From Nautilia profundicola AmH (GTDB lineage Bacteria; Campylobacterota; Campylobacteria; Campylobacterales; Nautiliaceae), in NCBI RefSeq assembly GCF_000021725.1, contig NC_012115.1, positions 1,007,408 to 1,071,407 of the forward strand: a DNA stretch of 64,000 nucleotides, given 5' to 3'. Both the position numbers and the translations under genes were made by a program. The notes beneath the pieces were generated by a model that saw only the letters and a list, made by a program, of their open reading frames with translations, did no database searches and was not told the DNA's origin. The number at the start of each line of letters is the position of its first letter. Position 1 is the stretch's first letter. This document shows, one piece after another, positions 1 through 64,000 of this stretch.

Positions 1-633
1 ACCTACTACTATTAAAATATCGCCTTCGTCAATTTTATGATTATACCCTTTTGTTACAAACTGAACGTTTTCTGAGAGTTCCTTATCCACTATACCAATT
101 ATCAGTAAATTATAAAGCGATGAAATATCCTTATATATATCTTTTATATATTTCCCGTCTAAAAACGAATTAGGAGGTATCACTATTTCAGCGAAAGAAA
201 GTTTATTATCCTGAAAAATTATTTCTTCTATAACCTTAAGTGTTAGAGGCTTTTTAAGAATAGTCATAATTCTGTTTGCGGTTACCTCAAAAGGATTAAT
301 AAGTTTGCTAACACCTGCAAGTTTGTACTTATATTCATTGTCTTTATCCGCAACTTTTGCAATAATCTTTTTATCCGGAAAAAGATCTCTTAACGTCAAA
401 CACAAAAACAGGTTCTTATCCTCATCGTGCAATACGGCAATAGCAATATCAAACTCTTCAATTTTTCCTATTTCGTCGTCATCTATATTATGAAGTTTGA
501 TTACGTCATAAAGTTTTTCTCTCGCCCTTGCTTCTTCCTTTTCATCCAAAACAACAATGATTAAGTCTTTTTTATTAAGAAATCTCGCTACTCTTTCTCC
601 AAAATCGTCAAATCCGAAAATTGCAATTCTCAT
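1..633 (-). CDS. Soluble TrkA-type RCK potassium-regulatory protein (3' end outside window)
   Basis: I translated 211 codons from an ATG at 633 down to base 1 with no stop, so the gene runs off the left edge. The N-terminus is a Rossmann RCK_N (TrkA-N) fold (IFGFDDFGERVA, then IIVVLDE as the acidic ribose-binding strand). A TrkA-C domain follows, ending in the visible DEGDILIVVG. No membrane segment is seen. RCK domains bind nucleotides or ions and gate K+ channels or Trk transporters. Its ATG overlaps the stop of the upstream channel gene by 4 nt (ATGA), so the two are probably translated together and may form one gating ring. It lacks its own pore, so it is a regulator rather than a channel. 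Confidence 0.85.
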   Translation of the reverse strand, partial: MRIAIFGFDDFGERVARFLNKKDLIIVVLDEKEEARAREKLYDVIKLHNIDDDEIGKIEEFDIAIAVLHDEDKNLFLCLTLRDLFPDKKIIAKVADKDNEYKYKLAGVSKLINPFEVTANRIMTILKKPLTLKVIEEIIFQDNKLSFAEIVIPPNSFLDGKYIKDIYKDISSLYNLLIIGIVDKELSENVQFVTKGYNHKIDEGDILIVVG

Positions 634-2225
634 ATACTACTTCTTTCTATTTGATATTTAAAATAATTAACACTAACGCTGTAACCCATTACAACCAAAA
701 TATCACCTTCTTCAAGTTTTAAATCAAAAGGAGGGTTAAAATAAAAATGCCCTTTCTCAATCTGAAGCGTTTCGTTTAAAAGCGGGGATTCGCTTCTTTT
801 CAATACACCGAAAAGTATTATTTTATATCTGTCAAAATCTATCTCTCCTATCAGTTTACCGTCAAGAATCGAATCTTTAATAACGATAATTTCATCAATA
901 ATAGCATTTCTTTTTTCAGTTAAAATCGCATCAATTACTTCAAATGTTATAGGATTCCCAATATACTCGGCCGTAAGCAAAGCCGTAACGGTTGAAGGTA
1001 CCACAACATAATTGGCACCGGCTTTTTTAATTTTGCTTACATTTCTTTCATCATTGGCAAGTGCAATAATTTCAGCCCCTTTACTGTATGCTTTTACACT
1101 CAGCACTATAAACGAGTTGCTTATATCGTTATTTGTAAGTACAAAGATTTTTGATATTTTATTAAAATCAAGCACCTGTAAAAATGTTTTTTGAGTAATA
1201 TCGCCTTTTAGGGTTATATACCCTTTATGAGACGCTTTTTCAACCCTATCTTCATCCATATCTACAATTACGAAATCAATATTATCTTTTTGAAATCTTT
1301 CGGCCAAAATTTCAGCTTCATTTGAATATCCACATATCAAATACACATCTTCCATGTGTTTGATTGTTCTGAACACCCTGTCAGCTTTGAGTTCTTGAAG
1401 TTTTTCGGTAAATGCCGAAGCAATGATTGATGTGGAGAAAGATATAAATCCAATACCTACAACAATCAAAAACATCGTAAGGACTTTACCCTCTTCTGTA
1501 ATAGGGGTAATATCACCGTAACCTACCGTAGATATTGTAATTAAAGACCAGTATATTGCATCAAAAATCGTATCTATTTTCGGATTAGTATGCGCTTCAA
1601 AAACATATATAACGGCGCCTCCGATAAAAGTTACAAAACCGACTGCTAATAATAATATTGTAAGTTCAAACTTTTTATTTGCAAGTACTTCCAAAAACGT
1701 ATTGATACTTTTTGTATATCTAAGTACCTTGAAAAGCCTGAAAATTACAAAAATCCTGAGTATTCTTAAAGATCTGAATCCCGGAAGTATCGCCAAAAAG
1801 TCGATAATTGCAAACGGGGATTTAATATATTCCCATTTTTTTAAAAGGGCTTTTTTGATAACGTTTTTAAGGGAAAACTCTCTTTCAAGAAAAGTAGACT
1901 CTTCATATTCTTCAAGTATAATTTTATGAGTATCGTTATAAACCCAAAGCCTGATAATATACTCAATAGCAAAAATCATAGTCACTATATAAAAATCAAA
2001 ATCTTCAAGCCAAGGATTAAGCTCATGTTTTATATCATACAGTAATATCCCTACACTTGTAATAACCAAAAAAAGCATAAAAAAATCAAAGATTTTTTTA
2101 GGAGTATAATCATCATCGTTCATTAATCTTCTAAAAAAGCCTTTTATCTTTTTATATTTAACATTACTGTCGAGATAAAAGGCAAAAGCCACAAGGGCTT
2201 TAATAATAACTTCTCTTATCTTCAA
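630..2225 (-). CDS. Kv-like six-TM potassium channel with C-terminal RCK domain
   Basis: A 531-residue ion channel. Hydrophobic segments start near residue 45. A voltage-sensor-like S4 helix with spaced arginines ([20 protein letters not shown]) lies near residue 152, and the K+ selectivity filter TVGYGD near 233-238. A cytosolic RCK_N domain ([18 protein letters not shown]) begins near 293 and an RCK_C-like domain ends the protein ([14 protein letters not shown]). The first glycine motif of the RCK_N is degenerate (CGYSNEA), so nucleotide binding is uncertain. The start is TTG at 2223-2225 and overlaps the gatB stop by 4 nt. It is followed at once by a second, soluble RCK gene, which is an uncommon pairing. 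Ion specificity is inferred from the filter. Confidence 0.9.
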
Positions 2226-3646
2226 GACAGCTTGCTTTTAAGTATTTTATTTACAACTTGAGGATTGGCTTTTCCTTTGCTTGCTTTCATAACCTGTCCT
2301 ACGAAAAATCCGAAAAGTTTATCTTTTCCGGCTTTATATTCAGCTACTTTATCTTCATTTGCCGCAAGAATTTCATCAACCATTTTCTCAATCGCACCCT
2401 CGTCACTTACCTGTTTTAGACCAAGTTTATCAATTGCCGCGTCAACTTCAATATCTTCTTCCATTAAAAGATCTAATACTTTCTTACCGCCCGCACCGCT
2501 TATCGTATTGTCTTTTATTCTTAGAATAAGTACTGCAAGTTTTTCACTGCTTACAGGTGAATTTTCTATAGAATATCCGGCTTTATTCAGTCTTCCTAAA
2601 AGCTCGACCGCCAGCCAGTTATTTGCCATTACAGGCTCACAACCTCTTGCAACCAAGTCTTCAAAATAAGCCGCAAGTTCAGGCTCTGCCGTAAGTACTC
2701 CCGCATCATACTCTTTAAGACCGAATTCTTTCATGTATCTTTCTTTTTTCTCATCAGGAAGCTCAGGAATTTCGATATCAAAAAATTCATCAGGAACCAC
2801 AAGAGGCAGCAGATCCGGATCCGGAAAGTATCTGTAATCTGCCGATTCTTCTTTTCCTCTCATACTTCTTGTTTCACCCGTTTTAGAATCAAAAAGTCTT
2901 GTCTCCTGTACAACTTCATCTTCATATTCGTCATATTCATACGCTTCAATATGTCTTTCGATTTCGTATTCGATCGCCTGTTTTATGAATCTGAACGAGT
3001 TAATATTTTTAATCTCAACCCTTGTACCAAACTCTTTTTGTCCTTTTGGTCTGACTGAAACGTTTGCGTCGCATCTGAAAGAACCTTCCTGCATGTTGGC
3101 ATCACTGATTCCAAGGTATTTTACTATTGCATGCAGTTTTTTAAGATACGCGATCGCCTCATCGCTGCTTCTCATATCAGGTTCACTTACTATCTCAAGA
3201 AGAGGCGTTCCGGCTCTGTTTAAGTCAACCTTGCTTACGTCACCGTCATGGATATTTTTACCAGCGTCTTCTTCAAGATGAGCTCTTGTGATTCCTATTT
3301 CTTTAGTTTCCCCATTAACTTCAATAGTCAAACTTCCTTTTCCTACAATCGGAATTTCAAACTGGCTTATCTGATAGCCTTTCGGAAGATCCGGATAAAA
3401 ATAGTTTTTTCTTGCGAATATTGATTTTTTGTTAATTTCGGCATTTACCGCTTTTCCGAACATTACCGCTTTTCTTACCGCTTCTTTGTTAAGTACCGGA
3501 AGTGCACCCGGAAGCCCTAAACACGTAGGACATGTGTTCGTATTAGGCTCATGCCCGAAACTTGTGGCACAGTTACAGAAAATTTTGGTTTTCGTATTCA
3601 GTTGAACATGAACCTCAAGACCTATTACCACTTCATATTTACTCAT
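2222..3646 (-). CDS. gatB: Aspartyl/glutamyl-tRNA amidotransferase subunit B
   Basis: 474 residues beginning [16 protein letters not shown], the hallmark GatB N-terminus, with the zinc-site cysteines (FCNCA...TCPTCLG) near residues 24-43 and a C-terminal GatB/YqeY helical tail. With GatA and GatC it transamidates Glu-tRNA(Gln) and/or Asp-tRNA(Asn) in the cytoplasm, which is needed where GlnRS or AsnRS is absent, as in epsilonproteobacteria. Length is normal. An AGGAG-type ribosome site precedes the ATG. gatC is elsewhere in this window (53103-53384) and gatA is not present, so the complex is encoded at scattered loci. The gene leads the unit containing the downstream channel gene. Confidence 0.97.
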
Positions 3647-3680
3647 TAATTCTCCTTATTTTTATAATTATATATTATCT

Positions 3681-3728
3681 TCTCAACTTCACAACTTACC
3701 CACTTCACCACTTATCTATTTACCTACT
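3681..3728. repeat. Degenerate tandem repeat, period 8
   Basis: Six 8-base units read TCTCAACT, TCACAACT, TACCCACT, TCACCACT, TATCTATT and TACCTACT. They fill the gap between ilvA and gatB and include the ilvA stop codon (3724-3726). Units share the pattern T-x-x-C-x-A-C-T with drift. This belongs to the dispersed 7-8 base repeat family described in the findings. Confidence 0.75.
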
Positions 3729-4930
3729 CAACTACAAACTTATATCCGTTTTTATGAAGAGCTCTTTTTATAGCTTCTTGATGTTCGAGTCCTCTTGTTT
3801 CAAGGGCAATCGTTACGTTTGCGTCACCTATAGCAAGATTCAGATCCGTTCTGTCATATCCTATCTGAACAATATTCGCTTTTTCAGCAGCAAGTATTTC
3901 AGTTAATTTTTGAAGTGCTCCAGGTTTATCCACAAGTGTAATGATCAGTTTCATTTTTCTGTGTGATTTTAATAAACCTTTTTCAATAATCAAATTAATC
4001 ATTGTCACATCAATGTTTCCGCCACTAAGCACTACTCCGACTTTTTTAGGAGCCGTAAATTTGATTTTATGGTGTAAAAGAGCAGCAACTCCCACAGCAC
4101 CGGCACCTTCAACCACAACTTTTTGTCTTTCCATTAAAAAGAGTATTGCATTTGCAATCTCTTCGTCATCAACTTCCACTATATCATCAACAACTTCTTT
4201 TACAAGTTTGTACATTTTAGGATTTGTATCCCTAACGGCAATACCGTCGGCAATAGTTTTTACAAATGTGGTATCTGAACGCTTCCGCTTAAGAAGCTCA
4301 GTCTCATAGCAGAGCGCCTTCCGCCGTTACGCCTATAACCTTAATATGCGGATTAATCTGTTTAGCCGCGCTTGCTATACCGCTTATTAGTCCGCCTCCA
4401 CCAATCGGGACGATTATATAATCAAGATCAGGAACCTGCTCAAGCATTTCTATTCCGATTGTTCCCTGCCCTGCGATAACCTCGTCGTCGGCAAAAGGAT
4501 GTATAAACTCAAGACCCTTTTCTTCGGCAAGTTTTACAGCATATTCATAGGCTTCGTCATAATTGTTTCCGGCAAGTACCACTTCGCCTCCGAATTCTTT
4601 AACACCGGTTACTTTAGTAAGCGGTGTTGCTTCAGGCATTACTATTATTGCGGGTACATTAAAATAATTCGCACTAAACGCAACACCCTGTGCGTGATTC
4701 CCGGCACTTGCTGCAATTACGCCTTTTTTTCTTTTCTCTTCCGGAATTGACGCAATTTTATTAAAAGCTCCTCTTAATTTAAACGCACCTGTCGTCTGCA
4801 GATTTTCCTTTTTTAAAAAAATCTCGTTTCCGACTTTTTGAGAAAGTATCGGAGCGTAGGCAAAAGGAGTTCTATAAACTACGTCTTTAATTCTTTCGTG
4901 CGCTTTTTTGATATTTTCAAAAGGTATCAT
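3724..4930 (-). pseudogene. ilvA: Threonine dehydratase with internal frame disruption
   Basis: Two adjacent open frames form one IlvA. The first (4930 to 4304) is the PLP-binding half: FKLRGAFNKIAS holds the Schiff-base lysine, ASAGNHAQG the substrate loop and VPIGGGGLISG the phosphate loop. It stops right after TAEGALL. The second frame carries the rest of the catalytic domain (TIADGIAVRDT, VEGAGAVG, VLSGGN) and a C-terminal ACT domain (LVDKPGALQKLTEIL). The stretch between 4216 and 4304 is open in the second frame. Reading about 4310 with one extra base restores the conserved GAPAM-type motif, so there may be two lesions. Threonine dehydratase makes 2-oxobutanoate for isoleucine. It is either a decayed gene or a sequencing error. 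The start overlaps the upstream CoA-binding gene by 4 nt. Confidence 0.85.
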
Positions 4931-5373
4931 AATAATCCTTCGTTTTTACATCTGATATGATCCACCATGATACATCTGTCTTCAACATAATAAACACCCG
5001 CATTTTCGGCTATTTCTTTTGATTTTTCATTAATAACGCCTTCTTGTAAAAACACACATTTGATTCCCGGCATTTTTACGGCTTTTTCTACGATGGGAGG
5101 AGTGTCTTCGCCTTTTCTAAATATATCTACAATATCGACCTCAAAATCTATTTCATCAAGGCTTCTATATACTTTTTCACCAAGTATCGTTTCTTCTCTC
5201 GGATAAACCGGAATAATTTTATAACCGTTTTCCTGCATATATTTAGCCACCTGGTTTGAAGCTCTGTGTTCTTTTGGAGAAAGCCCTACAACTACAATGG
5301 TTTTCGATTCTTTAAGTACTTCACACAGTTTTTTTTCGGTTTTTTTACTGCTTGGAAGCTCACAAGCGCTCAT
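4927..5373 (-). CDS. CoA-binding domain protein (YccU family)
   Basis: 148 residues forming a single CoA-binding Rossmann domain: TIVVVGLSPKEHRASNQVAKYMQENG gives the glycine-containing nucleotide loop from about residue 29, and FLQEGVINEKSKEIAENAG is the second half typical of CoA_binding_2 proteins. No ligase or catalytic domain is attached. The family resembles the CoA-binding part of succinyl-CoA synthetase, but its role is unknown. The stop overlaps the ilvA start (ATGA), suggesting co-translation. A TATAAT-like -10 box on the minus strand (5394-5399) precedes the ATG, so this gene probably heads the transcript. Confidence 0.85.
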   Translation of the reverse strand: MSACELPSSKKTEKKLCEVLKESKTIVVVGLSPKEHRASNQVAKYMQENGYKIIPVYPREETILGEKVYRSLDEIDFEVDIVDIFRKGEDTPPIVEKAVKMPGIKCVFLQEGVINEKSKEIAENAGVYYVEDRCIMVDHIRCKNEGLL

Positions 5374-5419
5374 TTTTTACCTTTTTTAACAAAATTATAG
5401 CAAAAAATGCCTAAAACAC

Positions 5420-5449
5420 TTGATTTTTGGTAAAAAAAAAGAGTAAAAT
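5420..5449 (+). promoter_or_regulatory. Likely promoter of the HU gene
   Basis: TTGATT at 5420-5425, an 18-base A/T-rich spacer and TAAAAT at 5444-5449 lie 30 bases upstream of the HU start. The intergenic region is divergent and also holds a TATAAT box for the minus-strand CoA-binding gene at 5394-5399. Identified by eye from consensus only. Confidence 0.5.
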
Positions 5450-5478
5450 TTTTTGTACCCAACTAAAAAGGAGGAAAA

Positions 5479-5754
5479 ATGAAAAAGTCTGAATTAATCG
5501 CAGCGGTAGCAGAAAAGTCAGGTCTAAGCAAAAAAGATGTTAATGCAGTTATCGATGCAACAATCGAAGCAATGGAAGAAGCACTAAAAGCTGGTAAAAA
5601 AGTTAGTTTTATCGGATTCGGAAGTTTTGAAGTTGTAACAAGAGCTCCAAGAGTAGCAAGAGTTCCTGGAACAAACAAAGAAGTTAAAATCCCTGAAACT
5701 AAATCAGTTAAATTCAAAGTTGGTAAAAAATTAAAAGAACTTTTAAACAAATAA
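5479..5754 (+). CDS. hup: DNA-binding protein HU
   Basis: 91 residues with the full HU/IHF fold: MKKSELIAAVAEKSGLSKKDV helix pair, VSFIGFGSFEV beta core, and the DNA-clasping arm with RAPRVARVPGTNKEV holding the intercalating proline, then the KVGKKLKELL C-terminal helix. It compacts and bends DNA without strong sequence specificity. An AAGGAGG ribosome site sits 7 bases before the ATG, as expected for a highly made protein. It is a single-gene unit with its own promoter and terminator. HU is preferred over IHF because it is a lone gene and matches HU length and arm sequence. Confidence 0.96.
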   Translation: MKKSELIAAVAEKSGLSKKDVNAVIDATIEAMEEALKAGKKVSFIGFGSFEVVTRAPRVARVPGTNKEVKIPETKSVKFKVGKKLKELLNK

Positions 5755-5775
5755 GTTCTTTTTTTCTTTTTTTCT
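5733..5775 (+). terminator. Rho-independent terminator of the HU gene
   Basis: An 8-bp stem (AAAAGAAC at 5733-5740 with GTTCTTTT at 5755-5762) is followed by a run of T and C. The left arm lies inside the last codons of HU and the loop includes the stop codon. Confidence 0.65.
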
Positions 5776-5797
5776 ACAAAAACCTTTCAAAACAATA

Positions 5798-5826
5798 TTG
5801 AAAACTTATTAAATAGTAGATATAAT
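5798..5826 (+). promoter_or_regulatory. Promoter of tRNA-Leu
   Basis: TTGAAA at 5798-5803, a 17-base spacer and a consensus TATAAT at 5821-5826 end 10 bases before the first base of the tRNA, the expected distance for a tRNA starting close to its transcription start. Confidence 0.7.
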
Positions 5827-5836
5827 TCCAATCCGT

Positions 5837-5922
5837 GCCGGCGTGGCGGAACTGGTAGACGCGTCGGACTCAAAATCCGATGAGCTCTGCTCATGTGGGT
5901 TCGAGTCCCACCGCCGGTACCA
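5837..5922 (+). tRNA. tRNA-Leu (anticodon CAA)
   Basis: An 86-base class II tRNA. The acceptor stem is GCCGGCG/CGCCGGT with the usual G1:U72 pair, the D-loop contains GGTAGACGC, the anticodon stem is TCGGA/TCCGA with loop CTCAAAA (anticodon CAA, reading UUG), the long variable arm is TGAGCTCTGCTCA, the T-arm is GTGGG TTCGAGT CCCAC, and ACCA is encoded. The class II arm and identity elements agree with leucine. Confidence 0.97.
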
Positions 5923-5992
5923 TTACTTCAAAAGCCTCGAAAAATCGATTATTTGAAATAAACAAATCAAAATTATCAGTGGATTAAGCAGT

Positions 5993-7933
5993 TTATTTAT
6001 TTTTATTCATAACTTTCATAATTTCCTCATCTTTTCCGAATGTATTTATATATTTCTCAATTGCTTTTTTATCATGAGAGTCTTTTATGTAGTTTAGGTA
6101 GGCGCTTTTTAGCATATTTTTAATTCTCGGTTTTTTAATATTAATATTTTCATATTCTTTCAGTTCACGCAGGGCTTCTTTTATTTTACCTTTAAACGCT
6201 TTCGCTTCTGCGGTTTTAAGTTTTTCACTCCATTTTTCTTCATACAGTTTATAAACTTTTAGATCTTTTAAAAAAGGGTACTGTTCAACAAGTTCAAAGG
6301 CTTTGTTTTTGTCTTTCCCGAAAAGTCTTAAAAACTCCAAAGATATCTGAGCCTGAGTTAACAGTTCTTTTGCTTTTAATTCATATCCTTCAATATCCTC
6401 CAAAATAGTTGCGGCTTTTAGGACATATTTAAAGTTTTCTTCTTTTAATGCTTTTAAAGCAAGTGTATACAGCCTTTGGGCATATTCCATAACCGCCTGA
6501 TACTCTTTAGTATTTTTAAGCTCGGGGTGTTCTTTAATGATTGCAAAAAAACCTGCAAAATCTTTTTTGGCTATTTTTTCTTTCATTAATCTAAAAAGTT
6601 CGGCTTGTTTTAAAAGCAGTTCAATCAAAGGTATTTTTTCACTGACCGTCATAAAATCTTTAAGTATCTCTTTTGCTTCTGAAACCCTGCCTTCGATTGC
6701 AAGTTTTTTTGCTTTTTCAAATTTAAGCTCCCACTCTTTTTCAACAAGTTTATAATATTTTGTATCTTTTAACAGTTCATACTGATTGGCTATCTGATAA
6801 AAAAGAGCGAAATTCCTGTTTTCATATGCTTTTTTGAATTTGATTATATTTTCATAATGTGTAAGTATTTTTGTTATCTCTTCACGCTTTTGCAAAACAT
6901 TCATAAACGGTTTTAATACATCTATTGCTTTTGACTTTAAATTCTCTTCAAGATACTTTATAGCTCTTTTAATAGAATTTTTATATAAAAGTTCAAGCTT
7001 TTCATAACTTTTTGTCTTTTTTAAAAAAGGATTTAATGTTAGCATCTCATAAGCAGTTTTATAATCACCCTTTAAAATAACATCTAAGAATTCAACCTCA
7101 TCATATAACTCTACATATTGTAGCTCATTATTCTGAATAAAATACAGTTTATCTTTATAAACACAAATTTTTGAGGCGTCAATATCAAAAAATTTTTCAT
7201 TTATGAGAACTTCTTTTTCAAGATCATACAGAACAATCCTATCCCTAACTGCAATAAATAAATAATTTTCATATATATAAAAATCCATAAACTCTTCATA
7301 AATGTCAAACCTGTCCTTACGCTCTTTTTTATACTTATCCCATTTTATAATATCCGAATATTCCGAGGCGCTCACTAAAAAATTCTTATTTTCTATTTTT
7401 AACGCTTTTTTAAGATGCAGATACCTGACAATCTTTTTTAAAGAAAACTGATTTACAAAAAGTACGCTTTTATCATACCCCGTGGCATATATTTCATCAC
7501 TTCCAAACGCAAGAGAACTTATAAAATCTTTGTGCTTGGCAACTTTTGAAACCATTTTGAAAAGGTCTAAAGAATATAAAAAGATTTTACCGTCAATACC
7601 TCCGCTTGCAAAATAATTTTTATCAAGTTTAACGCTTAATACATCACCCCTGTGCCATTCGTATTTGTCAAGCAGTTTTTTGTTTTTAATATCCCACAGT
7701 GTCAGAGGTTTTGAAGGAGTGGCTAAAAGCAGGTATTTAAACTCTTCGTCAATATCTATACCATTTTCTTTTGGTTTGTTTGGCGGAAGTTTAAGTTTAA
7801 AGCCGTTTATAAGTTTAAAATCAGAATTAAAAATATAAACCCTATTGTTTACATCTACAAGTGCGTATCCGTTTTGGTTTACTTTAAGATATGATATTTG
7901 GTCTTTAAATTCTTTAAGTTTTTTTGTTTTCAT
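5993..7933 (-). CDS. WD40-like beta-propeller protein with C-terminal helical repeats
   Basis: 646 residues, no signal peptide or membrane segment. The first ~280 residues look like a WD40-type propeller (blades such as PLTLWDIKNKKLLDKYEWH, GDVLSVKLDKNYFASGGIDG, DEIYATGYDKSVLFVN). From about 290 the protein is all-helical with recurring motifs (KAYEML.LNPFLKKTKSYEKLELLYK; ELLKDTKYYKLVEKEW; PFLKDLKVYKLYEEKW). These look like tandem helical hairpins of 60-90 residues that repeat 'hP-L-K-x-T/L-K-x-Y'. I do not recognise a named family; a scaffold role is possible but unproven. Its start lies 20 bases inside msrA, so it is probably expressed with the msrA-dxs unit. Confidence 0.65.
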   Translation of the reverse strand: MKTKKLKEFKDQISYLKVNQNGYALVDVNNRVYIFNSDFKLINGFKLKLPPNKPKENGIDIDEEFKYLLLATPSKPLTLWDIKNKKLLDKYEWHRGDVLSVKLDKNYFASGGIDGKIFLYSLDLFKMVSKVAKHKDFISSLAFGSDEIYATGYDKSVLFVNQFSLKKIVRYLHLKKALKIENKNFLVSASEYSDIIKWDKYKKERKDRFDIYEEFMDFYIYENYLFIAVRDRIVLYDLEKEVLINEKFFDIDASKICVYKDKLYFIQNNELQYVELYDEVEFLDVILKGDYKTAYEMLTLNPFLKKTKSYEKLELLYKNSIKRAIKYLEENLKSKAIDVLKPFMNVLQKREEITKILTHYENIIKFKKAYENRNFALFYQIANQYELLKDTKYYKLVEKEWELKFEKAKKLAIEGRVSEAKEILKDFMTVSEKIPLIELLLKQAELFRLMKEKIAKKDFAGFFAIIKEHPELKNTKEYQAVMEYAQRLYTLALKALKEENFKYVLKAATILEDIEGYELKAKELLTQAQISLEFLRLFGKDKNKAFELVEQYPFLKDLKVYKLYEEKWSEKLKTAEAKAFKGKIKEALRELKEYENINIKKPRIKNMLKSAYLNYIKDSHDKKAIEKYINTFGKDEEIMKVMNKNK

Positions 7934-8435
7934 TTTTAATCTTTAAATATTTTTCAACCTTAGGCGCCACCACGTACATACAGTAAGGCTGATGTGGGTT
8001 TTTGGCAAAATAGTTTTGATGATACTTTTCTGCCGGATAGAATATCTCAAGAGGTTTTACTTCAGTTACCACATTCAAGCCCTCTTTTTTAAGCTCTTCT
8101 ATCTTTTTTAACGCCTTTTCTTTCTGCTCTTCATCAAGATACAGAATTATAGACCTGTATTGGGTTCCAACATCGTTTCCCTGCCTGTTAAGCTGTGTAG
8201 GGTCGTGGATTTTGAAAAATATATCAAGAAGTTCATCATAACTAACTGTATTTTCATCATAATCTATTTCAACTACTTCCGCATGTCCGGTTACACCGGT
8301 ACACACCTGCTCGTAGTTCGGATTTGGACGTCTTCCTCCAGCATATCCGACTACTACGTCCCTTACTCCGTCAACTTTTCTGAATACGGCGTCCAGACAC
8401 CAAAAACACCCGCCTCCGAATACCGCTTTAGGCAT
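7914..8435 (-). CDS. msrA: Peptide-methionine (S)-S-oxide reductase
   Basis: 173 residues with the catalytic GGCFWC motif at residues 7-12 and conserved GYAGG, HAEVVE, DPTQLNRQGNDVGTQYRS and YHQNYF motifs. It reduces methionine-S-sulfoxide in proteins, repairing oxidative damage in the cytoplasm. No MsrB domain is fused and no signal peptide is seen. The resolving cysteine may be in YCMYVV near the C-terminus. The start overlaps the dxs 3' end by 8 bases, so expression is tied to the dxs unit. Confidence 0.97.
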   Translation of the reverse strand: MPKAVFGGGCFWCLDAVFRKVDGVRDVVVGYAGGRRPNPNYEQVCTGVTGHAEVVEIDYDENTVSYDELLDIFFKIHDPTQLNRQGNDVGTQYRSIILYLDEEQKEKALKKIEELKKEGLNVVTEVKPLEIFYPAEKYHQNYFAKNPHQPYCMYVVAPKVEKYLKIKNENKKT

Positions 8436-10242
8436 TTTGGTCCTTTATTTTCTCCACTATGCTTTGAACGTCAACTTTTAAAAGTCTCTCCACACTTTCA
8501 ACATCCCCGTGCGGAATAAACTCGTCAGGGTATTCAAAACTCTCAATACTCACATCAAGATTTTCAGAGTTTACAAAATCGCTAAGCATTTCGGCAATTC
8601 CGCCCTCTTTTGCATTGTCACTTATTACATACCATTTTTTTGCCCTGAGGCTTCTTAAAAGTTCTTTGTCAAACGGTTTTACAAACCTTAAATCGACAAC
8701 TCCCGTATCGATTCCCTGCTCTTTTAGAAGTTTATGGGCTTTATATGCTTTTCCTACACCGTTGCCGTATGCTATAAACATAATATTATCGCTATCAATC
8801 AAAACTTCAGCTTTGCCGAGTTCAAAATCTTTTGCATCAAACACTTCGTCTTCAAGAGTGAAAGCACCCCTTGGATATCTGAACGCACAAGGTCCGTCGT
8901 TGAATTCTTTTGCAAACCTTACTGCCTTTTTAAGAGTTTCGAAATCCCTTGGTGCGAAAATAGTAATATTTGGCAGAATTCTAAGATACCCTATATCAAA
9001 CACACCCTGATGGGTTTCACCGTCCGCACCGACTATTCCGGCTCTGTCGATTGCGAATCTTACAGGATAGTTATCAAGACACACATCATGAATGATCTGG
9101 TCATACCCTCTTTGTAAAAAGGTTGAATATATTGCAACAAACGGAATAAATCCTTCTTTTGCAAGAGGAGCCATGGATGTTACGGCATGCTGCTCTGCAA
9201 TTCCGACATCCCAAAACCTCTCCGGAAACTCTTTCATCAGTTCTTTCATTCCCGTACCGCTTGGCATTGCGGCGGTCACACCTACAATGTTTTTATCTTC
9301 TTTTGCAAGTTCCAATAATGTTTCGGAATAAACTTTAGTGGCGCTCAGAGAGGATTTTTTAAGTGGTTTTCCGGTTTTAAGGTCAAACGGTCCCACTCCG
9401 TGCCAGTGTTCATAATATCCTTCCGCCTGCTCGTAACCTTTTCCTTTAATTGTTTTGGCATGGACAATTACAGGCTTTTTCAGGCTTTTTGCAACTTCAA
9501 GCGTTTCAATTACCTCTTCAAGATTGTGTCCGTCAATAGGTCCAATGTATTCAAGTCCCATTTCTTCAAAAAAGACACCGTGAACGCTAAACATTTCTTC
9601 AAATTTTTTAGCCATATATTTTACGTCTTTAGGAGCGGAATCAAGGAATTTTTTAAACTTTTCCTTAAATCCCTGATAAAGCTTTCCGGCTTTAAGTCTT
9701 GTAAGGTATTTGCTAAGTGCACCTATAGGTTTACCTATACTCATTTCGTTATCGTTTAGTATTATTACCACAGGGTATTTTCTAAATCCGAGTTCATTCA
9801 GAGCCTCATATACCATACCGGCACTCATAGCCCCGTCACCTATTAAAACAACTGGTATCCTCTCTTCACCTTTTAATTTAATCGCTTTTGCAGCACCAAC
9901 CGCCACAGATATAGAGGTAGAGGAGTGTCCCGCGCTGAAATAATCATATTTACTCTCACTCGGTTTGGTATAACCGCTGATACCTCCGAACTGTCTTAAA
10001 GTATCAAACTCATCCCATCTACCGGTTAAAAGTTTATGTGCATATGCCTGGTGTGACACATCAAAAATAAAAGGATCTTTTTCTACGTCAAAAACATAAT
10101 GCATGGCAATAATAAGTTCAACCGCACCGAGTGTTGAACTTAAATGTCCGCCTTTTGCCGAAACAACTTCTAAAATTCTTTTTCTTATATCTTGTGCCAG
10201 TTTTTCTAATTCAACAATATTTTTACTTTTAACATCTATCAT
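8428..10242 (-). CDS. dxs: 1-deoxy-D-xylulose-5-phosphate synthase
   Basis: 604 residues, thiamine-diphosphate enzyme of the MEP isoprenoid pathway, condensing pyruvate and glyceraldehyde-3-phosphate. Visible motifs are GGHLSSTLGAVEL, HQAYAHK, the ThDP/Mg motif GDGAMSAG...NDNEMSIG (about 137-170), the transketolase middle domain (GIAEQHAVTSMA, DRAGIVGADGETHQG) and the transketolase C-domain. The order fliF-fliG-fliH-dxs matches Campylobacter jejuni as I recall it. The start overlaps the fliH stop by 4 nt. Length is normal. Confidence 0.97.
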   Translation of the reverse strand: MIDVKSKNIVELEKLAQDIRKRILEVVSAKGGHLSSTLGAVELIIAMHYVFDVEKDPFIFDVSHQAYAHKLLTGRWDEFDTLRQFGGISGYTKPSESKYDYFSAGHSSTSISVAVGAAKAIKLKGEERIPVVLIGDGAMSAGMVYEALNELGFRKYPVVIILNDNEMSIGKPIGALSKYLTRLKAGKLYQGFKEKFKKFLDSAPKDVKYMAKKFEEMFSVHGVFFEEMGLEYIGPIDGHNLEEVIETLEVAKSLKKPVIVHAKTIKGKGYEQAEGYYEHWHGVGPFDLKTGKPLKKSSLSATKVYSETLLELAKEDKNIVGVTAAMPSGTGMKELMKEFPERFWDVGIAEQHAVTSMAPLAKEGFIPFVAIYSTFLQRGYDQIIHDVCLDNYPVRFAIDRAGIVGADGETHQGVFDIGYLRILPNITIFAPRDFETLKKAVRFAKEFNDGPCAFRYPRGAFTLEDEVFDAKDFELGKAEVLIDSDNIMFIAYGNGVGKAYKAHKLLKEQGIDTGVVDLRFVKPFDKELLRSLRAKKWYVISDNAKEGGIAEMLSDFVNSENLDVSIESFEYPDEFIPHGDVESVERLLKVDVQSIVEKIKDQNA

Positions 10243-11024
10243 TCATTACCTTCCAATACCGCTTCTTTTATAGCTTTAAACCTCTGTAAAATTTCCGCAT
10301 CAATATTTCCTATATCGCTTACAATCACCACTCCGCCCTCTTTTACCGCTTCATCTTCAATAATTTCAACATTTTGTAAATTCTGCTCTTTAAGATACTG
10401 AGCATCTTTCGGATTTACTTTTATTTGTATTTTTGTAGCGTCTTTAATATCTTCCATTAATGATTTAGCAAGATTATAAGCTATTTCTTTTGAATTTTCA
10501 CTAACTTCTTTTTGAATTACCTCTTTTGCGATATCAAGTGCTACCGAAATTAACTCTTTTTCTATCGAAAGTATTTTCTCTTCAAACACTTCGTTGATTT
10601 TATCCACTTTTTCAATAGAACTTTGAAGAAGTTTAATTTTCTCTTCCATTTCTTTGGAAAGCTCGTTATTGGCTTCTTCTTTACCTTTTTTATATCCCTC
10701 TTCGTACGCTTTTTGCTTTTCAATCTCTATTTGCTGTTTGCATTCATTTAACTGTTGCTCGAATTTCGTTTGAATATTTACAATATTATTACTCAGCTCT
10801 TCTATTTTTTCAAGAAGTTTTTCAATTACTTCATTATTAGAATTATTGTTCTGATTTGATGTATTGTGTTGATTCGTATCTGATGTTTCTTTTTCATTTT
10901 CCGAATTCTGCTGATTATCACTATTATTTGTAGAAACAAATGTATCACTATCGTCAAAGCTTTTAAATGAATACTGATTAATTATGTGTTTTTCCACTGC
11001 TTCGCCGTTTACTATTCTACTCAA
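10239..11024 (-). CDS. fliH: Flagellar export regulator FliH
   Basis: 261 residues. The C-terminal half has the FliH/YscL-type domain (ISVALDIAKEVIQKEV, later VNPKDAQYLKEQ and GGVVIVSDIGNIDAEIL), which dimerises and binds the export ATPase FliI. A long coiled coil precedes it. The N-terminal part contains an unusually Asn/Gln/Ser-rich linker of about 33 residues (about 34-66; for example NQHNTSNQNNNSNNE), probably disordered. The short N-terminus up to about residue 20 may carry the FliN-binding conserved patch. It lies directly after fliG with an 8-base overlap. Confidence 0.88.
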   Translation of the reverse strand: MSRIVNGEAVEKHIINQYSFKSFDDSDTFVSTNNSDNQQNSENEKETSDTNQHNTSNQNNNSNNEVIEKLLEKIEELSNNIVNIQTKFEQQLNECKQQIEIEKQKAYEEGYKKGKEEANNELSKEMEEKIKLLQSSIEKVDKINEVFEEKILSIEKELISVALDIAKEVIQKEVSENSKEIAYNLAKSLMEDIKDATKIQIKVNPKDAQYLKEQNLQNVEIIEDEAVKEGGVVIVSDIGNIDAEILQRFKAIKEAVLEGNE

Positions 11025-12042
11025 TTACTTCTTCCTCCGCTCCGATTGATACTTTACCTTCTTCAGCAAGTTTTTGAACTATTTCCACTATACTTCTTTG
11101 TGCAGCTTCAACATCTTTAACTTTAACAGGACCCAAGAACTGCATCTCTTCTTCAAACGCAGCCGCTGCACGCTGTGACATATTAGCTAAAAATTTTTCT
11201 TTTAATTCTTCAGGTGCGCCTTTTAATGCAATCATTAATTGATTTTTATCAGCTTCTTTTAAAATTTCACGAATTGCGTTATTGTCAAGTTTAAGGATAT
11301 CCTCAAATGTAAACATTTTTTCTTTAATTTCTTCTGCAAGCTCATTATTAACCTGTTCAATGAATTTAAGCGTAGATTTTGCAGCTTTTTGACCGAGTCT
11401 ATTGAATATTTCCGCAACGAATCTTACCCCACCGATTTCAACCTTATATCCTGTAAGAGCTTCAAGTTTTGTTTCAAGAATTGCCGATACTTTTTTAATA
11501 ACCTGTGGAGAAATATCGCCAAGATTACTCATTCTGATAAGCACTTCAGCCCTTACCTCATCAGGAAAATAGCTAAGTGTTTCAGCTGCACTTGTAGGAT
11601 CCATATGTGCTAAAATAAGTGCGATTGTCTGAGGGTGTTCGTTTACGATAAAGTCCGCAAGCTGTTGAGGTTTAACTTTTTGTAAAAATCCGAAAGTCTG
11701 CTCACTCTGAAGCGATTTTGCAAGTTTATCAAGAACTTTTTTAGCTTCTTCCGGACCTAATGCTTTATATAATATTTCTTTAGCATATTCAAGACCGCCG
11801 CTTGCAATATACTGATTTGATTGAAATATTACATAAAATTCTTCTAAAACTGCCGCCGCAATCGCTTTATCTATCGCTTTTGCCGTAGCAATATATTTTG
11901 AAATCTCGGTTATTGCGTTTACATCCATATATGAAAAAATCTGAGCTGTTAAATCCTCACCAAGCTGAATCAATAATATCGCTATTTTTTCCGGCATTGA
12001 AAGTTCGTCAAGTATAGCTTGTTGCTGAGCTGATAGTGCCAT
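11017..12042 (-). CDS. fliG: Flagellar motor switch protein FliG
   Basis: 341 residues with all three FliG domains: an N-terminal FliF-binding domain (KIAILLIQLGEDLTAQIF), the middle domain with the EHPQTIALILAHM motif at about 133-145, and the C-terminal torque helix region (FTFEDILKLDNNAIREIL; MSQRAAAAFEEEMQFLGPV). FliG couples stator torque to the rotor and switches direction. Length matches the family. It sits 9 bases after fliF and before fliH, the conserved C-ring/MS-ring cluster. Confidence 0.97.
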   Translation of the reverse strand: MALSAQQQAILDELSMPEKIAILLIQLGEDLTAQIFSYMDVNAITEISKYIATAKAIDKAIAAAVLEEFYVIFQSNQYIASGGLEYAKEILYKALGPEEAKKVLDKLAKSLQSEQTFGFLQKVKPQQLADFIVNEHPQTIALILAHMDPTSAAETLSYFPDEVRAEVLIRMSNLGDISPQVIKKVSAILETKLEALTGYKVEIGGVRFVAEIFNRLGQKAAKSTLKFIEQVNNELAEEIKEKMFTFEDILKLDNNAIREILKEADKNQLMIALKGAPEELKEKFLANMSQRAAAAFEEEMQFLGPVKVKDVEAAQRSIVEIVQKLAEEGKVSIGAEEEVIE

Positions 12043-12051
12043 TAGTTATCC

Positions 12052-13737
12052 TTATACTTCATGCGTTTCTTCTTTAATTAAGTTCTCAAGAACTTTAGCA
12101 ACTTCTTCAGTTTTTTCTTCAGCCATTTTAACAATTCTGTCAAGCAGAACTTCGTATTTCAGCTCTTCTTCATTTACGTCACTTGAAATACCCAATTGCT
12201 GCTCAACTTTTTCTTTTAATTCTTTTATTTTATCATAAGTGGACTCAACTTCTTCTTCATTAATTTCAATATCAGGCTTAACATATTCAGGTTCTTCTTC
12301 AATTTTAACTTCAAGCATTTTCTGTGTAAACGGTGTAATAACCTTTTTATAAAAAACAAAAAGAACAATTGCCAGGAATAAATATTTCAATATTCCGCTT
12401 ATCGGTCCTAAATACATTTGAACACTTTGCATAACTTTTCCTACTGCCGAAGTCGGCTCATTATTTGCGCTGTTTCCGGTAAATTGAAAACTGCTAACAC
12501 TTACACTATCTCCTCTTTTCGGATCGTATCCTATTGTGTTTTTTACAAGATTTTCGATATTGGTAAGTTCGAGTTTAGTTAAAGGAACAAACTCTTTTTT
12601 GCCGTCTTTATCCTCTTTATAATGACCGTCTACCACAACTGCTGCGGTTATTCTTTTTATTTTTGCAAGAGGTTCTTTCACATCTTTTACTGTTGTGGAA
12701 ATTTCATAATTAGTAGTTGTTTGAGATTTGGTATATTTGTCTTTAACTTCATTTGATTTTGTACCCTGTACAGGTCCCACGTTACTTACGGCACCGGGAA
12801 CTCCGCCGACTTCTTTCGGTTTATATCCCGTTCTACTCTCTTCCAAAGTCTGTTCGCTTCTTACGACGTTATCAGGAGAATAAATGGTTGATTTTGATTT
12901 AACTTGAGAAAAATCAATATCAAGGTTTACTTTTGCCACAACTTTATTTTTACCTCCTATTACAGGAGCAAGAATTGATACGATTTTATCTTCAAGAGCC
13001 TTTTCCATTCTTTTTTTATATATTATTTCTGCTTTTAAAAGTTCATTATTTTGAGTCAGTTCATCATTTTCACCAAGAAGGTTGCCGTACTGGTCTATAA
13101 TTTTTACGTTTTCCGGCTTCATTTTAGGAACAGCCGCCGCTACAAGGTATTTAATACCCTGTATCTGTTTAGGAGTTAAAACCATATTAGGTTTAAGTTT
13201 GATAACCACTGAAGCGGTAGGAGGAGTCTGTTTTTCCACAAACACACTGTCTTTAGGTATTGCAATATTTACAGTTGCGCTCTCAACCGCATCAAGTGAT
13301 TCGATTGTTCTTCCGAGTTCTCCTTCGAGAGCTCTTAGATATTTTACTTTTTGTTCAAAATCCGTAATACCGAAACTGTTTTTGTCAAATAGTTCAAACC
13401 CTACTTTTGAGCTTTTTGGTAGCCCCTGTGCGGCCACATCAAGTCTTATTTTTTGAACTACGTCTTTTGGAACTTCAATAACCCCGTCTTCAGGAATAAC
13501 GTAAGGAATCTGTTTTTTATCAAGATATTGTACAATTAATGCAGCGTCTTTTGAAGAAAGATTATCGAATAGTATTGCATATCCTGTTTTTGTTTTCGAA
13601 GAAGTGGTGTTAAAAACAACCAAAAACGAAATAATCGCCACCAAAGCGACGATAGCCGAAATAATTACTATCTTTTGTCTTTTATTAAGATTTTTGGTAA
13701 ATGCGATTATTTGTTTAAACAGTTCTTCAAAATTCAA
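12052..13737 (-). CDS. fliF: Flagellar MS-ring protein FliF
   Basis: 561 residues with an N-terminal membrane helix (KIVIISAIVALVAIISFLVVF, near 22-43), tandem ring-building motifs in the periplasmic part (YAILFDNLSSKDAALIVQYLD; ALEGELGRTIESLDAVESATVNIAIP), a beta-collar region, a second membrane helix near 445-465 (GILKYLFLAIVLFVFYKKV) and a cytoplasmic tail that binds FliG. Its start overlaps the upstream hisC stop by 4 nt, so MS-ring synthesis is coupled to an amino-acid gene, as in other Campylobacterota. No sigma-54 type promoter is obvious before it. Confidence 0.97.
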   Translation of the reverse strand: MNFEELFKQIIAFTKNLNKRQKIVIISAIVALVAIISFLVVFNTTSSKTKTGYAILFDNLSSKDAALIVQYLDKKQIPYVIPEDGVIEVPKDVVQKIRLDVAAQGLPKSSKVGFELFDKNSFGITDFEQKVKYLRALEGELGRTIESLDAVESATVNIAIPKDSVFVEKQTPPTASVVIKLKPNMVLTPKQIQGIKYLVAAAVPKMKPENVKIIDQYGNLLGENDELTQNNELLKAEIIYKKRMEKALEDKIVSILAPVIGGKNKVVAKVNLDIDFSQVKSKSTIYSPDNVVRSEQTLEESRTGYKPKEVGGVPGAVSNVGPVQGTKSNEVKDKYTKSQTTTNYEISTTVKDVKEPLAKIKRITAAVVVDGHYKEDKDGKKEFVPLTKLELTNIENLVKNTIGYDPKRGDSVSVSSFQFTGNSANNEPTSAVGKVMQSVQMYLGPISGILKYLFLAIVLFVFYKKVITPFTQKMLEVKIEEEPEYVKPDIEINEEEVESTYDKIKELKEKVEQQLGISSDVNEEELKYEVLLDRIVKMAEEKTEEVAKVLENLIKEETHEV

Positions 13738-14810
13738 CTAATCATACCTTTTAGTGTATTTAATAATTTATCATTTTCTTCAGGTTTTCCTATAGTGATT
13801 CTAAGCGCTTCAAAACCGTAACTGGCCATATTTCTTACAATTATACCTTTTTTTAATAAATTTTCAGCAATTTTCGTTGAATTTTTTATATATAACACAA
13901 TAAAATTGGTGTAACTGTCAATATAATCCAAACCGTTTTCTTTTGCAAAGTTTTTGTATTTCTCCATTTCTTCAAAGTTTTTAACAATACCCATTTTTAC
14001 GAATTCTTCATCTTTAAGTGCTTCAATTGCCGCAGCTAATGAAAGGGTGGTAATGTTAAAAGGAGGTCTTAATTTATGAAGATTTTGGATAATAAATTCA
14101 TTCGCAATTCCGTATCCTATTCTCATACCACCAAGTCCGTACGCTTTTGAAAACGTTCCGGTATATAGAACATTAGGATACTTTAAAATATCTTTCGGTT
14201 TAATCTCTTTATTTTTATCTTTATAACTTGCAAACTCTTGATAAGCACCGTCTACAACAATGAGTGTGTTTTGATCGATTTTTTCTATAAACTCAAATAC
14301 TTCTTTAGAGTCTACGCACTCTCCTAAAGGATTGTTTGGTACGCATAAAAAGATGATTTCAGGCTTTTGCTGTTTATATATTTCATAAAATTCATTCAAA
14401 TTATGGGTAATACTTTTTGTTTTTAAAATCTCCGCACCCACCTGTTTTGAATAAATTTCATACATTGCAAACGTAATTCCCGCCATTAAAACTTTTTTAG
14501 GTGCTATTGCGTGGACGGCAAATTCAAGTATCTGATCGCTGCCCGCTCCGATTATAACGTTTGAATTTTTAATATCAAACTTGACACTTAACGCGTCTTT
14601 TAGTTCAAAAAAAGAATCATCAGGATATCTGTGCATCTGATTGGCTATATTTTTTACTTTTTCAATAGCTTTTGGAGGCGGACCGTACGGATTTTCGTTA
14701 CTTGCAAGCTTTATAATTTCTTCAGGCTTTATTCCGAATTCCCTTACCACAAGCTCTATCGGCTTTCCGGCTTCATAAGTTTTTAAATCTTTTAATTTTT
14801 CAAACATCAA
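13734..14810 (-). CDS. hisC: Histidinol-phosphate aminotransferase
   Basis: 358 residues, class I/II fold: LASNENPYGPPPKA near 36-49 (substrate loop), GAGSDQILEF, VPNNPLGE, VDGAYQEFA and the PLP lysine in TFSKAYGLGGMRIGYG near 218. It converts imidazole-acetol phosphate to histidinol phosphate; in this lineage it probably also aminates aromatic keto acids, which fits its place directly after pheA. An AGGAG-type ribosome site precedes the ATG. The gene overlaps fliF by 4 nt at its end. Confidence 0.95.
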   Translation of the reverse strand: MMFEKLKDLKTYEAGKPIELVVREFGIKPEEIIKLASNENPYGPPPKAIEKVKNIANQMHRYPDDSFFELKDALSVKFDIKNSNVIIGAGSDQILEFAVHAIAPKKVLMAGITFAMYEIYSKQVGAEILKTKSITHNLNEFYEIYKQQKPEIIFLCVPNNPLGECVDSKEVFEFIEKIDQNTLIVVDGAYQEFASYKDKNKEIKPKDILKYPNVLYTGTFSKAYGLGGMRIGYGIANEFIIQNLHKLRPPFNITTLSLAAAIEALKDEEFVKMGIVKNFEEMEKYKNFAKENGLDYIDSYTNFIVLYIKNSTKIAENLLKKGIIVRNMASYGFEALRITIGKPEENDKLLNTLKGMIS

Positions 14811-14820
14811 TTCTCCTTAA

Positions 14821-15888
14821 TTAACAGTCTCTAAGATAAGAACCGAGCCACAGCATATCTTCCGAATCTATAATTTCTTTTACGTTTTCATCATCAATGT
14901 GGCCTTCAAAATCTATATAAAACCATGTATTAAACGTATCGTCTTTATTCGGTCTACTCTCGATTTTTAAAAGATTAATCTCTTTTTCTTTGAATTTTTT
15001 AAGTAGTTCAAAAAGCGCACCCGATTTATGAGATGTTTTCGCTATTACGCTTGTTTTGTCGTTTCCTGATTTTTGGGTTTTAAAATCGCTTATGATAATA
15101 AATCTCGTTCTGTTGGCAAGGTTGTCTTCTATTTTTTCAAATAAAAGCGGGACATTATATAATTTTGCCGCAATTTTAGAACATATCGCGCCGCTTTCCT
15201 GATCTTCGGCAGCCATTTGAGCGGCTTTAGCCGTTGATTCGGTAGGAATGAACTCCACATCTAAAAGTCCATGTGTTTCAAGGAAATTTAGACACTGGTT
15301 ATATCCCTGAGGATGAGAGTAAATTCTTTTAATATTTTTCAAGTCATCCTGATATGAGGCAAAGGAATGATGTATATCCATACATATTTCAGATACTATT
15401 TTTACATCGTATTTTTTTAAAGAATCAAGCGTTACGCCCACAACTCCTTCTGTATTGTTTTCAATAGGTACGACACCGTATTTCGCTTCTTTATTGGCAA
15501 TCGCTTTAAATACCGCTTCTATATTCAATAAAGGCAGATACTTTGCATTAGCACCGAACCTGCTCTCAGCAGCCTGATGGGTATAAGTACCGATAGGTCC
15601 CAAAAAAGCTATTCTTTCTTTTCTTTCAAGTGTCCTGCTTATTGCGAAAATTTCAAGAAAAATAGCTTCGATCTCTTCATATCCTAATATTCCGCCCTCT
15701 TTTTTACTGAGTTCACTCAACCTTTTAATAATCTCTTTTTCTCTTTCAGGTCTATATACCGGAGAATTGCTTGTGTTTTTAAGCTCTCCGACTTTTTTTA
15801 CGATTTCCATTCTTTTATTTAAAAGTTTCAATATTTCATTATCTATAGAATCTATCTCTTTTCTAAGTTCTTGTAATTTTTTCTCCAT
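14821..15888 (-). CDS. pheA: Chorismate mutase / prephenate dehydratase
   Basis: 355 residues, a P-protein fusion. Residues ~1-85 are an AroQ-type chorismate mutase (LRKEIDSIDNEILKLLNKR), ~95-270 the prephenate dehydratase (FLGPIGTYTHQAA; VPIENNTEGVVG; the catalytic TESTAKA-type threonine; NRTRFIII), and ~275-355 an ACT domain (GALFELLKKFKEKEINLLKIESRP) for phenylalanine feedback. It makes phenylpyruvate for phenylalanine. GGAG precedes the ATG. It overlaps the upstream HAD gene by 26 bases and is followed after 10 bases by hisC. Confidence 0.97.
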   Translation of the reverse strand: MEKKLQELRKEIDSIDNEILKLLNKRMEIVKKVGELKNTSNSPVYRPEREKEIIKRLSELSKKEGGILGYEEIEAIFLEIFAISRTLERKERIAFLGPIGTYTHQAAESRFGANAKYLPLLNIEAVFKAIANKEAKYGVVPIENNTEGVVGVTLDSLKKYDVKIVSEICMDIHHSFASYQDDLKNIKRIYSHPQGYNQCLNFLETHGLLDVEFIPTESTAKAAQMAAEDQESGAICSKIAAKLYNVPLLFEKIEDNLANRTRFIIISDFKTQKSGNDKTSVIAKTSHKSGALFELLKKFKEKEINLLKIESRPNKDDTFNTWFYIDFEGHIDDENVKEIIDSEDMLWLGSYLRDC

Positions 15889-16633
15889 TCTTTCTCCAAT
15901 AGTTTAATAGCTCTTTGATGTTTTCGAAAACAAAATCCGGCTTTTGAGTTATTTCTTTTTTATCTTTGATTTTACCGCTTAATACGAGTACCGTTTGCAT
16001 TCCAAGCTTTTTTGCGGGAATTAAATCACCTTTTAAATCATCGCTAATAATAGTAATTTTATCATAATTTAATCCCAATATGGATTTAGCTCTGTCAAAA
16101 AAAGAAGTACTCGGTTTACCTACAGTTACATAATCTTTATCCGTAGCGTATTTAAGCATTTCAAGTATGGCTCCAAGACCCGGGTATCTTTTGGAATTAT
16201 GTGAATAAAGAGAAGTTTTATGCATTCCTACAAGTTCGGCACCGTTTAATAAAAATTCGATTATTTGTGAAAATTCGTCGTTACTGTACAGTTTTATCCC
16301 GAGCAGTACACTCTCGGGATTTTCATAATCAAGAGTAAAGCCTTTTGATTTTAATACATTCAAAAACTTTTCACTCCCGTATGCCGCGATTTTTTTACTT
16401 GCAAGAATTTCATCCAAAACCATAAGTGGATCAATATAGTTTTTAAAATCAAAACCTAAATTTTTTAAATAAGACTGAAATTCCTCAGAAGGTCTTTTAG
16501 TATTGTTGGTAATTAAAATATAAGGTAAGTCGTTTTTGTTAAGAAAATCCAAAAACTTAATGCTTCCGGGAAGCGGAAGGAAGTCTTTATCATCGATAAG
16601 CGTTCCCTGAACGTCAATAAAAAATCCCTTCAT
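15863..16633 (-). CDS. HAD-superfamily IIA (NagD-like) protein with altered motif I
   Basis: 256 residues of the NagD/PDXP-type HAD family. Motif I reads FFIDVQGTLID: the nucleophile Asp7 is kept but the usual second Asp (general acid/base) is Gln9. Motif II is LITNNT, motif III a lysine near VGKPSTSFF, and motif IV SDDLKGDL keeps the Mg-binding acids. Classical phosphatases need the second Asp, so activity may be weakened or changed; LHPP-type relatives also vary there. The position between lysA and pheA matches the C. jejuni order as I recall it. Substrate unknown. Confidence 0.85.
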   Translation of the reverse strand: MKGFFIDVQGTLIDDKDFLPLPGSIKFLDFLNKNDLPYILITNNTKRPSEEFQSYLKNLGFDFKNYIDPLMVLDEILASKKIAAYGSEKFLNVLKSKGFTLDYENPESVLLGIKLYSNDEFSQIIEFLLNGAELVGMHKTSLYSHNSKRYPGLGAILEMLKYATDKDYVTVGKPSTSFFDRAKSILGLNYDKITIISDDLKGDLIPAKKLGMQTVLVLSGKIKDKKEITQKPDFVFENIKELLNYWRKNGEKITRT

Positions 16634-16653
16634 CCCTCCCCTTTTGTAAGAAA

Positions 16654-17856
16654 TTATAAATAATCTACTTCACAGGCAATTAAATCCTCAAACGTTTCCC
16701 TTCTTCTTATGATCCTGTCCTCACCGTTTTCTACGGCTATTTCCGCGGCTCTCGGCCTTGTATTATAGTTACTGCTCATTGTAAACCCGTATGCTCCGGC
16801 ACTGTGTATTACAACCAAATCTCCGTGATTTGTACTCGGAAGTTCTATATCTTTTGCAAAGAAATCTCCGCTTTCACAAATAGGGCCTACCAGATTAGCT
16901 TTACTTATTTCCCCGTTTTTATCTGTTATAACTTCGATTTTATGATAAGCGTTATAAAGACTCGGTCTGATAAGATCGTTCATAGCCCCGTCGACTATTA
17001 CGAATCTTTTATCACCGTTTACTTTTTCATAAAGCACACTTGTTAAAAACCATCCGCCGTTTCCTACTAAAAATCTTCCCGGCTCACATACTATAGTCAC
17101 ATCAAGTCCACTAAGTGTAGAAAGAATAGCCTGAGCATAATCATATGGTTTTATAGTTTCTTCATCTTTATATTTAATACCAAGTCCTCCTCCCACATCG
17201 AAAAATTTGATATCGATATTTATTGCTTTTAAGCTTCTAACCAAATCCGCCACAATCTGACTGGCTTCTTTTATCGGCTCAAGCTCCGTCAGCTGGCTTC
17301 CTATATGAAAATGAATTCCCACAGGATTTAAAGAAGAGTTGTTTTTTGCAAAAAGATACATTTTTTTAGCTGTATCTATATCTACACCGAATTTATTTTC
17401 ATGAAGTCCCGTAGAAATGTAAGGATGTGTTTTAGGATCAATATTAGGATTCACCCTGATTGAAATTCTTGCTACAACACCTAATTTTTCAGCAATATCA
17501 GCAACTCTGTTTAATTCCGCTTCACTTTCAACGTTTATCATCAATATATCAAGTTTTAACGCTTCTTCAATTTCATCATCTCTCTTACCGACACCGCTGA
17601 AAATCACTTTATATCTATCAACTCCGGCCATTAATGCTCTTTTTACTTCACCGATACTTACGCAGTCAGCACCGCTCCCGAGAGTTGCAAACTTTTTTAT
17701 AACGCTTAAATTTGAATTTGCTTTTACAGCATATGAAATGATACTTTTTCTGCCTTTAAAAGCATTTTTAAGTTCGTTAAACTGATTTTCAAAATGATGA
17801 AAATCGTAAACATACAACGGAGTCCCGTATTTGTCCGCTAACTTTTTAAAATTCAT
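16654..17856 (-). CDS. lysA: Diaminopimelate decarboxylase
   Basis: 400 residues, fold III PLP decarboxylase: ISYAVKANSN near 41-50 carries the PLP lysine, GVGKRDDEI, HFHIGSQL, DVGGGLGI (phosphate loop), CEPGRFLVG and GPICESGDFFAKD (catalytic cysteine). It converts meso-diaminopimelate to lysine and so links peptidoglycan precursor and protein synthesis. AAGGAG precedes the ATG. The next gene downstream is the HAD protein after 20 bases, and it lies after the LptG-type gene in the transcript. Confidence 0.97.
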   Translation of the reverse strand: MNFKKLADKYGTPLYVYDFHHFENQFNELKNAFKGRKSIISYAVKANSNLSVIKKFATLGSGADCVSIGEVKRALMAGVDRYKVIFSGVGKRDDEIEEALKLDILMINVESEAELNRVADIAEKLGVVARISIRVNPNIDPKTHPYISTGLHENKFGVDIDTAKKMYLFAKNNSSLNPVGIHFHIGSQLTELEPIKEASQIVADLVRSLKAINIDIKFFDVGGGLGIKYKDEETIKPYDYAQAILSTLSGLDVTIVCEPGRFLVGNGGWFLTSVLYEKVNGDKRFVIVDGAMNDLIRPSLYNAYHKIEVITDKNGEISKANLVGPICESGDFFAKDIELPSTNHGDLVVIHSAGAYGFTMSSNYNTRPRAAEIAVENGEDRIIRRRETFEDLIACEVDYL

Positions 17857-17880
17857 TATTTCTCCTTGAAATTTATAACT

Positions 17881-18903
17881 TTATTCTTTTTCTTCTTTTA
17901 TTAACAAATAAACACCGTAACTGTAGATTATAAAACACGGTACCATTAATACATAAGGTGATATAACACCCTGTTTGGAAAACTTATATATCATCAACTG
18001 TATTCCCCAAATTAAAATAGTTAAAAAAACGGATTTTACCAAAAAGAGTGAAACATTAGAAATTCTTTGATGAATAGGCACTTGAAATATAAATACGATA
18101 ATTAATCCGATCAAACTAAGTGCGGTAAAAATTTTATAAAAAACCATGGATAAAAGCGTATTTACATTTACATCTTTAAATATTTTAATAGCTATGATAG
18201 CGTCGTATAATGAGATTGAATTTAATTTTTTTAAATTAGACACTATTTTAGGTTTAAAGTTTTTTAAAAAAAATATATCATTTCTGATTTTAGTGATTTT
18301 TTTATCGTTAATAAACGTGATTTCAGCGTTTTTAGCTTGCCATATGTCATTTACGAAAACAGCTTTTTTAGCTGATATAATTTTTTTTACTTTACCGTCT
18401 TTTAAAACAAACACCCTTATGTCTATCGCTTCTTTTAAGATAGGTTTTATTTTTTTTATATAAATAATTTTATCGTTGAATTTTATAAATAAATTAGTGT
18501 TGCTATATTGTCTTTTGTTTAAAATTGAATCGGCATACTCTCTAACATATGCCATTTTACCGCTGTCTAAAGCAATAAAAATAAAAAATATTAAAAATGA
18601 AAATGTTAAAAAAGGTTTCAATATTTTTTTTACGGAAAACCCCAAAGAGTAAAAACTCACGAGTTCATTGAATTTAATCATATAATACATTGTAAACAAA
18701 AACGAAAAAACTATCGCCAACGGATAAAACATATCAAAACTGTATAAAACTATATAATATAAATATAAAACCTGTAAGTTTGAAGAATCAGGCAATTTGG
18801 AAAAATTGGCTATAAAATCGATAATTACGAAAAAAAAAGCAAGTGAAAATAGTATTAGTAAAAAATTTTTCGCGTATTTTTTGATTATGTAGTTAAAATA
18901 CAC
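17881..18903 (-). CDS. lptG: LptF/LptG-family lipopolysaccharide export permease
   Basis: 340 residues with the YjgP/YjgQ arrangement: three N-terminal membrane helices (to about 120), a periplasmic beta-jellyroll-like part (about 125-245: IYIKKIKPI, DGKVKKIISAKKAVF, IWQAKNAEITF) and three C-terminal helices (ALSLIGLIIVFIF, SLFLVKSVFLTILIW, VLMVPCFIIYSYGVYLL). It forms the inner-membrane part of the LPS extraction complex with the LptB ATPase. The start is GTG directly abutting the pth stop (TAA-GTG). Whether it is LptF or LptG cannot be settled by eye; G is the usual call at this synteny position. Confidence 0.85.
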   Translation of the reverse strand: MYFNYIIKKYAKNFLLILFSLAFFFVIIDFIANFSKLPDSSNLQVLYLYYIVLYSFDMFYPLAIVFSFLFTMYYMIKFNELVSFYSLGFSVKKILKPFLTFSFLIFFIFIALDSGKMAYVREYADSILNKRQYSNTNLFIKFNDKIIYIKKIKPILKEAIDIRVFVLKDGKVKKIISAKKAVFVNDIWQAKNAEITFINDKKITKIRNDIFFLKNFKPKIVSNLKKLNSISLYDAIIAIKIFKDVNVNTLLSMVFYKIFTALSLIGLIIVFIFQVPIHQRISNVSLFLVKSVFLTILIWGIQLMIYKFSKQGVISPYVLMVPCFIIYSYGVYLLIKEEKE

Positions 18904-19443
18904 TTAACACTCTTTTTGAGAGTATTTAGAAGGTGCGTTTTTTATATCTTCTATCGCACTTTTTATTTTAGGAAACAGACTTTGCATGCATTTCATTTCT
19001 TCATCTGTAAAATTACTCAAAACATATTTAACTACTTCGTCTTTTCTTTCAGGCCTTCCGACCCCTATTCTGACTCTGTAGTAATCATTGCCTATATGCT
19101 GATCAAGTGATTTAAGTCCGTTATGTCCGCCATGACTTCCGCCTCTTTTAAACTTAAGGGCACCTAATTTTAAATCTATATCGTCATGAATTACGACTAT
19201 ATCTTCATTGTCTATTTTATAATAGTTTTTAACCAAAACAGCGCTTTCACCGCTAAGATTCATATAAGTAGTGGGTTTTAAAAACATATAATTTGAAGCT
19301 TTGAAAAGTTCGCCTTTAAATGATGAACTTATTTTCCTGGCATTAAACTCATTTATTAAATAATCTATTGCTAAAAAACCAATATTATGTCTGTTTAATT
19401 TATATTTTTCTCCGGGATTACCAAGACCGATTATGAGTTTCAT
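18904..19443 (-). CDS. pth: Peptidyl-tRNA hydrolase
   Basis: 179 residues with the Pth signature motifs: LIIGLGNPGEKYKLNRHNIGF at the N-terminus with the catalytic histidine of RHN, FLKPTTYMNLSG, VIHDDIDLKLG, and KFKRGGSHGGHNGLKS. It frees tRNA from dropped peptidyl-tRNA. Length is typical. It follows rplY after a hairpin terminator and is directly followed by the GTG of the LptG-type gene, the rplY-pth-permease order of Campylobacter. Confidence 0.97.
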   Translation of the reverse strand: MKLIIGLGNPGEKYKLNRHNIGFLAIDYLINEFNARKISSSFKGELFKASNYMFLKPTTYMNLSGESAVLVKNYYKIDNEDIVVIHDDIDLKLGALKFKRGGSHGGHNGLKSLDQHIGNDYYRVRIGVGRPERKDEVVKYVLSNFTDEEMKCMQSLFPKIKSAIEDIKNAPSKYSQKEC

Positions 19444-19464
19444 ATACCCTCTTTTAATGTAGTT

Positions 19465-19490
19465 AAAGAAAGAAAACGGCGAAAGCCGTT
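19465..19490 (-). terminator. Hairpin terminator between rplY and pth
   Basis: On the minus strand AACGGC-TTTC-GCCGTT is followed by TTCTTTCTTT. The 6-bp GC-rich stem and T-rich tail directly follow the rplY stop, so it probably ends or attenuates the rplY message before pth. Confidence 0.75.
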
Positions 19491-19494
19491 AAAA

Positions 19495-20031
19495 TTATTT
19501 AGCCTTAATTACACCTACAACCGGAATTGAAGGGTTTAAGAAACACTCAACTCCTTCAGGCATTTCGATATCTCTGATTAGAATATTGTCACCAACATCA
19601 AGGTTAGTTACATCAAGTTCAAAGAAATCTGGTAAATTCTCAGGTGCAGCTTTTACTTTAATTCTTCTTCTGTGGTAAATTAATACACCTTTGTTTTTAA
19701 GACCGATTGGAGTCCCTTTTACTTTAATAGGAACATGATAGTATGACTTAACACCATCTTGAGCCATTAGTAAATCAACATGTAAAAGTTCTCCTGTTAC
19801 AGGATGTTTTTGATATTCTTGAACAACAACTTTTACTTCTTTGTCTCCAACTTTTACCGGGAATACCAAATGTTCTTTGTTTCTTAAGTATTTAATAAAG
19901 TCACCTGTTTTGAATGCTGCATTTATGTTTTCCTGACCTTTTCCATAAATGTTAGCAATCAGATAACCATCCCTTCTAAGCTTTTTAGTTTCAGCTTTTG
20001 AGGTACTCTCTCTGATAATTCCTTCAAGCAT
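19495..20031 (-). CDS. rplY: 50S ribosomal protein L25 (CTC form)
   Basis: 178 residues: an N-terminal L25 5S rRNA-binding domain ([38 protein letters not shown]) and the C-terminal TL5/CTC beta domain ([41 protein letters not shown]). This is longer than E. coli L25, as usual outside enteric bacteria. It binds 5S rRNA at the large-subunit central protuberance. AAGGAG precedes the ATG. Followed by a hairpin terminator. Confidence 0.97.
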
Positions 20032-20084
20032 AATTTCTCCTTAGTTTTTTTAGAACTGAAATTATATCTAAATTTTTATAAATT

Positions 20085-21206
20085 TCAACTATCTTTAAGA
20101 CCGATTTTAGATTCTTCAACAACTTCAATACCGCTTTCAAGTTTTGCTTTTTTAAGTTTAAGGATAAAGTCATCCCTGCTTGTTGCATAATCAAGTGCAA
20201 CATCTTCTTTAACACGTCCTTCAATAACTAAATCAACAAGATGCTGATCGAAACTTTGAGTACCGTAAGTTTTTTTACCTTCTTCAATAACGTCTTTGAG
20301 TTCATTATCTCTTTTTTGTAAGATCAAATCTTTAATTCTTGGAGTTTTTATAAGAATTTCCATAGCAGCGGTTCTCTTACCTTCAACCGTCGGAACAAGT
20401 CTTTGAGATATAACACCTTCAAGAACCGAACCTAATACCATTCTTATACGGTCTTGTTCTTCAACAGGAAACACCCCGATAATTCTGTTAATCGTCTCTT
20501 TTGCATCTAACGTATGTAGTGTTGAGAATACCAAATGTCCTGTCTCAGCCGCATGCAGGGCAATCTCTATCGTTTCTCTGTCCCTCATCTCACCTACTAA
20601 GATAATATCCGGGTCTTCCCTTAAGGCTGCTCTTAGGGCTCTGCTGAAACTTAACGTATCTTCTCCTAAGCTTCTTTGGTTTATTAAACATTTTTTATCT
20701 TTATGTACAAACTCAACAGGATCTTCTATAGTAATAATATGTTTTGATCTTTTTTCATTGATTTCATTTATCATTGCGGCAAGTGTAGTGGATTTACCAC
20801 TTCCCGTAACACCGGTAACAAGCACAAGTCCTCTTTCTGTTTCCGCAAATTTATGTAAAATAGGTGGAAATTTTAAGCTTTCGATTGTTGGAATTTTACT
20901 TGGAATAACCCTGAACACCACAGAAGGACCGTCAATTTGGAAAAACGCATTTCCTCTGAATCTGTAGTCTTCGTTAAGTTTATAGTTAAAATCGATTTCC
21001 TTATTTTTAACAAGTTCTTCAAACCTACCTCTTAAAATTATTTTTAAAAGCTCTACAACATCTTCCCTTTTTAAAAAGGGAGATTCCATTGTTACGAGTT
21101 TACCCTGAACCCTCGCTTTAATACCGTTACCGGCTTTTACGTGTAAATCACTCCCGTCATATTTAATTAATGCGTAAAGATATTTATTTAATTCTTCTTT
21201 TGTCAT
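20085..21206 (-). CDS. PilT/PilU-family pilus retraction ATPase
   Basis: 373 residues: an N-terminal PAS-like domain (SDLHVKAGNGIKARVQG), Walker A GVTGSGKSTT near 130, Asp box IIT(I)EDPVEF, Walker B DIILVGEMRD and His box HLVFSTLHT. The PilT signature AIRNLIRE is not intact here (PRIKDLILQKRDNEL), and the tail KTYGTQSFDQHLVDL resembles PilU, so this is probably the PilU-like paralogue of the second PilT in this window (52025-53092). It would power pilus retraction or DNA uptake. It lies between tal and rplY with a 2-base gap to tal. Confidence 0.9.
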   Translation of the reverse strand: MTKEELNKYLYALIKYDGSDLHVKAGNGIKARVQGKLVTMESPFLKREDVVELLKIILRGRFEELVKNKEIDFNYKLNEDYRFRGNAFFQIDGPSVVFRVIPSKIPTIESLKFPPILHKFAETERGLVLVTGVTGSGKSTTLAAMINEINEKRSKHIITIEDPVEFVHKDKKCLINQRSLGEDTLSFSRALRAALREDPDIILVGEMRDRETIEIALHAAETGHLVFSTLHTLDAKETINRIIGVFPVEEQDRIRMVLGSVLEGVISQRLVPTVEGKRTAAMEILIKTPRIKDLILQKRDNELKDVIEEGKKTYGTQSFDQHLVDLVIEGRVKEDVALDYATSRDDFILKLKKAKLESGIEVVEESKIGLKDS

Positions 21207-21208
21207 TA

Positions 21209-22162
21209 TCAGCCCTTAATAGAATTTAGCATCTCTTCAAATGCTTTTTCAAATGCTTCCACCCCTTCATCAAACAGCTCTTGATATACTTTTTGCATAT
21301 TTATTCCCGCCGGTGTTAAAAAGCTAAAGAAACCATCAATATGTTTTGTCTGAAAATGAAAGCTTTCTTCAATTTCTTTATCTTTAATAGCTTCTATAAC
21401 ATCCAACGGTAACGTCAACACACTATGCGGCAAATAAAGATTTTCAACATAATAATCGGCAGGAAGATAATCTTGCTTAACCCCAGTTGATGCAAAAAGC
21501 GTTCTGATGTTTGGCATTCCCATTTCTTCTATTTGATTATATATTTTAATTGCATTGAAAAACCCTACTCTGTCTTGCGCTAAGTTTTTTTCTTTGAGTA
21601 CGGGATTTAGTTTTCTGTCAAACCTGCTTACAAATACTGAAATAACACCATCAATTGTTCTTGGTCCTTTTGCAATCGCTTCAGCTGCCTGCATGGCTTG
21701 ATTTGGAGAGAACACAAGAGTTGCGTTAATATTTATTCCTCTTTTTGCAAGCTCTTCCATAGCTTTAACACCTGCTTCGTTAGCAGGAATTTTAATCATT
21801 AGGTTGTCTCTTTCGATTTTATCTACAAGCCTTAAAGCTTCGTCAATCGTACCTTTTGTATCGTTAATCAGTCTCGGATCAACCTCGATACTTGCATAAC
21901 CGTCATTTCCTTCATCATATAAAGGTTCTAAAATATCGCATGCTTTTTGTATGTCTTTTACGGCAATTTCTTCATAAATCTCTTTACTTGATTTTCCTTT
22001 AAGATTTTCAAAATCTTCTTTATATACATCTTTTTTAAGCGCATTTGCAAAAATAGCCGGATTACTCGTAAGACCGTTAACAAGTCCGCTGTTAACCCAT
22101 TCTTTAAATGTAGTGTCTAAAAATTCCCTGTCTAAATAATCAACCCATATACTCGTACTCAT
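21209..22162 (-). CDS. tal: Transaldolase
   Basis: 317 residues, class I aldolase barrel: SIWVDYLDREFL at the start, GLTSNPAIFANAL, DNLMIKIPANEAGVKAMEEL carrying the Schiff-base lysine, NINATLVFSPNQA, VFVSRFDR and LFASTGVK. The pattern and length fit the longer bacterial transaldolases of Campylobacter. It links pentose and hexose phosphates in the non-oxidative pentose phosphate pathway. serB lies just upstream in the transcript, as in C. jejuni, separated by a heptamer repeat array. Confidence 0.95.
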   Translation of the reverse strand: MSTSIWVDYLDREFLDTTFKEWVNSGLVNGLTSNPAIFANALKKDVYKEDFENLKGKSSKEIYEEIAVKDIQKACDILEPLYDEGNDGYASIEVDPRLINDTKGTIDEALRLVDKIERDNLMIKIPANEAGVKAMEELAKRGININATLVFSPNQAMQAAEAIAKGPRTIDGVISVFVSRFDRKLNPVLKEKNLAQDRVGFFNAIKIYNQIEEMGMPNIRTLFASTGVKQDYLPADYYVENLYLPHSVLTLPLDVIEAIKDKEIEESFHFQTKHIDGFFSFLTPAGINMQKVYQELFDEGVEAFEKAFEEMLNSIKG

Positions 22163-22190
22163 TTTTACTCCTTATCGTTTGTTTTAAAAA

Positions 22191-22239
22191 TCAACCATCA
22201 ACCATTAACTATCAACTATTAACTATTAACTATTAAATA
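22191..22239. repeat. Heptamer tandem repeat (7 units)
   Basis: Seven consecutive 7-base units: TCAACCA, TCAACCA, TTAACTA, TCAACTA, TTAACTA, TTAACTA, TTAAATA. The last unit contains the serB stop codon (22233-22235). All are direct repeats. The pattern resembles the short tandemly repeated repetitive heptamers known from cyanobacteria. Confidence 0.9.
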
Positions 22240-22853
22240 AACTCTAAAATTTTTGTTAAATCTTTTTCCTCTATCACAATATTGGCTTCTTTTTTCAAAA
22301 CCTCTTTAGCACAAAAGGCCACTTTGGTTTTCGCATGTTTAAACATGCTCAAATCATTAGCCCCGTCACCTACTACCATCGTATCGTTTTCAGTAACACC
22401 CAAAATACTCTGAATTCTCTGAAGCATATCTCCTTTAGAATGACTAAACATCATTTCACCGCCTACAAGCCCCGTTAAAACACCGTCTTTAGAATGTAAT
22501 ACATTGCTGAAATCAGCATCAAGACCTATGAGATCTTTTACATATGAAGTAGCGTTTCTAAATCCACCGCTAAAGCAGATTACCGTTATGTTTCTTTTTT
22601 TCAGTTCTTTTACAATATCTTTTGCCCCCGGCATCAAAGGAAGATTATGACATATTTCATTTACTTTTTTTTCTTCAAGTCCTTCAAGAAGTTTTACCCT
22701 CATAATAAGACTTTCGAAAAAATCAAGTTCACCCCTCATTGCCATTTCCGTAATGGAAGCAACTTTTTCTTTAAGTCCTAAAGGCTCTGCTAAAAAATCA
22801 ATGGTTTCTCCGTCCATCAAAGTAGAATCAAAATCAAAAACCGCAAGTTTCAT
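22233..22853 (-). CDS. serB: Phosphoserine phosphatase
   Basis: 206 residues, HAD fold with motif I DFDSTLMDGETID at residues 6-18, motif II ICFSGGFRNAT, lysine motif and motif IV MVVGDGANDLSMF. It dephosphorylates phosphoserine in the last step of serine synthesis. No N-terminal ACT domain is present, as in Campylobacter SerB. The C-terminus ends within a heptamer repeat that supplies the stop codon, so the original C-terminal end may have been altered slightly by repeat spread. Confidence 0.95.
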   Translation of the reverse strand: MKLAVFDFDSTLMDGETIDFLAEPLGLKEKVASITEMAMRGELDFFESLIMRVKLLEGLEEKKVNEICHNLPLMPGAKDIVKELKKRNITVICFSGGFRNATSYVKDLIGLDADFSNVLHSKDGVLTGLVGGEMMFSHSKGDMLQRIQSILGVTENDTMVVGDGANDLSMFKHAKTKVAFCAKEVLKKEANIVIEEKDLTKILEFI

Positions 22854-22943
22854 TGCTTTCCTTTTAAAAAATATTACAAAATTTTATCAAAGATTGACAT
22901 CATTTTTTAAATTTATGCTAAAATTCTCTAAAAAAGGATTGTT

Positions 22944-23171
22944 ATGGGTGTAAGTACTTGGCAAATTATCGTAATTTTATTAGTAGTATTACTTTTATTC
23001 GGAGGTAAAAAAATTCCAGAACTCGCAAGCGGTTTAGGTAAAGGTATCAAAAACTTCAAAGATGCCGTAAAAGAAGGTGAAGAAGGTGCAGATGTAAAAC
23101 CTACTGAAAAAGTTGAAGACAAAACTGCAAACACTACTGAAACTACAAAAGAAAAAGAAGTAAATGCTTGA
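22944..23171 (+). CDS. tatA: Sec-independent translocase protein TatA
   Basis: 75 residues: one N-terminal membrane helix ([20 protein letters not shown]), the hinge [23 protein letters not shown] with the classic amphipathic helix, and an acidic tail. TatA oligomers form the pore for folded, twin-arginine substrates. It overlaps tatC by 8 bases. No tatB-like gene is adjacent, so this appears to be a minimal TatAC system, at least at this locus. Confidence 0.96.
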
Positions 23172-23892
23172 AGAAATTAAACCTCATATAGCCGAGCTGC
23201 GTTCTCGGCTTATTAAAATAGTTGTAACGTTTTTTATACTGTTTATATTAGCATTTGTTGTTTGGAAAGATATTTTCCTCTGGATAGCAAAACCTGCGTT
23301 TGAAGCAATGAAAGACACATCATCTTCCGAGATGATATTTACAAACCTGGTAGAACCATTTATGACTGCAATTAGAATTTCATTATATACTGCGTTTTTC
23401 GCAAGTTTACCCGTACTTTTATACCATACATGGAAATTCATAGCTCCAGGACTGTATGATCATGAAAAAAAACTTGTCATTCCTTTCGTTTTATTCGGAA
23501 CGATAATGTTTATAGTCGGAGCAGCTTTTGCTTATTACATCGTATTTCCTATCGGATTTAAAGTAATGATAAACTTCGGTGGTAAAGATTTCGTTGCAAT
23601 GCTTAAAATAAGCGAATATGTAAGTGTCGCCCTAAAAATCATGATAGGTTTCGGTATAGCTTTCGAACTACCTGTAGTAACATATTTTCTCGCAAAATTA
23701 GGCCTTGTTACTGATAAAACATTAAAAGAATTTGCAAGATATGCAATTGTTATTATATTTATTGTAGCAGCAGTATTAACACCTCCTGATCTGTTTAGTC
23801 AAATGGCAATGGCCGCACCGCTATTATTACTCTACGGATTATCTATTTTGATCGCAAAAGTAGTGAATCCTGAAAAAGAAGAAACAGAATAA
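23164..23892 (+). CDS. tatC: Sec-independent translocase protein TatC
   Basis: 242 residues with six membrane helices and the N-terminal motif [13 protein letters not shown] that helps recognise the twin-arginine signal, followed by [41 protein letters not shown] and [21 protein letters not shown]. It is the receptor of the Tat pathway in the inner membrane. It starts 8 bases inside tatA. Confidence 0.97.
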
Positions 23893-23984
23893 CTTTCTCC
23901 TTTTTTACTATTTTCAGTCTTATTTTTTTATTTACATCCTTTAAAATATAACTATTAATTAATAAGGTGTTTATATTTTATTAA

Positions 23985-24028
23985 TTAGCTTTAGTGGTCT
24001 TGACTTAAGCTAAATTAGTTTGTATAAT
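23985..24028 (+). promoter_or_regulatory. Strong promoter with overlapping inverted repeat, upstream of DUF505-like gene
   Basis: TTGACT (24000-24005), a 17-base spacer and TATAAT (24023-24028) make a near-consensus sigma-70 promoter. An inverted repeat, TTAGCTT (23985-23991) with AAGCTAA (24007-24013), brackets the -35 box and could be an operator. An AGGAGG site follows just before the ATG. Confidence 0.65.
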
Positions 24029-24056
24029 TTCAAAAATTAATAACAGGAGGCGCAAT

Positions 24057-25901
24057 ATGATTGTAAAGAATCATGCAATTAATATTATAACAGAACTATC
24101 AAAAAGTGAAAACAACGTAATCGACGTAAAAAATTTAAATAATGAAGCGGTTGAAGAATTAAACTTAAGCGGAATTATAAGATTCCCAACTCCGGCAACT
24201 ATTGAGTTTACTTATGCAGGTAAAATTGTTGCAGACGTTTTAAATAGAGTGAAAGATAAAATAAATATTGCAGATAATGCAAAATGGGTAAGCAGTGAAA
24301 TTATCGCAATGATTGATGCTGCAGTTAAAAACGGAAATAAAACAACAAAAATTTCAAACGAAGAACTTGAAAAAAGAGGATTTGCTCAAAACGGTGAACT
24401 AACTGCTGAAGCATTAGATTTATATGAAGCATATAAAATAATGAATCCTGAAATCGTTATAGATGCCGAACTTGCAGAATATATCAGAAAATCTCCGATG
24501 GGACCGACTGATGCACATTACTTACCTATAGAAGGGAATAAAAAAGACTTGCTTGAAGCAATGAGACTGATAGCATACTCAATTCCTGCAGGAGAATATT
24601 TCACTTTCACAGAATTAGGACAAGCTGTAAAAGAAACATTAACATATGGCGGATGGGCTGCAGAAGGAAGTGTACTTGATCTTTCTATTTTGGAAGATAT
24701 TGCAAAAGTTGCTGATGGAGAAGAAATTGATATAGACTCTCTTGCAAATCTTGAGGCTCTTGGATATGTTGCTGATGTAGATCAGTTAACAAAAGCGGGT
24801 GAAAAAGCCCTTGAAGTTTACAGAATCTATAAAGATAGAACTGACAAACCGTTAAAAACATTTGCAATTTCTCAGGAAGAAATCGAAACTTTAAAAACTA
24901 TTAAATACATTTGGGAAGAAAAAACAACTCAAAACCCTGAAGAAACACCAACATTTGATGAAATCAAAGCGGAACTTATAGACAGAAAAGTTAAAGAATA
25001 TAAAAAACTTATCGAAAAATACGGAAGAAAACTTGATGAAATGCCAAAGAAAAAACAGGAAATTGCTAAAAAATTCCAAGACTTGGCTGACAAGAAAAAA
25101 TGGTTTGACGATAACTTTGATTTAAGAGAATATTTATATACATTAGAAGCATTCAATTTAATCAGTGAAGGTATTGACGAAAAAGGAAAAGCAGTTTATT
25201 TTGTAACAGAAGACGGTGAAAAAGTTATAGAAGATCAAAATTATGATGAAAGAGCAATTCACAGCTGGTCTGTAAAAACTCTTGCCATTTCAAATAAAGT
25301 ATTCAGCGCTCCTAACAGAGAGTGGGTAGAAGAAGCAAGACGTGAAAGAATTCTTGGAACATATGAACCAAGTAAATCAGGTCTCTTATATGAAGAACTT
25401 GCTACTCATAAAAAATTGCCGTTCATGACAAGATATGAAATGGATATATTTAAAATGATTCCTGATGCTGGAATCGCATGTGAAAATATCCTTGAAGGAA
25501 AAGATGAAGATGAAAGAAGAAAAATTCTTGAAGCTGTTGACAGCCTTGAAGCAAAAGGCTTTTTAGAAGTAATGCCTGACGGACATATTGTTGAAACAGA
25601 ATACGGTAAATTAATGGATGATGCTATGAGCGGTGTTCCTGAAGGATTCGGAGCTCCTATTAACCCTACAATTTACAGAGTGGTTAAAGCAATTGCCGAT
25701 ACAGGAAGTATGTATGTAAAAGAACAAAAAATAAGAATCCTGCCAGAAAATATTAAAAAAGCCATCAAAGCTTCAGGATTAACAAAAGAAACATTTGACA
25801 AGGCGTACATTGCGGCAAGAGAAGCAAAATATCTTGGAAGAAATAGCGTAAACGAAGCAGGTATCAAAATGTTAAAAGCGGTAGAGATTTTAAATTCTTA
25901 A
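24057..25901 (+). CDS. DUF505-like protein built of repeated winged-helix-like units
   Basis: 614 residues, no signal peptide or membrane helix. I think it belongs to the DUF505 family of uncharacterised proteins from thermophiles, by recall only. About six segments end in a similar wing-like motif: [66 protein letters not shown] and an early [12 protein letters not shown]. This suggests tandem winged-helix-like modules 70-130 residues long, with a charged coiled region in the middle ([16 protein letters not shown]). The strong promoter and AGGAGG site suggest high expression. It stands alone between tatC and a convergent GGDEF gene whose stop overlaps its own by 4 nt. Function unknown; DNA or RNA binding is possible. 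Confidence 0.7.
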
Positions 25902-26737
25902 TCTCTCCTCTTATCTTCATACATTCTTTTATCAGCCAAATGAAGCACTTCTTCTAAATTATTACTGTCAGTAGGATAATGAGCATATCCGATGCTGCAT
26001 TCTGCCTTTACACCTTCTATTGCAGTTTGTAAAATTTTTTCTTTAATTCTTTTTGCTACTTTTTTTAAAACGTCATAATCAGAAAATATCAATATCACAA
26101 ATTCATCTCCCCCGAATCTAAACGCATAATCGATATCTCTAATTGATTTTTTTATAATATTTGCTACAGATTTTAGTACTTTATCACCGAATATATGTCC
26201 GAAAGCATCGTTTATTTTTTTAAAATTATCTAAATCTATAAAAATAATTCCGATTTCAATATCCTCCGTTTTATACCTATCAAGTATAAATTCAAAAAAT
26301 CTTTTATTATAAAGACCGGTCATTTCATCTTTAAGTGCAATCTCCGTTAAATATGAAGCAAAATCATAAAAATTTATTACAGAAGAAAAGTCTCCGTTGT
26401 CATTTACTACTATCAAATGATGAATTTTATAACTTCTCATTAGTCTGTATGCTTCAAATACGGTTTCATTTTCATTAATCGTTATAACTTTTTTAGGATT
26501 TTTATCAATATACATTGAAATTTCAATATTATCATAATGTGCTACAAGAGCGTCAATTATATCTGTGGATGTTAATACATAATAAGGTTTGTTCTGTTTT
26601 GTTATAACAAGAACATCCGTTTTATTTTTAGTAAAAAACTTTGAAATATCTCCAACGGTTTGGTGTTTGACATTATTAAATTCGATAACATGAACATCAT
26701 TATTATTATGCTCTAAATTTATATTCTTAATTGTCAT
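25898..26737 (-). CDS. CBS-pair diguanylate cyclase
   Basis: 279 residues. Residues ~20-125 form a CBS-domain pair ([37 protein letters not shown]), which usually binds adenine nucleotides or other ligands. Residues ~135-279 form a GGDEF domain with the active motif [11 protein letters not shown] and an inhibitory RxxD site (RDID) five residues before it. No membrane helix, so it is a soluble c-di-GMP synthase probably controlled by a cytoplasmic ligand. Its start overlaps the stop of the cation-efflux gene by 4 nt (ATGA), which suggests co-translation. Confidence 0.93.
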
Positions 26738-27630
26738 TCACACTCCTCAAGAAGCTTGTTTATATGAGAATCATCATAAGGGTCTGCATGTATATTTATA
26801 ATCCATTTTTTGTCCGGATCAAGTTTTCTTATTTTTTCCTCAACATTTTCAATAATTGTATGTGCAAGTTTCAGTTTCATATCGGGAGTTAAAACCAAAT
26901 GTACGTCTACAAAATTCCTATTGCCCGATTTTCTTGTTCTTAAACAGTGATAATCCAATACAAGAGGCTCTTTTTTTATTATTTCTTTAATTTTTTCTAC
27001 TGTCTCAAAATCAAGAGCAACGTCCAAAAGAATTTCAAATCCTTCTTTAACGATTTCACTCGCTTCTTTAATAATATATACACCAATAAAAATTGATAAA
27101 ATAAAGTCAACATAATACCAACCTGTCAACTTAACAACTATTAAAGAAACCAATACGGCACCGTTTGTCAAAAGGTCAGTTTTGTAATGTAAAAGATCGG
27201 ATTTAATAACAAGATGATTGGTTTTTTTAACCACATAAGCCAAAAACGTTACTAAAAAGAAAGTAACAAGCATAGAAAAAACCATTACATATATCGAGTA
27301 ATCAATTTTAACAATAGGCTCATGGTCGATTATTTTTCGAATACCTTCATATATAATATAAAGACCGCTCGCACTAATAAAAAGTCCCTCAAACAATGCA
27401 GCAAGTCCCTCTATTTTACCTTTACCGTAATTAAACCTGCTGTTAGGTTTACTTTCACTGACCCTTACGGCAATATTGTTAAAAATACTTATCACCATAT
27501 CAAGTAGTGAATCAATAGCACTGGCAATAACAGCCACACTTCCTGTCATTATTCCAACAATTACTTTAGAAACAGCTAAAACAAATGCACTTAATGTTGC
27601 TATTGTCGTTGCTAAACGAGGTAAACTCAT
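26734..27630 (-). CDS. Cation diffusion facilitator (CDF) family transporter
   Basis: 298 residues with six membrane helices and the CDF metal site motifs SAIDSLLDM (helix 2, DxxxD-like) and later LLHYKTDLLTNG (HxxxD) with the FNYGKGKIEGLAAL loop in between. The C-terminal cytoplasmic metal-binding domain has HCLRTRKSGNRNFVDVHLVL. The HxxxD/DxxxD arrangement resembles FieF-type Fe/Zn exporters, but metal specificity cannot be fixed from sequence alone. It overlaps truD by 4 nt upstream and the CBS-GGDEF gene downstream. Confidence 0.93.
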   Translation of the reverse strand: MSLPRLATTIATLSAFVLAVSKVIVGIMTGSVAVIASAIDSLLDMVISIFNNIAVRVSESKPNSRFNYGKGKIEGLAALFEGLFISASGLYIIYEGIRKIIDHEPIVKIDYSIYVMVFSMLVTFFLVTFLAYVVKKTNHLVIKSDLLHYKTDLLTNGAVLVSLIVVKLTGWYYVDFILSIFIGVYIIKEASEIVKEGFEILLDVALDFETVEKIKEIIKKEPLVLDYHCLRTRKSGNRNFVDVHLVLTPDMKLKLAHTIIENVEEKIRKLDPDKKWIINIHADPYDDSHINKLLEECE

Positions 27631-28703
27631 TTATCTCCTTTATAAGTTATTAAATTATCAGTTATACCGTTTTGTAATATTTCTATTAAAACAGTAGCGT
27701 AACTACCTTTTGGCAATATAAAAGAAAATTCATACCAAGCTTTTTCTTTAATATATTTTTTTTCAGTAATTTCAGGAAAAATCCATGCGCTTCTTCTGTC
27801 ACCGTTTGCAGGGATTAAATCATCGTATTTTTCTTCGATTGTTCTTGCAAAATCTTTAGCCCTTATAGCTTTTTTGCCTGGAAGAAGACCGGTAGGAACA
27901 ATATCCTTTTTATAAAACCTTTCAGTATCTTCCAAATTCTCAAGATAAAAATTTTTACCGAAAGGATAATGACACATCACATCACCGGGTAAAAGTTTAA
28001 AAGGATGTTTTTGTTTTTTTACAAATTTGATCAGTTCTTTTTCATATCCTAAAAATTTAAGTTCATCATCTTTCATATCAAAAATATTGCTGAGTTTAAT
28101 CCTCTCCATAAGCCAGTCGTTAAAAAGCTTTGACTGATATGCGCTAATTAAGAGCTTTTGAAGTCTTTTGTCTTTTATGTGTTTATCTCCGAATATAAAC
28201 TCTTTTGCCTGTTCGAAATTATCACCGAACTTTCCAAACCTCTGATATCCGAAAAAATTTGGAATTCCGAACTTCTTAATATCAATAAGAACTCTTTCAA
28301 TTTTTTTAGCATCTACAGGTAGAACTTTTTTAAGCCTTACAAAAAACCTATTTCCTTTTAAATGTCCGATTTTCAATTTATTCCTGTGTAAATCTTGTTC
28401 TACTATTCTTACTTTTGAATGTTCGAATTTATTAATTCTATCTCTGAATTTTCTCGGAACACTCATCCATTGAACAGTAAGTCCGTCTTTATCTTTAAGT
28501 CCGGCATAACCAATATCCCTTTTTTGGATACCGAGTTTTGAAAACATGTTAACAACATCAGAAGTTGTCATGTCTTTTTTTCTAACCTTAAGCATCAACC
28601 ATTCACCGGTATGGTCAAACGAATAAAGAGGGATTTCTTCAACAAAAAAGTTTTCCGAATTTTTATTAAAAACGAAGTTTATAGGAGCGTGTGAATATAT
28701 CAT
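27627..28703 (-). CDS. truD: tRNA pseudouridine(13) synthase
   Basis: 358 residues with the TruD motifs FVEEIPLYSFDHTGEWLMLKVRK, the catalytic-loop YAGLKDKDGLTVQWMS (nucleophile Asp in KDKD), GNRFFVRLKKV, FGYQRFGKFGDN and LISAYQSKLFNDWL. It modifies uridine 13 of tRNA-Glu in other bacteria. The TRUD insertion domain lies around 170-260. It is the first gene of a three-gene coupled minus-strand unit (truD, CDF, CBS-GGDEF). Confidence 0.95.
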   Translation of the reverse strand: MIYSHAPINFVFNKNSENFFVEEIPLYSFDHTGEWLMLKVRKKDMTTSDVVNMFSKLGIQKRDIGYAGLKDKDGLTVQWMSVPRKFRDRINKFEHSKVRIVEQDLHRNKLKIGHLKGNRFFVRLKKVLPVDAKKIERVLIDIKKFGIPNFFGYQRFGKFGDNFEQAKEFIFGDKHIKDKRLQKLLISAYQSKLFNDWLMERIKLSNIFDMKDDELKFLGYEKELIKFVKKQKHPFKLLPGDVMCHYPFGKNFYLENLEDTERFYKKDIVPTGLLPGKKAIRAKDFARTIEEKYDDLIPANGDRRSAWIFPEITEKKYIKEKAWYEFSFILPKGSYATVLIEILQNGITDNLITYKGDK

Positions 28704-28763
28704 GCCAGCCTTTCAAAGTTAATTTGAAATTATAGCAAAAGAAAAGTTTTTTAAATTAAATAA

Positions 28764-29432
28764 TTATTTGTTTGAAGAACATTTACTTAAAACAAAATGG
28801 GTCATAATAATAAGCTGAAGTGTATAACCAAAAAATGAAAGTATAGGTATGAAGTATATAAAAGAGGTAAAAAATATCAAAATCCATATTTTTAAATTAT
28901 TTTTTTTCTCAAACTCTTTATAATCGCAAAACATTGCGGAACTGTCGAAAACCAAAGGTTTTTTAATTGCAAGGGACCATAAAAAAACTTGATAAAAAAT
29001 ATTAACAACCGGTACAAAAAGCAAATAAAACGTTAAAATAAAAAAAATAACAAAATTAAGTATTCCTTTTAATGAAACCAAAATCCCTTCTATTAGGCTT
29101 GTTTCTTTAACAGGCAGTCCGTAATATTTTTCATTGATTCTTGCAGTAATTTTATCTACGAAAAATGAACTGAAAACCCCGATACTCAATATCACAAGCT
29201 CATAATACAAAAACATTAACACAATGGTAGAACCGACACTTGTCAAAATATTATTTATATTCTCACCAAAAGGAAGATAAGAAACATAAGCATGAATCAA
29301 TTCAACAATATTTCCTGAAAAAAAGTAAAAAACAATCCCCCAAAACACTACACTTATAAATAAAGGAGCGAATGAATATTTAATTATCTTTGAATCAAAT
29401 AGATCTGAAAAAGCATATTTAATTATATTCAT
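28764..29432 (-). CDS. EI24/CysZ-like membrane protein
   Basis: 222 residues, mostly membrane helices: FAPLFISVVFWGIVFYFF near 21, IVLMFLYYELVILSIGVF, ILNFVIFFILTFYLLFVP, and IWILIFFTSFIYFIPILSFFGYTLQLIIMTHFVL at the end. The pattern SFFVDKITARINEKYYGLP and PVVNIFYQVFLWSLAIKKPL fits the EI24 domain found in CysZ-type sulfate transporters and in unstudied membrane proteins. No sulfur-assimilation neighbour supports a CysZ role here. It follows thiL by 9 bases. Confidence 0.75.
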   Translation of the reverse strand: MNIIKYAFSDLFDSKIIKYSFAPLFISVVFWGIVFYFFSGNIVELIHAYVSYLPFGENINNILTSVGSTIVLMFLYYELVILSIGVFSSFFVDKITARINEKYYGLPVKETSLIEGILVSLKGILNFVIFFILTFYLLFVPVVNIFYQVFLWSLAIKKPLVFDSSAMFCDYKEFEKKNNLKIWILIFFTSFIYFIPILSFFGYTLQLIIMTHFVLSKCSSNK

Positions 29433-29441
29433 AATATTACC

Positions 29442-30254
29442 TTAAAAATGATTTTCTCTACATTTACTCTTATAAGAACCTCTTTTTGTTAATGCAAAAA
29501 TTGTTACTTTAGTTTTTGTTAGTTTAGCAATATTTAAAATTTTTGGCAAATATTTTTTATTAAAAGTAAACAAAACCTCATACTCTTCGCCGCTACAACC
29601 TATTCTTTTATCTATTTTGTAAAAAAATTTATATCCAAGCTTAGATATTTTAGATATTCGCTCCAATTCTTTAAAAAGTCCATCACTTATGTCAAGTGCG
29701 GATGTTATAAAAGGAGCGGCTTTATAGAAAAATTTGTCTCTTAATCGAGGTCTGATAAATTTCGATTTCTTAGAAATTTTTCCTCCTCTTAAAAGCATAT
29801 TTAGCTCTTTTTTTACATCACCTAAATCACCTGTATATGCAACATATTCATTGATTTTCGCTTTTCTAAAGACAGGTTTTTTGCATTCACCAATAAATGT
29901 CATAGAAATAGCAAGCTTGTCGTTTTTTATAGTATCTCCACCTATAATTTCATAATTGTATTTTTCTGCACAATAATTAAAACCTTCGGTAAGTTCTTTT
30001 ATATCATGAAGGGTATATGATTTTGGAAAACCAATATTTAAAAGTGCATATTTCGGTTTTGCATTCATAACTATAATATCACTAATATTCACCAGACTCG
30101 CTTTAATGGCAATATCTTTCAAACTCATCCATTCTTTTTTAAAATGAATATCTTCAAAAAAAGAGTCGCTTGCCATTACCTCATTACCAATAACTGCAGC
30201 ATCGTCTCCAATGTGTTTGGATTTTATATTTTTAATAAAATATTCTTCTTTCAT
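29442..30254 (-). CDS. thiL: Thiamine-monophosphate kinase
   Basis: 270 residues, PurM-like fold: KHIGDDAAVIG at 14-24 (Mg/ATP aspartates), SDSFFEDIHF, IKASLVNISDIIVMNAKPKYALLNIGFP, NYEIIGGDTIKNDKLAIS and ALDISDGLFKEL. It phosphorylates thiamine monophosphate to the diphosphate cofactor, needed for Dxs in this same window. It is shorter than E. coli ThiL by about 50 residues, mainly at the C-terminal side, but key motifs are intact. The EI24 gene follows after 9 bases. Confidence 0.93.
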   Translation of the reverse strand: MKEEYFIKNIKSKHIGDDAAVIGNEVMASDSFFEDIHFKKEWMSLKDIAIKASLVNISDIIVMNAKPKYALLNIGFPKSYTLHDIKELTEGFNYCAEKYNYEIIGGDTIKNDKLAISMTFIGECKKPVFRKAKINEYVAYTGDLGDVKKELNMLLRGGKISKKSKFIRPRLRDKFFYKAAPFITSALDISDGLFKELERISKISKLGYKFFYKIDKRIGCSGEEYEVLFTFNKKYLPKILNIAKLTKTKVTIFALTKRGSYKSKCRENHF

Positions 30255-30319
30255 AAAGTCTGTCTAAGTCCTTTTTAAAAGAATTATATCTATATTTTTA
30301 CTTTTTATGATTCTTGAAA

Positions 30320-30826
30320 CTAAAGTCTTTTTAATAATTCTTTTTCCCAGTCTTTTAAATGGAGCTTTTCTAAAAGCTCAGCTTTTCTCATTGCTTTATA
30401 CAGTTTGTAAGCTTCCTCAATTTCTTCGCGACTCGGTTCTCTTCTTATCGCAACATATCCTGCAATTTTACTTGGATCAGTTACAACATTTCCGTTAGAA
30501 TCTATTGCGTCAACATGCACTTCTACCCAATAATGCTTACCATCTTTACGTAAATTCATGACAAGTCCGCTCCAGTGCTCTCCCTTTTCGATTGTATCCC
30601 ACATATCTCTAAAAGCTGCTTCCGGCATAAACGGATGTCTTACTATACTATGTGGAGCTCCGATAAGCTCGTCTTTAGAATATTTGGTCATATCCCTGTA
30701 TGCTTTTGATGCAAAAGTAATTTTACCGTTTTTGTCGGTTCTTGTAACCAACGCCCTTGCGTCCAAGCCTTCTTCTTCAAATGTTGTTTCTTCCCATAAA
30801 GGAGCAACATGCGGTCTAACTGCCAT
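30320..30826 (-). CDS. Single PAS-domain protein, Aer-type
   Basis: 168 residues with one PAS domain (residues ~22-130: ALVTRTDKNGKITFASKAYRDMTKYSKDELIG; PHSIVRHPFMPEAAFRDMW; KGEHWSGLVMNLRKDGKHYWV). This HSIVRHPxMP pattern is that of FAD-binding Aer/CetB-like redox-sensing PAS domains. The last 35 residues are a charged helix (EIEEAYKLYKAMRKAELL). There is no membrane helix or methyl-accepting signalling domain, so it must act through a partner, as in the CetA/CetB pair of Campylobacter. No such partner lies next to it. Confidence 0.88.
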   Translation of the reverse strand: MAVRPHVAPLWEETTFEEEGLDARALVTRTDKNGKITFASKAYRDMTKYSKDELIGAPHSIVRHPFMPEAAFRDMWDTIEKGEHWSGLVMNLRKDGKHYWVEVHVDAIDSNGNVVTDPSKIAGYVAIRREPSREEIEEAYKLYKAMRKAELLEKLHLKDWEKELLKRL

Positions 30827-30885
30827 AATAATCCTTTTTTTCTGAAATTATATATCAAATTTAACATTATTATGACAAATTTTAA

Positions 30886-31602
30886 TTAAAAAAACATTGA
30901 ATTTTCAGGAGTAAACGATGAATCGGAGTAATTTATGTCAGATTTTTGTAACATTTGTATATCAAAGGCGCTTGCCAACCCTTTTGGACAAACCATGACA
31001 CATTTCTGGCAATTTATGCAATTGTAAAGACCGTTTTCTTTTGCTAAATTTATTCTTTGCTGCGTATCACTTTTATCCCTACTGTCAAATACGAATCTGA
31101 AATATTTCGTAAATATAAACGGCCCTGCAAATTCAGGAGTATAATCAAGCGCTTCGCATTCAAAATAACAAGCCATACACATAATACAGTCGGTCTGTTT
31201 TTCATATTTTTGAAGTTCTTGCGGTGTTTGCAGATTTTCCATATCATTTCTTATTTCATCTTCGAACCATAGTTTATTTTGTTTTATAGCTTTTTCAATA
31301 TAACTGTGATCGACAACAAGATCTTTTATTATTTTACTTCTGTCTACAGGCTCTATTATTATTTCATCATGTTCGATAAAGTCTTTTACTTTTGTTTTGC
31401 ATGCAAGTACCGTTTTATCGTTAACTTTAACGGCACAAGTACCACATATACTGCTTCTACAGAAACTTCGGTATGTTATGCTTCTGTTTTTATTTTTAGC
31501 TCTGTCTAACAACTCAAGTATAGTCTCGTCTTCTTTAAAATCAAATTCAAAATTTTCAAACCATACTTTTCCGTTTAAATATCTTTTAATATTAACTTTC
31601 AT
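30886..31602 (-). CDS. Orphan FrdB/SdhB-like iron-sulfur subunit
   Basis: 238 residues. An N-terminal [2Fe-2S] ferredoxin domain has the cysteines of CRSSICGTCAVKV and a later LACK; the C-terminal part binds [4Fe-4S] and [3Fe-4S]-type clusters through CIMCMACYFEC and CINCQKCVMVCPKG. It clearly resembles the MfrB/SdhB of the neighbouring locus (33110-34069): both have CIxCMACYxxC, GPFxxTKxFRFxxDSRD and QCPKG-type motifs, but it lacks MfrB's C-terminal ~80 residues. No flavoprotein or membrane anchor gene is adjacent. It may serve as an alternative electron-transfer subunit for the same flavoprotein or for another enzyme. Its start overlaps an atypical kinase gene by 11 bases. Confidence 0.88.
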   Translation of the reverse strand: MKVNIKRYLNGKVWFENFEFDFKEDETILELLDRAKNKNRSITYRSFCRSSICGTCAVKVNDKTVLACKTKVKDFIEHDEIIIEPVDRSKIIKDLVVDHSYIEKAIKQNKLWFEDEIRNDMENLQTPQELQKYEKQTDCIMCMACYFECEALDYTPEFAGPFIFTKYFRFVFDSRDKSDTQQRINLAKENGLYNCINCQKCVMVCPKGLASAFDIQMLQKSDINYSDSSFTPENSMFF

Positions 31603-32191
31603 CTATTAGCCTTATTATTTTATTTAACGCTTCTTTTCTGTTTTTCTTGTAAAGATCTACGATTAAATTCAGAGCTTTTTTATCATATTTTTCGTCCCTA
31701 AACAAGTAATATCCTAAAATTTGTAAAAAATTCCTCGGATTTTGTGTAAAAACACCTCGTTCAAAATCGATAAATTTTACTTCCCGCGCGGTATTTAATA
31801 TATGATAATACCTTCCAAGCTGTCCGTGAAATACACCTTTTTCGTCCAGTACATAGGCATTGTGTAACGCTTTTTTTAACACCTCATAATACTCACTGCT
31901 TCCAATGTACTCTTTTAAAGGTTTACCATCTACATACTCCATTATAAAATAACGTTTTCCTCTGTATATAGGCTTAGGTGCGCAAAGTCCGTCTAAGAAA
32001 CTTAGTATTTCCCACTCTTTATCTATTTCATAATTTTTAGCCCACTTTATAGCTGCAACTCTGCCGTCTTCAAGTTTAGCCTTATAAACTTCGCCCCTGT
32101 TACCCTCACCTATTTTTTCTATTATATCGTAACGTATTTTAGTTCCTTTTTTTTCGAATATTATCAAATTTATCTTTACTGATACTAACAT
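31592..32191 (-). CDS. Atypical small protein kinase (COG2112-like)
   Basis: 199 residues with an almost complete kinase fold: glycine loop IGEGNRGEVY at 27-36, ATP lysine in AAIKW (Lys49), a helix-C-like glutamate (KEWEI, about 59) and a hinge-like FIMEYVDGKPL. The catalytic loop reads HGQL at 122-125, where classical kinases have H-x-D, and the DFG position is FIDFERG (Asp142 kept). This form resembles the small predicted Ser/Thr kinases of archaea and thermophiles (COG2112, by recall). No Shine-Dalgarno sequence is visible before the ATG. It overlaps the orphan FrdB-like gene. Kinase activity is uncertain. Confidence 0.75.
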   Translation of the reverse strand: MLVSVKINLIIFEKKGTKIRYDIIEKIGEGNRGEVYKAKLEDGRVAAIKWAKNYEIDKEWEILSFLDGLCAPKPIYRGKRYFIMEYVDGKPLKEYIGSSEYYEVLKKALHNAYVLDEKGVFHGQLGRYYHILNTAREVKFIDFERGVFTQNPRNFLQILGYYLFRDEKYDKKALNLIVDLYKKNRKEALNKIIRLIDES

Positions 32192-32237
32192 AACCGGTTA
32201 AATATAATCATAATAAAATATATATACTCTTCTATTT

Positions 32238-32249
32238 GGTGCCAGACCC
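32238..32249. repeat. REP-like 12-mer, copy 1
   Basis: GGTGCCAGACCC lies in the mfrE-kinase gap. It matches 10 of 12 bases of the reverse complement of GTGTCAGGCACC at 49466-49477. Such motifs are often found with REP-associated tyrosine transposases, but no transposase is nearby. Confidence 0.35.
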
Positions 32250-32254
32250 TTTTA

Positions 32255-32311
32255 TAAAAAAATGAAACAAAACGGAAAATTATCCGATAGAGATTTTAAC
32301 TTCCGTTTTGT
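32255..32311 (-). terminator. Terminator after mfrE
   Basis: On the minus strand an 11-bp stem ACAAAACGGAA / TTCCGTTTTGT (arms 32301-32311 and 32267-32277) spans the mfrE stop codon and is followed by TTCATTTTTTT. This fits an intrinsic terminator with the stem partly in coding sequence. Confidence 0.65.
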
Positions 32312-33110
32312 TCAGATTCCAGAACGCATCTTCAGGAGTAGATCCACACGCTACATTTATAAGCTGAGTAACCTGTAAAATTGGCTCTTCATATCCATCC
32401 ATAGCTTTATGACAAAGCGGACATGGAGTCGTAACAATATCTGCCCCTGCTTCTTTAGCACCGTCAAGAGGTTTTACTGCAAGTCTTTCTTTTTGATCAG
32501 GATTTGTAAATCTCGCATGGTATCCGCAGCATGTATTTTCATGCTGATATCCTTCTACAACCTCAACTCCTAAAGGCTCAAGAATTTCTTTAAGTACTGT
32601 AGGATTTTCAGGATCGTCAAGCGCCACTTCGTCTGGTGCCAGTACGTGACATCCGTAATAAGGAGCCACTTTTACTCCTCCGAGTTTTCTTTTAATTTTG
32701 CTTTTATATTCATCCATACCGATGAAATCCCTGATTAGATTTAACGTATGATAAATTTTTGCAGTTCCTTTGTACTCAAGCCCCTCATCTGCCAATATTT
32801 TATTAATTTTTTCTTTAAGTTCAGGGTCTGAATCAAGTGCAAGTTTAGTTTTTGCGATAATCATATAGCATGTATTACACGGTGTATAAAGATCCACGCC
32901 TTTTTCTTCCGCAAGTGCGATGTTTCTGGCATTAAGACCATATACTATCATTTTGTTTGTTTCATCAATAACACCGCCGCCGCAGCATGCGCTTCTTTCA
33001 AGTAAAACGCCTTCAACTCCCATTTTTTCTAAAAAATCTTCAGTTATATCGTAGTTGTGAATATCCGCTCCTTGAAAGCAACATCCAGGATATATACCTA
33101 TTTTTTTCAT
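32280..33110 (-). CDS. mfrE: CCG-domain subunit of fumarate reductase/succinate dehydrogenase (SdhE/MfrE/HdrB-like)
   Basis: 276 residues with two cysteine-rich CCG domains: GCCFQGADIHN...SACCGGG...CNTC and CHVLAPDE...ENTCCGYH...CPLC, each spaced as in heterodisulfide reductase subunit B. In Wolinella and Campylobacter SdhE/MfrE this subunit forms the link to the membrane quinone pool in place of a haem-containing SdhC/D anchor. The start overlaps the mfrB stop by one base (TAATG). The name mfrE is by homology; the enzyme may act as a fumarate reductase or a succinate dehydrogenase here. Confidence 0.93.
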   Translation of the reverse strand: MKKIGIYPGCCFQGADIHNYDITEDFLEKMGVEGVLLERSACCGGGVIDETNKMIVYGLNARNIALAEEKGVDLYTPCNTCYMIIAKTKLALDSDPELKEKINKILADEGLEYKGTAKIYHTLNLIRDFIGMDEYKSKIKRKLGGVKVAPYYGCHVLAPDEVALDDPENPTVLKEILEPLGVEVVEGYQHENTCCGYHARFTNPDQKERLAVKPLDGAKEAGADIVTTPCPLCHKAMDGYEEPILQVTQLINVACGSTPEDAFWNLNKTEVKISIG

Positions 33111-34069
33111 TACAGTTCCTTTTCAAGTTTTTTAATAAATTTCTGGAATTCTTTAATTCCGTCAAACGGCTGAGGACCGAATTCTTCTTCTTTCATACCT
33201 CTGCTTCTAAACTCTTCTTCAAGTTTTTTCGTAATAGCCTCACCTTTTTCGTCACCAAACGCAACTTCAGGTAAATGCCATTTATCAATCTGCCCTGTTT
33301 CAAATACGTTAGCGAACCATACTTTCGCTCTTCTTGTAGCAATATTGTCTTCCCCAACGTCTTTAGCTATTCTTCTAAGCTCAAGTATATCTTCTCCAGG
33401 TTTAATTCCTTTAGGACACGCCGCAAGACACATTTGGCACTGTACACAGTCCCAAATTCCGGCATCTTCTACAAGTTTGATTCTCTCTTCAACATCCACA
33501 CCGTCTCTGCTGTCCATAATAAATCTGAATGCCTTAGTCAGCTGGAACGGTCCTAAATAAGCCTCTTCACCTTCAAGCGCATTACACTGTCCGTAACAAG
33601 CCATACATAAAATACAGTCGGTTTGTTTGTCATATTTTGCAAATTCTTCAGGTGTTACTAAAGATTCACATTTAAGGTTATCAGGTACTTTTTTCGGATC
33701 CGGTTCAAGATAAGGTTTAACTTTTTTAAGTTTGTTAAACGCAGGATCCTGATCAACAACCAAATCTTTTACAATCGGTAAATGATTTAAAGGCTCAATT
33801 CTGATAACACCGTTTTTGATTTTATCTTTTGCCTGAATTTTACATGCAAGTCCCGCACGGCCGTTAATAATCATCGCACAGCTACCACAAATAGCACTTC
33901 TACAAAACGCTCTGAATGTAAGACTTTCATCAATTTTATCTTTTATATACATTAATAGTTCAAGAACCGTAAGACTGTCTTCCACCTCAACTTCAAAATC
34001 TTGCCAATAGCTTTCATTCGTTTCAGGATTATATCTTTTGACTTTAGTTACATATTTTATTTTTTCCAT
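33110..34069 (-). CDS. mfrB: Fumarate reductase/succinate dehydrogenase iron-sulfur subunit
   Basis: 319 residues. The [2Fe-2S] domain has CRSAICGSC and a distal LACK cysteine; the [4Fe-4S]/[3Fe-4S] part has CILCMACYGQC and CVQCQMCLAACPKG. An ~80-residue C-terminal extension (from about 240) is typical of the MfrB/SdhB that works with MfrE. It carries electrons between the flavoprotein MfrA and MfrE. It is translated together with mfrE (1-base overlap). It is separated from mfrA by an oppositely oriented tRNA-Arg gene, so it probably has its own promoter. Confidence 0.95.
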   Translation of the reverse strand: MEKIKYVTKVKRYNPETNESYWQDFEVEVEDSLTVLELLMYIKDKIDESLTFRAFCRSAICGSCAMIINGRAGLACKIQAKDKIKNGVIRIEPLNHLPIVKDLVVDQDPAFNKLKKVKPYLEPDPKKVPDNLKCESLVTPEEFAKYDKQTDCILCMACYGQCNALEGEEAYLGPFQLTKAFRFIMDSRDGVDVEERIKLVEDAGIWDCVQCQMCLAACPKGIKPGEDILELRRIAKDVGEDNIATRRAKVWFANVFETGQIDKWHLPEVAFGDEKGEAITKKLEEEFRSRGMKEEEFGPQPFDGIKEFQKFIKKLEKEL

Positions 34070-34110
34070 TCTAAATCCTTTATAAAATATTTGGTATAAT
34101 TATTTCTCTT

Positions 34111-34187
34111 CTCCCGGTAGCTCAGTCGGATAGAGCGTCGGATTCCTAATCCGAAGGTCGTGGGTTCGAATCCCGCCCGGGAGACCA
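34111..34187 (+). tRNA. tRNA-Arg (anticodon CCT)
   Basis: 77 bases: acceptor CTCCCGG/CCGGGAG, D-arm with AGCTCAGTCGGATAGAGC, anticodon stem TCGGA/TCCGA with loop TTCCTAA (anticodon CCT, reading AGG), T-arm GTGGG TTCGAAT CCCGC, and encoded ACCA. A TATAAT box at 34095-34100 lies 11 bases upstream. The gene is transcribed against the flanking mfrA and mfrB genes. Confidence 0.97.
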
Positions 34188-34189
34188 TG

Positions 34190-34258
34190 TTAAGTGAAAA
34201 GTGCAAAGTGAAAAATGTAAAAGTTCACTTTTCACTCTTCATTTTTAACTTTTCACTA
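34190..34258. repeat. Inverted pair of heptamer arrays between tRNA-Arg and mfrA
   Basis: Five units on the left (TAAGTGA, AAAGTGC, AAAGTGA, AAAATGT, AAAAGTT) face five on the right (CACTTTT, CACTCTT, CATTTTT, AACTTTT, CACTAAT), period 7. The arms are roughly complementary and can fold into a long hairpin that may act as a two-way terminator between convergent genes. The right arm includes the mfrA stop codon. Confidence 0.85.
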
Positions 34259-35962
34259 ATACTTTCTCTCTGCCGGTTCGTAAAGGCTTAAGTCAACCTT
34301 ACCTTTTTCATATTTGAAACTTCCGTCGCTGTTTCTGCTAATCATTGAGTGATATAAAAAGTTTTCGTCATCTCTTTTTGGATAATCGTCTCTATAAAAA
34401 CTACCTCTACTTTCTTTTCTCTGAAGTGAAGCATAAGCCAATACATCTGCAATTTCAAGTAAATTATAAAATTCAAGCAGACTTTGAAGATCAGTATTAA
34501 ATACTTTTGATTTATCTTCAACAGCAAGGTTTTTATTTGCTCTTTCAATAAGATTTTTAAGTTTATCGTAACCTTCTTGCATCTCTTTTTCATTTTTGAA
34601 TACACCGAAATGTCTAAACATAATCTCACCCAATTCGTCTCTGAGATCACCTAAAGTCTCTTTACTTTCTCTGTCAAATAGCTCTTGAATAAATTTAACA
34701 TCATCCTGAAGTTTGCTTTCTCCGCCTTTTGCAAAGTCAGTACCTTCAGCATATCTCACTGCTTCTTTTCCTGCAACATGCCCGAATACAACGATATCAA
34801 GAAGTGAGTTTCCTCCAAGTCTGTTCGCACCATGTACGCTTACACACTGCGCTTCACCGGCCGCATAAATACCTGCAATCGGAGTTTCACATCTAACATC
34901 AGTATGAATTCCACCCATTGCATAGTGCGCAGTAGGTTTGATAGGGATAGGCTCTTTAATCGGATCAATACCTTCAAAATCTATAGTAAGTTCCCTAATC
35001 TGCGGAAGTCTTGATTTTATTTTTTCCTCTCCAAGATGAGTAAGGTCAAGATGTACGTATTCTCTTCCCTCTTCATCTTTAAAACCTCTGCCTTCTCTGA
35101 TTTCTGTCATAATACTTCTACTTACCAAATCTCTAGGCCCAAGCTCCATTTTTTCAGGAGCGTATTTACTCATAAATCTTTCACCTTTGTTATTTAAAAG
35201 ATGTCCGCCTTCACCTCTTGCCGCTTCAGATACAAGAATCGCAGACTTTCTAAGCCCTGTCGGGTGGAATTGTAAAAACTCCATATCTTTAAGAGGAAGC
35301 CCGGCTCTAAGTGCGGCAGCCGTACCGTCTCCCGTACATCCTAAAGCATTTGAAGTATATCCCCAGTAAATTCTGCTGTGTCCACCAGTAGCTAAGATAA
35401 CAGCTTTAGCATGAATAAACTGTATTTCACCCGTTGCAATATTAATAGCGGTTACACCCTGCAATCTTTCACCGTCATGTACTATGTTTAACATAAACCA
35501 TTCATTCAAGAATTTAATATCATGCTTAATACACTGTTCATATAAAGTATGAAGCATAACATGCCCCATCTTATCGGCACTGTAGCATGTTCTGTCTTTA
35601 CTTGCCCCACCAAACGGTCTTTGTGCTATTTTTCCGTTATTAAGTCTGCTAAAAGGCACACCCATATGCTCCATTTCTCTGATAATTCTCGGAGCTTCAA
35701 AACACATATATTTTACAGCTTTTTGGTCAGCAAGATAATCGCTTCCTTTAACAGTATCGAAGGTATGTAGTTCTTCACTATCAGTAGGGTCTACATTTGC
35801 AAGTGCTGCATTAACACCACCTTGCGCAGCACCCGTATGAGAACGTGTAGGATAAACTTTCGTAAGAACGGCAACTTCCATTCCTTTTGCTTCTTCGGCC
35901 GCACTAAGTGCAGCATAAAGTCCCGCTCCACCGGCACCAACAATTAATACATCAACTTTCAT
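34256..35962 (-). CDS. mfrA: Fumarate reductase/succinate dehydrogenase flavoprotein subunit, no Tat signal
   Basis: 568 residues, FAD-binding 2 family: GAGGAGLYAALSA (dinucleotide fold) at 8-20, SHTGAAQGG with the histidine that attaches FAD covalently, HPTGL, RGEGGHLLN, RSIMTEI and the C-terminal HYAMGGIHTD / GANRLGGNSLLD motifs. It interconverts fumarate and succinate. The protein starts at MKVDVLIVGAGG with no leader, so unlike the periplasmic MfrA of Wolinella or Campylobacter it has no twin-arginine signal and should be cytoplasmic. This agrees with a role in central carbon metabolism. A TATAAT -10 box lies upstream (35993-35998). Confidence 0.93.
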   Translation of the reverse strand: MKVDVLIVGAGGAGLYAALSAAEEAKGMEVAVLTKVYPTRSHTGAAQGGVNAALANVDPTDSEELHTFDTVKGSDYLADQKAVKYMCFEAPRIIREMEHMGVPFSRLNNGKIAQRPFGGASKDRTCYSADKMGHVMLHTLYEQCIKHDIKFLNEWFMLNIVHDGERLQGVTAINIATGEIQFIHAKAVILATGGHSRIYWGYTSNALGCTGDGTAAALRAGLPLKDMEFLQFHPTGLRKSAILVSEAARGEGGHLLNNKGERFMSKYAPEKMELGPRDLVSRSIMTEIREGRGFKDEEGREYVHLDLTHLGEEKIKSRLPQIRELTIDFEGIDPIKEPIPIKPTAHYAMGGIHTDVRCETPIAGIYAAGEAQCVSVHGANRLGGNSLLDIVVFGHVAGKEAVRYAEGTDFAKGGESKLQDDVKFIQELFDRESKETLGDLRDELGEIMFRHFGVFKNEKEMQEGYDKLKNLIERANKNLAVEDKSKVFNTDLQSLLEFYNLLEIADVLAYASLQRKESRGSFYRDDYPKRDDENFLYHSMISRNSDGSFKYEKGKVDLSLYEPAERKY

Positions 35963-35992
35963 ATCACTCCTTTAGTCTATATAATATTGATA

Positions 35993-35998
35993 ATTATA
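35993..35998 (-). promoter_or_regulatory. -10 box of the mfrA promoter
   Basis: TATAAT on the minus strand lies 31 bases upstream of the mfrA start, preceded by an A/T-rich stretch. No clear -35 hexamer is seen, which is common for sigma-70 promoters in this phylum. Confidence 0.5.
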
Positions 35999-36070
35999 AC
36001 GAAAACTTATATTAAATAAGATAATTTTGGTGTGAATTCTGATTCAGTGTTACGGGCTGTTACAAAAAAA

Positions 36071-36250
36071 GTTATTTAGTTAATAAAGTTGTTAAGGTTA
36101 AAGAAGTTAGTTAAGTTGTTAAGGTTATTGAGGTTAGTGAAGCTGGTAAGGTTATATCGCTTTAGAATTTAAAAACTTTAACTAACTTTAATTAACCTCA
36201 ACTAACCTTAACAACCATAAAAACCCTAACTAACTTTAACTACTTTAACT
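36071..36250. repeat. Long inverted pair of period 8-10 repeats upstream of mfrA
   Basis: The left arm (36071-36155) has units such as AAGTTGTT, AAGGTTAA, AAGTTAGTT and AAGGTTATTG. The right arm (36176-36250) has ACTTTAACTA, ACTTTAATTA, ACCTCAACTA and ACCTTAACA. The right arm read on the other strand resembles the left (GTTGTTAAGGTTA and GAGGTTA occur in both), so a long imperfect hairpin can form. It fills most of the 277-base gap and includes the stop codon of the TolC-like gene. Confidence 0.85.
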
Positions 36251-37439
36251 TCCAATTATGCAGTTTATAATATAGTGAAAGTAACAGTTTTTGTTTTTGG
36301 AGTTTTAATATTTCAATATTAACAAACATAGTTTTTCTTGAGTTTTCCAATATTTGAAGATCAAGCTTCGTTGCATTTCCCGCTTCAATCGAATCAAGTG
36401 TTGAAGCTATAAGATCATCATATATTTTTACATTATCTTTATAAATCTGTATTTTTTTATCAATCGTTTTTATCTGATTAACGATGTTGTTATATGTGTT
36501 TGTTAACTGTAATTTTTTATCCTCTATCATTGTCAGTGATTTAAGATAATCAATTTTACTTTTTTGTATTTTATTTACGGCATTGAAACTGATAGGTAAT
36601 GTTACACTAAATCCGATTCTATAATAATCGTTTTTTGAATCCTGAAATAACGGAGTATTTTGCGAATACATTGTTTTTTGCCAGTTCAAAGAACCGTTTA
36701 TATTTACACTTAATAACTGATCTCCAAACTGCATTTTATACAAATCGTATTTTACTTTTTTAAGTTTTTTTTGAGCTAAAAGATCCAAATTTGATTTTAA
36801 ATACTGATTTTTCGTAATTAGCTCAAACACTGGCAGCTTTATTTTATCTATATTCAGTGATGATATGTTTTTAAATGAATTTCTGAGACTTTCCAAATTT
36901 GTTTTCAAATCTTCCAAATTCAGTTTTAACCCGTTTAGCTGTAAAATTGCGTTGTTAAGGAGCGTAGAGTCCCCTATTCCGTTTAAAAACTCCTCTTTTT
37001 TCTTTTTTATATCTATTTTCGTATTTGCAATATTTAAAAGTATTATTTTTTGATTAAGTTTGGTTATTTTATAATCATACGCCAAATCAAGAGCCTGTTT
37101 TATAAGAGCCCTTCTTTGAAGTTCAATATTTAACATATTATATGATTTGGAATGTTGAGCATATTTAATCGAATAATAAATGGCCCCGGATTTAAAAACA
37201 GGCTGATTTACGCTGATACTGAATGTTTTATTTGTTGTTTTAATGCTTCCGAGTGTATTGTCTTTCGAATAAGAATACTTTAATATTATCGGACTTATCC
37301 ATGATTTTTCAGTATCTTTACTGTCCTGAATGCTTTGTTCTTTGTCAAAATTCAGCTCTTTTTGCTTCAAATCATTCAATAAATCTCCACTAAAAACCAA
37401 TGCTGGAAATAACAAAAAAAGAAATTTTTTTAGTTTCAA
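36240..37439 (-). CDS. TolC-family outer membrane efflux protein
   Basis: 399 residues with a signal peptide (MKLKKFLFLLFPALVFSG) and two OEP-type repeats of long helices (YAQHSKSYNMLNIELQRRALIKQALDLAYDYKI; LTMIEDKKLQLTNTYNNIVNQIK) separated by strand segments (ISVNQPVFKSGAIYYS; YRIGFSVTLPISF). TolC-type trimers form outer-membrane channels for RND or ABC efflux or type I secretion. The start is TTG with GGAGAAG upstream, one base after the argD stop. Its final two codons and stop lie in the repeat arm. No pump genes are adjacent; the substrate is unknown. Confidence 0.88.
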   Translation of the reverse strand: MKLKKFLFLLFPALVFSGDLLNDLKQKELNFDKEQSIQDSKDTEKSWISPIILKYSYSKDNTLGSIKTTNKTFSISVNQPVFKSGAIYYSIKYAQHSKSYNMLNIELQRRALIKQALDLAYDYKITKLNQKIILLNIANTKIDIKKKKEEFLNGIGDSTLLNNAILQLNGLKLNLEDLKTNLESLRNSFKNISSLNIDKIKLPVFELITKNQYLKSNLDLLAQKKLKKVKYDLYKMQFGDQLLSVNINGSLNWQKTMYSQNTPLFQDSKNDYYRIGFSVTLPISFNAVNKIQKSKIDYLKSLTMIEDKKLQLTNTYNNIVNQIKTIDKKIQIYKDNVKIYDDLIASTLDSIEAGNATKLDLQILENSRKTMFVNIEILKLQKQKLLLSLYYKLHNWKLK

Positions 37440-37440
37440 T

Positions 37441-38607
37441 TTACTTCTCCAAAGAATTTAATGTAATTTTCAATCTCTCAAAACCTTCGTCAATTTCATC
37501 TTTTGTAATTGTAAGTGGCGGTAAAAATCTTACAGAATGTGTTCCGGCTTTTAATATTAATAGTTTGTTTTCAAAAGCTTTTTTAACCACTTCATCCCTA
37601 ATCTCAGGTGTCTTAGCCCTTAGTGCTCTCATCAGTCCGTATCCGCTTACACTCTCAAACATTTCAGGATATTCTTTGGCTATTTCAAGAAGTTTGTTTT
37701 CAAAATATTCTATCGTATCCGCAAGTTTACCGTTTCTTTTTTCTTCATCCAAAATTTTAACAACTTCCAAAGCGGCGGCAGTCGCAAGATAGTTTCCACC
37801 AAACGTACTGCCGTGATCTCCAGGTTTTAAAACATCCGTATGTGTTGTTAAGACTGCTCCTATCGGAACACCGCCTCCAAGGCCTTTTGCCATAGTAACA
37901 ATATCAGGCTTAATTTCATACAGGTTGCTTGCAAGAAATTCTCCGGTTCTGTAAATTCCTGTCTGAACCTCATCTACGATCAAAAGTATATTTTTTTCTT
38001 TTAAAAACTTAGCAAGGTTTTGAATCTCTTCTTTATCAAAAGGATTAACACCTCCTTCCCCCTGAATCAATTCTATCATAACAGCCACTGTTTTGTCGTC
38101 AATTTTGTTGTATATATCCGCTATATCTTTTGCATATGTAAACCCATCCGGAAAAGGACCGAAATACTGATGAAATTTCGGCTGTCCCGTAGCTTTCAAA
38201 GTAGAGATGGTTCTACCGTGAAAAGAGTTTTCAAGTGTTATTACTTTATATCTTTTTATTTCACCGTTTACCTCTCCGTATTTTCTTGCAATTTTAAGTG
38301 CCGTTTCATTCGCTTCTGCTCCGCTGTTACAGAAAAATATTCCACCCTCAATTCCGCTTTTTTTTACAATTTCTTCCGCAAGTTTTTCCTGAGGTTCTAT
38401 TCTGTATAGATTTGATATGTGAATAATATTTTTAGCTTGAGAGCATATTACATTTGCAAGTCTCTCATTTCCATGTCCTACGCTCACAACTCCTATACCG
38501 CTTGTAAAATCTATATAATTCTCACCGTTTTTATCCCATAGTGTGGCGCTCATTCCTTTTTCAAACTGTACGTCAAATCTTGCGTAAGTGTTTAATAAAT
38601 ACTGCAT
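37441..38607 (-). CDS. argD: Acetylornithine aminotransferase
   Basis: 388 residues, class III PLP aminotransferase: DFTSGIGVVSVGHGN, FCNSGAEANETALKIARKYG, the TLENSFHGRT loop, LLIVDEVQTGIYRTG and the PLP-lysine motif VTMAKGLGGGVPIGA near 233-247, then STFGGNYLATAAA. It makes N-acetylornithine for arginine synthesis and may also act as DAP aminotransferase. Length is normal. The TolC-like gene follows by one base and an unknown gene precedes it by 9 bases. Confidence 0.95.
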   Translation of the reverse strand: MQYLLNTYARFDVQFEKGMSATLWDKNGENYIDFTSGIGVVSVGHGNERLANVICSQAKNIIHISNLYRIEPQEKLAEEIVKKSGIEGGIFFCNSGAEANETALKIARKYGEVNGEIKRYKVITLENSFHGRTISTLKATGQPKFHQYFGPFPDGFTYAKDIADIYNKIDDKTVAVMIELIQGEGGVNPFDKEEIQNLAKFLKEKNILLIVDEVQTGIYRTGEFLASNLYEIKPDIVTMAKGLGGGVPIGAVLTTHTDVLKPGDHGSTFGGNYLATAAALEVVKILDEEKRNGKLADTIEYFENKLLEIAKEYPEMFESVSGYGLMRALRAKTPEIRDEVVKKAFENKLLILKAGTHSVRFLPPLTITKDEIDEGFERLKITLNSLEK

Positions 38608-38616
38608 AAAATCTCC

Positions 38617-39111
38617 TTATTCATAAAAATCTATTTCATAATCGCTTATGTCTTTTTTAGTGAAAACCCCCACTTTATCCCCGAGCATTTTCACAAAACT
38701 TAAAACCGCCTCAATCTCTTCGTCTTCAACGTCTCCTAAAATAATACTTACTTTATCTGAAGAGTCTATTAAATATAAAACCCCGCTTATTTCCTCAAGA
38801 GTTGTAAGGTGCTTTTTTATCTGTGTTTTTACCCTCACACCTTTTAAAATATCAACATAATCTTCGAACTCGTCCGTATCTTTAAGATCCTCGTCGTATA
38901 TTTCAAATACGTACGCCAGCCTCGCAAGCAACAGTGCCAAATCCCTGTCAGCCCTTGGAATATCCACTTTGGAGTGCTCATCCGTGCCACCGAGCACCGC
39001 ATAACTTTTAATCAGTTTTTTAGGTTTTTCATTCCAGAAAATAACCAAATCTGACTCTTTTAAAAAATTCTCGTCTTTATTGGTGTAATATTCGCCTTTT
39101 TTTTCAAACAT
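38617..39111 (-). CDS. Conserved-looking acidic protein of unknown function
   Basis: 164 residues, no signal peptide or membrane helix, strongly acidic (EFEDYVDILKGV, GDVEDEEIEAVLSF, FTKKDISDYEIDFYE). Visible patterns include VIFWNEKPKKLIKSYAVLGGTDEHSKVDIPRADRDLALLLARLAYVFEI. I recognise no family. AGGAAC precedes the ATG. It lies 9 bases before argD in the same direction and follows a short octamer repeat. Co-expression with argD is likely; a function is not assignable from sequence. Confidence 0.6.
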   Translation of the reverse strand: MFEKKGEYYTNKDENFLKESDLVIFWNEKPKKLIKSYAVLGGTDEHSKVDIPRADRDLALLLARLAYVFEIYDEDLKDTDEFEDYVDILKGVRVKTQIKKHLTTLEEISGVLYLIDSSDKVSIILGDVEDEEIEAVLSFVKMLGDKVGVFTKKDISDYEIDFYE

Positions 39112-39125
39112 TTTGTTCCTTTAGA

Positions 39126-39157
39126 GTATTGGTATATTAGTATATTGGTTATTAGTG
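39126..39157. repeat. Octamer tandem repeat (4 units)
   Basis: Four 8-base units GTATTGGT, ATATTAGT, ATATTGGT, TATTAGTG lie just upstream of the unknown acidic gene (minus) and of sulP (plus), in their divergent promoter region. Degenerate, period 8. Confidence 0.65.
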
Positions 39158-39237
39158 TTGTCCACTTTTACTAAGCCAAAAAATTTATTAACCTTATATG
39201 TTATAATTCTGCCTCGAAAAATTTTAAAGGATTATAC

Positions 39238-40737
39238 TTGTTTTCTAAGATATTACAAAATTATAACGCAAAAAATACCAAAAACGAGTTACTAAGCGGA
39301 ACAGTCGTGGCAATTGCACTTGTACCGGAAGCTATTGCGTTTAGTATCATCGCCGGAGTTTCTCCTCTTGTAGGATTATATACGGCTTTCATATTAGGAC
39401 TTATTACGGCGCTTTTTGGAGGAAAACCGGGAATGATAAGCGGTGCCACCGGAAGTGTGGCTGTTGTAATGGTCTCACTCGTGGCGAGCCACGGAGTTGA
39501 ATATCTTTTCTGGGCTACGGTACTTGCAGGTATTATTCAGATACTTGTAGGTGTTTTTAAACTTGCGAAATTCATACGTCTTGTACCTATGCCAGTTGTT
39601 TACGGATTTGTAAACGGACTTGCCATTATTATAGCTATGGCACAGTTTCCGATGTTTAAAGGCGAAGGTTATATTATGTACATTTTAGTAGCCCTTACTA
39701 TGGCTATTATGTGGTTTTTACCTAAATTCACAAAAGCAATCCCTTCAGGACTCGGTGCGATTATTGCAATTACAGCGCTTGTACTTATATTTAATCTTGA
39801 TACGAAAAAAATAGGAGATTTGGCACATATCAGCGGAAGTTTCCCGCATTTCCACCTGCCCCTCGCACCTCTAAACTGGGAAACTATTAAAATCATTCTA
39901 CCTTATTCAATCATTATGGCTCTTGTAGGGCTTATAGAATCGCTACTTACACTTGAAGTATTGGAAGAAATGAGCGGTGAGAGAGGCAACGGAAACAAAG
40001 AAGCAATTGCACTCGGAGCCGGAAATGCAACATGCGGACTTTTCGGCGGAATGGCCGGATGCGCAATGATAGGACAGAGTGTAATCAATTATACTTCAGG
40101 CGGACGAGGAAGACTTAGTGCCGCATTTGCAGCCATACTTTTAATTTTGTTTGTCGTGGCACTTGCTAAATATATAGAACAGATCCCTCTTGCCGCACTT
40201 GTCGGAATTATGTTTATGGTAAGTATTGCAACATTTGAATGGGCAAGTTTCGACAGACTCAAAAGGATGCCGAAAGAAGACGCTTTCGTACTTATAGCCA
40301 CCACATTGATTACAATCTTTACCGATCTTGCAATTGCAGTAATAAGCGGTGTTATAATTTCAGCACTTGTATTTGCATGGAAACACGCAAAAGTTTATTT
40401 TAAAACCAAAATGGAAGGTAACAGAAAAATTTATGAATTTGAAGGGCCTCTGTTTTTCGGAAGCGCAAAAAGTTTTATTGAAAGTTTTGACGTTAAAAAC
40501 GACCCCGACGAAGTGGTAATGGATTTTAAAAACGTACGTGTTAAAGACTCAAGCGGCGTGGAAGCCATAGATAAAATCACAAAAAAATATCTCGAAAACG
40601 GCAAAAAACTTACAATCAGACACCTAAGTGACGAGTGTAAAAAACTCCTCAAAGTCGCAGGGCCTTACTGCACTTACGAAGAAGACGACCCTAACTATAA
40701 AGTGGCGGTAAATCCGGAAGAACTTAAACAAAACTGA
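39238..40737 (+). CDS. SulP-family anion transporter with STAS domain
   Basis: 499 residues. The membrane part (~1-385) has the SulP motif [40 protein letters not shown] and the [24 protein letters not shown] loop; about 11-14 helices. The C-terminal STAS domain (~400-495) has [15 protein letters not shown]. Family members carry sulfate, bicarbonate or other anions; bicarbonate would suit an autotroph, but that is inference. The start is TTG with AAAGG upstream. A TATAAT box lies near 39203. It runs into priA convergently with a 14-base overlap. Confidence 0.92.
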
Positions 40738-42529
40738 CCGGATCCACATCCACTTTCATTTCATTAATATTCACGCACGGATATATGATTTTATGAAGGT
40801 TTTTGCCTTTAAGCAGTACCTGGTATCGAAATATGTTTTTGATTTTGAATATAGGGGCTTCACCAGAGCCTACTATCTCAGGCCTGTTTCCAATACAGCG
40901 TAAAAACCTGTCCATTTTTTCTTTGGCTTTTATTTTGTCTTTATCCTGAAATTCTATTTTTATAAGTCTGTTAAACGGCGGGTATCCGAGCTCTTTTCTG
41001 TTTTGTATCTCTTCATCATAAAATTCCTCATAGCTTCTGTCAAAAAATTCTGGATTAAGCGTTTGAATAATAACCTCGCCGTCCTCTTTTCTTCCTGCCC
41101 TTCCTTCAACCTGGCGTGCCAAGGCAAAAGCCCTCTCCCCGGCTCTGTAATCCGCACTGTTAAGTACAAAATCTATATCAAGTACAATTGAAAGCGCAAC
41201 ATCCGGATAGTCATGCCCTTTACTGAGCATTTGCGTGCCTATTAAAATATCTATCTCTTTATTTGCAAATCTTTTTAGCAGTTTATCAACCCTGGATTTG
41301 GAAGTGATAACGTCCCTGTCAAATTTTTCTATAACTGCATCAGGGAAAATCCCTTTTAAAACTTCTAAAAATTCACTCGTACCCATTCTTTCGTTTATAA
41401 ATTCTTCACTTCCACAGTATTCACAGCTTGAAGGAATATGCATACTGTAATTGCAGTAATGACATACAAGCGCTCTTTTATTTTTATGTACACTCATTGC
41501 AACATCACAGTGTTTGCATTTTACCGCCTTACCGCACTCGGCACATATCATATATTTAAAATTCGCACGTGTCGGAAGGAATATAATAACTTGTTTATTT
41601 TTCTCAATGGTATCTTTTATTTTTTGTATGATAAAATCATCAAATGTGCTTCTGAAATATCTTGTTTTTTTCGTATTGTAAAACGTTCCTTTCAGTCTGA
41701 AATGTGGAAATTTATATAGATCACTTATAAGAGGAGTTGCGCTTCCGAGTATTACTTTGGCATCGTAAATTTTACCGAAATATACTGCCAGATCTTTTGC
41801 GTTGTATTTTGGAGTCTGTTCGGATTTATAGCTGTCGTCATGCTCTTCATCCACAATTATCAACCCAAGATTTTCAAGAGGCAAAAACAGAGCACTTCTG
41901 GCACCCGCTACAATTTTAATCTCACCTTTTGCAATTCCTGAAAGAATTTGTTGTTTTTTCTTTTTGGTTATTTTACTGTGCCATATAGCAAGTGCTTCTC
42001 CGAAATATTTTTGAAGTCTTTTTTCCATTTGTGAGGTTATAGCAATTTCAGGCAGTAAAAAAAGTACCTGTTGTCCATCATTAAGCACTTCTTCTATTAG
42101 TTTGATATATATCTCCGTTTTGCCGCTTCCGGTATCACCGAAAAGTACCGACACATCGTTTTTTTTCAAAAACTTCAACGCTTCTTGTTGTTTATCTGTT
42201 AATTTTATGTCTGTTTTTACATTATTAATTTTCCATTTTACATTTTCAATTTTACATTCGTAGAAAAGTCCCGCCGCTTCACCAATAGGAGCAAAATAAT
42301 ATTTGCAAATAAAATCAATAATTTTTTGTTTCTTCGAAGAAAATGAATAAAGTTTTGAAAGTATAACTTTACATTCAAAATTAGGCTTTTGAACTTCTTT
42401 TACAACATAACCTGTTGTTTTTCTGTTTCTTACTTCAATTTCAACAACATCGCCGGGATTTAATTCAAAATTTGAGCTGTATGTAAAAGTATTTGGAGTG
42501 TTAATAACAGCTATATCGTAGTATTTCAT
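40724..42529 (-). CDS. priA: Primosomal protein N' (replication restart helicase PriA)
   Basis: 601 residues, superfamily 2 helicase: Walker [10 protein letters not shown] near 129-137, Walker [21 protein letters not shown], and zinc-binding cysteines [13 protein letters not shown]...CHYC...CEYC in the C-terminal half. PriA reloads the replisome at stalled forks. It is shorter than E. coli PriA by about 130 residues, mostly at the N-terminal DNA-binding domain, as in Campylobacter and Helicobacter. Residues around 91-103 ([13 protein letters not shown]) are encoded by a heptamer array inside the gene. The start overlaps the pilin gene stop by 4 nt. Confidence 0.95.
42227..42259. repeat. Heptamer array inside priA
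   Basis: TTTT runs at exact 7-base steps (42229, 42236, 42243, 42250) give units AATTTTC, CATTTTA, CATTTTC and AATTTTA. The array is in frame within priA, adding a Lys/Asn/Val-rich stretch between the N-terminal domain and the helicase core. It is the same repeat type as in queA and the glycosylase gene. Confidence 0.85.
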
Positions 42530-42948
42530 TCACCTATCAAACTACAATTGCCATTTGTATTATCACAGACAAATTTACAATTATTTGCCGTATCATTATA
42601 ATAGTGAAATTTGATAACTTTTTGATCAATTGTAACGTTATAATCAGTCCCGTTTCCATCCCATTTTACTGTGCCAGTATTTTGTTTAATAGGATAAGTC
42701 AAAATACCTTCAAAAAGCTGATTATCGGTTGTTGAAGTTTCAAGTGAAGGACATGAATCATTACCTTCCATTACGTTTTTACCGTATTTTGTGGATATAG
42801 CAGTTCTAATAGTAGCTACGTCAGTTTTAACCTTTGCAATCTCGGCATCGCTTATTCCGCTAAACAATCTCGGGATTGCAACTCCGGCAAGTATTCCTAT
42901 TACAACTATTACAAAAATTAATTCAAGCATAGTAAAAGATTTTCTCAT
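42526..42948 (-). CDS. Type IV pilin-like / type II pseudopilin
   Basis: 140 residues with a prepilin leader: [29 protein letters not shown], where the mature N-terminus starts with Phe and has the conserved Glu at +5. The residue before the cut is serine rather than the usual glycine. The C-terminal half has paired cysteines ([14 protein letters not shown]) and looks like a small globular head. It follows another pilin gene after a hairpin and precedes priA with a 4-nt overlap. Whether it is a pilin or a minor pseudopilin is not clear from sequence. Confidence 0.85.
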
Positions 42949-42964
42949 TTATTACCTTTAAATT

Positions 42965-42996
42965 AAGAAAATAATAAGAGCGGAAAAGCTCTTATT
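42965..42996 (-). terminator. Hairpin between the two pilin genes
   Basis: On the minus strand AATAAGAGC, loop TTTTCC, GCTCTTATT (9-bp stem) is followed by ATTTTCTTAATTT. It overlaps the stop codon of the upstream pilin gene, so it probably ends most of its transcripts and lets a fraction read into the second pilin and priA. Confidence 0.7.
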
Positions 42997-43501
42997 AATT
43001 TATTTCAGTTATAGGATTAGCAGTTGTATTCACATCAGCTATATTTGTACCATTTGCAATATTACAGTCAGTATCAGCATTTGTATTATCACATCTATAT
43101 AATTTGAATACTGGTGATTGATTAGCATTACCATCTTTACATGTAATTACGTAGTCTTTACCTGCAACAGACTGTTTAATTTGAATAACAACTGTATCAG
43201 CAGTAGTACTATTACAATCTGCTAAATTTACAGTATCTACTTCTTTTGGTAATTCTACATACTCTGTAATATTATTTTCATCTAATGCTAGATATGAAAT
43301 ATCACCACCTTTATTTTCTGCAATTGATTTACTCCATAATGTAGGTGCAACTGTTCTGTTTAAAGTTCCTACAAATGATTTTAAGTTACCTTCATGTGCC
43401 TGTTGAGCAACACCTAAGAATTTCGGTAACGCAACTGCTGCTAAAATACCTAAAATAACAATAACGAAAATCAGTTCAATCATCGTAAACGCTTTTTTCA
43501 T
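42995..43501 (-). CDS. Type IV pilin-like / type II pseudopilin
   Basis: 168 residues: leader MKKA then FTMIELIFVIVILGILAAVALPKFLGVAQQ, cut after alanine instead of glycine, with Glu at +5 of the mature protein. The head is polar and Thr/Asn-rich (CNSTTADTVVIQIKQ; CDNTNADTDCNIANGTNIADVNTT) with several cysteines that could form disulfides. It has its own promoter with extended -10 and a terminator after it, so it may be the major pilin of the system whose ATPase and platform genes are at 55-58 kb. Confidence 0.87.
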   Translation of the reverse strand: MKKAFTMIELIFVIVILGILAAVALPKFLGVAQQAHEGNLKSFVGTLNRTVAPTLWSKSIAENKGGDISYLALDENNITEYVELPKEVDTVNLADCNSTTADTVVIQIKQSVAGKDYVITCKDGNANQSPVFKLYRCDNTNADTDCNIANGTNIADVNTTANPITEIN

Positions 43502-43530
43502 TTTTTATCTCCTTTAATTTATTTATTACA

Positions 43531-43561
43531 ATTATAGCATATATTTTTCAAAAAGTGTCAA
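43531..43561 (-). promoter_or_regulatory. Promoter of the major pilin gene
   Basis: On the minus strand TTGACA (43556-43561) is followed after 19 bases by TGC-TATAAT (-10 at 43531-43536, extended form). The long spacer is offset by the extended -10. It lies 30 bases before the pilin ATG, which has AAAGGAG upstream. Confidence 0.65.
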
Positions 43562-43687
43562 CTGCTCTTCTTTTATTTAACATGGATTTAACAAACTTAA
43601 TATTTAAGTAAAATATATTTAACTAAAATGTTAAAATTTAATCTTACATGCAAGTTACAAATATTAATTGATTGATAGACATTAATT

Positions 43688-43894
43688 TTATTTTTTATCC
43701 AATTTTTGAAGAATATTTTTTATTTTTTTGTTAGTTTCAAACATCTCTTTTTTATTTTTTAATATCAAAAAAAGAAGCTCTTTCGGTGTGGGATGCTGAA
43801 TTTTTAAAAGATCTTCTTTTACAAATTCAAAAAATTCATCCTCAAGTTCTATTTCAAACTTTTCTCCTAAAACCGAGAGGGATATTTTTTTCAT
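43688..43894 (-). CDS. Small hypothetical protein, possibly ZapA-like
   Basis: 68 residues ([21 protein letters not shown]..., tail [14 protein letters not shown]). The opening strand-turn-strand pattern ([14 protein letters not shown]) faintly resembles ZapA-type proteins, but I cannot confirm that. It overlaps the coiled-coil gene upstream by 4 nt (43891-43894). The pair sits opposite uvrB. No membrane or signal segment. Confidence 0.5.
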
Positions 43895-44112
43895 TTGCCG
43901 AGAATTGCTTCGATTTTGCTTACAACTTCTTCAAGTTCTATTTCTTTAAGCGCCATTTTTTCTTTACATTCCAAAAGCTCAGTATCTTTTTCGGCAAGCA
44001 TTTCTTTTGTATTTTCAAGTTCAAGTTTTAAGTTTTCGTTTTCCTGTTGCAGTTCTTCGTATTTTTTCAATAAATTATCTATTTTTTCATTTAATTTACC
44101 AAGTAGGTCCAT
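43891..44112 (-). CDS. Small coiled-coil protein, ZapB-like in shape
   Basis: 73 residues forming an almost uninterrupted coiled coil ([33 protein letters not shown]), ending SKIEAILGK. Size and heptad pattern resemble cell-division factor ZapB, but coiled coils converge easily, so this is shape only. It shares a 4-nt overlap with the next small gene and lies head-to-head with uvrB across about 67 bases. Confidence 0.6.
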
Positions 44113-44179
44113 TTTTATCCTTTATTTTTATATAATTTTATCAAACTTAAGTGACACAATTATAATAAAAAGGAGCGTT

Positions 44180-46210
44180 TTGTTCAAATTAAACTCAAAC
44201 TTCAAGCCTACAGGCGACCAGCCTCAGGCAATTGAAAAATTAAGCGGCTGTATAAAGCAAGGAAACAGATACAATACTTTAATAGGTGTTACGGGAAGCG
44301 GTAAAACATTTACAATGGCAAACATCATTCAAAAACTTCAAATCCCGACCCTTATACTTACACATAATAAAACCCTTGCCGCACAGCTTTATTCCGAATT
44401 TAAGGAATTTTTCCCTCAAAACCACGTGGAATACTTCATAAGCTATTACGATTATTATCAGCCTGAAGCATACCTTCCGAGACAGGATCTTTTTATTGAA
44501 AAAGACTCTTCAATCAACGCGGAACTTGAAAGGTTGAGAGTCAGTGCAACTGCTTCACTCTTAGAATATGACGACGTTATAGTAGTTGCGTCCGTTTCGG
44601 CCCTGTACGGACTCGGTAACCCGATCGAATATAAAAAAATGGTAGCCAAAATAGCCGTGGGAGATGAAATAAACCAGCGTCAGTTTATGATGAGGCTTCT
44701 TAGTATGGGTTACACAAGAAATGACAAATATTTTGAAAGAGGAAACTTCAGGGTAAACGGCGAAGTAATAGACATATTCCCTACATATTTTGAAGACGAC
44801 GTAATAAGAGTCGAGTTTTTTGGAGATGAAATAGACAGAATATATACGATTGATTATATGACAAACGAAAAACTCCAGGATCTTAAAGAAATCACAATCT
44901 ACGCCGCAAACCAGTTTATCGTAGGTGCCGACAGACTGGCTGAAGCCATACAGTCTATAGAAAAGGAGCTGGGAGAGAGACTGAAAGAATTTGAACAACA
45001 AGGAAAAATTATTGAACACCAAAGACTTAAACAAAGAACAGAATTCGACCTTGAAATGCTTGAAACAACGGGAACATGCAAAGGAATAGAAAACTATTCA
45101 AGACACCTTACAGGCAAAAAACCTGGAGAAACCCCGTATTCTTTACTTGATTACTTTGAAATAAAAGGAAAACCTTACCTTGTAATAGTGGATGAATCAC
45201 ACGTAAGCCTTCCTCAGTTTCGCGGGATGTACAACGGTGACAGGGCAAGAAAAGAAGTACTTGTGGAGTACGGATTCAGACTGCCAAGTGCGCTTGACAA
45301 CAGACCTTATAAATTTGATGAATTTATAAATAAAGCTCCTCATTATCTTTTCGTATCGGCAACTCCGGGAGAATATGAGCTTGAAATATCCACATGCGTG
45401 GCGGAGCAGATCATCCGCCCTACTGGACTGCTTGATCCGATAGTAGAACTGCTTCCAAGCCAAAACCAGGTGGCAACGCTTTTTGACAGAGCCAAAGAGG
45501 TAATTGAAAAAGGCGAAAAGGTACTTGTAACGACTCTTACTAAAAAAATGGCTGAGGAGCTTCAAAAATATTACCTTGAAATGGGACTGAAAGTTAAATA
45601 TATGCACTCTGACATTGACGTGGTGGAAAGAAACGAAATAATAAGAGGACTTAGAAGCGGTGAATTCGATATGCTAATCGGTATCAACCTCCTAAGAGAA
45701 GGTCTGGATCTTCCGGAAGTAAGCCTCGTAGCCATCCTTGATGCGGATAAGGAAGGGTTTTTAAGAAGCGAGACGAGTCTTATTCAAACAATGGGAAGAG
45801 CCGCAAGAAACGTAAACGGACGGGTATTGATGTTTGCAGGAAAAATAGAAGAGCCTGTAGTACTTGATGATGATCTTGAAGTGCTTGAAAAAATAAAAGA
45901 CAAAATCACAGGCTCAATGTACAGAGCAATCAAAACCACAATCACAAGACGTATCAAACAAAAAGAATATAATAAAAAGCATGGAATCATTCCAAAAAGT
46001 ACAATTAGAAAACTTGACAAATCACTAAAAGAAGAAGGATACGAAGCAATAGCCAAAGAGCTGAAAAACAAAAATAAAATTCCGGCCAAAGAGAAAAAAG
46101 CGATTATTGCAAAATTACGTAAAGAAATGAACGAAGCCGCAAAAGCACTCGAATTTGAAAAAGCAGCAATGCTAAGAGACAAGATTGAAGAGCTAAAGAA
46201 AATGAAATAA
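44180..46210 (+). CDS. uvrB: Excinuclease ABC subunit B
   Basis: 676 residues from the TTG at 44180, preceded by AGGAG. I chose this start because [21 protein letters not shown] is the normal UvrB N-terminus; the longer open frame back to 43895 covers two minus-strand genes and is Ser/Phe-rich. Motifs: Walker [15 protein letters not shown] near 36-49, the [12 protein letters not shown] beta-hairpin, helicase motifs (TRKMAEEL-like [48 protein letters not shown]) and a C-terminal UVR motif ([21 protein letters not shown]). It loads onto damage with UvrA and recruits UvrC. Confidence 0.96.
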
Positions 46211-46219
46211 GGAGAAATA

Positions 46220-46660
46220 ATGGCAAATTTTGATATTAATTTACAATTATCTTTAACTTATCAAGATACGATTGATCGAATTGCCGATGCCAAAAAAAAT
46301 TTATTTGAAATAACTAAGTGGATAATAACTTTAAACTCCGGTGTACTTGGATTATTTTTCTCTGTAAACAAAGATTTTTCAATTTATTTTACTTTATTAC
46401 CTATTCTCATTGGAATAATTGGACTTTTATTGGAATATAGTATCTCTTATGAATTAAATGTTCATAGAAAAACTTTAGCAAACTTAAGAAAAAAAGTTGG
46501 AGGCTTAATATATGATATTAATAAAGAACAAGTAGATTTGATGTTAAAAAACAAAAAAACATCTCATAAATTTTATTACTTTTTTTATAAATTCAGTAAT
46601 TTTAGTATTATTATCTTTTCAAGTATTATAACTGCATTAATAATATTTTTTAATATTTAA
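46220..46660 (+). CDS. Small membrane protein of unknown function
   Basis: 146 residues. An N-terminal amphipathic stretch (SLTYQDTIDRIADAKKNLFEITKWIITLNS) is followed by two helices (GVLGLFFSVNKDFSIYFTLLPILIGIIGLLLEYSI), a polar segment rich in Lys/Asn (VHRKTLANLRKKVGGLIYDINKEQVDLMLKNKKTSHK) and a C-terminal helix (FSIIIFSSIITALIIFF). The layout resembles SLATT-type or RipA-like membrane effector proteins, but no family is certain. It is markedly more A/T-rich and uses more Asn/Ile codons than its neighbours uvrB and the carbonic anhydrase homologue, suggesting acquisition. AAGGAG precedes the ATG. Confidence 0.6.
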   Translation: MANFDINLQLSLTYQDTIDRIADAKKNLFEITKWIITLNSGVLGLFFSVNKDFSIYFTLLPILIGIIGLLLEYSISYELNVHRKTLANLRKKVGGLIYDINKEQVDLMLKNKKTSHKFYYFFYKFSNFSIIIFSSIITALIIFFNI

Positions 46661-46677
46661 AAATAAAAGGAAAAAAA

Positions 46678-47217
46678 ATGACTCTGCGCTATAAAGACGA
46701 CTTCCCTAAAATACATACCACCGCATGGATAGCTCCGAGCGCCGATATTATCGGTGATGTGGAAATCGGAGAAGATTCAAGTGTGTGGTTCGGGTGTGTT
46801 ATAAGAGGAGACGTGCATTACATCAAAATCGGAAAACGCACATCCATTCAGGATATGAGTATGATACACGTAACGCATTATGAAAAAGAAAAGAAAATAG
46901 GAGACGGTTTTCCGACTATTATAGGTGACGACGTAACAATAGCACACCGCGTAATGCTTCACGGTTGTAAAATCGGAAACGCATGCCTTATAGGTATGAG
47001 TGCCACAATCCTTGACGGTGCCGAAATCGGAGACGAATCGATCGTAGGAGCCGGAGCTTTGGTTACAGGCGGTAAAAAATTCCCTCCAAGAAGCCTGATT
47101 TTAGGATCTCCAGCCAAGGTCGTAAGGGAGCTTACCGACGAAGAAGTGGCGAATATATACAAAAACGCCGAAAATTACGTTAAATATAAAAATGATTATA
47201 TAAATTTTGTAAGGTAA
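46678..47217 (+). CDS. Gamma-class carbonic anhydrase family protein
   Basis: 179 residues of left-handed beta-helix hexapeptide repeats (IIGDVEIGEDSSVWFGCVIRGDV; IGKRTSIQDMSMIHVTH; IAHRVMLHGCKIGNACLIGM; GDESIVGAGALVTGG) with histidines at the places of the Zn ligands. The C-terminal helix VRELTDEEVANIYKNAENYV is typical. Many family members are YrdA-like and not proven active anhydrases. An active enzyme would interconvert CO2 and bicarbonate. It follows the small membrane protein and precedes mutS2 by 3 bases. Confidence 0.9.
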   Translation: MTLRYKDDFPKIHTTAWIAPSADIIGDVEIGEDSSVWFGCVIRGDVHYIKIGKRTSIQDMSMIHVTHYEKEKKIGDGFPTIIGDDVTIAHRVMLHGCKIGNACLIGMSATILDGAEIGDESIVGAGALVTGGKKFPPRSLILGSPAKVVRELTDEEVANIYKNAENYVKYKNDYINFVR

Positions 47218-47220
47218 CAT

Positions 47221-49386
47221 ATGATAAACAAATTAGACTTAGTCGAATACATAAACAAACTCACTTCCCTCTTTGCAAGGGAGAAGGATTATAAAATCCA
47301 GGGAAGTATCGAATCGCTTTACAAATACCTCCAAAAACTGCAAAACAGGGATTTTAACGCTCCTCCGAGCGTAAAAAACCTCGATACGGAGATAATGCAT
47401 CTTAAAAAATTCGGTGTGCTTAAACACGACCAGATTTTTGAATTTCTGAAAATCATACGTTATTTTATTTACCTCAAAACAAGAAACTGGCAGGACCTGT
47501 CCGAATGGTTTGATAAAATCGAAATCCCTCAGGACATTCTTGAAATAGACAAACACTACGATAAAAAAGGCGAGGTAATCGGCTTTGAAGAGCTCGATAT
47601 GATAAATGAACGTATAAAAGAGCTAAAAGCCCAAATCCGCCAGCAGTTATACAAATACATAAATTCAAAAAAACTTGAGCCGTTTTTGGTAGACAAACAG
47701 ATACACGTCCAAGGAGGTGAAGAAACCCTGCTTGTAAGAGGCGGATACAATAAAGTAATAAACGCCGAAATTCTCGGAAGAAGCCAAAGCGGATTTTTTT
47801 ACATCTTCCCGAAAACAATAGAAAAACTAAAAGAAAAAGAAGACAACCTCAAAAGCCAAAAAGAAGAGATACTATATGAAATTGCAAAAGAATTTTCAAA
47901 CAGGCTTAGAAAATGGACTAAATTTTTAGAATTTATAAACCGCGAATTTGACAAATTCGACCACATACAGGCCCGTATTTTTATGGCAAAAAACGAAAAT
48001 CTTGAATTTATACTGCCGAGTAAAACCAAAAAAATGGTGCTGAAAAACTTCTGCCACCCTGCCCTTAACGAATGTAAACCTATAAACCTTGAATGGGACA
48101 AGCAGGTGCTGATTATCACGGGTGTAAACGCCGGGGGTAAAACGATGCTTTTAAAATCAATCCTGAGCTCAGCTTATATGGCAAAACACCTGCTTCCTAT
48201 GAAAATCAGGGAAAATTCCATAATCCCATCGTTTAAAGAGATAAAACCGATAATCGACGATCCGCAAAACGTAAAAAACGACATTTCAACATTTGCAGGA
48301 AGAATTAAAGAGTTTAAAGAAGTCTTTTTCAAAGAAAATTACCTTATAGGCGTGGATGAGATTGAACTCGGAACGGACGCCAACGAAGCGGCGAGTCTAT
48401 TTAAGGTGATAATTGAAGAGATTATGAAAAAAAACCGAATAGTCATCACAACCCACCACAAACGCCTTGCGACGCTTCTTGCACAAAACGAAGAAGTGGA
48501 GCTTCTCGCCGCAATTTACGATGAAAAAAACCAAAAACCGACCTATGAATTTATAAAAGGAACCATCGGTAAAAGTTACGCGTTTGAAACGGCAAAAAGA
48601 TACGGAATTCCGTTTAACATCATAGAAAAAGCCAAAAAAGAATACAGCGACGATCTTGAAAAACTTGATGTACTTATAGAAAAATCGGCGGCTCTTGAAT
48701 TTGAACAAAAACAAAAAATCAAAGAGCTTGAAAGCGAACTTGAAGACGTTAAACTTCTAAAAGAATCTCTAATCCGTCAAAAAGAGGAGTTTAACGAAAC
48801 CATAGAAAAAGAAAAAAATCGCCTTTTAAAAGAATATAATGAAGCAATTAAAAAAGCAAAAGAAGCCATAAGGGCCAAATCCGTAAAAGACGCACACAGG
48901 GCCCTTAACGAAGCAAATAAAGTTCGCTCAAACATAAAAGTCAAAAAAAGCGAAATTAATAAAGAGTTTAAAGTCGGCGACACGGTCAAATACTTTACAA
49001 GCATAGGGGAAATACTCGATATAAAAGGCAAAAACGCTCTTGTTGACATAGACGGTAAAAAACTCTGGATTCCAAAAAACAGCCTTGAGCCGTACAGACT
49101 GCCTAAAAAAGCAAAAGCACAGATCATTAAACCGAAAGCCTCCAAAGTCGACATTAAACTCGATCTTCACGGTATGAGGCTTGAAGAAGCGCTTGAAAAA
49201 ACCGAAGAGTATTTAAATAACGCTGCTCTTGCAGGACTCGAAGAAGTATGGATTTATCACGGAATGGGTAAAGGAATACTTGCCAAAGGAATTACTGAGC
49301 TTTTAAAACAGCACCCTCTTGTAAAAGAATTTCACGACGCACCTCCGCATATGGGAGGGTACGGAGCTAAAATCGTCAAACTTTAA
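47221..49386 (+). CDS. mutS2: Endonuclease MutS2
   Basis: 721 residues. The MutS core has a DNA-clamp region, Walker A TGVNAGGKTML near 298-309, GVDEIELGTDANEA (Walker B area) and the TTHHKRL signature. A long coiled segment (485-590) is followed by a KOW-like patch (KEFKVGDTVKYFTSIGEILDIKG) and a C-terminal Smr nuclease domain (IKLDLHGMRLEEALEKTEEYL; IYHGMGKGILAKG) from about 645. It lacks the mismatch-recognition domain of MutS1. MutS2 is implicated in suppressing recombination or rescuing collided ribosomes. It is directly after the gamma-CA homologue. Confidence 0.96.
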   Translation: MINKLDLVEYINKLTSLFAREKDYKIQGSIESLYKYLQKLQNRDFNAPPSVKNLDTEIMHLKKFGVLKHDQIFEFLKIIRYFIYLKTRNWQDLSEWFDKIEIPQDILEIDKHYDKKGEVIGFEELDMINERIKELKAQIRQQLYKYINSKKLEPFLVDKQIHVQGGEETLLVRGGYNKVINAEILGRSQSGFFYIFPKTIEKLKEKEDNLKSQKEEILYEIAKEFSNRLRKWTKFLEFINREFDKFDHIQARIFMAKNENLEFILPSKTKKMVLKNFCHPALNECKPINLEWDKQVLIITGVNAGGKTMLLKSILSSAYMAKHLLPMKIRENSIIPSFKEIKPIIDDPQNVKNDISTFAGRIKEFKEVFFKENYLIGVDEIELGTDANEAASLFKVIIEEIMKKNRIVITTHHKRLATLLAQNEEVELLAAIYDEKNQKPTYEFIKGTIGKSYAFETAKRYGIPFNIIEKAKKEYSDDLEKLDVLIEKSAALEFEQKQKIKELESELEDVKLLKESLIRQKEEFNETIEKEKNRLLKEYNEAIKKAKEAIRAKSVKDAHRALNEANKVRSNIKVKKSEINKEFKVGDTVKYFTSIGEILDIKGKNALVDIDGKKLWIPKNSLEPYRLPKKAKAQIIKPKASKVDIKLDLHGMRLEEALEKTEEYLNNAALAGLEEVWIYHGMGKGILAKGITELLKQHPLVKEFHDAPPHMGGYGAKIVKL

Positions 49387-49465
49387 CTTTTTCTCTTTTT
49401 AGCTTAGTAAAATAAACTTATATGAAACACAATACAATCAAAGTGAATAAAATAATAAATGATTA

Positions 49466-49477
49466 GTGTCAGGCACC
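49466..49477. repeat. REP-like 12-mer, copy 2
   Basis: GTGTCAGGCACC lies in the 278-base gap between mutS2 and the cyclophilin gene. Its reverse complement GGTGCCTGACAC differs from the copy at 32238-32249 in two bases. Apart from this and the terminator at 49627-49655 I see nothing in the gap. Confidence 0.35.
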
Positions 49478-49626
49478 TCATGTTTGTTGAAGAAATTTTT
49501 GATATGGTTCAGTAAGAGAGAATTATTTTCAATTGTTTTTTTTAATTTCAATTTTTCTAATTATATGTATATTGCAGTTATAAAAGATCTGATTCAAAAT
49601 TTATACAATAACATTTAATACTAAAT

Positions 49627-49655
49627 AAAGTGACAGCTTACAAAACTGTCACTTT
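49627..49655 (-). terminator. Terminator of the cyclophilin gene
   Basis: A 10-bp stem, AAAGTGACAG (49627-49636) and CTGTCACTTT (49646-49655), with a 9-base loop. On the minus strand it directly follows the stop and is followed by ATTTAGTAT, so the T-tract is weak. It may work in both directions. Confidence 0.7.
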
Positions 49656-49664
49656 ATCCTTAAA

Positions 49665-50189
49665 TTAATCTCTTTTTTCATAAATCTCTATAGTTTTGAT
49701 TTCATCGTTTTTTTTGATTGAATCAAGTACTTTAAAGCTCTCTTCATCACCCTCTTCTATACCGCCGAATACAGTATGAACCCCGTCAAGATGAGGACAG
49801 TCTGTAAAACAGATAAAAAACTGGCTGCCTCCCGTATCTTTTCCGGCATGAGCCATTGAAAGGGAGCCTCTTTTGTGAACTTGTTTCGGTGCATCCGTTT
49901 CACACTCTATCGCCCATCCCGGACCTCCGGTACCGGGCATTCCTTTGGCTCCATCTTTTGAATTAGGACATCCTCCCTGCGCCATAAAACCCGGAATGAC
50001 TCTGTGAAATTTAAGTCCGTCGTAAAATCCTTCTTTTGCAAGATGTGCGAAGTTTGCCACCGTATTAGGCGTAGCTTCAGGGAAAAGTTTTACCCAAATA
50101 TCACCTTTATCGGTTACAATTTTTGCGTAATTGTTTTTTTCAACATCGCTTAAATCATATTTTTTAAGTTCTTTTTTTAATCCGAACAT
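49665..50189 (-). CDS. Peptidyl-prolyl cis-trans isomerase (cyclophilin type)
   Basis: 174 residues, cyclophilin fold: AKIVTDKGDIWVKLFPEATPNTVANF, FHRVIPGFMAQGGCP (catalytic Arg), GSLSMAHAGKDTGGSQFFICF and HLDGVHTVFGGIEEGDE. It isomerises X-Pro bonds to help protein folding. No signal peptide, so cytoplasmic. AAGGAG precedes the ATG. It stands alone between a terminator and the hairpin element at 50221-50369. Confidence 0.96.
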   Translation of the reverse strand: MFGLKKELKKYDLSDVEKNNYAKIVTDKGDIWVKLFPEATPNTVANFAHLAKEGFYDGLKFHRVIPGFMAQGGCPNSKDGAKGMPGTGGPGWAIECETDAPKQVHKRGSLSMAHAGKDTGGSQFFICFTDCPHLDGVHTVFGGIEEGDEESFKVLDSIKKNDEIKTIEIYEKRD

Positions 50190-50220
50190 TTTATCTCCTT
50201 ATATAAAAATTAACGTAAAA

Positions 50221-50369
50221 GTAAACAAATGACAGCGTTGCGAAATTTAGTGAAAAATTTTGCGTATAAAAAATTGCACCTACCCGAAGGGCAGCCATAG
50301 CTGTTTGCAATTTTTAGCAAAATTTAAACGTTATTAAGCAAAATAAGCTCTCAGCTGTCATTGTTTAAC
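50221..50369. other. Nested inverted-repeat element (MITE-like or structured RNA)
   Basis: A 149-base block between the cyclophilin and thioredoxin genes. Its ends, GTAAACAAATGACAGC (50221-50236) and GCTGTCATTGTTTAAC (50354-50369), are near-perfect inverted repeats. Inside are two further inverted pairs, AAATTTTGC/GCAAAATTT and AAAAATTGCA/TGCAATTTTT, in nested order, with a GC-rich tip ACCCGAAGGG and CAGCCATAGCTG. The whole can fold into one long hairpin. No coding frame is supported. It could be a small mobile element or a structured RNA. Confidence 0.7.
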
Positions 50370-50406
50370 TTTGAAGTTAAACTTAATAGAATTATACCAA
50401 ATTTAT

Positions 50407-50435
50407 TTGACAATTGATACAAAAGTTTATATAAT
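50407..50435 (+). promoter_or_regulatory. Consensus promoter of the thioredoxin gene
   Basis: A perfect sigma-70 consensus: TTGACA (50407-50412), 17-base spacer, TATAAT (50430-50435), 31 bases before the thioredoxin ATG. A 9-bp palindrome GTTTAACTT/AAGTTAAAC (50363-50382) lies just upstream and may be an operator or part of the hairpin element's edge. Confidence 0.85.
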
Positions 50436-50466
50436 AGCGCTAAAGTTTTTTGATAAAGGAGTGAGA

Positions 50467-50907
50467 ATGAGTGATATAGTTATTGCATGTCCACATTGTA
50501 AAAGTTTAAATAAATTACCTAAAAAAGACGAATATAAAAAAGCGGTATGCGGAGTATGTAAGGGCAACCTTCTTGAGAATAAAGCCATTTCCGTTGACAG
50601 TTACGACGAGTTTCAAAAAATAGTAAACTCTGTAACAGTTCCTGTGATTATTGATTTCTGGGCTGAATGGTGCGGTCCGTGCCAGATGTTTGCACCAATA
50701 TTTAATAAAGTAGCGGGAAGTTTTCCGCTTCAGGCTCAATTTATTAAAGTCAACACAGACAAAAACCAACAAGCAGCCATGCAGTTTGGAATTAGAAGTA
50801 TTCCTACAATAGTAGCTCTAAAAGACGGAGTGGAAATAGACAGAGCCATGGGTGCATTGGATGAATTTAGTTTTAGTATGTGGGTAGATAAGATAGTTGA
50901 AAGTTAA
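50467..50907 (+). CDS. trxC: Thioredoxin 2-like protein with N-terminal zinc ribbon
   Basis: 146 residues from the ATG at 50467 (AAAGGAG upstream); a longer frame from 50371 would cover the promoter and is rejected. CPHC at 9-12 and CGVC further on form a zinc ribbon, then the thioredoxin fold with active site WAEWCGPCQMF and the cis-Pro motif IRSIPTIVAL. It reduces protein disulfides in the cytoplasm. The zinc-ribbon form is called TrxC or Trx2 in other bacteria. The last codon and stop (AGTTAA) sit in a heptamer array. Confidence 0.93.
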   Translation: MSDIVIACPHCKSLNKLPKKDEYKKAVCGVCKGNLLENKAISVDSYDEFQKIVNSVTVPVIIDFWAEWCGPCQMFAPIFNKVAGSFPLQAQFIKVNTDKNQQAAMQFGIRSIPTIVALKDGVEIDRAMGALDEFSFSMWVDKIVES

Positions 50908-50957
50908 AAATGTAAAGTGAAAAGTGATTTAAACTTTTCACTTTTAACTCTTCATTG
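50895..50957. repeat. Inverted pair of heptamer arrays between trxC and queA
   Basis: Left units such as AGTTGAA, AGTTAAA, AATGTAA, AGTGAAA and AGTGATT face right units TTTTCAC, TTTTAAC, TCTTCAT and TGTGCAC, period 7. The two arms can pair as an imperfect hairpin. It lies between the convergent ends of trxC and queA and contains the trxC stop; a terminator role is plausible. Confidence 0.85.
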
Positions 50958-50962
50958 TGCAC

Positions 50963-52006
50963 TCATATAATGAGCATTGCGTCTCCGTAGCTGTAAAAAC
51001 GGTATTCGTTTTTTATGGCTTCTTCATATAGTTCAAGAGTTTTTTTTCTTCCTATAAATGCAGCTACAAGCATAATAAGCGTAGATTTTGGCAAATGAAA
51101 GTTTGTGAGAAGATGATTTACTCTAATCGGAGGATTCAGAGGGTTTAAAAACAGATCGCACTCGCCTGAGAGTTTACCCGTCCTCGCATAATATTCCACA
51201 GTTCTTGTAACGGTTGTCCCGACTGCTACTATTTCTTCACTGCCATCAAGCACCCTTGCGGTATCTTCAGGTATTTCAAAAAATTCACTGTGCATTTTAT
51301 GCTCTCTTATATCCTCAACATCCACCGGTTTAAACGTACCGGCTCCCACATGCAGGGTTAAATATGATTTTTTATCTATTTTATTTAAAAGCTCGTCCGT
51401 AAAATGTAAGCTCGCTGTAGGAGCGGCAACTGCTCCTTCTTTTTTGGCAAATACTGTCTGGTATTCTTTTTCGTCTATTTTTTCATCTTCTCTTTTAATA
51501 TACGGAGGAAGCGGAACATGCCCTATTTCTTCAAGAATTTTTACTAACTGTAAAAAATCAATTTCTTTTTCAGTTTTACATTTTTCACTTTTCACTTTAA
51601 ACTTCACCACCCTGCTTCCGTCATCAAGCAGTTCAACGACCTCTGCCATAAGTCCCTTGTCAAAAAAAAGTCTGCTTCCCGGTTTAACTTTACCTCTTAT
51701 GTATACAAGATAACCGTCTCTATAAGGTCTGTTAAGAAGCAGTTCAACCTTTCCGCCGGTTTCTTTTGTTCCGAAAATTCTGGCCTTTATAACTTTTGTA
51801 TTATTAAATATAAAATGAGATTCACCCACAAAATCAAGTATATTTCTAAACACTGTATGTGTAATTCTGTCTGTTTTTCTATCATAAACGAGAAGTTTGG
51901 CACTATCCCGGGGAGTTACGGGATATCTGGCTATTAAATTTTCAGGCAGGTTATAATCGTATGATGATACCAATACATCCTTATTAATCAGTTGATCACT
52001 TTTCAT
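50963..52006 (-). CDS. queA: S-adenosylmethionine:tRNA ribosyltransferase-isomerase
   Basis: 347 residues with QueA motifs: DYNLPENLIARYPVTPRDSAKLLV, ILDFVGESHFIFNNTKVIKARIFG, GHVPLPPYIKREDE, GAVAAPTASLHFTDELL, HVGAGTFKPV and TVTRTVEYYAR...NHLLTNFHLPKSTLIMLVAAFIG. It forms epoxyqueuosine from preQ1-tRNA. The start ATG (52004-52006) lies in a heptamer array, so MKSDQLINKDV is an unusual N-terminus; a later TTG is possible. A second array inside the gene adds about VKSEKCKTEK in frame near residue 140. Confidence 0.93.
   Translation of the reverse strand: MKSDQLINKDVLVSSYDYNLPENLIARYPVTPRDSAKLLVYDRKTDRITHTVFRNILDFVGESHFIFNNTKVIKARIFGTKETGGKVELLLNRPYRDGYLVYIRGKVKPGSRLFFDKGLMAEVVELLDDGSRVVKFKVKSEKCKTEKEIDFLQLVKILEEIGHVPLPPYIKREDEKIDEKEYQTVFAKKEGAVAAPTASLHFTDELLNKIDKKSYLTLHVGAGTFKPVDVEDIREHKMHSEFFEIPEDTARVLDGSEEIVAVGTTVTRTVEYYARTGKLSGECDLFLNPLNPPIRVNHLLTNFHLPKSTLIMLVAAFIGRKKTLELYEEAIKNEYRFYSYGDAMLII
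51571..51605. repeat. Heptamer array inside queA
   Basis: Units CAGTTTT, ACATTTT, TCACTTT, TCACTTT and AAACTTC follow at exact 7-base steps. On the coding strand they give the Lys-rich stretch FKVKSEKCKTEKE within QueA, in frame, at a place where a short surface loop would be expected. Confidence 0.85.
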
Positions 52007-52024
52007 TTTTCACTTTTAACTTCA
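51997..52024. repeat. Heptamer array at the start of queA
   Basis: Units CACTTTT, CATTTTT, CACTTTT and AACTTCA span the queA start codon and its ribosome-binding region, up to the pilT stop. The array may have replaced the original translation start; no purine-rich Shine-Dalgarno stronger than AAGTGAAAAATG is present on the coding strand. Confidence 0.75.
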
Positions 52025-53092
52025 TTATACGCCTATAAGTTTTCTAAGCTCTTCCGGTTTAGTAGTATAAGCCATTGCAGTTTCTTTATCTATAATATGG
52101 CGTCTAACATATTCAGCGAGAACCTGATTCATAGTCTGCATTCCGGTTGCACCTTGATTAAGCTGCATTTGCGAATAAATCTGAGGAATTTTATTTTCAC
52201 GGATAAGGTTTGCAATTGCCGGGTTATTAATCATAATTTCATGAGCGGCAATTCTACCTCCTCCTATTTTAGGAAGTAAGCTTTGTGAAATAACTGCAAG
52301 TATAGCCATAGAAAGCTGAGTTCTTATTTGATCCTGTTCGTTTGCAGGGAAAACGTTTACGATTCTGTTGATTGTCTGAACGGCAGAGTTAGTATGCAAT
52401 GTAGCAAATACAAGGTGCCCTGTTTCAGCTGCAGTAATTGCTGCACCGATAGTTTCTTTATCTCTCATCTCTCCGATTAAGATCACATCCGGGTCTTCCC
52501 TAAGTGAAGCTCTTAGAGCGTTTAAAAACGCTTTTGTATCTCTTCCGACTTCTCTTTGGGAAATAAGTGATTTTTTATGCTCATGCACAAACTCAATAGG
52601 ATCTTCAATTGTAATAATATGTTTTGAAAAAGCTTCGTTTATTTCATTTATCATTGCAGCAAGTGTTGTAGATTTACCGCTACCTGTTGGACCCGTTACA
52701 AGAATAAGCCCTTTTTCCCTTCTTACTATTCTTTTAAATATTGCAGGTGCGTGAAGTTCTTCTAATGTAAAAGGTTTTTCAGGAATAATTCTGTATGCAG
52801 CAGCTAAATTTTCTCTTTCAAAATAGTAATTTGCCCTAAATCTCGCAACTTTCGGAATTTCAAAAGAAAAGTCAAGTTCTAATTGATCTTCTAATGCAGC
52901 CTTTTGTTTTTCAGTTAAAACAGAATAACAAAGCTCAATTACATCTTCTTTGGTAAGTTTAGGAAGGTTTAGTGGTGTTAACTTACCATCAATTCTTAGC
53001 ATCGGTTCAGCATTTACATTAAGATGCAAATCCGATGCTTTGTAATCTTTTATACTTCTTAAAAGTTGTTCAAGTGAATATGTTAGTGCCAT
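52025..53092 (-). CDS. pilT: Pilus retraction ATPase PilT
   Basis: 355 residues: PAS-like start ASDLHLNVNAEPMLRIDG, Walker A GPTGSGKSTT near 131, IIT(I)EDPIEF, DVILIGEMRD and HLVFATLHT. The PilT retraction motif is present as PAIANLIRENKI, unlike the paralogue at 20085-21206. It pulls type IV pili and drives twitching and DNA uptake. gatC precedes it by 10 bases; queA follows after a short repeat. Confidence 0.95.
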   Translation of the reverse strand: MALTYSLEQLLRSIKDYKASDLHLNVNAEPMLRIDGKLTPLNLPKLTKEDVIELCYSVLTEKQKAALEDQLELDFSFEIPKVARFRANYYFERENLAAAYRIIPEKPFTLEELHAPAIFKRIVRREKGLILVTGPTGSGKSTTLAAMINEINEAFSKHIITIEDPIEFVHEHKKSLISQREVGRDTKAFLNALRASLREDPDVILIGEMRDKETIGAAITAAETGHLVFATLHTNSAVQTINRIVNVFPANEQDQIRTQLSMAILAVISQSLLPKIGGGRIAAHEIMINNPAIANLIRENKIPQIYSQMQLNQGATGMQTMNQVLAEYVRRHIIDKETAMAYTTKPEELRKLIGV

Positions 53093-53102
53093 GGTTTTTA
53101 CC

Positions 53103-53384
53103 TTATTCTATAATTTTCGGAACTATAAAGAACCCATCCTTTGCTTTTGGTGCATGCTCTAATATCTCTTCAATTACATTGTTTTTGATTGGTTCGTCTT
53201 CTCTTAAATAAGTTGAATTGTCAAGTGTAGAAAATGTTGCATCTACATTACTTGTATCAAGTTCATTTAGCATTTCTACAAATTCGACGATTTCAGCCAA
53301 ATCCTTAGCCATTGAAGCTTTGTCTTCAATTTCAACCATACTTAGCGTTTCAAGTCTTTTAACTAAACTCTCATCTATTTTCAT
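53103..53384 (-). CDS. gatC: Aspartyl/glutamyl-tRNA amidotransferase subunit C
   Basis: 93 residues from the ATG at 53384 ([19 protein letters not shown]), chosen over an upstream in-frame start because AAGGTTGG precedes it and GatC proteins begin here. Conserved pieces are [22 protein letters not shown] and the C-terminal YLREDEP...[15 protein letters not shown]. It wraps the GatA/GatB interface. It stands first in a unit with pilT, away from gatB. Confidence 0.93.
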
Positions 53385-53436
53385 TACCAACCTTTTTTTG
53401 TATAATTTTAGCAAATATTATTTAAAAAGGATAGTT

Positions 53437-54699
53437 ATGGGCATTTTCGAAGAAGCTAAAAAATATATTGTAGGTGGTGTAAACTCACCTGTAAGAGCAT
53501 TTAAAAGCGTTGGCGGTGAACCTCCTTTTATTGAAAAAGGGGAAGGTGCATACATTTATGATATTAACGGAAACAAGTACCTTGATTATATTCAAAGCTG
53601 GGGTCCTTTGATTTTCGGTCACTGTGACAAGGATATTGAAAAAGCAATATGCAATGCCGTTAGCAAAGGAGTAAGTTTCGGCGCTCCTACAACGGTTGAA
53701 GTAGAACTTGCAAAAGAAGTATTAGATCTTTTTCCGCATTTGGATTTAATAAGATTCGTTAACAGCGGTACGGAAGCAACAATGAGTGCTATCAGGGTTG
53801 CAAGAGGAGTGAGCGGAAAAGACGATATTATTAAATTCGAAGGGTGCTACCACGGACACAGCGACAGCTTGCTTGTAAGTGCTGGAAGCGGTGCTGCAAC
53901 ATTCGGAACACCGTCAAGTCCGGGAGTTCCGGCAGATTTTACAAAACACACATTGCTGGCAAAATACAACGACATTGAAAGTGTAAAAAAATGTTTCGAA
54001 AACGGTAATGTGGGATGTGTTATTATAGAACCTATTGCAGGAAATATGAGTTTGGTTCCGGCTGAGAAAGAATTTTTAACTGAACTTAGAGAACTATGTA
54101 CAAAAAATGGAGCAATTTTAATATTTGATGAAGTAATGAGCGGATTCAGAGCGGGACTTAGAGGAAGTTACGACGTTTACGGAATAGAAGCGGATATTGT
54201 AACATTCGGTAAAGTAATCGGGGGAGGAATGCCGGTAGGAGCTTTCGCAGGTAAAAAAGTGATCATGGAACAGTTAAGTCCGGAAGGTCCGATTTATCAG
54301 GCGGGAACACTTTCAGGAAACCCTGTGGCTATGAGTGCCGGACTTGCTATGCTTAAAAAATTAAAATCAAACCCTGAACTTTATAAAGATCTTGAGTCAA
54401 AAGCTAAAAAATTAATGAAAGGTTTTGAAGAAATTTCAAAAGAAAACGGAATCGATATCCAGACAAATGTTGTTGGAAGTATGTTCGGATTTTTCTTTAA
54501 TTCGAAAAAACCTAAAAATTTTGACGACGTAAACGAAAGTGATACAAAAAGATATGCAAAATTTCATTCTGAAATGTTAAAAAGAGGATTTTATTTTGCA
54601 CCGAGTGCATATGAAACAGGATTTATCTGTACTGTTATGAACGATACTGATATCGATGCAACATTAAACGCATATAAAGAAATTGCACCGAGCCTGTAA
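53437..54699 (+). CDS. hemL: Glutamate-1-semialdehyde 2,1-aminomutase
   Basis: 420 residues from the ATG at 53437 ([22 protein letters not shown]), with AAAAGGA upstream; the frame extends further 5' but only over the gatC promoter region. Class III PLP enzyme: [58 protein letters not shown] and the PLP lysine in [14 protein letters not shown]. It forms 5-aminolevulinate for haem in the glutamyl-tRNA pathway. The stop overlaps the next start (TAATG). Confidence 0.97.
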
Positions 54700-55013
54700 T
54701 GAATAAAAAACAACAAAAAGGTAAATTAGGTAAAACAGTAGAGGGAGCAGAAAAACTCTCTCTTGGCATTTCCATTGTAGTTGCTATACTTATGGGAATT
54801 GGTGTAGGTATATTACTTAAAAAATGGACAGGCTATTCATGGACGCTTTGGCTTGGAGTTTTTTGGGGAGTAGCTGCAGCAATAATGAATATCAAAATTG
54901 AATACAATAAATTAAAAAAAGATTTTGATAAAGTCGCAAAAGATCCTAAATACAAAAATTATAAAATGAATACAAAAGACGAAGACGAACTCTTAGAAGA
55001 GTTCGAAAAGTAG
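54699..55013 (+). CDS. AtpZ/AtpI-like small membrane protein
   Basis: 104 residues with two helices (LSLGISIVVAILMGIGVGILLKKWTGY; TLWLGVFWGVAAAIMNI) and a charged tail. The GVGILLKKWTGYSW loop is like AtpZ/AtpI F0F1-associated proteins, which in other bacteria assist ATP-synthase ring assembly or Mg uptake. No ATP synthase genes are adjacent. It shares a one-base start/stop overlap with hemL and faces the pilC-type gene with a single-base gap. Confidence 0.85.
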   Translation: MNKKQQKGKLGKTVEGAEKLSLGISIVVAILMGIGVGILLKKWTGYSWTLWLGVFWGVAAAIMNIKIEYNKLKKDFDKVAKDPKYKNYKMNTKDEDELLEEFEK

Positions 55014-55014
55014 A

Positions 55015-56259
55015 TTAAATATTTTTAGCGGCGTTTGCCAAATCCCACATAGGTAAGAAAATACCAAGAGCAATTAACAATACAAGACCACCTATAACAG
55101 TAAGCATGATAGGCTCAATAGAAGCCTGCATATTATCAATGATGTCCTGGAATCTGTCTTCATAATAACCCGCGGCACTTTCAAGCATACTGTCAAGTTC
55201 CCCTGAGTCTTCACCGGCACTAATCATTCTAAGAGCAACGAAATTTACAAGGTTTTGTTCCGCTACCATTTCGGCAAAACTTCTACCTTGATTAATACCT
55301 TTAATAATTTCTTTTATTTTATTTTTTAGCACTTCATTTTCAATAATACCCTCACTAATTTTAAGAGCGTCAACAAGTGGAATCCCACTTTTCAACAATG
55401 AAGCCATAGTCATAAGAAACCTGTGTAGTGTGGAATATTCAATAATTTTATTAATTAAAAATGTCCTTAATAAAATTTTATCCATCTGTAATTTGAAACT
55501 ATATGAAGTCTTATAAAAAAACGTAACTATTACTACTACAGCAATAATAACACTTAAAACAAGAAAACCGTATTGAGAAAGAATTTTCTCTATTAATAAA
55601 AGAATTCTGGTAGGCAAAGGCAACTCGGCATGTAGCTGTTCAAACATAGCTTTAAATTTCGGAACAACAACCAAAATCAAGAAAGTAAATGCGGCTGCAA
55701 TTGCTATTAATGTAATAACAGGATATCTCAACGCTTTTACCATTTTTCTTCTATTTTCATACATATTTTCATATATCTGAGCAAGGCTCTCTAAGGCCAT
55801 AACCAAATCCCCTGTTTGTTCTCCGAGCCTTACCATTGCCAAAGAGATACCGCCTAAATATTCTTCATATTCAGCAAATGTGTCGGATAAAGATTTCCCG
55901 CTATCAATAGCTTCCGCAGCTTTTAAAAACACTTCTTTGATCAATGCATCTTTTGTATTATTTGCAATATCTTCAAGCGCATCTTTAAGTGATATACCTG
56001 CTTTAATTAAAACGGCAAGCTGTCTGATAGAAGAAATATACGAAGGATAATTCAACTTTTTACGCAAAATTTTTGCTCTAAAAATATCTTTAATAATTTT
56101 AAGTTTTTCCTCAAAAGGCATAGGTATTTCTTCGATTTTAATCAACATACCTTTATTGATTTTTTTACCATCAATAATAGCTTCAGCTTTATTAAGAGAT
56201 TTAATGACAACGTCCTGTTTATGTCCTTTATAAAGGAACGTAATTTTATAGTATTTCAT
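55015..56259 (-). CDS. Type II secretion / type IV pilus inner-membrane platform protein (PilC/GspF family)
   Basis: 414 residues with two T2SSF domains (RQLAVLIKAGISLKDALEDIA near 70; HRFLMTMASLLKSGIPLVDALKI near 280) and membrane helices TLIAIAAAFTFLILVVVPKF, YGFLVLSVIIAVVVIVTFFY and IMLTVIGGLVLLIALGIFLPMW. It anchors the pilus machinery in the inner membrane. It overlaps the ATPase gene by 4 nt. In Campylobacter the equivalents are the competence genes ctsF and ctsE. Confidence 0.94.
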   Translation of the reverse strand: MKYYKITFLYKGHKQDVVIKSLNKAEAIIDGKKINKGMLIKIEEIPMPFEEKLKIIKDIFRAKILRKKLNYPSYISSIRQLAVLIKAGISLKDALEDIANNTKDALIKEVFLKAAEAIDSGKSLSDTFAEYEEYLGGISLAMVRLGEQTGDLVMALESLAQIYENMYENRRKMVKALRYPVITLIAIAAAFTFLILVVVPKFKAMFEQLHAELPLPTRILLLIEKILSQYGFLVLSVIIAVVVIVTFFYKTSYSFKLQMDKILLRTFLINKIIEYSTLHRFLMTMASLLKSGIPLVDALKISEGIIENEVLKNKIKEIIKGINQGRSFAEMVAEQNLVNFVALRMISAGEDSGELDSMLESAAGYYEDRFQDIIDNMQASIEPIMLTVIGGLVLLIALGIFLPMWDLANAAKNI

Positions 56260-57889
56260 AGCTTAGCCACCCTATAAACTTCTTCTAATGTAGTAACACC
56301 TTTTAATGCCTTTATGAGTCCGTCGTAAAACATGGTCTTATAATCCTTTCCTCTAAGATAATGTAAAAGTTCGAGTTTTTCTTTCTTTTTTGATATTAAT
56401 GATTCTAAATTTTCATCATTTAAAAACACCTCGGTTATCAACGTCCTTCCGGCATACCCAGTCATATTACATTTTTCACACCCTTTACCTCTGTAAAAAA
56501 CAGAATCTTTAGGTAAAATATTTTTAATTGGTTCAAGATATACATCGGCAGGTTTGTATGTTGTTTTACAATAAGGACAAATTGTTTTAACAAGTCTTTG
56601 TGCTTCCACCCCAATTAAAGCAGTAGCTACCAAAAAAGAATCAGCCCCCATATCTATCATTCTGTTAATTGCACTTACTGCATCATTTGTATGTAATGTT
56701 GATAAAACCAAGTGACCGGTCATTGCCGCTTTAATAGCAATTTCGAGTGTTTCAAGATCCCTTATCTCCCCGATCATGATAATATCCGGGTCCTGTCTTA
56801 ATATACTTCTAAGAGCACCGGCAAAAGTCAATCCAACTTTCGGATTAACCTGAACTTGTTGAATCCCTTTAAGTTTATATTCTACAGGATCTTCAACCGT
56901 GATTATTTTTTTATCTGTACTGTTTATTTCATTAAGTGCTGCATATAACGTTGTAGATTTACCACTTCCGGTAGGACCTGTTACAAGGAAAATACCGTTA
57001 GGCTGTGAAAGCGCTTTTTTTAGAAGACTTAAATTTTTATCGCTAATACCTATTTCATCAATTCTTTTTAATATACTTCTTTTATCAAGAATCCTAATAA
57101 CAATACTTTCACCCCAAATCGTAGGAAGTGTCGACACCCTGAAATCAAATTTGTTTTTTCCGAACTGCATAGAAAACGAACCGTCCTGCGGCTTTCTTTT
57201 TTCACTTACATCCAAATTTGCAAGAAGTTTTATTCTTGAGTTTATTGCATAAAATATTTCTTCGTCAAAATCCAAAAATTCATATAACGTTCCGAAGATT
57301 CTTATTCTTACCTCCGCTTCTCCCTCTTCCGCTTCTATATGAATATCACTTGCGTTTCTTTCTATGGCGCTAACTATGATATATTTAATCAGCCTCATTA
57401 TTGCCGATTCGTCGCCTTTAATTTCCTGACCTTTTAACTCTTTTTTAATATCGTTGAGTATTTCTCTTACTTTTTCCCTATCTTCTACTTTTCTTATTAT
57501 TTTTCTGATATCGTCTTTAAAACCTAAAACTATTTCAAGATTTTTATCATGGAAAAATCTTTTAATTAAAGCCTGTGCGTTCCAATCAAGCGGATCAGCC
57601 ATTGCAACGACGACTTTATCGTATTTCACTTCAACAGGAACTGCCAGTGTCTGTTTTAAGATATTTACAGGGATTTTAATATCTCTAAGTCTCACATGTT
57701 CCAAATCATCAATGTATCTTAAACCTAATTGCTTAGAAACATGTTCCAAATATTCTTTTTTAGAAATAAATCCAAGCTCAAATAAAATATCAACAAACTT
57801 TTTAGCAGGATGCTCTTTTTGATATTCTAAGGCTTTTTTATATTGCTCTTCAGAAATTATTTTGTTTTGAAGCCATTTTTCTTCCGCTT

Positions 57890-57893
<4 letters not shown>
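56256..57893 (-). CDS. Type II secretion / type IV pilus assembly ATPase (PilB/GspE family)
   Basis: 545 residues. An N-terminal GspE-N domain (FVDILFELGFISKKEYLEHVSKQLGL) is followed by the ATPase core: RASDIHIE-like RNASDIHIEAEE, Walker A GPTGSGKSTTLYAALNEI near 315, ITVEDPVEYKL, DIIMIGEIRDLETLEIAIKAAMTGHLVLSTLHTNDA and a zinc-binding CPYC...CEKC loop. It powers pilus extension or DNA uptake with the neighbouring platform protein. It shares 4-nt overlaps with genes on both sides. Confidence 0.95.
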
Positions 57894-59529
<1,636 letters not shown>

Positions 59530-59545
59530 TTTTCTCCCTTTTTGG

Positions 59546-59580
59546 GACTTATAAAGTTTACAATGTAGATTTTATAAGTC
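59546..59580. repeat. Inverted repeat between ilvC and minD
   Basis: GACTTATAAA (59546-59555) and TTTATAAGTC (59571-59580) form a perfect 10-bp inverted repeat with a 15-base loop, 17 bases before the minD start. There is no T-run after it, so it is more likely an operator or mRNA structure at the minD leader than an intrinsic terminator. Confidence 0.65.
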
Positions 59581-59596
59581 ACACAAAGGAGTTAAT

Positions 59597-60406
59597 TTGG
59601 CACAGGTTATTACAATTACAAGCGGAAAAGGCGGAGTTGGTAAATCTACAACAACTGCGAATATTGCAACAGCGCTTGCAAAACTCGGTAAAAAAGTCGT
59701 AGCGGTTGATTTTGATATAGGGCTGAGAAACCTTGATATGATTTTAGGACTTGAAAATAGAATTGTTTATGATGTTGTCGACGTAATGGAAGGACATTGT
59801 AATCTTGCACAAGCTATCATCAAAGACAAAAGAACACAAAACCTGCATTTTCTGCCTGCAAGTCAGACTAAAGATAAAAACGTACTTAACAAAGAAAAAG
59901 TTGAAAATCTTGTAGAAGAATTAAAAAAAGATTTTGATTATATTCTTATCGACTCTCCTGCAGGTATTGAAAGCGGATTTGAGCATTCAATATACCTTGC
60001 CGACAGAGCACTTATAGTTACGACTCCTGAAATATCTTCAGTAAGAGATGCCGACAGGGTTATAGGTATCATTGATGCAAAAAGCAAAAAAGCCCAGGAA
60101 GGTGAAGAAGTACAAAAACATATTATCGTAAACAGAATAAAACCGGAACTTGTAGAAAAAGGTGAAATGCTTTCAATCGACGACGTACTTCACATACTTG
60201 CACTTCCTCTTATAGGTGTGGTTCCAGATGATGAAGATATAGTAAAATCTACAAACCTGGGTGAACCTATTGCCTTAAATGAAAAATCAATTGTCGGTGA
60301 AGCATTCAGAAGAATCGCTAAAAGAATCGAGGGTGAAGATGTTGAATTTTTAGACTTAAGCACTAAAAAAGGATTTTTAGGCAAATTAAAAGGACTTTTC
60401 AAATGA
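59597..60406 (+). CDS. minD: Septum site-determining ATPase MinD
   Basis: 269 residues with the deviant Walker A motif [22 protein letters not shown] near 7-28, [26 protein letters not shown] and the C-terminal amphipathic membrane-targeting helix ([11 protein letters not shown]). MinD binds membranes with ATP, activates MinC and responds to MinE to place the division septum. The start is TTG with AAAGGAG upstream. It overlaps minE by 4 nt. No minC is in the window. Confidence 0.97.
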
Positions 60407-60636
60407 GTTTTTTTGACATATTCAAAAAGAAAAAATCAAAAGACGTGGCAAAAGATAGACTTATGATGATGCTCGCTTATGAAAGAGCAAATACAAAAAT
60501 AGAAAACTTGGATGAAATGAAAAAAGATTTAATCAATGTGGTAAAAAAATATTTAAACGTTAAAGACGTACATATTAAATCAAATTCAAACCAAGATATT
60601 GAAACTTTAGAAGTGGAAATAATTCTTAACAAATGA
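60403..60636 (+). CDS. minE: Cell division topological specificity factor MinE
   Basis: 77 residues. N-terminal membrane-binding and MinD-binding part ([31 protein letters not shown]) and a C-terminal dimerisation region ([33 protein letters not shown]). It drives MinD oscillation or release from the membrane. It is coupled to minD by an ATGA overlap and to the next gene by another. Confidence 0.95.
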
Positions 60637-61625
60637 AAAAAACTCGTAAAAAGAAAAAGACTTCAAAAAAGTCTTTTAATTTAAAATATATTATTTATAT
60701 TCTTCTTTTAATTATTTTTTCTTTAAGTGCATTTATAATCGGTATTATTTATACACAAAAAAATTACGAAAAAGAGCTAAAAAAAACACAAAACAGCATA
60801 AAAATACTCCAGGAAAAAATTAAAAAATTAAAAAAATCATCACAAAAACAAGAAAAAAAAGAAACTTATTCTTCCGTCCCTTCGGAAATAATGGATTATA
60901 AAAAATCTCATAACACAACTATAATATTACCTCCTAAAACTAAAGAAAAACCCGCTTTTATCCCTCTAAGTAAAAAACCAAAACTCGTAATTATAATAGA
61001 CGATGTATCATTTAAAGGACAGGTTAAAAAAATAAAAAAAATTCCTTATAAAATCACTCCGTCATTTTTTCCTCCTACAAACAGACATCCAAACACCGCC
61101 GTTTATGCAAAAGAATTTTCTCATTATATGGTTCATTTACCTATGCAGGCGATACATTTTAAAAAACCTGAACCTAAAACTCTGAATATTAACGACTCAT
61201 ATCTAACCATTCTTTCAAGAATTGACGAAATTAAAAAAATGTTCCCGAAAGCCAAATTCATTAACAACCACACAGGTAGTACTTTTACATCAAACAAAGA
61301 AGCTATGATAAAACTGTTCAGAGCTTTGAAAACTGAAAATATGGGATTTGTAGATTCAAAAACCACTCCAAACTCCAAAGCTAAAGAAGCACAAAAAGAA
61401 TTCTATATCCCTCTTTATTCAAGAAATATTTTTTTAGATAATGAAGAAAATCCGACTTATATTAGAAATCAATTAAAAAAAGCTGTAAAAATCGCGCAAA
61501 AAAGAGGCTATGCCATTGCTATCGGACATCCTCACTCAATAACACTTGAAACATTAAAAAACTCAACGGACATTCTTAAAAATATCGATGTAGTTTATAT
61601 TGACGAATTATCAAAGAACAAATGA
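60633..61625 (+). CDS. Divergent polysaccharide deacetylase (YibQ-like)
   Basis: 330 residues. A Lys-rich N-terminus ([14 protein letters not shown]) precedes one membrane helix (YIIYILLLIIFSLSAFIIGIIY), then a coiled segment, then a deacetylase-like domain from about 105: PKLVIIIDDVSFKG, ITPSFFPPT, HYMVHLPMQA, FINNHTGS and AIAIGHPHSITLE. Family members (DUF610/YibQ) are periplasmic and may act on envelope glycans. The metal-site motifs of classical deacetylases are changed, so activity is uncertain. It overlaps minE and dprA by 4 nt each. Confidence 0.87.
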   Translation: MKKTRKKKKTSKKSFNLKYIIYILLLIIFSLSAFIIGIIYTQKNYEKELKKTQNSIKILQEKIKKLKKSSQKQEKKETYSSVPSEIMDYKKSHNTTIILPPKTKEKPAFIPLSKKPKLVIIIDDVSFKGQVKKIKKIPYKITPSFFPPTNRHPNTAVYAKEFSHYMVHLPMQAIHFKKPEPKTLNINDSYLTILSRIDEIKKMFPKAKFINNHTGSTFTSNKEAMIKLFRALKTENMGFVDSKTTPNSKAKEAQKEFYIPLYSRNIFLDNEENPTYIRNQLKKAVKIAQKRGYAIAIGHPHSITLETLKNSTDILKNIDVVYIDELSKNK

Positions 61626-62329
61626 AAACAAACAAAATAAAATATTTAGGGTTTGATTTATATTACAAAGGCAATTTAGAATTGTTAAACAAACCCAAAA
61701 TAGCAATTGTGGGCAGCAGAAGAGCAAGTAAATACTCAAAAGACATTACAAAGATTCTCGCCAAAAGACTTTCTCAAAAATACGTAATCGTAAGCGGAGG
61801 TGCTTTAGGTATTGACAAAGCCGCACATGAAGGTGCATATCCGAATACTATTTTCGTTTCACCCTCTTCTTTGGATATAATTTATCCTAAATCAAACAAA
61901 TCCCTGATCCAAAATATATATGAAAACCCTCTTGCAATTAGCGAATACGAAATGAATTTCGCACCTTTTAAACACACTTTTTTACAAAGAAACAGAATAA
62001 TAGTAAAAATCAGTAATCTTGTTATTATTGCTGAAGCAAATATCAAAAGCGGAAGCATGAGAAGTTTTGAGTGGGCGAAAGAATACGGGAAAAAAGTATA
62101 CGTATTGCCTCACAGAATAAATGAAAGTTCCGGAACAAGACATCTGGCTAAAGAAAATATGGCGGAAGTTATCTGGGATATTGATGAATTTTGCGAGAAT
62201 TTAGGTATTGAAAAAAACACTAATATACTAACGCTAAATGAAGCGCTGCAAAAGTACGGAAGCACTTTGTACGAAATGGAACTCGAAGGAAAAGTTGAAA
62301 TTAAAAATGGAAAAGTTTATTTTAATTGA
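61622..62329 (+). CDS. dprA: DNA processing protein DprA
   Basis: 235 residues: the Rossmann-like DprA core has AIVGSRRASKYS near 29, VIVSGGALGIDKAAHEGA, FVSPSSLDIIYPKSN, FLQRNRIIVKIS and EANIKSGSMRSFEWAKEYGKKVYVLPH. A short C-terminal winged helix remains (NEALQKYGSTLYEMELEGKVE). It is shorter than the enteric protein because the N-terminal SAM domain is absent, as in Campylobacter. It loads RecA on incoming DNA in transformation and fits the pilus/competence genes here. The stop lies in a heptamer array. Confidence 0.95.
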   Translation: MKTNKIKYLGFDLYYKGNLELLNKPKIAIVGSRRASKYSKDITKILAKRLSQKYVIVSGGALGIDKAAHEGAYPNTIFVSPSSLDIIYPKSNKSLIQNIYENPLAISEYEMNFAPFKHTFLQRNRIIVKISNLVIIAEANIKSGSMRSFEWAKEYGKKVYVLPHRINESSGTRHLAKENMAEVIWDIDEFCENLGIEKNTNILTLNEALQKYGSTLYEMELEGKVEIKNGKVYFN

Positions 62330-62367
62330 AAATGGAGAATGAAAATTGAAACTTGAGAATGAAAAAT
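62326..62367. repeat. Heptamer array spanning dprA stop and glycosylase start
   Basis: Units TTGAAAA, TGGAGAA, TGAAAAT, TGAAACT, TGAGAAT and GAAAAAT at 7-base steps. The first unit contains the dprA stop; units four to six encode the first residues (LENEKL) of the next protein. The array thus forms both the intergenic region and a new N-terminus. Confidence 0.88.
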
Positions 62368-62864
62368 TAACTCATCCTTTCGAACCTGTTGTTTTTGAAG
62401 ACAGTAAATTATTGATACTTGGAACTTTTCCTTCTATAAAATCGTTTGAAAACGAGTTTTATTATTCCCATCCGAGAAATCAGTTTTGGGAAATATTATC
62501 CATTGTATTTAAAGACAAAAAACCCGAAACAATAGAAGAAAAAATAAAATTCTTAAAAAAACACAAAATAGCCCTTTGGGATGCCGTATGTGAATGTAAA
62601 AGAAAAAAAGGAAATTCAAGGGATGATAATCTCGAAATTCTAAAACCTTGCGATATTGAAAGTTTATTAAAACGCTATCCAAATATTAAAAAAGTTGCCG
62701 TTACTTCCAGAACGGCAGAAAAAGTAATAAAAAAATATTTGACTAATTCTCAATTCTCAATTCTTAATTCTCTATTATATCTCCCAAGTCCGAGTCCTCT
62801 TAACGCAAGAATGAAAATAAAAGAAAAGGCCGAAACATGGAAAAAATTATTGGAATTGACGTAG
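62346..62864 (+). CDS. Hypoxanthine/uracil DNA glycosylase-like protein (UDG family 6-type)
   Basis: 172 residues from a TTG at 62346; no in-frame ATG is available. LILGTFPSIKSFENEFYYSHPRNQFWEIL near residues 23-52 is the active-site region of hypoxanthine-DNA glycosylases (family 6, DNA-deoxyinosine glycosylase), and LYLPSPSPLNAR near the C-terminus is the DNA-binding loop. It would remove deaminated bases such as hypoxanthine. The segment NSQFSILNSL, just before that loop, is encoded by a second heptamer array. The gene overlaps ruvX by 28 bases. Confidence 0.85.
   Translation: MKLENEKLTHPFEPVVFEDSKLLILGTFPSIKSFENEFYYSHPRNQFWEILSIVFKDKKPETIEEKIKFLKKHKIALWDAVCECKRKKGNSRDDNLEILKPCDIESLLKRYPNIKKVAVTSRTAEKVIKKYLTNSQFSILNSLLYLPSPSPLNARMKIKEKAETWKKLLELT
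62745..62772. repeat. Heptamer array inside the glycosylase gene
   Basis: AATTCTC, AATTCTC, AATTCTT and AATTCTC follow at exact 7-base steps. They encode the Asn/Ser-rich NSQFSILNS in frame, just before the conserved LPSPSP loop. Three units (21 bases) would add exactly seven codons without shifting frame. Confidence 0.9.
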
Positions 62865-63229
62865 GATTAAAACGTATCGGAGTTGCGTTTTCAAACGGAA
62901 GCGTAGTCGTACCTTTACCTGCAATAATCAGAAAAAACCGTAATCAGGCTGCAAACGACACAATGAAAATAATCAATGAATATAAAGCGGATACATTGGT
63001 GGTGGGTTTGCCTTTAACCAATGAAGAAATGCAACGAAGAATACGTCACTTCGTAAGTCTTCTTCCGTTTGAAGGGAAAATAGTATTTGTAGACGAAAGT
63101 TATACAAGTGCAGAAGTGGAAGAAGAGATAAAAGGCGTAATCAAACATAAAAAAGACGGAAGGATAGATTCACTTGTAGCTAAAAAATTAATTGAAAACT
63201 ATTTAAGCAACAACTCTGTTTCTTCCTAA
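62837..63229 (+). CDS. ruvX: Putative Holliday junction resolvase / pre-16S rRNA nuclease
   Basis: 130 residues, RNase H-like YqgF fold: IIGIDVGLKRIGVAFS with the first catalytic Asp at residue 7, LVVGLPLTNEEMQ, FVDESYTSAEVEEE and the last Asp in KDGRIDSLVAKKLIENYL. Homologues mature 16S rRNA or resolve junctions. It starts 28 bases inside the glycosylase gene and ends 27 bases inside the convergent GGDEF gene. Its place after dprA is conserved in Helicobacter. Confidence 0.93.
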   Translation: MEKIIGIDVGLKRIGVAFSNGSVVVPLPAIIRKNRNQAANDTMKIINEYKADTLVVGLPLTNEEMQRRIRHFVSLLPFEGKIVFVDESYTSAEVEEEIKGVIKHKKDGRIDSLVAKKLIENYLSNNSVSS

Positions 63230-64000
63230 CTCTTTTGCTTCATACAGTTTCATATCTGCTATTTTAAATGTTTCGTTAAAGTTTTTCTCTTTTTGTGCAA
63301 CACCTATAGAAACAGTGATTTTGAGATTGTCAAAATCGGTATTTTCTACAGTTTTTCTTATTTTTTCAGCAACAAGCTTTGCTGTTTCTTTATCCGTATC
63401 TGGTAAAATAATAACAAATTCTTCACCACCCCATCTACAAAAAATATCATTCTTTCTAATCGTATTTCGAACCACATCTACAAAACGTTTTAAAATCTCA
63501 TCACCAACATTATGCCCGTAAGTGTCATTTATCTGTTTAAAATGATCAACATCTAAAACAAGCACCGAATAATCATCTAATGCTTTTATTTTAGAAAGAC
63601 ATCCACTTCTATTTAATATATCTGTTAAATAATCTATTTGAGAATTTCTCTTCATTTTTGAGTAATTATACAAGAAAAGCATTACGCCCAATAAAAACAC
63701 ATAAATCAAAAACACAATTATAATTAACGTATTGTAACTATTGTTTATTTCATTAAGTGTTTCGATTTTATCCAAAGGTATTACCGAAAGCATGAAACCT
63801 TCATGTTTTTTTTCCACATTATAAAGAGGATATGACAGAACCAGTTTATTTTCAACTATATTGGCTTTCTGATTAAAATCAATATTATGATAATGTTTAA
63901 AAAGTATACATATATTCCCGCAAATGTAGTAATTCGGGTTTAATTTACAGACTTTATAATTACTCCATGCATCAGGAAAAAGTTTATTTTTTAAAATTTC
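63203..64000 (-). CDS. Membrane-bound diguanylate cyclase (5' end outside window)
   Basis: At least 265 codons are open from 64000 to the stop at 63203; the start is beyond the window. The visible order is an extracytoplasmic sensor part (KLFPDAWSNYKVCKLNP... ending LSYPLYNVEKKHEGFMLSV), a membrane helix (TLIIIVFLIYVFLLGVMLFLY) and a GGDEF domain with motif WGGEEFVIILPD and an RKND inhibitory site five residues before it. It should make c-di-GMP in response to a periplasmic signal. It overlaps ruvX convergently by 27 bases. Confidence 0.92.
   Translation of the reverse strand, partial: EILKNKLFPDAWSNYKVCKLNPNYYICGNICILFKHYHNIDFNQKANIVENKLVLSYPLYNVEKKHEGFMLSVIPLDKIETLNEINNSYNTLIIIVFLIYVFLLGVMLFLYNYSKMKRNSQIDYLTDILNRSGCLSKIKALDDYSVLVLDVDHFKQINDTYGHNVGDEILKRFVDVVRNTIRKNDIFCRWGGEEFVIILPDTDKETAKLVAEKIRKTVENTDFDNLKITVSIGVAQKEKNFNETFKIADMKLYEAKELGRNRVVA

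Follow-up and report, generated by a model that had tools for sequence, protein, structure and literature searches.

The STRR sequences of cyanobacteria are tandem units of seven bases. In Xanthomonas (GGGAATC) and Nostoc (GGGGA(C/T)T), heptamers are mostly intergenic and lie near the upstream ORF, and the available sections of the same report, which also mention Calothrix heptamers, give 70 and 75 close pairs of GGGAATC "with convergent orientation" in Xanthomonas (PMC4692102). The heptamer TAACTGA is dispersed in Beggiatoaceae, cyanobacteria and Bacteroidetes; the available text states that no mechanism of transfer was found and that close strains differ by 7-nt indels (PMC4679880). A survey quoted there ranked heptamers first in abundance among long simple repeats for most of the genomes it covered. 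Others have reported an excess of heptamers, alongside which a 2025 survey states, in the text available, that short tandem repeats are not enriched overall in bacteria (PMC12699852). REP/RAYT palindromes are described as 20-40 bp long with a GTAG or CGTC tag (PMC3733652, in part), and further prior work was available as excerpts (PMC2628731, PMC4853749, PMC3372288, PMC6749651). In the accessible text of the Nautilia profundicola genome paper the word "repeat" occurs once, in a protein name.

Here, a stretch of 64,000 nucleotides (the window, G000:C1:1007408-1071407) of the 1,676,444-base genome of N. profundicola AmH (G000) was analysed. Its arrays belong to the known class of dispersed heptamer repeats (STRR, Xanthomonas GGGAATC, Beggiatoaceae TAACTGA), a class whose origin is unexplained. 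A preliminary description, made from the sequence, had related them to the cyanobacterial heptamers, and they are indeed relatives in kind: the likeness to STRR lies in the tandem seven-base units, and the sequence comparison is limited to AATKGAG, found among the matches listed in Okeania, Crocosphaera and Symploca. With GGGAATC they share seven-base units and position-specific variation (GGGANTN), but GGGAATC units are G-rich with one C, whereas the Nautilia words are C-less; the available parts of that report give no coding-strand preference, whereas the C-less strand is mostly sense in Nautilia, and they stress quadruplexes and describe neither orthologous word replacement nor a start register (PMC4692102). 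As with TAACTGA, the heptamers are dispersed and their words are common to distant lineages. In the sections available, TAACTGA is the single main word, contains C as well as G and is found mainly ahead of start codons in the best-studied genome (PMC4679880), while the words in Nautilia form a C-less family that is often placed at gene ends or inside genes. Period 7 is dominant as in the long simple repeats of Mrazek 2007 (cited in PMC4679880, in part). A literature search, with most subscription papers outside it, returned no report of word replacement, a shared start register or a cross-phylum polarity, and a text search with four of the words gave nothing related, as judged from titles.

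Tandem arrays and their units

All eleven loci named in the preliminary description hold short tandem arrays (Table 1). In the window, Tandem Repeats Finder returned 21 non-overlapping arrays of any period with a score of at least 40, against means of 4.75 and 4.95 (maxima 9 and 10) in two sets of 40 Markov simulations. Across 584 kb of G000, 42 ungapped period-7 arrays were found where 1.25 were expected (mean of four simulations), an excess of head-to-tail units of about seven bases as in STRR. The excess was weaker at periods 8 (14 against 2.0) and 9 (13 against 1.75) in the same 584 kb and simulations. These results demonstrated that the arrays are real and far above the chance rate. The same 584 kb gave 119 candidate arrays, any coding look-alikes included, many of which overlap called ORFs and some of which lie in frame inside genes. 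ORFs were called by a simple script and genes were named by family searches. At the gathering threshold, Rfam matched only two tRNAs in the window.

Table 1. Tandem arrays of the window. Positions are those of the window. G001 is of the same genus as G000; G007, G003, G004 and G008 are of other genera of Nautiliaceae and syntenic with G000 across much of the window
Feature	Position	Strand	Composition and context	Related genomes
8-mer array	3679..3730	-	C-less on - strand; CTTCACAA type read on +; contains stop codon of ilvA-like ORF 3724-4215	same-type array in G001
7-mer array ATCAACY/ATTAACT	22190..22240	-	C-less on - strand; contains serB stop codon	corresponding G001 site without array
Hairpin, AGTGAAA-type	34188..34260	.	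C-less arm 34190-34224 then G-less arm 34224-34258; between tRNA-Arg and fumarate-reductase flavoprotein gene	
9-10-mer hairpin, AAGGTTGTT-type	36066..36252	.	C-less arm then G-less arm; contains stop codon of TolC-like gene	G001 without hairpin
Array TATTGGTATATTAGTA	39125..39160	+	C-less on + strand; divergent genes on either side	9-mer inverted pair instead in G001
7-mer array AATGTAA/AATGGAA/AATTGAA	42213..42262	-	sense strand C-less; inside priA open frame (40724-42529 -)	different words in G001, G004, G008; G007 without array
Hairpin, AGTGAAA-type	50893..50957	.	between convergent thioredoxin and queA genes	
Array	51565..51606	-	in frame inside queA (50963-52006 -)	loop holds array with differing words in 8/12 family genomes (degenerate in G007); loop shorter, without array in the other 4/12
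Array	51994..52026	-	covers queA start codon, just past stop of T2SSE-family gene	in G000 and G001; not in G007, G003, G004, G008
Array AATTGAA/AATGGAG/AATGAAA	62324..62367	+	at dprA stop codon	G003 is an exact empty site; other arrays in G007, G004, G008
AATTGAG-type array	62743..62778	-	sense strand G-less; inside hypoxanthine-DNA-glycosylase gene (62346-62864 +)	

The arrays are nearly without C on one strand. A unit profile was built from 83 G000 and 46 G001 period-7 arrays, chosen without a word or composition filter; no position was forced, but the alignment was seeded on the skeleton of a regex profile with three forced positions. Position 1 was A (0.83 in both genomes), position 3 was T (0.87 in both) and position 6 was A (0.81 in G000, 0.73 in G001), while C reached at most 0.07 at every position and positions 2, 4, 5 and 7 were variable. 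The units are drawn from a vocabulary of word families, such as AGTGAAA/AATGAAA/AATGTAA/AGTTAAA, AATTGAG/AATGGAG and AATGGAA/AATGTAA/AATGGAC, alongside families of 8-base and 9-base words, and single substitutions connect the words. A period of 7 or 8 was first described for all loci, but the array at 36071-36250 is made of 9-10-base units. Copies within a locus had also been called near-identical; only 27 of 143 neighbouring units were identical, and the arrays are thus filed as a variant of dispersed heptameric repeats. Within three word families, adjacent identical units numbered 8/56, 8/45 and 11/42, compared with 8.2, 7.7 and 12.4 for random draws, so that the order of units within a family is about that of random draws; this is the main argument against slippage. 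One exception lies outside the window, a perfect array of 51 AATTGAG units over 357 bases (G000:C1:725819, L244:10819-11175), whose regularity suggests slippage or a highly regular template.

Position relative to genes and orthologous sites

The arrays had been said to hug stop codons. Six of the eleven do include a stop codon belonging to a called ORF (the ilvA-like, serB, fumarate-reductase flavoprotein, TolC-like, thioredoxin and dprA genes), compared with 4.1% of random 45-bp windows, a clustering at gene ends; the rest lie elsewhere. Among the latter is the array at 42227-42259 on which the preliminary description centred, which falls within the priA coding region. Likewise, 51571-51605 and 62745-62772 proved to lie inside genes (queA and the DNA-glycosylase gene), and divergent genes flank 39126-39157. 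The ilvA-like ORF matches the C-terminal part of threonine ammonia-lyase only; the adjoining ORF 4304-4930 may carry the rest of ilvA, and the gene may be split or frameshifted.

In a count over G000 the C-less strand was mostly sense: 43 of 56 arrays overlapping or adjoining a gene end had this orientation (p 7e-5). For genes on the lagging strand there was only a trend (12 versus 7, p 0.36). An effect of the leading strand was tried as the source and set aside as weak, with the C-less strand leading in 42 of 68 arrays (p 0.07), and the sense bias is the stronger of the two. Arrays of weak skew or low complexity were dropped before the strand, sense and inverted-pair counts and some of the site comparisons.

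Array sites often persist in sister species while their words differ, including those inside priA and queA. At 34188, G001 has an AATTGAG hairpin and G008 another hairpin, G003 and G004 have no array, and the hairpin of G007 is the AGTGAAA hairpin of G000 with two differences in 73 bases. At 50893, G001 has an AATTGAG-type hairpin, G004 has AATGGAT-type arms, G003 has no array and G007 has a near-identical hairpin. At both sites the two arms change words together between conserved flanks. Predicted folding energies are -20.8 (G000), -20.0 (G001) and -16.7 (G008) kcal/mol at 34188, and -17.3 (G000) and -18.0 (G001) kcal/mol at 50893, where the arms of G004 fold scarcely better than shuffles (z -0.99).

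To compare the two genomes of the genus, 424 kb of G000 and 440 kb of G001 were scored by script, an array being called kept when its identity was at most 12 points below that of its flanks. Among 33 scored G000 arrays, 16 were kept, 10 had another array in G001, 6 had other sequence and 1 was a clean absence; 18 of the 51 arrays were left unscored (11 had no ortholog and 7 were not clear arrays). Inspected by eye, six of the ten replaced sites were changes of word family (6813, 88447, 93354, 134191, 142214 and 150927), G001 having words of the AATTGAG or AATGGAG type, and the remaining four were altered in unit number or spelling only. Site 244035, variously scored by the script as without array or as other sequence, is by eye also a change of word family. 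Words at orthologous sites are thus replaced.

The bases of an array could in principle be ancestral, but at least two blocks look gained and are best read as gains. In G000, about 140 bp at 1279224 form a 9-mer hairpin block that is absent from G001, G004 and G008, where the flanks abut or nearly so; it was therefore most likely gained in G000. G002 has other sequence there. Conversely, G001 has a block of about 107 bp that is absent from G000 and, from the coordinates of adjoining matches, seems absent from G003, G009, G010 and G011. Short junction repeats (TATAAA, TT/TTAA, TTA) occur inconsistently at a few inserts, and one G008 junction has a 6-bp repeat amid other array-like sequence.

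Spread of the words, polarity of inverted pairs and start register

Among 200 genomes of the class, three consecutive AATKGAG units were found in seven: five Nautiliaceae, G071 of another family (29 match windows) and G145 (2). G000 has 85 such match windows, 49 of which come from its 51-unit array. The reversed control, GAGKTAA x3, gave zero in those seven genomes; in the 200-genome scan it matched G202 alone (18 match windows), which is another heptamer family. No AATKGAG x3 was found in G017 and G142, which are of the genus of G071 and too distant from it for a close-relative comparison. The sampled stretches of G071 are 55-58% GC and bear the same AT-rich words. Several of its arrays (L246-L250) lie directly beside what looks like a terminator, a GC-rich hairpin carrying a T run (GGTATGCGTTGCTTTGCAACGCTTTTT), and beside short repeats of other types.

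A scan of genome contigs for AATKGAG gave at least 116 stretches, of which 80 were listed. The listed titles include Acidobacteria, Bacteroidetes, Clostridia, Cyanobacteria, Planctomycetes, Cloacimonadota, Gemmatimonadota, Treponema, Desulfobacteria and others. Among these listed matches, AATTGAG/AATGGAG loci span 0.30-0.66 GC, with 37 of 80 at 0.5 or above. With the seed arrays excluded, the 80 loci held 86 arrays of period 7, 13 of period 8, 10 of period 12, 6 of period 9 and 1 of period 6. The words do not track the GC content of the host, and an origin from local sequence was rejected on this ground. G239 has AATTGAG pairs, mostly of two units per arm, around short, variable and often GC-rich loops.

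The arms of inverted pairs follow a nearly fixed order. All 27 pairs with arms at most 120 bp apart were C-less then G-less, and none was reversed (25 distinct sites, the tRNA-Arg site of G000 and G007, and 211521 of G000 with 239767 of G001, each being counted twice). Ten pairs came from Nautiliaceae, two from G071 and 15 from the 80 cross-phylum loci listed, and they cover several word families. Same-direction pairs within 120 bp numbered eight. The junctions of the 27 pairs, typed from protein ORFs, were co-directional in 15 cases, divergent in 5, convergent in 3 and at locus edges in 4; the tRNA-Arg site accounts for two of the 15, with the tRNA on + and the gene it faces on -. Because the order of a pair reads identically on both strands, its polarity is no strand artefact. 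The preliminary description had missed this polarity, together with the near-absence of C or G per strand and the pairing into hairpins. We read the convergent GGGAATC pairs, as given in the available sections of PMC4692102, as having the same polarity in another word.

The polarity prediction was then put to whole genomes with mirror patterns of one word family. The C-less-first pattern gave 270 match windows in 21 of 52 genomes, and the G-less-first pattern gave 4 in 3 of the 52. These windows overlap, so the sites are fewer. The 52 genomes were 49 word-bearing ones from the listed cross-phylum loci plus G000, G001 and G071; G000 and G071 had no match window of either polarity. The exceptions are G245, with two reversed windows against one regular, and G220, with one reversed and none regular. 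Six of the 27 inverted pairs had arms of different words, and all six were C-less first, one arm being doubtful and purine-rich.

C-less arrays also begin in a common register. Of 166 5' starts, 115 were at unit positions 7/1, where 46.8 were expected (chi2 156), while the 3' ends were weakly phased (chi2 24). This test allowed all word variants and dropped identical arrays, and the start-register bias was present in both data sets. Selection for stop codons was considered as its source and ruled out, since the bias persisted among the 96 starts not near sense stop codons, 68 of which were at 7/1 against 26.3 expected.

Possible origins of the arrays

Polarity, the shared start register, the random order of units and a vocabulary independent of the host must be explained by any origin, and they make the question testable. 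Our working explanation, held tentatively and with somewhat less than even confidence, is that C-less heptads are synthesised onto free 3' DNA ends by a putative enzyme and then joined. The arrays would be added DNA: a DNA-synthesising activity would extend a free 3' end with units from a limited vocabulary of A, G and T and almost no C, beginning in one register and ending almost anywhere, after which the DNA ends would be joined. One extended end would give a single array, and two extended ends joined to each other would give a hairpin of fixed polarity, its C-less arm preceding its G-less arm. An array broken again would be trimmed on both sides and re-extended with the current words, which would alter the words yet keep the place, the rough length and the hairpin form. 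Arrays would persist where they are tolerated or useful, often at stop codons with the C-less strand in sense, and sometimes as in-frame protein loops. We infer that such an enzyme exists and acts on 3' ends, that the ends are joined and that arrays break repeatedly. Directional C-less synthesis with joining would account for the polarity, the register, the random order, the host-independent words and the concerted change of both arms. With the enzyme, not the local DNA, as the source of the words, the same words would appear again and again, both at scattered loci and in hosts that are not related.

The telomere repeats of eukaryotes are short units whose nearly C-less strand ends 3' and whose words are independent of the surrounding sequence. 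Nautilia arrays resemble them in their short units and nearly C-less strand, and the proposed end addition would work alike; unlike telomere repeats, the arrays are internal, and G000, G001 and G008 are without RVT_1. The RVT_1 reverse transcriptase domain had no match in these three array-bearing genomes, and a reverse transcriptase was accordingly rejected as the maker, together with telomerase-like synthesis on an RNA template by RVT_1; an enzyme of another family is possible. RVT_1 matches occur in 3 of 14 family genomes (G003, G004 and G007). Ku was absent from all 14 family genomes tested, which ruled out Ku end joining as the joiner. Neither an RVT_1-family enzyme nor Ku-dependent joining is therefore the present machinery there.

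Several observations count against end addition: the perfect 51-unit array, the weak phasing of 3' ends, the 16 of 33 scored arrays kept in G001, and the polarity exceptions of G245 and G220. The hairpins 34188-34260 and 50893-50957 of G000 are 96-97% identical to those of G007 between flanks of 71-82% identity, which end addition leaves unexplained, and the junctions are not clean enough to prove a signature of break repair. A wider form of the proposal, which we regard as possible but rather doubtful, is that many phyla share a telomere-like enzyme adding C-less heptads from a coded vocabulary, in a fixed register, at broken 3' ends, the words recording the version of the enzyme. If an end-adding enzyme exists, bacteria have a telomere-like repair route of which no description was found; if it does not, the data still show how ready-made repeats reshape protein loops and gene ends.

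Alternatively, arrays and hairpins might be copied as micro-mobile elements (MITE- or REP-like, by ectopic gene conversion or by short imports through natural transformation). The words would then be common because arrays copy arrays, and the polarity would be that of an element's inverted ends. We consider this unlikely as a general origin, and possible above all for the 9-mer hairpins, two of which align in G000 at 72% over 136 bp, and for the near-identical hairpins of G000 and G007. The two gains were block insertions, as copying would have it, and the whole-genome polarity counts, made with one word family, would suit a single element too. Against this, the order of units within a word family is not copied. 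Most arrays are also solitary (35 neighbour pairs within 120 bp among 341 arrays), whereas a MITE or inverted-end transposon has the same sequence at both ends; the six mixed-word pairs keep the polarity, a result not predicted by one element whose ends are inverted; and at -11552 the word changed (37 versus 37 bp) while both flanks stayed at 89%. The earlier statement that the arrays are not an ordinary mobile element is likely, short of proven, with a copied micro-element as its rival.

Replication slippage, suggested at the outset, might act together with point mutation and selection. Short seeds would grow in 7-base steps, the footprint of the polymerase, drift by single substitutions (AGTGAAA-AATGAAA-AATGGAA-AATGGAG-AATTGAG) and be kept where a hairpin or a C-less RNA is useful. 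The abundance of heptamers among long simple repeats in most surveyed genomes and the 7-nt polymerase step proposed for them speak for it (Mrazek 2007, from the available text of PMC4679880), as do the perfect 51-unit array, the single substitutions that join the words and the several G000/G001 sites that differ just in unit number or single bases. The Mrazek mechanism is polymerase slippage, but the Nautilia unit order does not show it: identical neighbours are not in excess. The same words occur in hosts of widely differing GC, the polarity of pairs is nearly fixed even at co-directional and divergent junctions, one start register holds across loci and phyla, and the empty dprA site of G003 contains no seed unit. 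Slippage may lengthen arrays; as their main origin we judge it quite unlikely, given the random unit order and the presence of the words in a relative with sampled stretches of 55-58% GC and in many phyla.

It is very unlikely that structural selection on ordinary transcription terminators or on hairpins at mRNA ends explains the arrays, with words left free since only pairing matters: the preserved hairpin energies at 34188 and 50893 despite other words and the sense-strand bias near and in genes would fit, but the G004 arms at 50893 are little better than shuffles, many arrays are unpaired or within genes, pairing needs no C-less-first order, and several sites have no array in sister genomes.

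A repeat of about 170 bases lies at window positions 50208-50380, upstream of the thioredoxin gene. It may be a miniature element, and many partial or full copies of it occur in G008, G002, G004 and G009.
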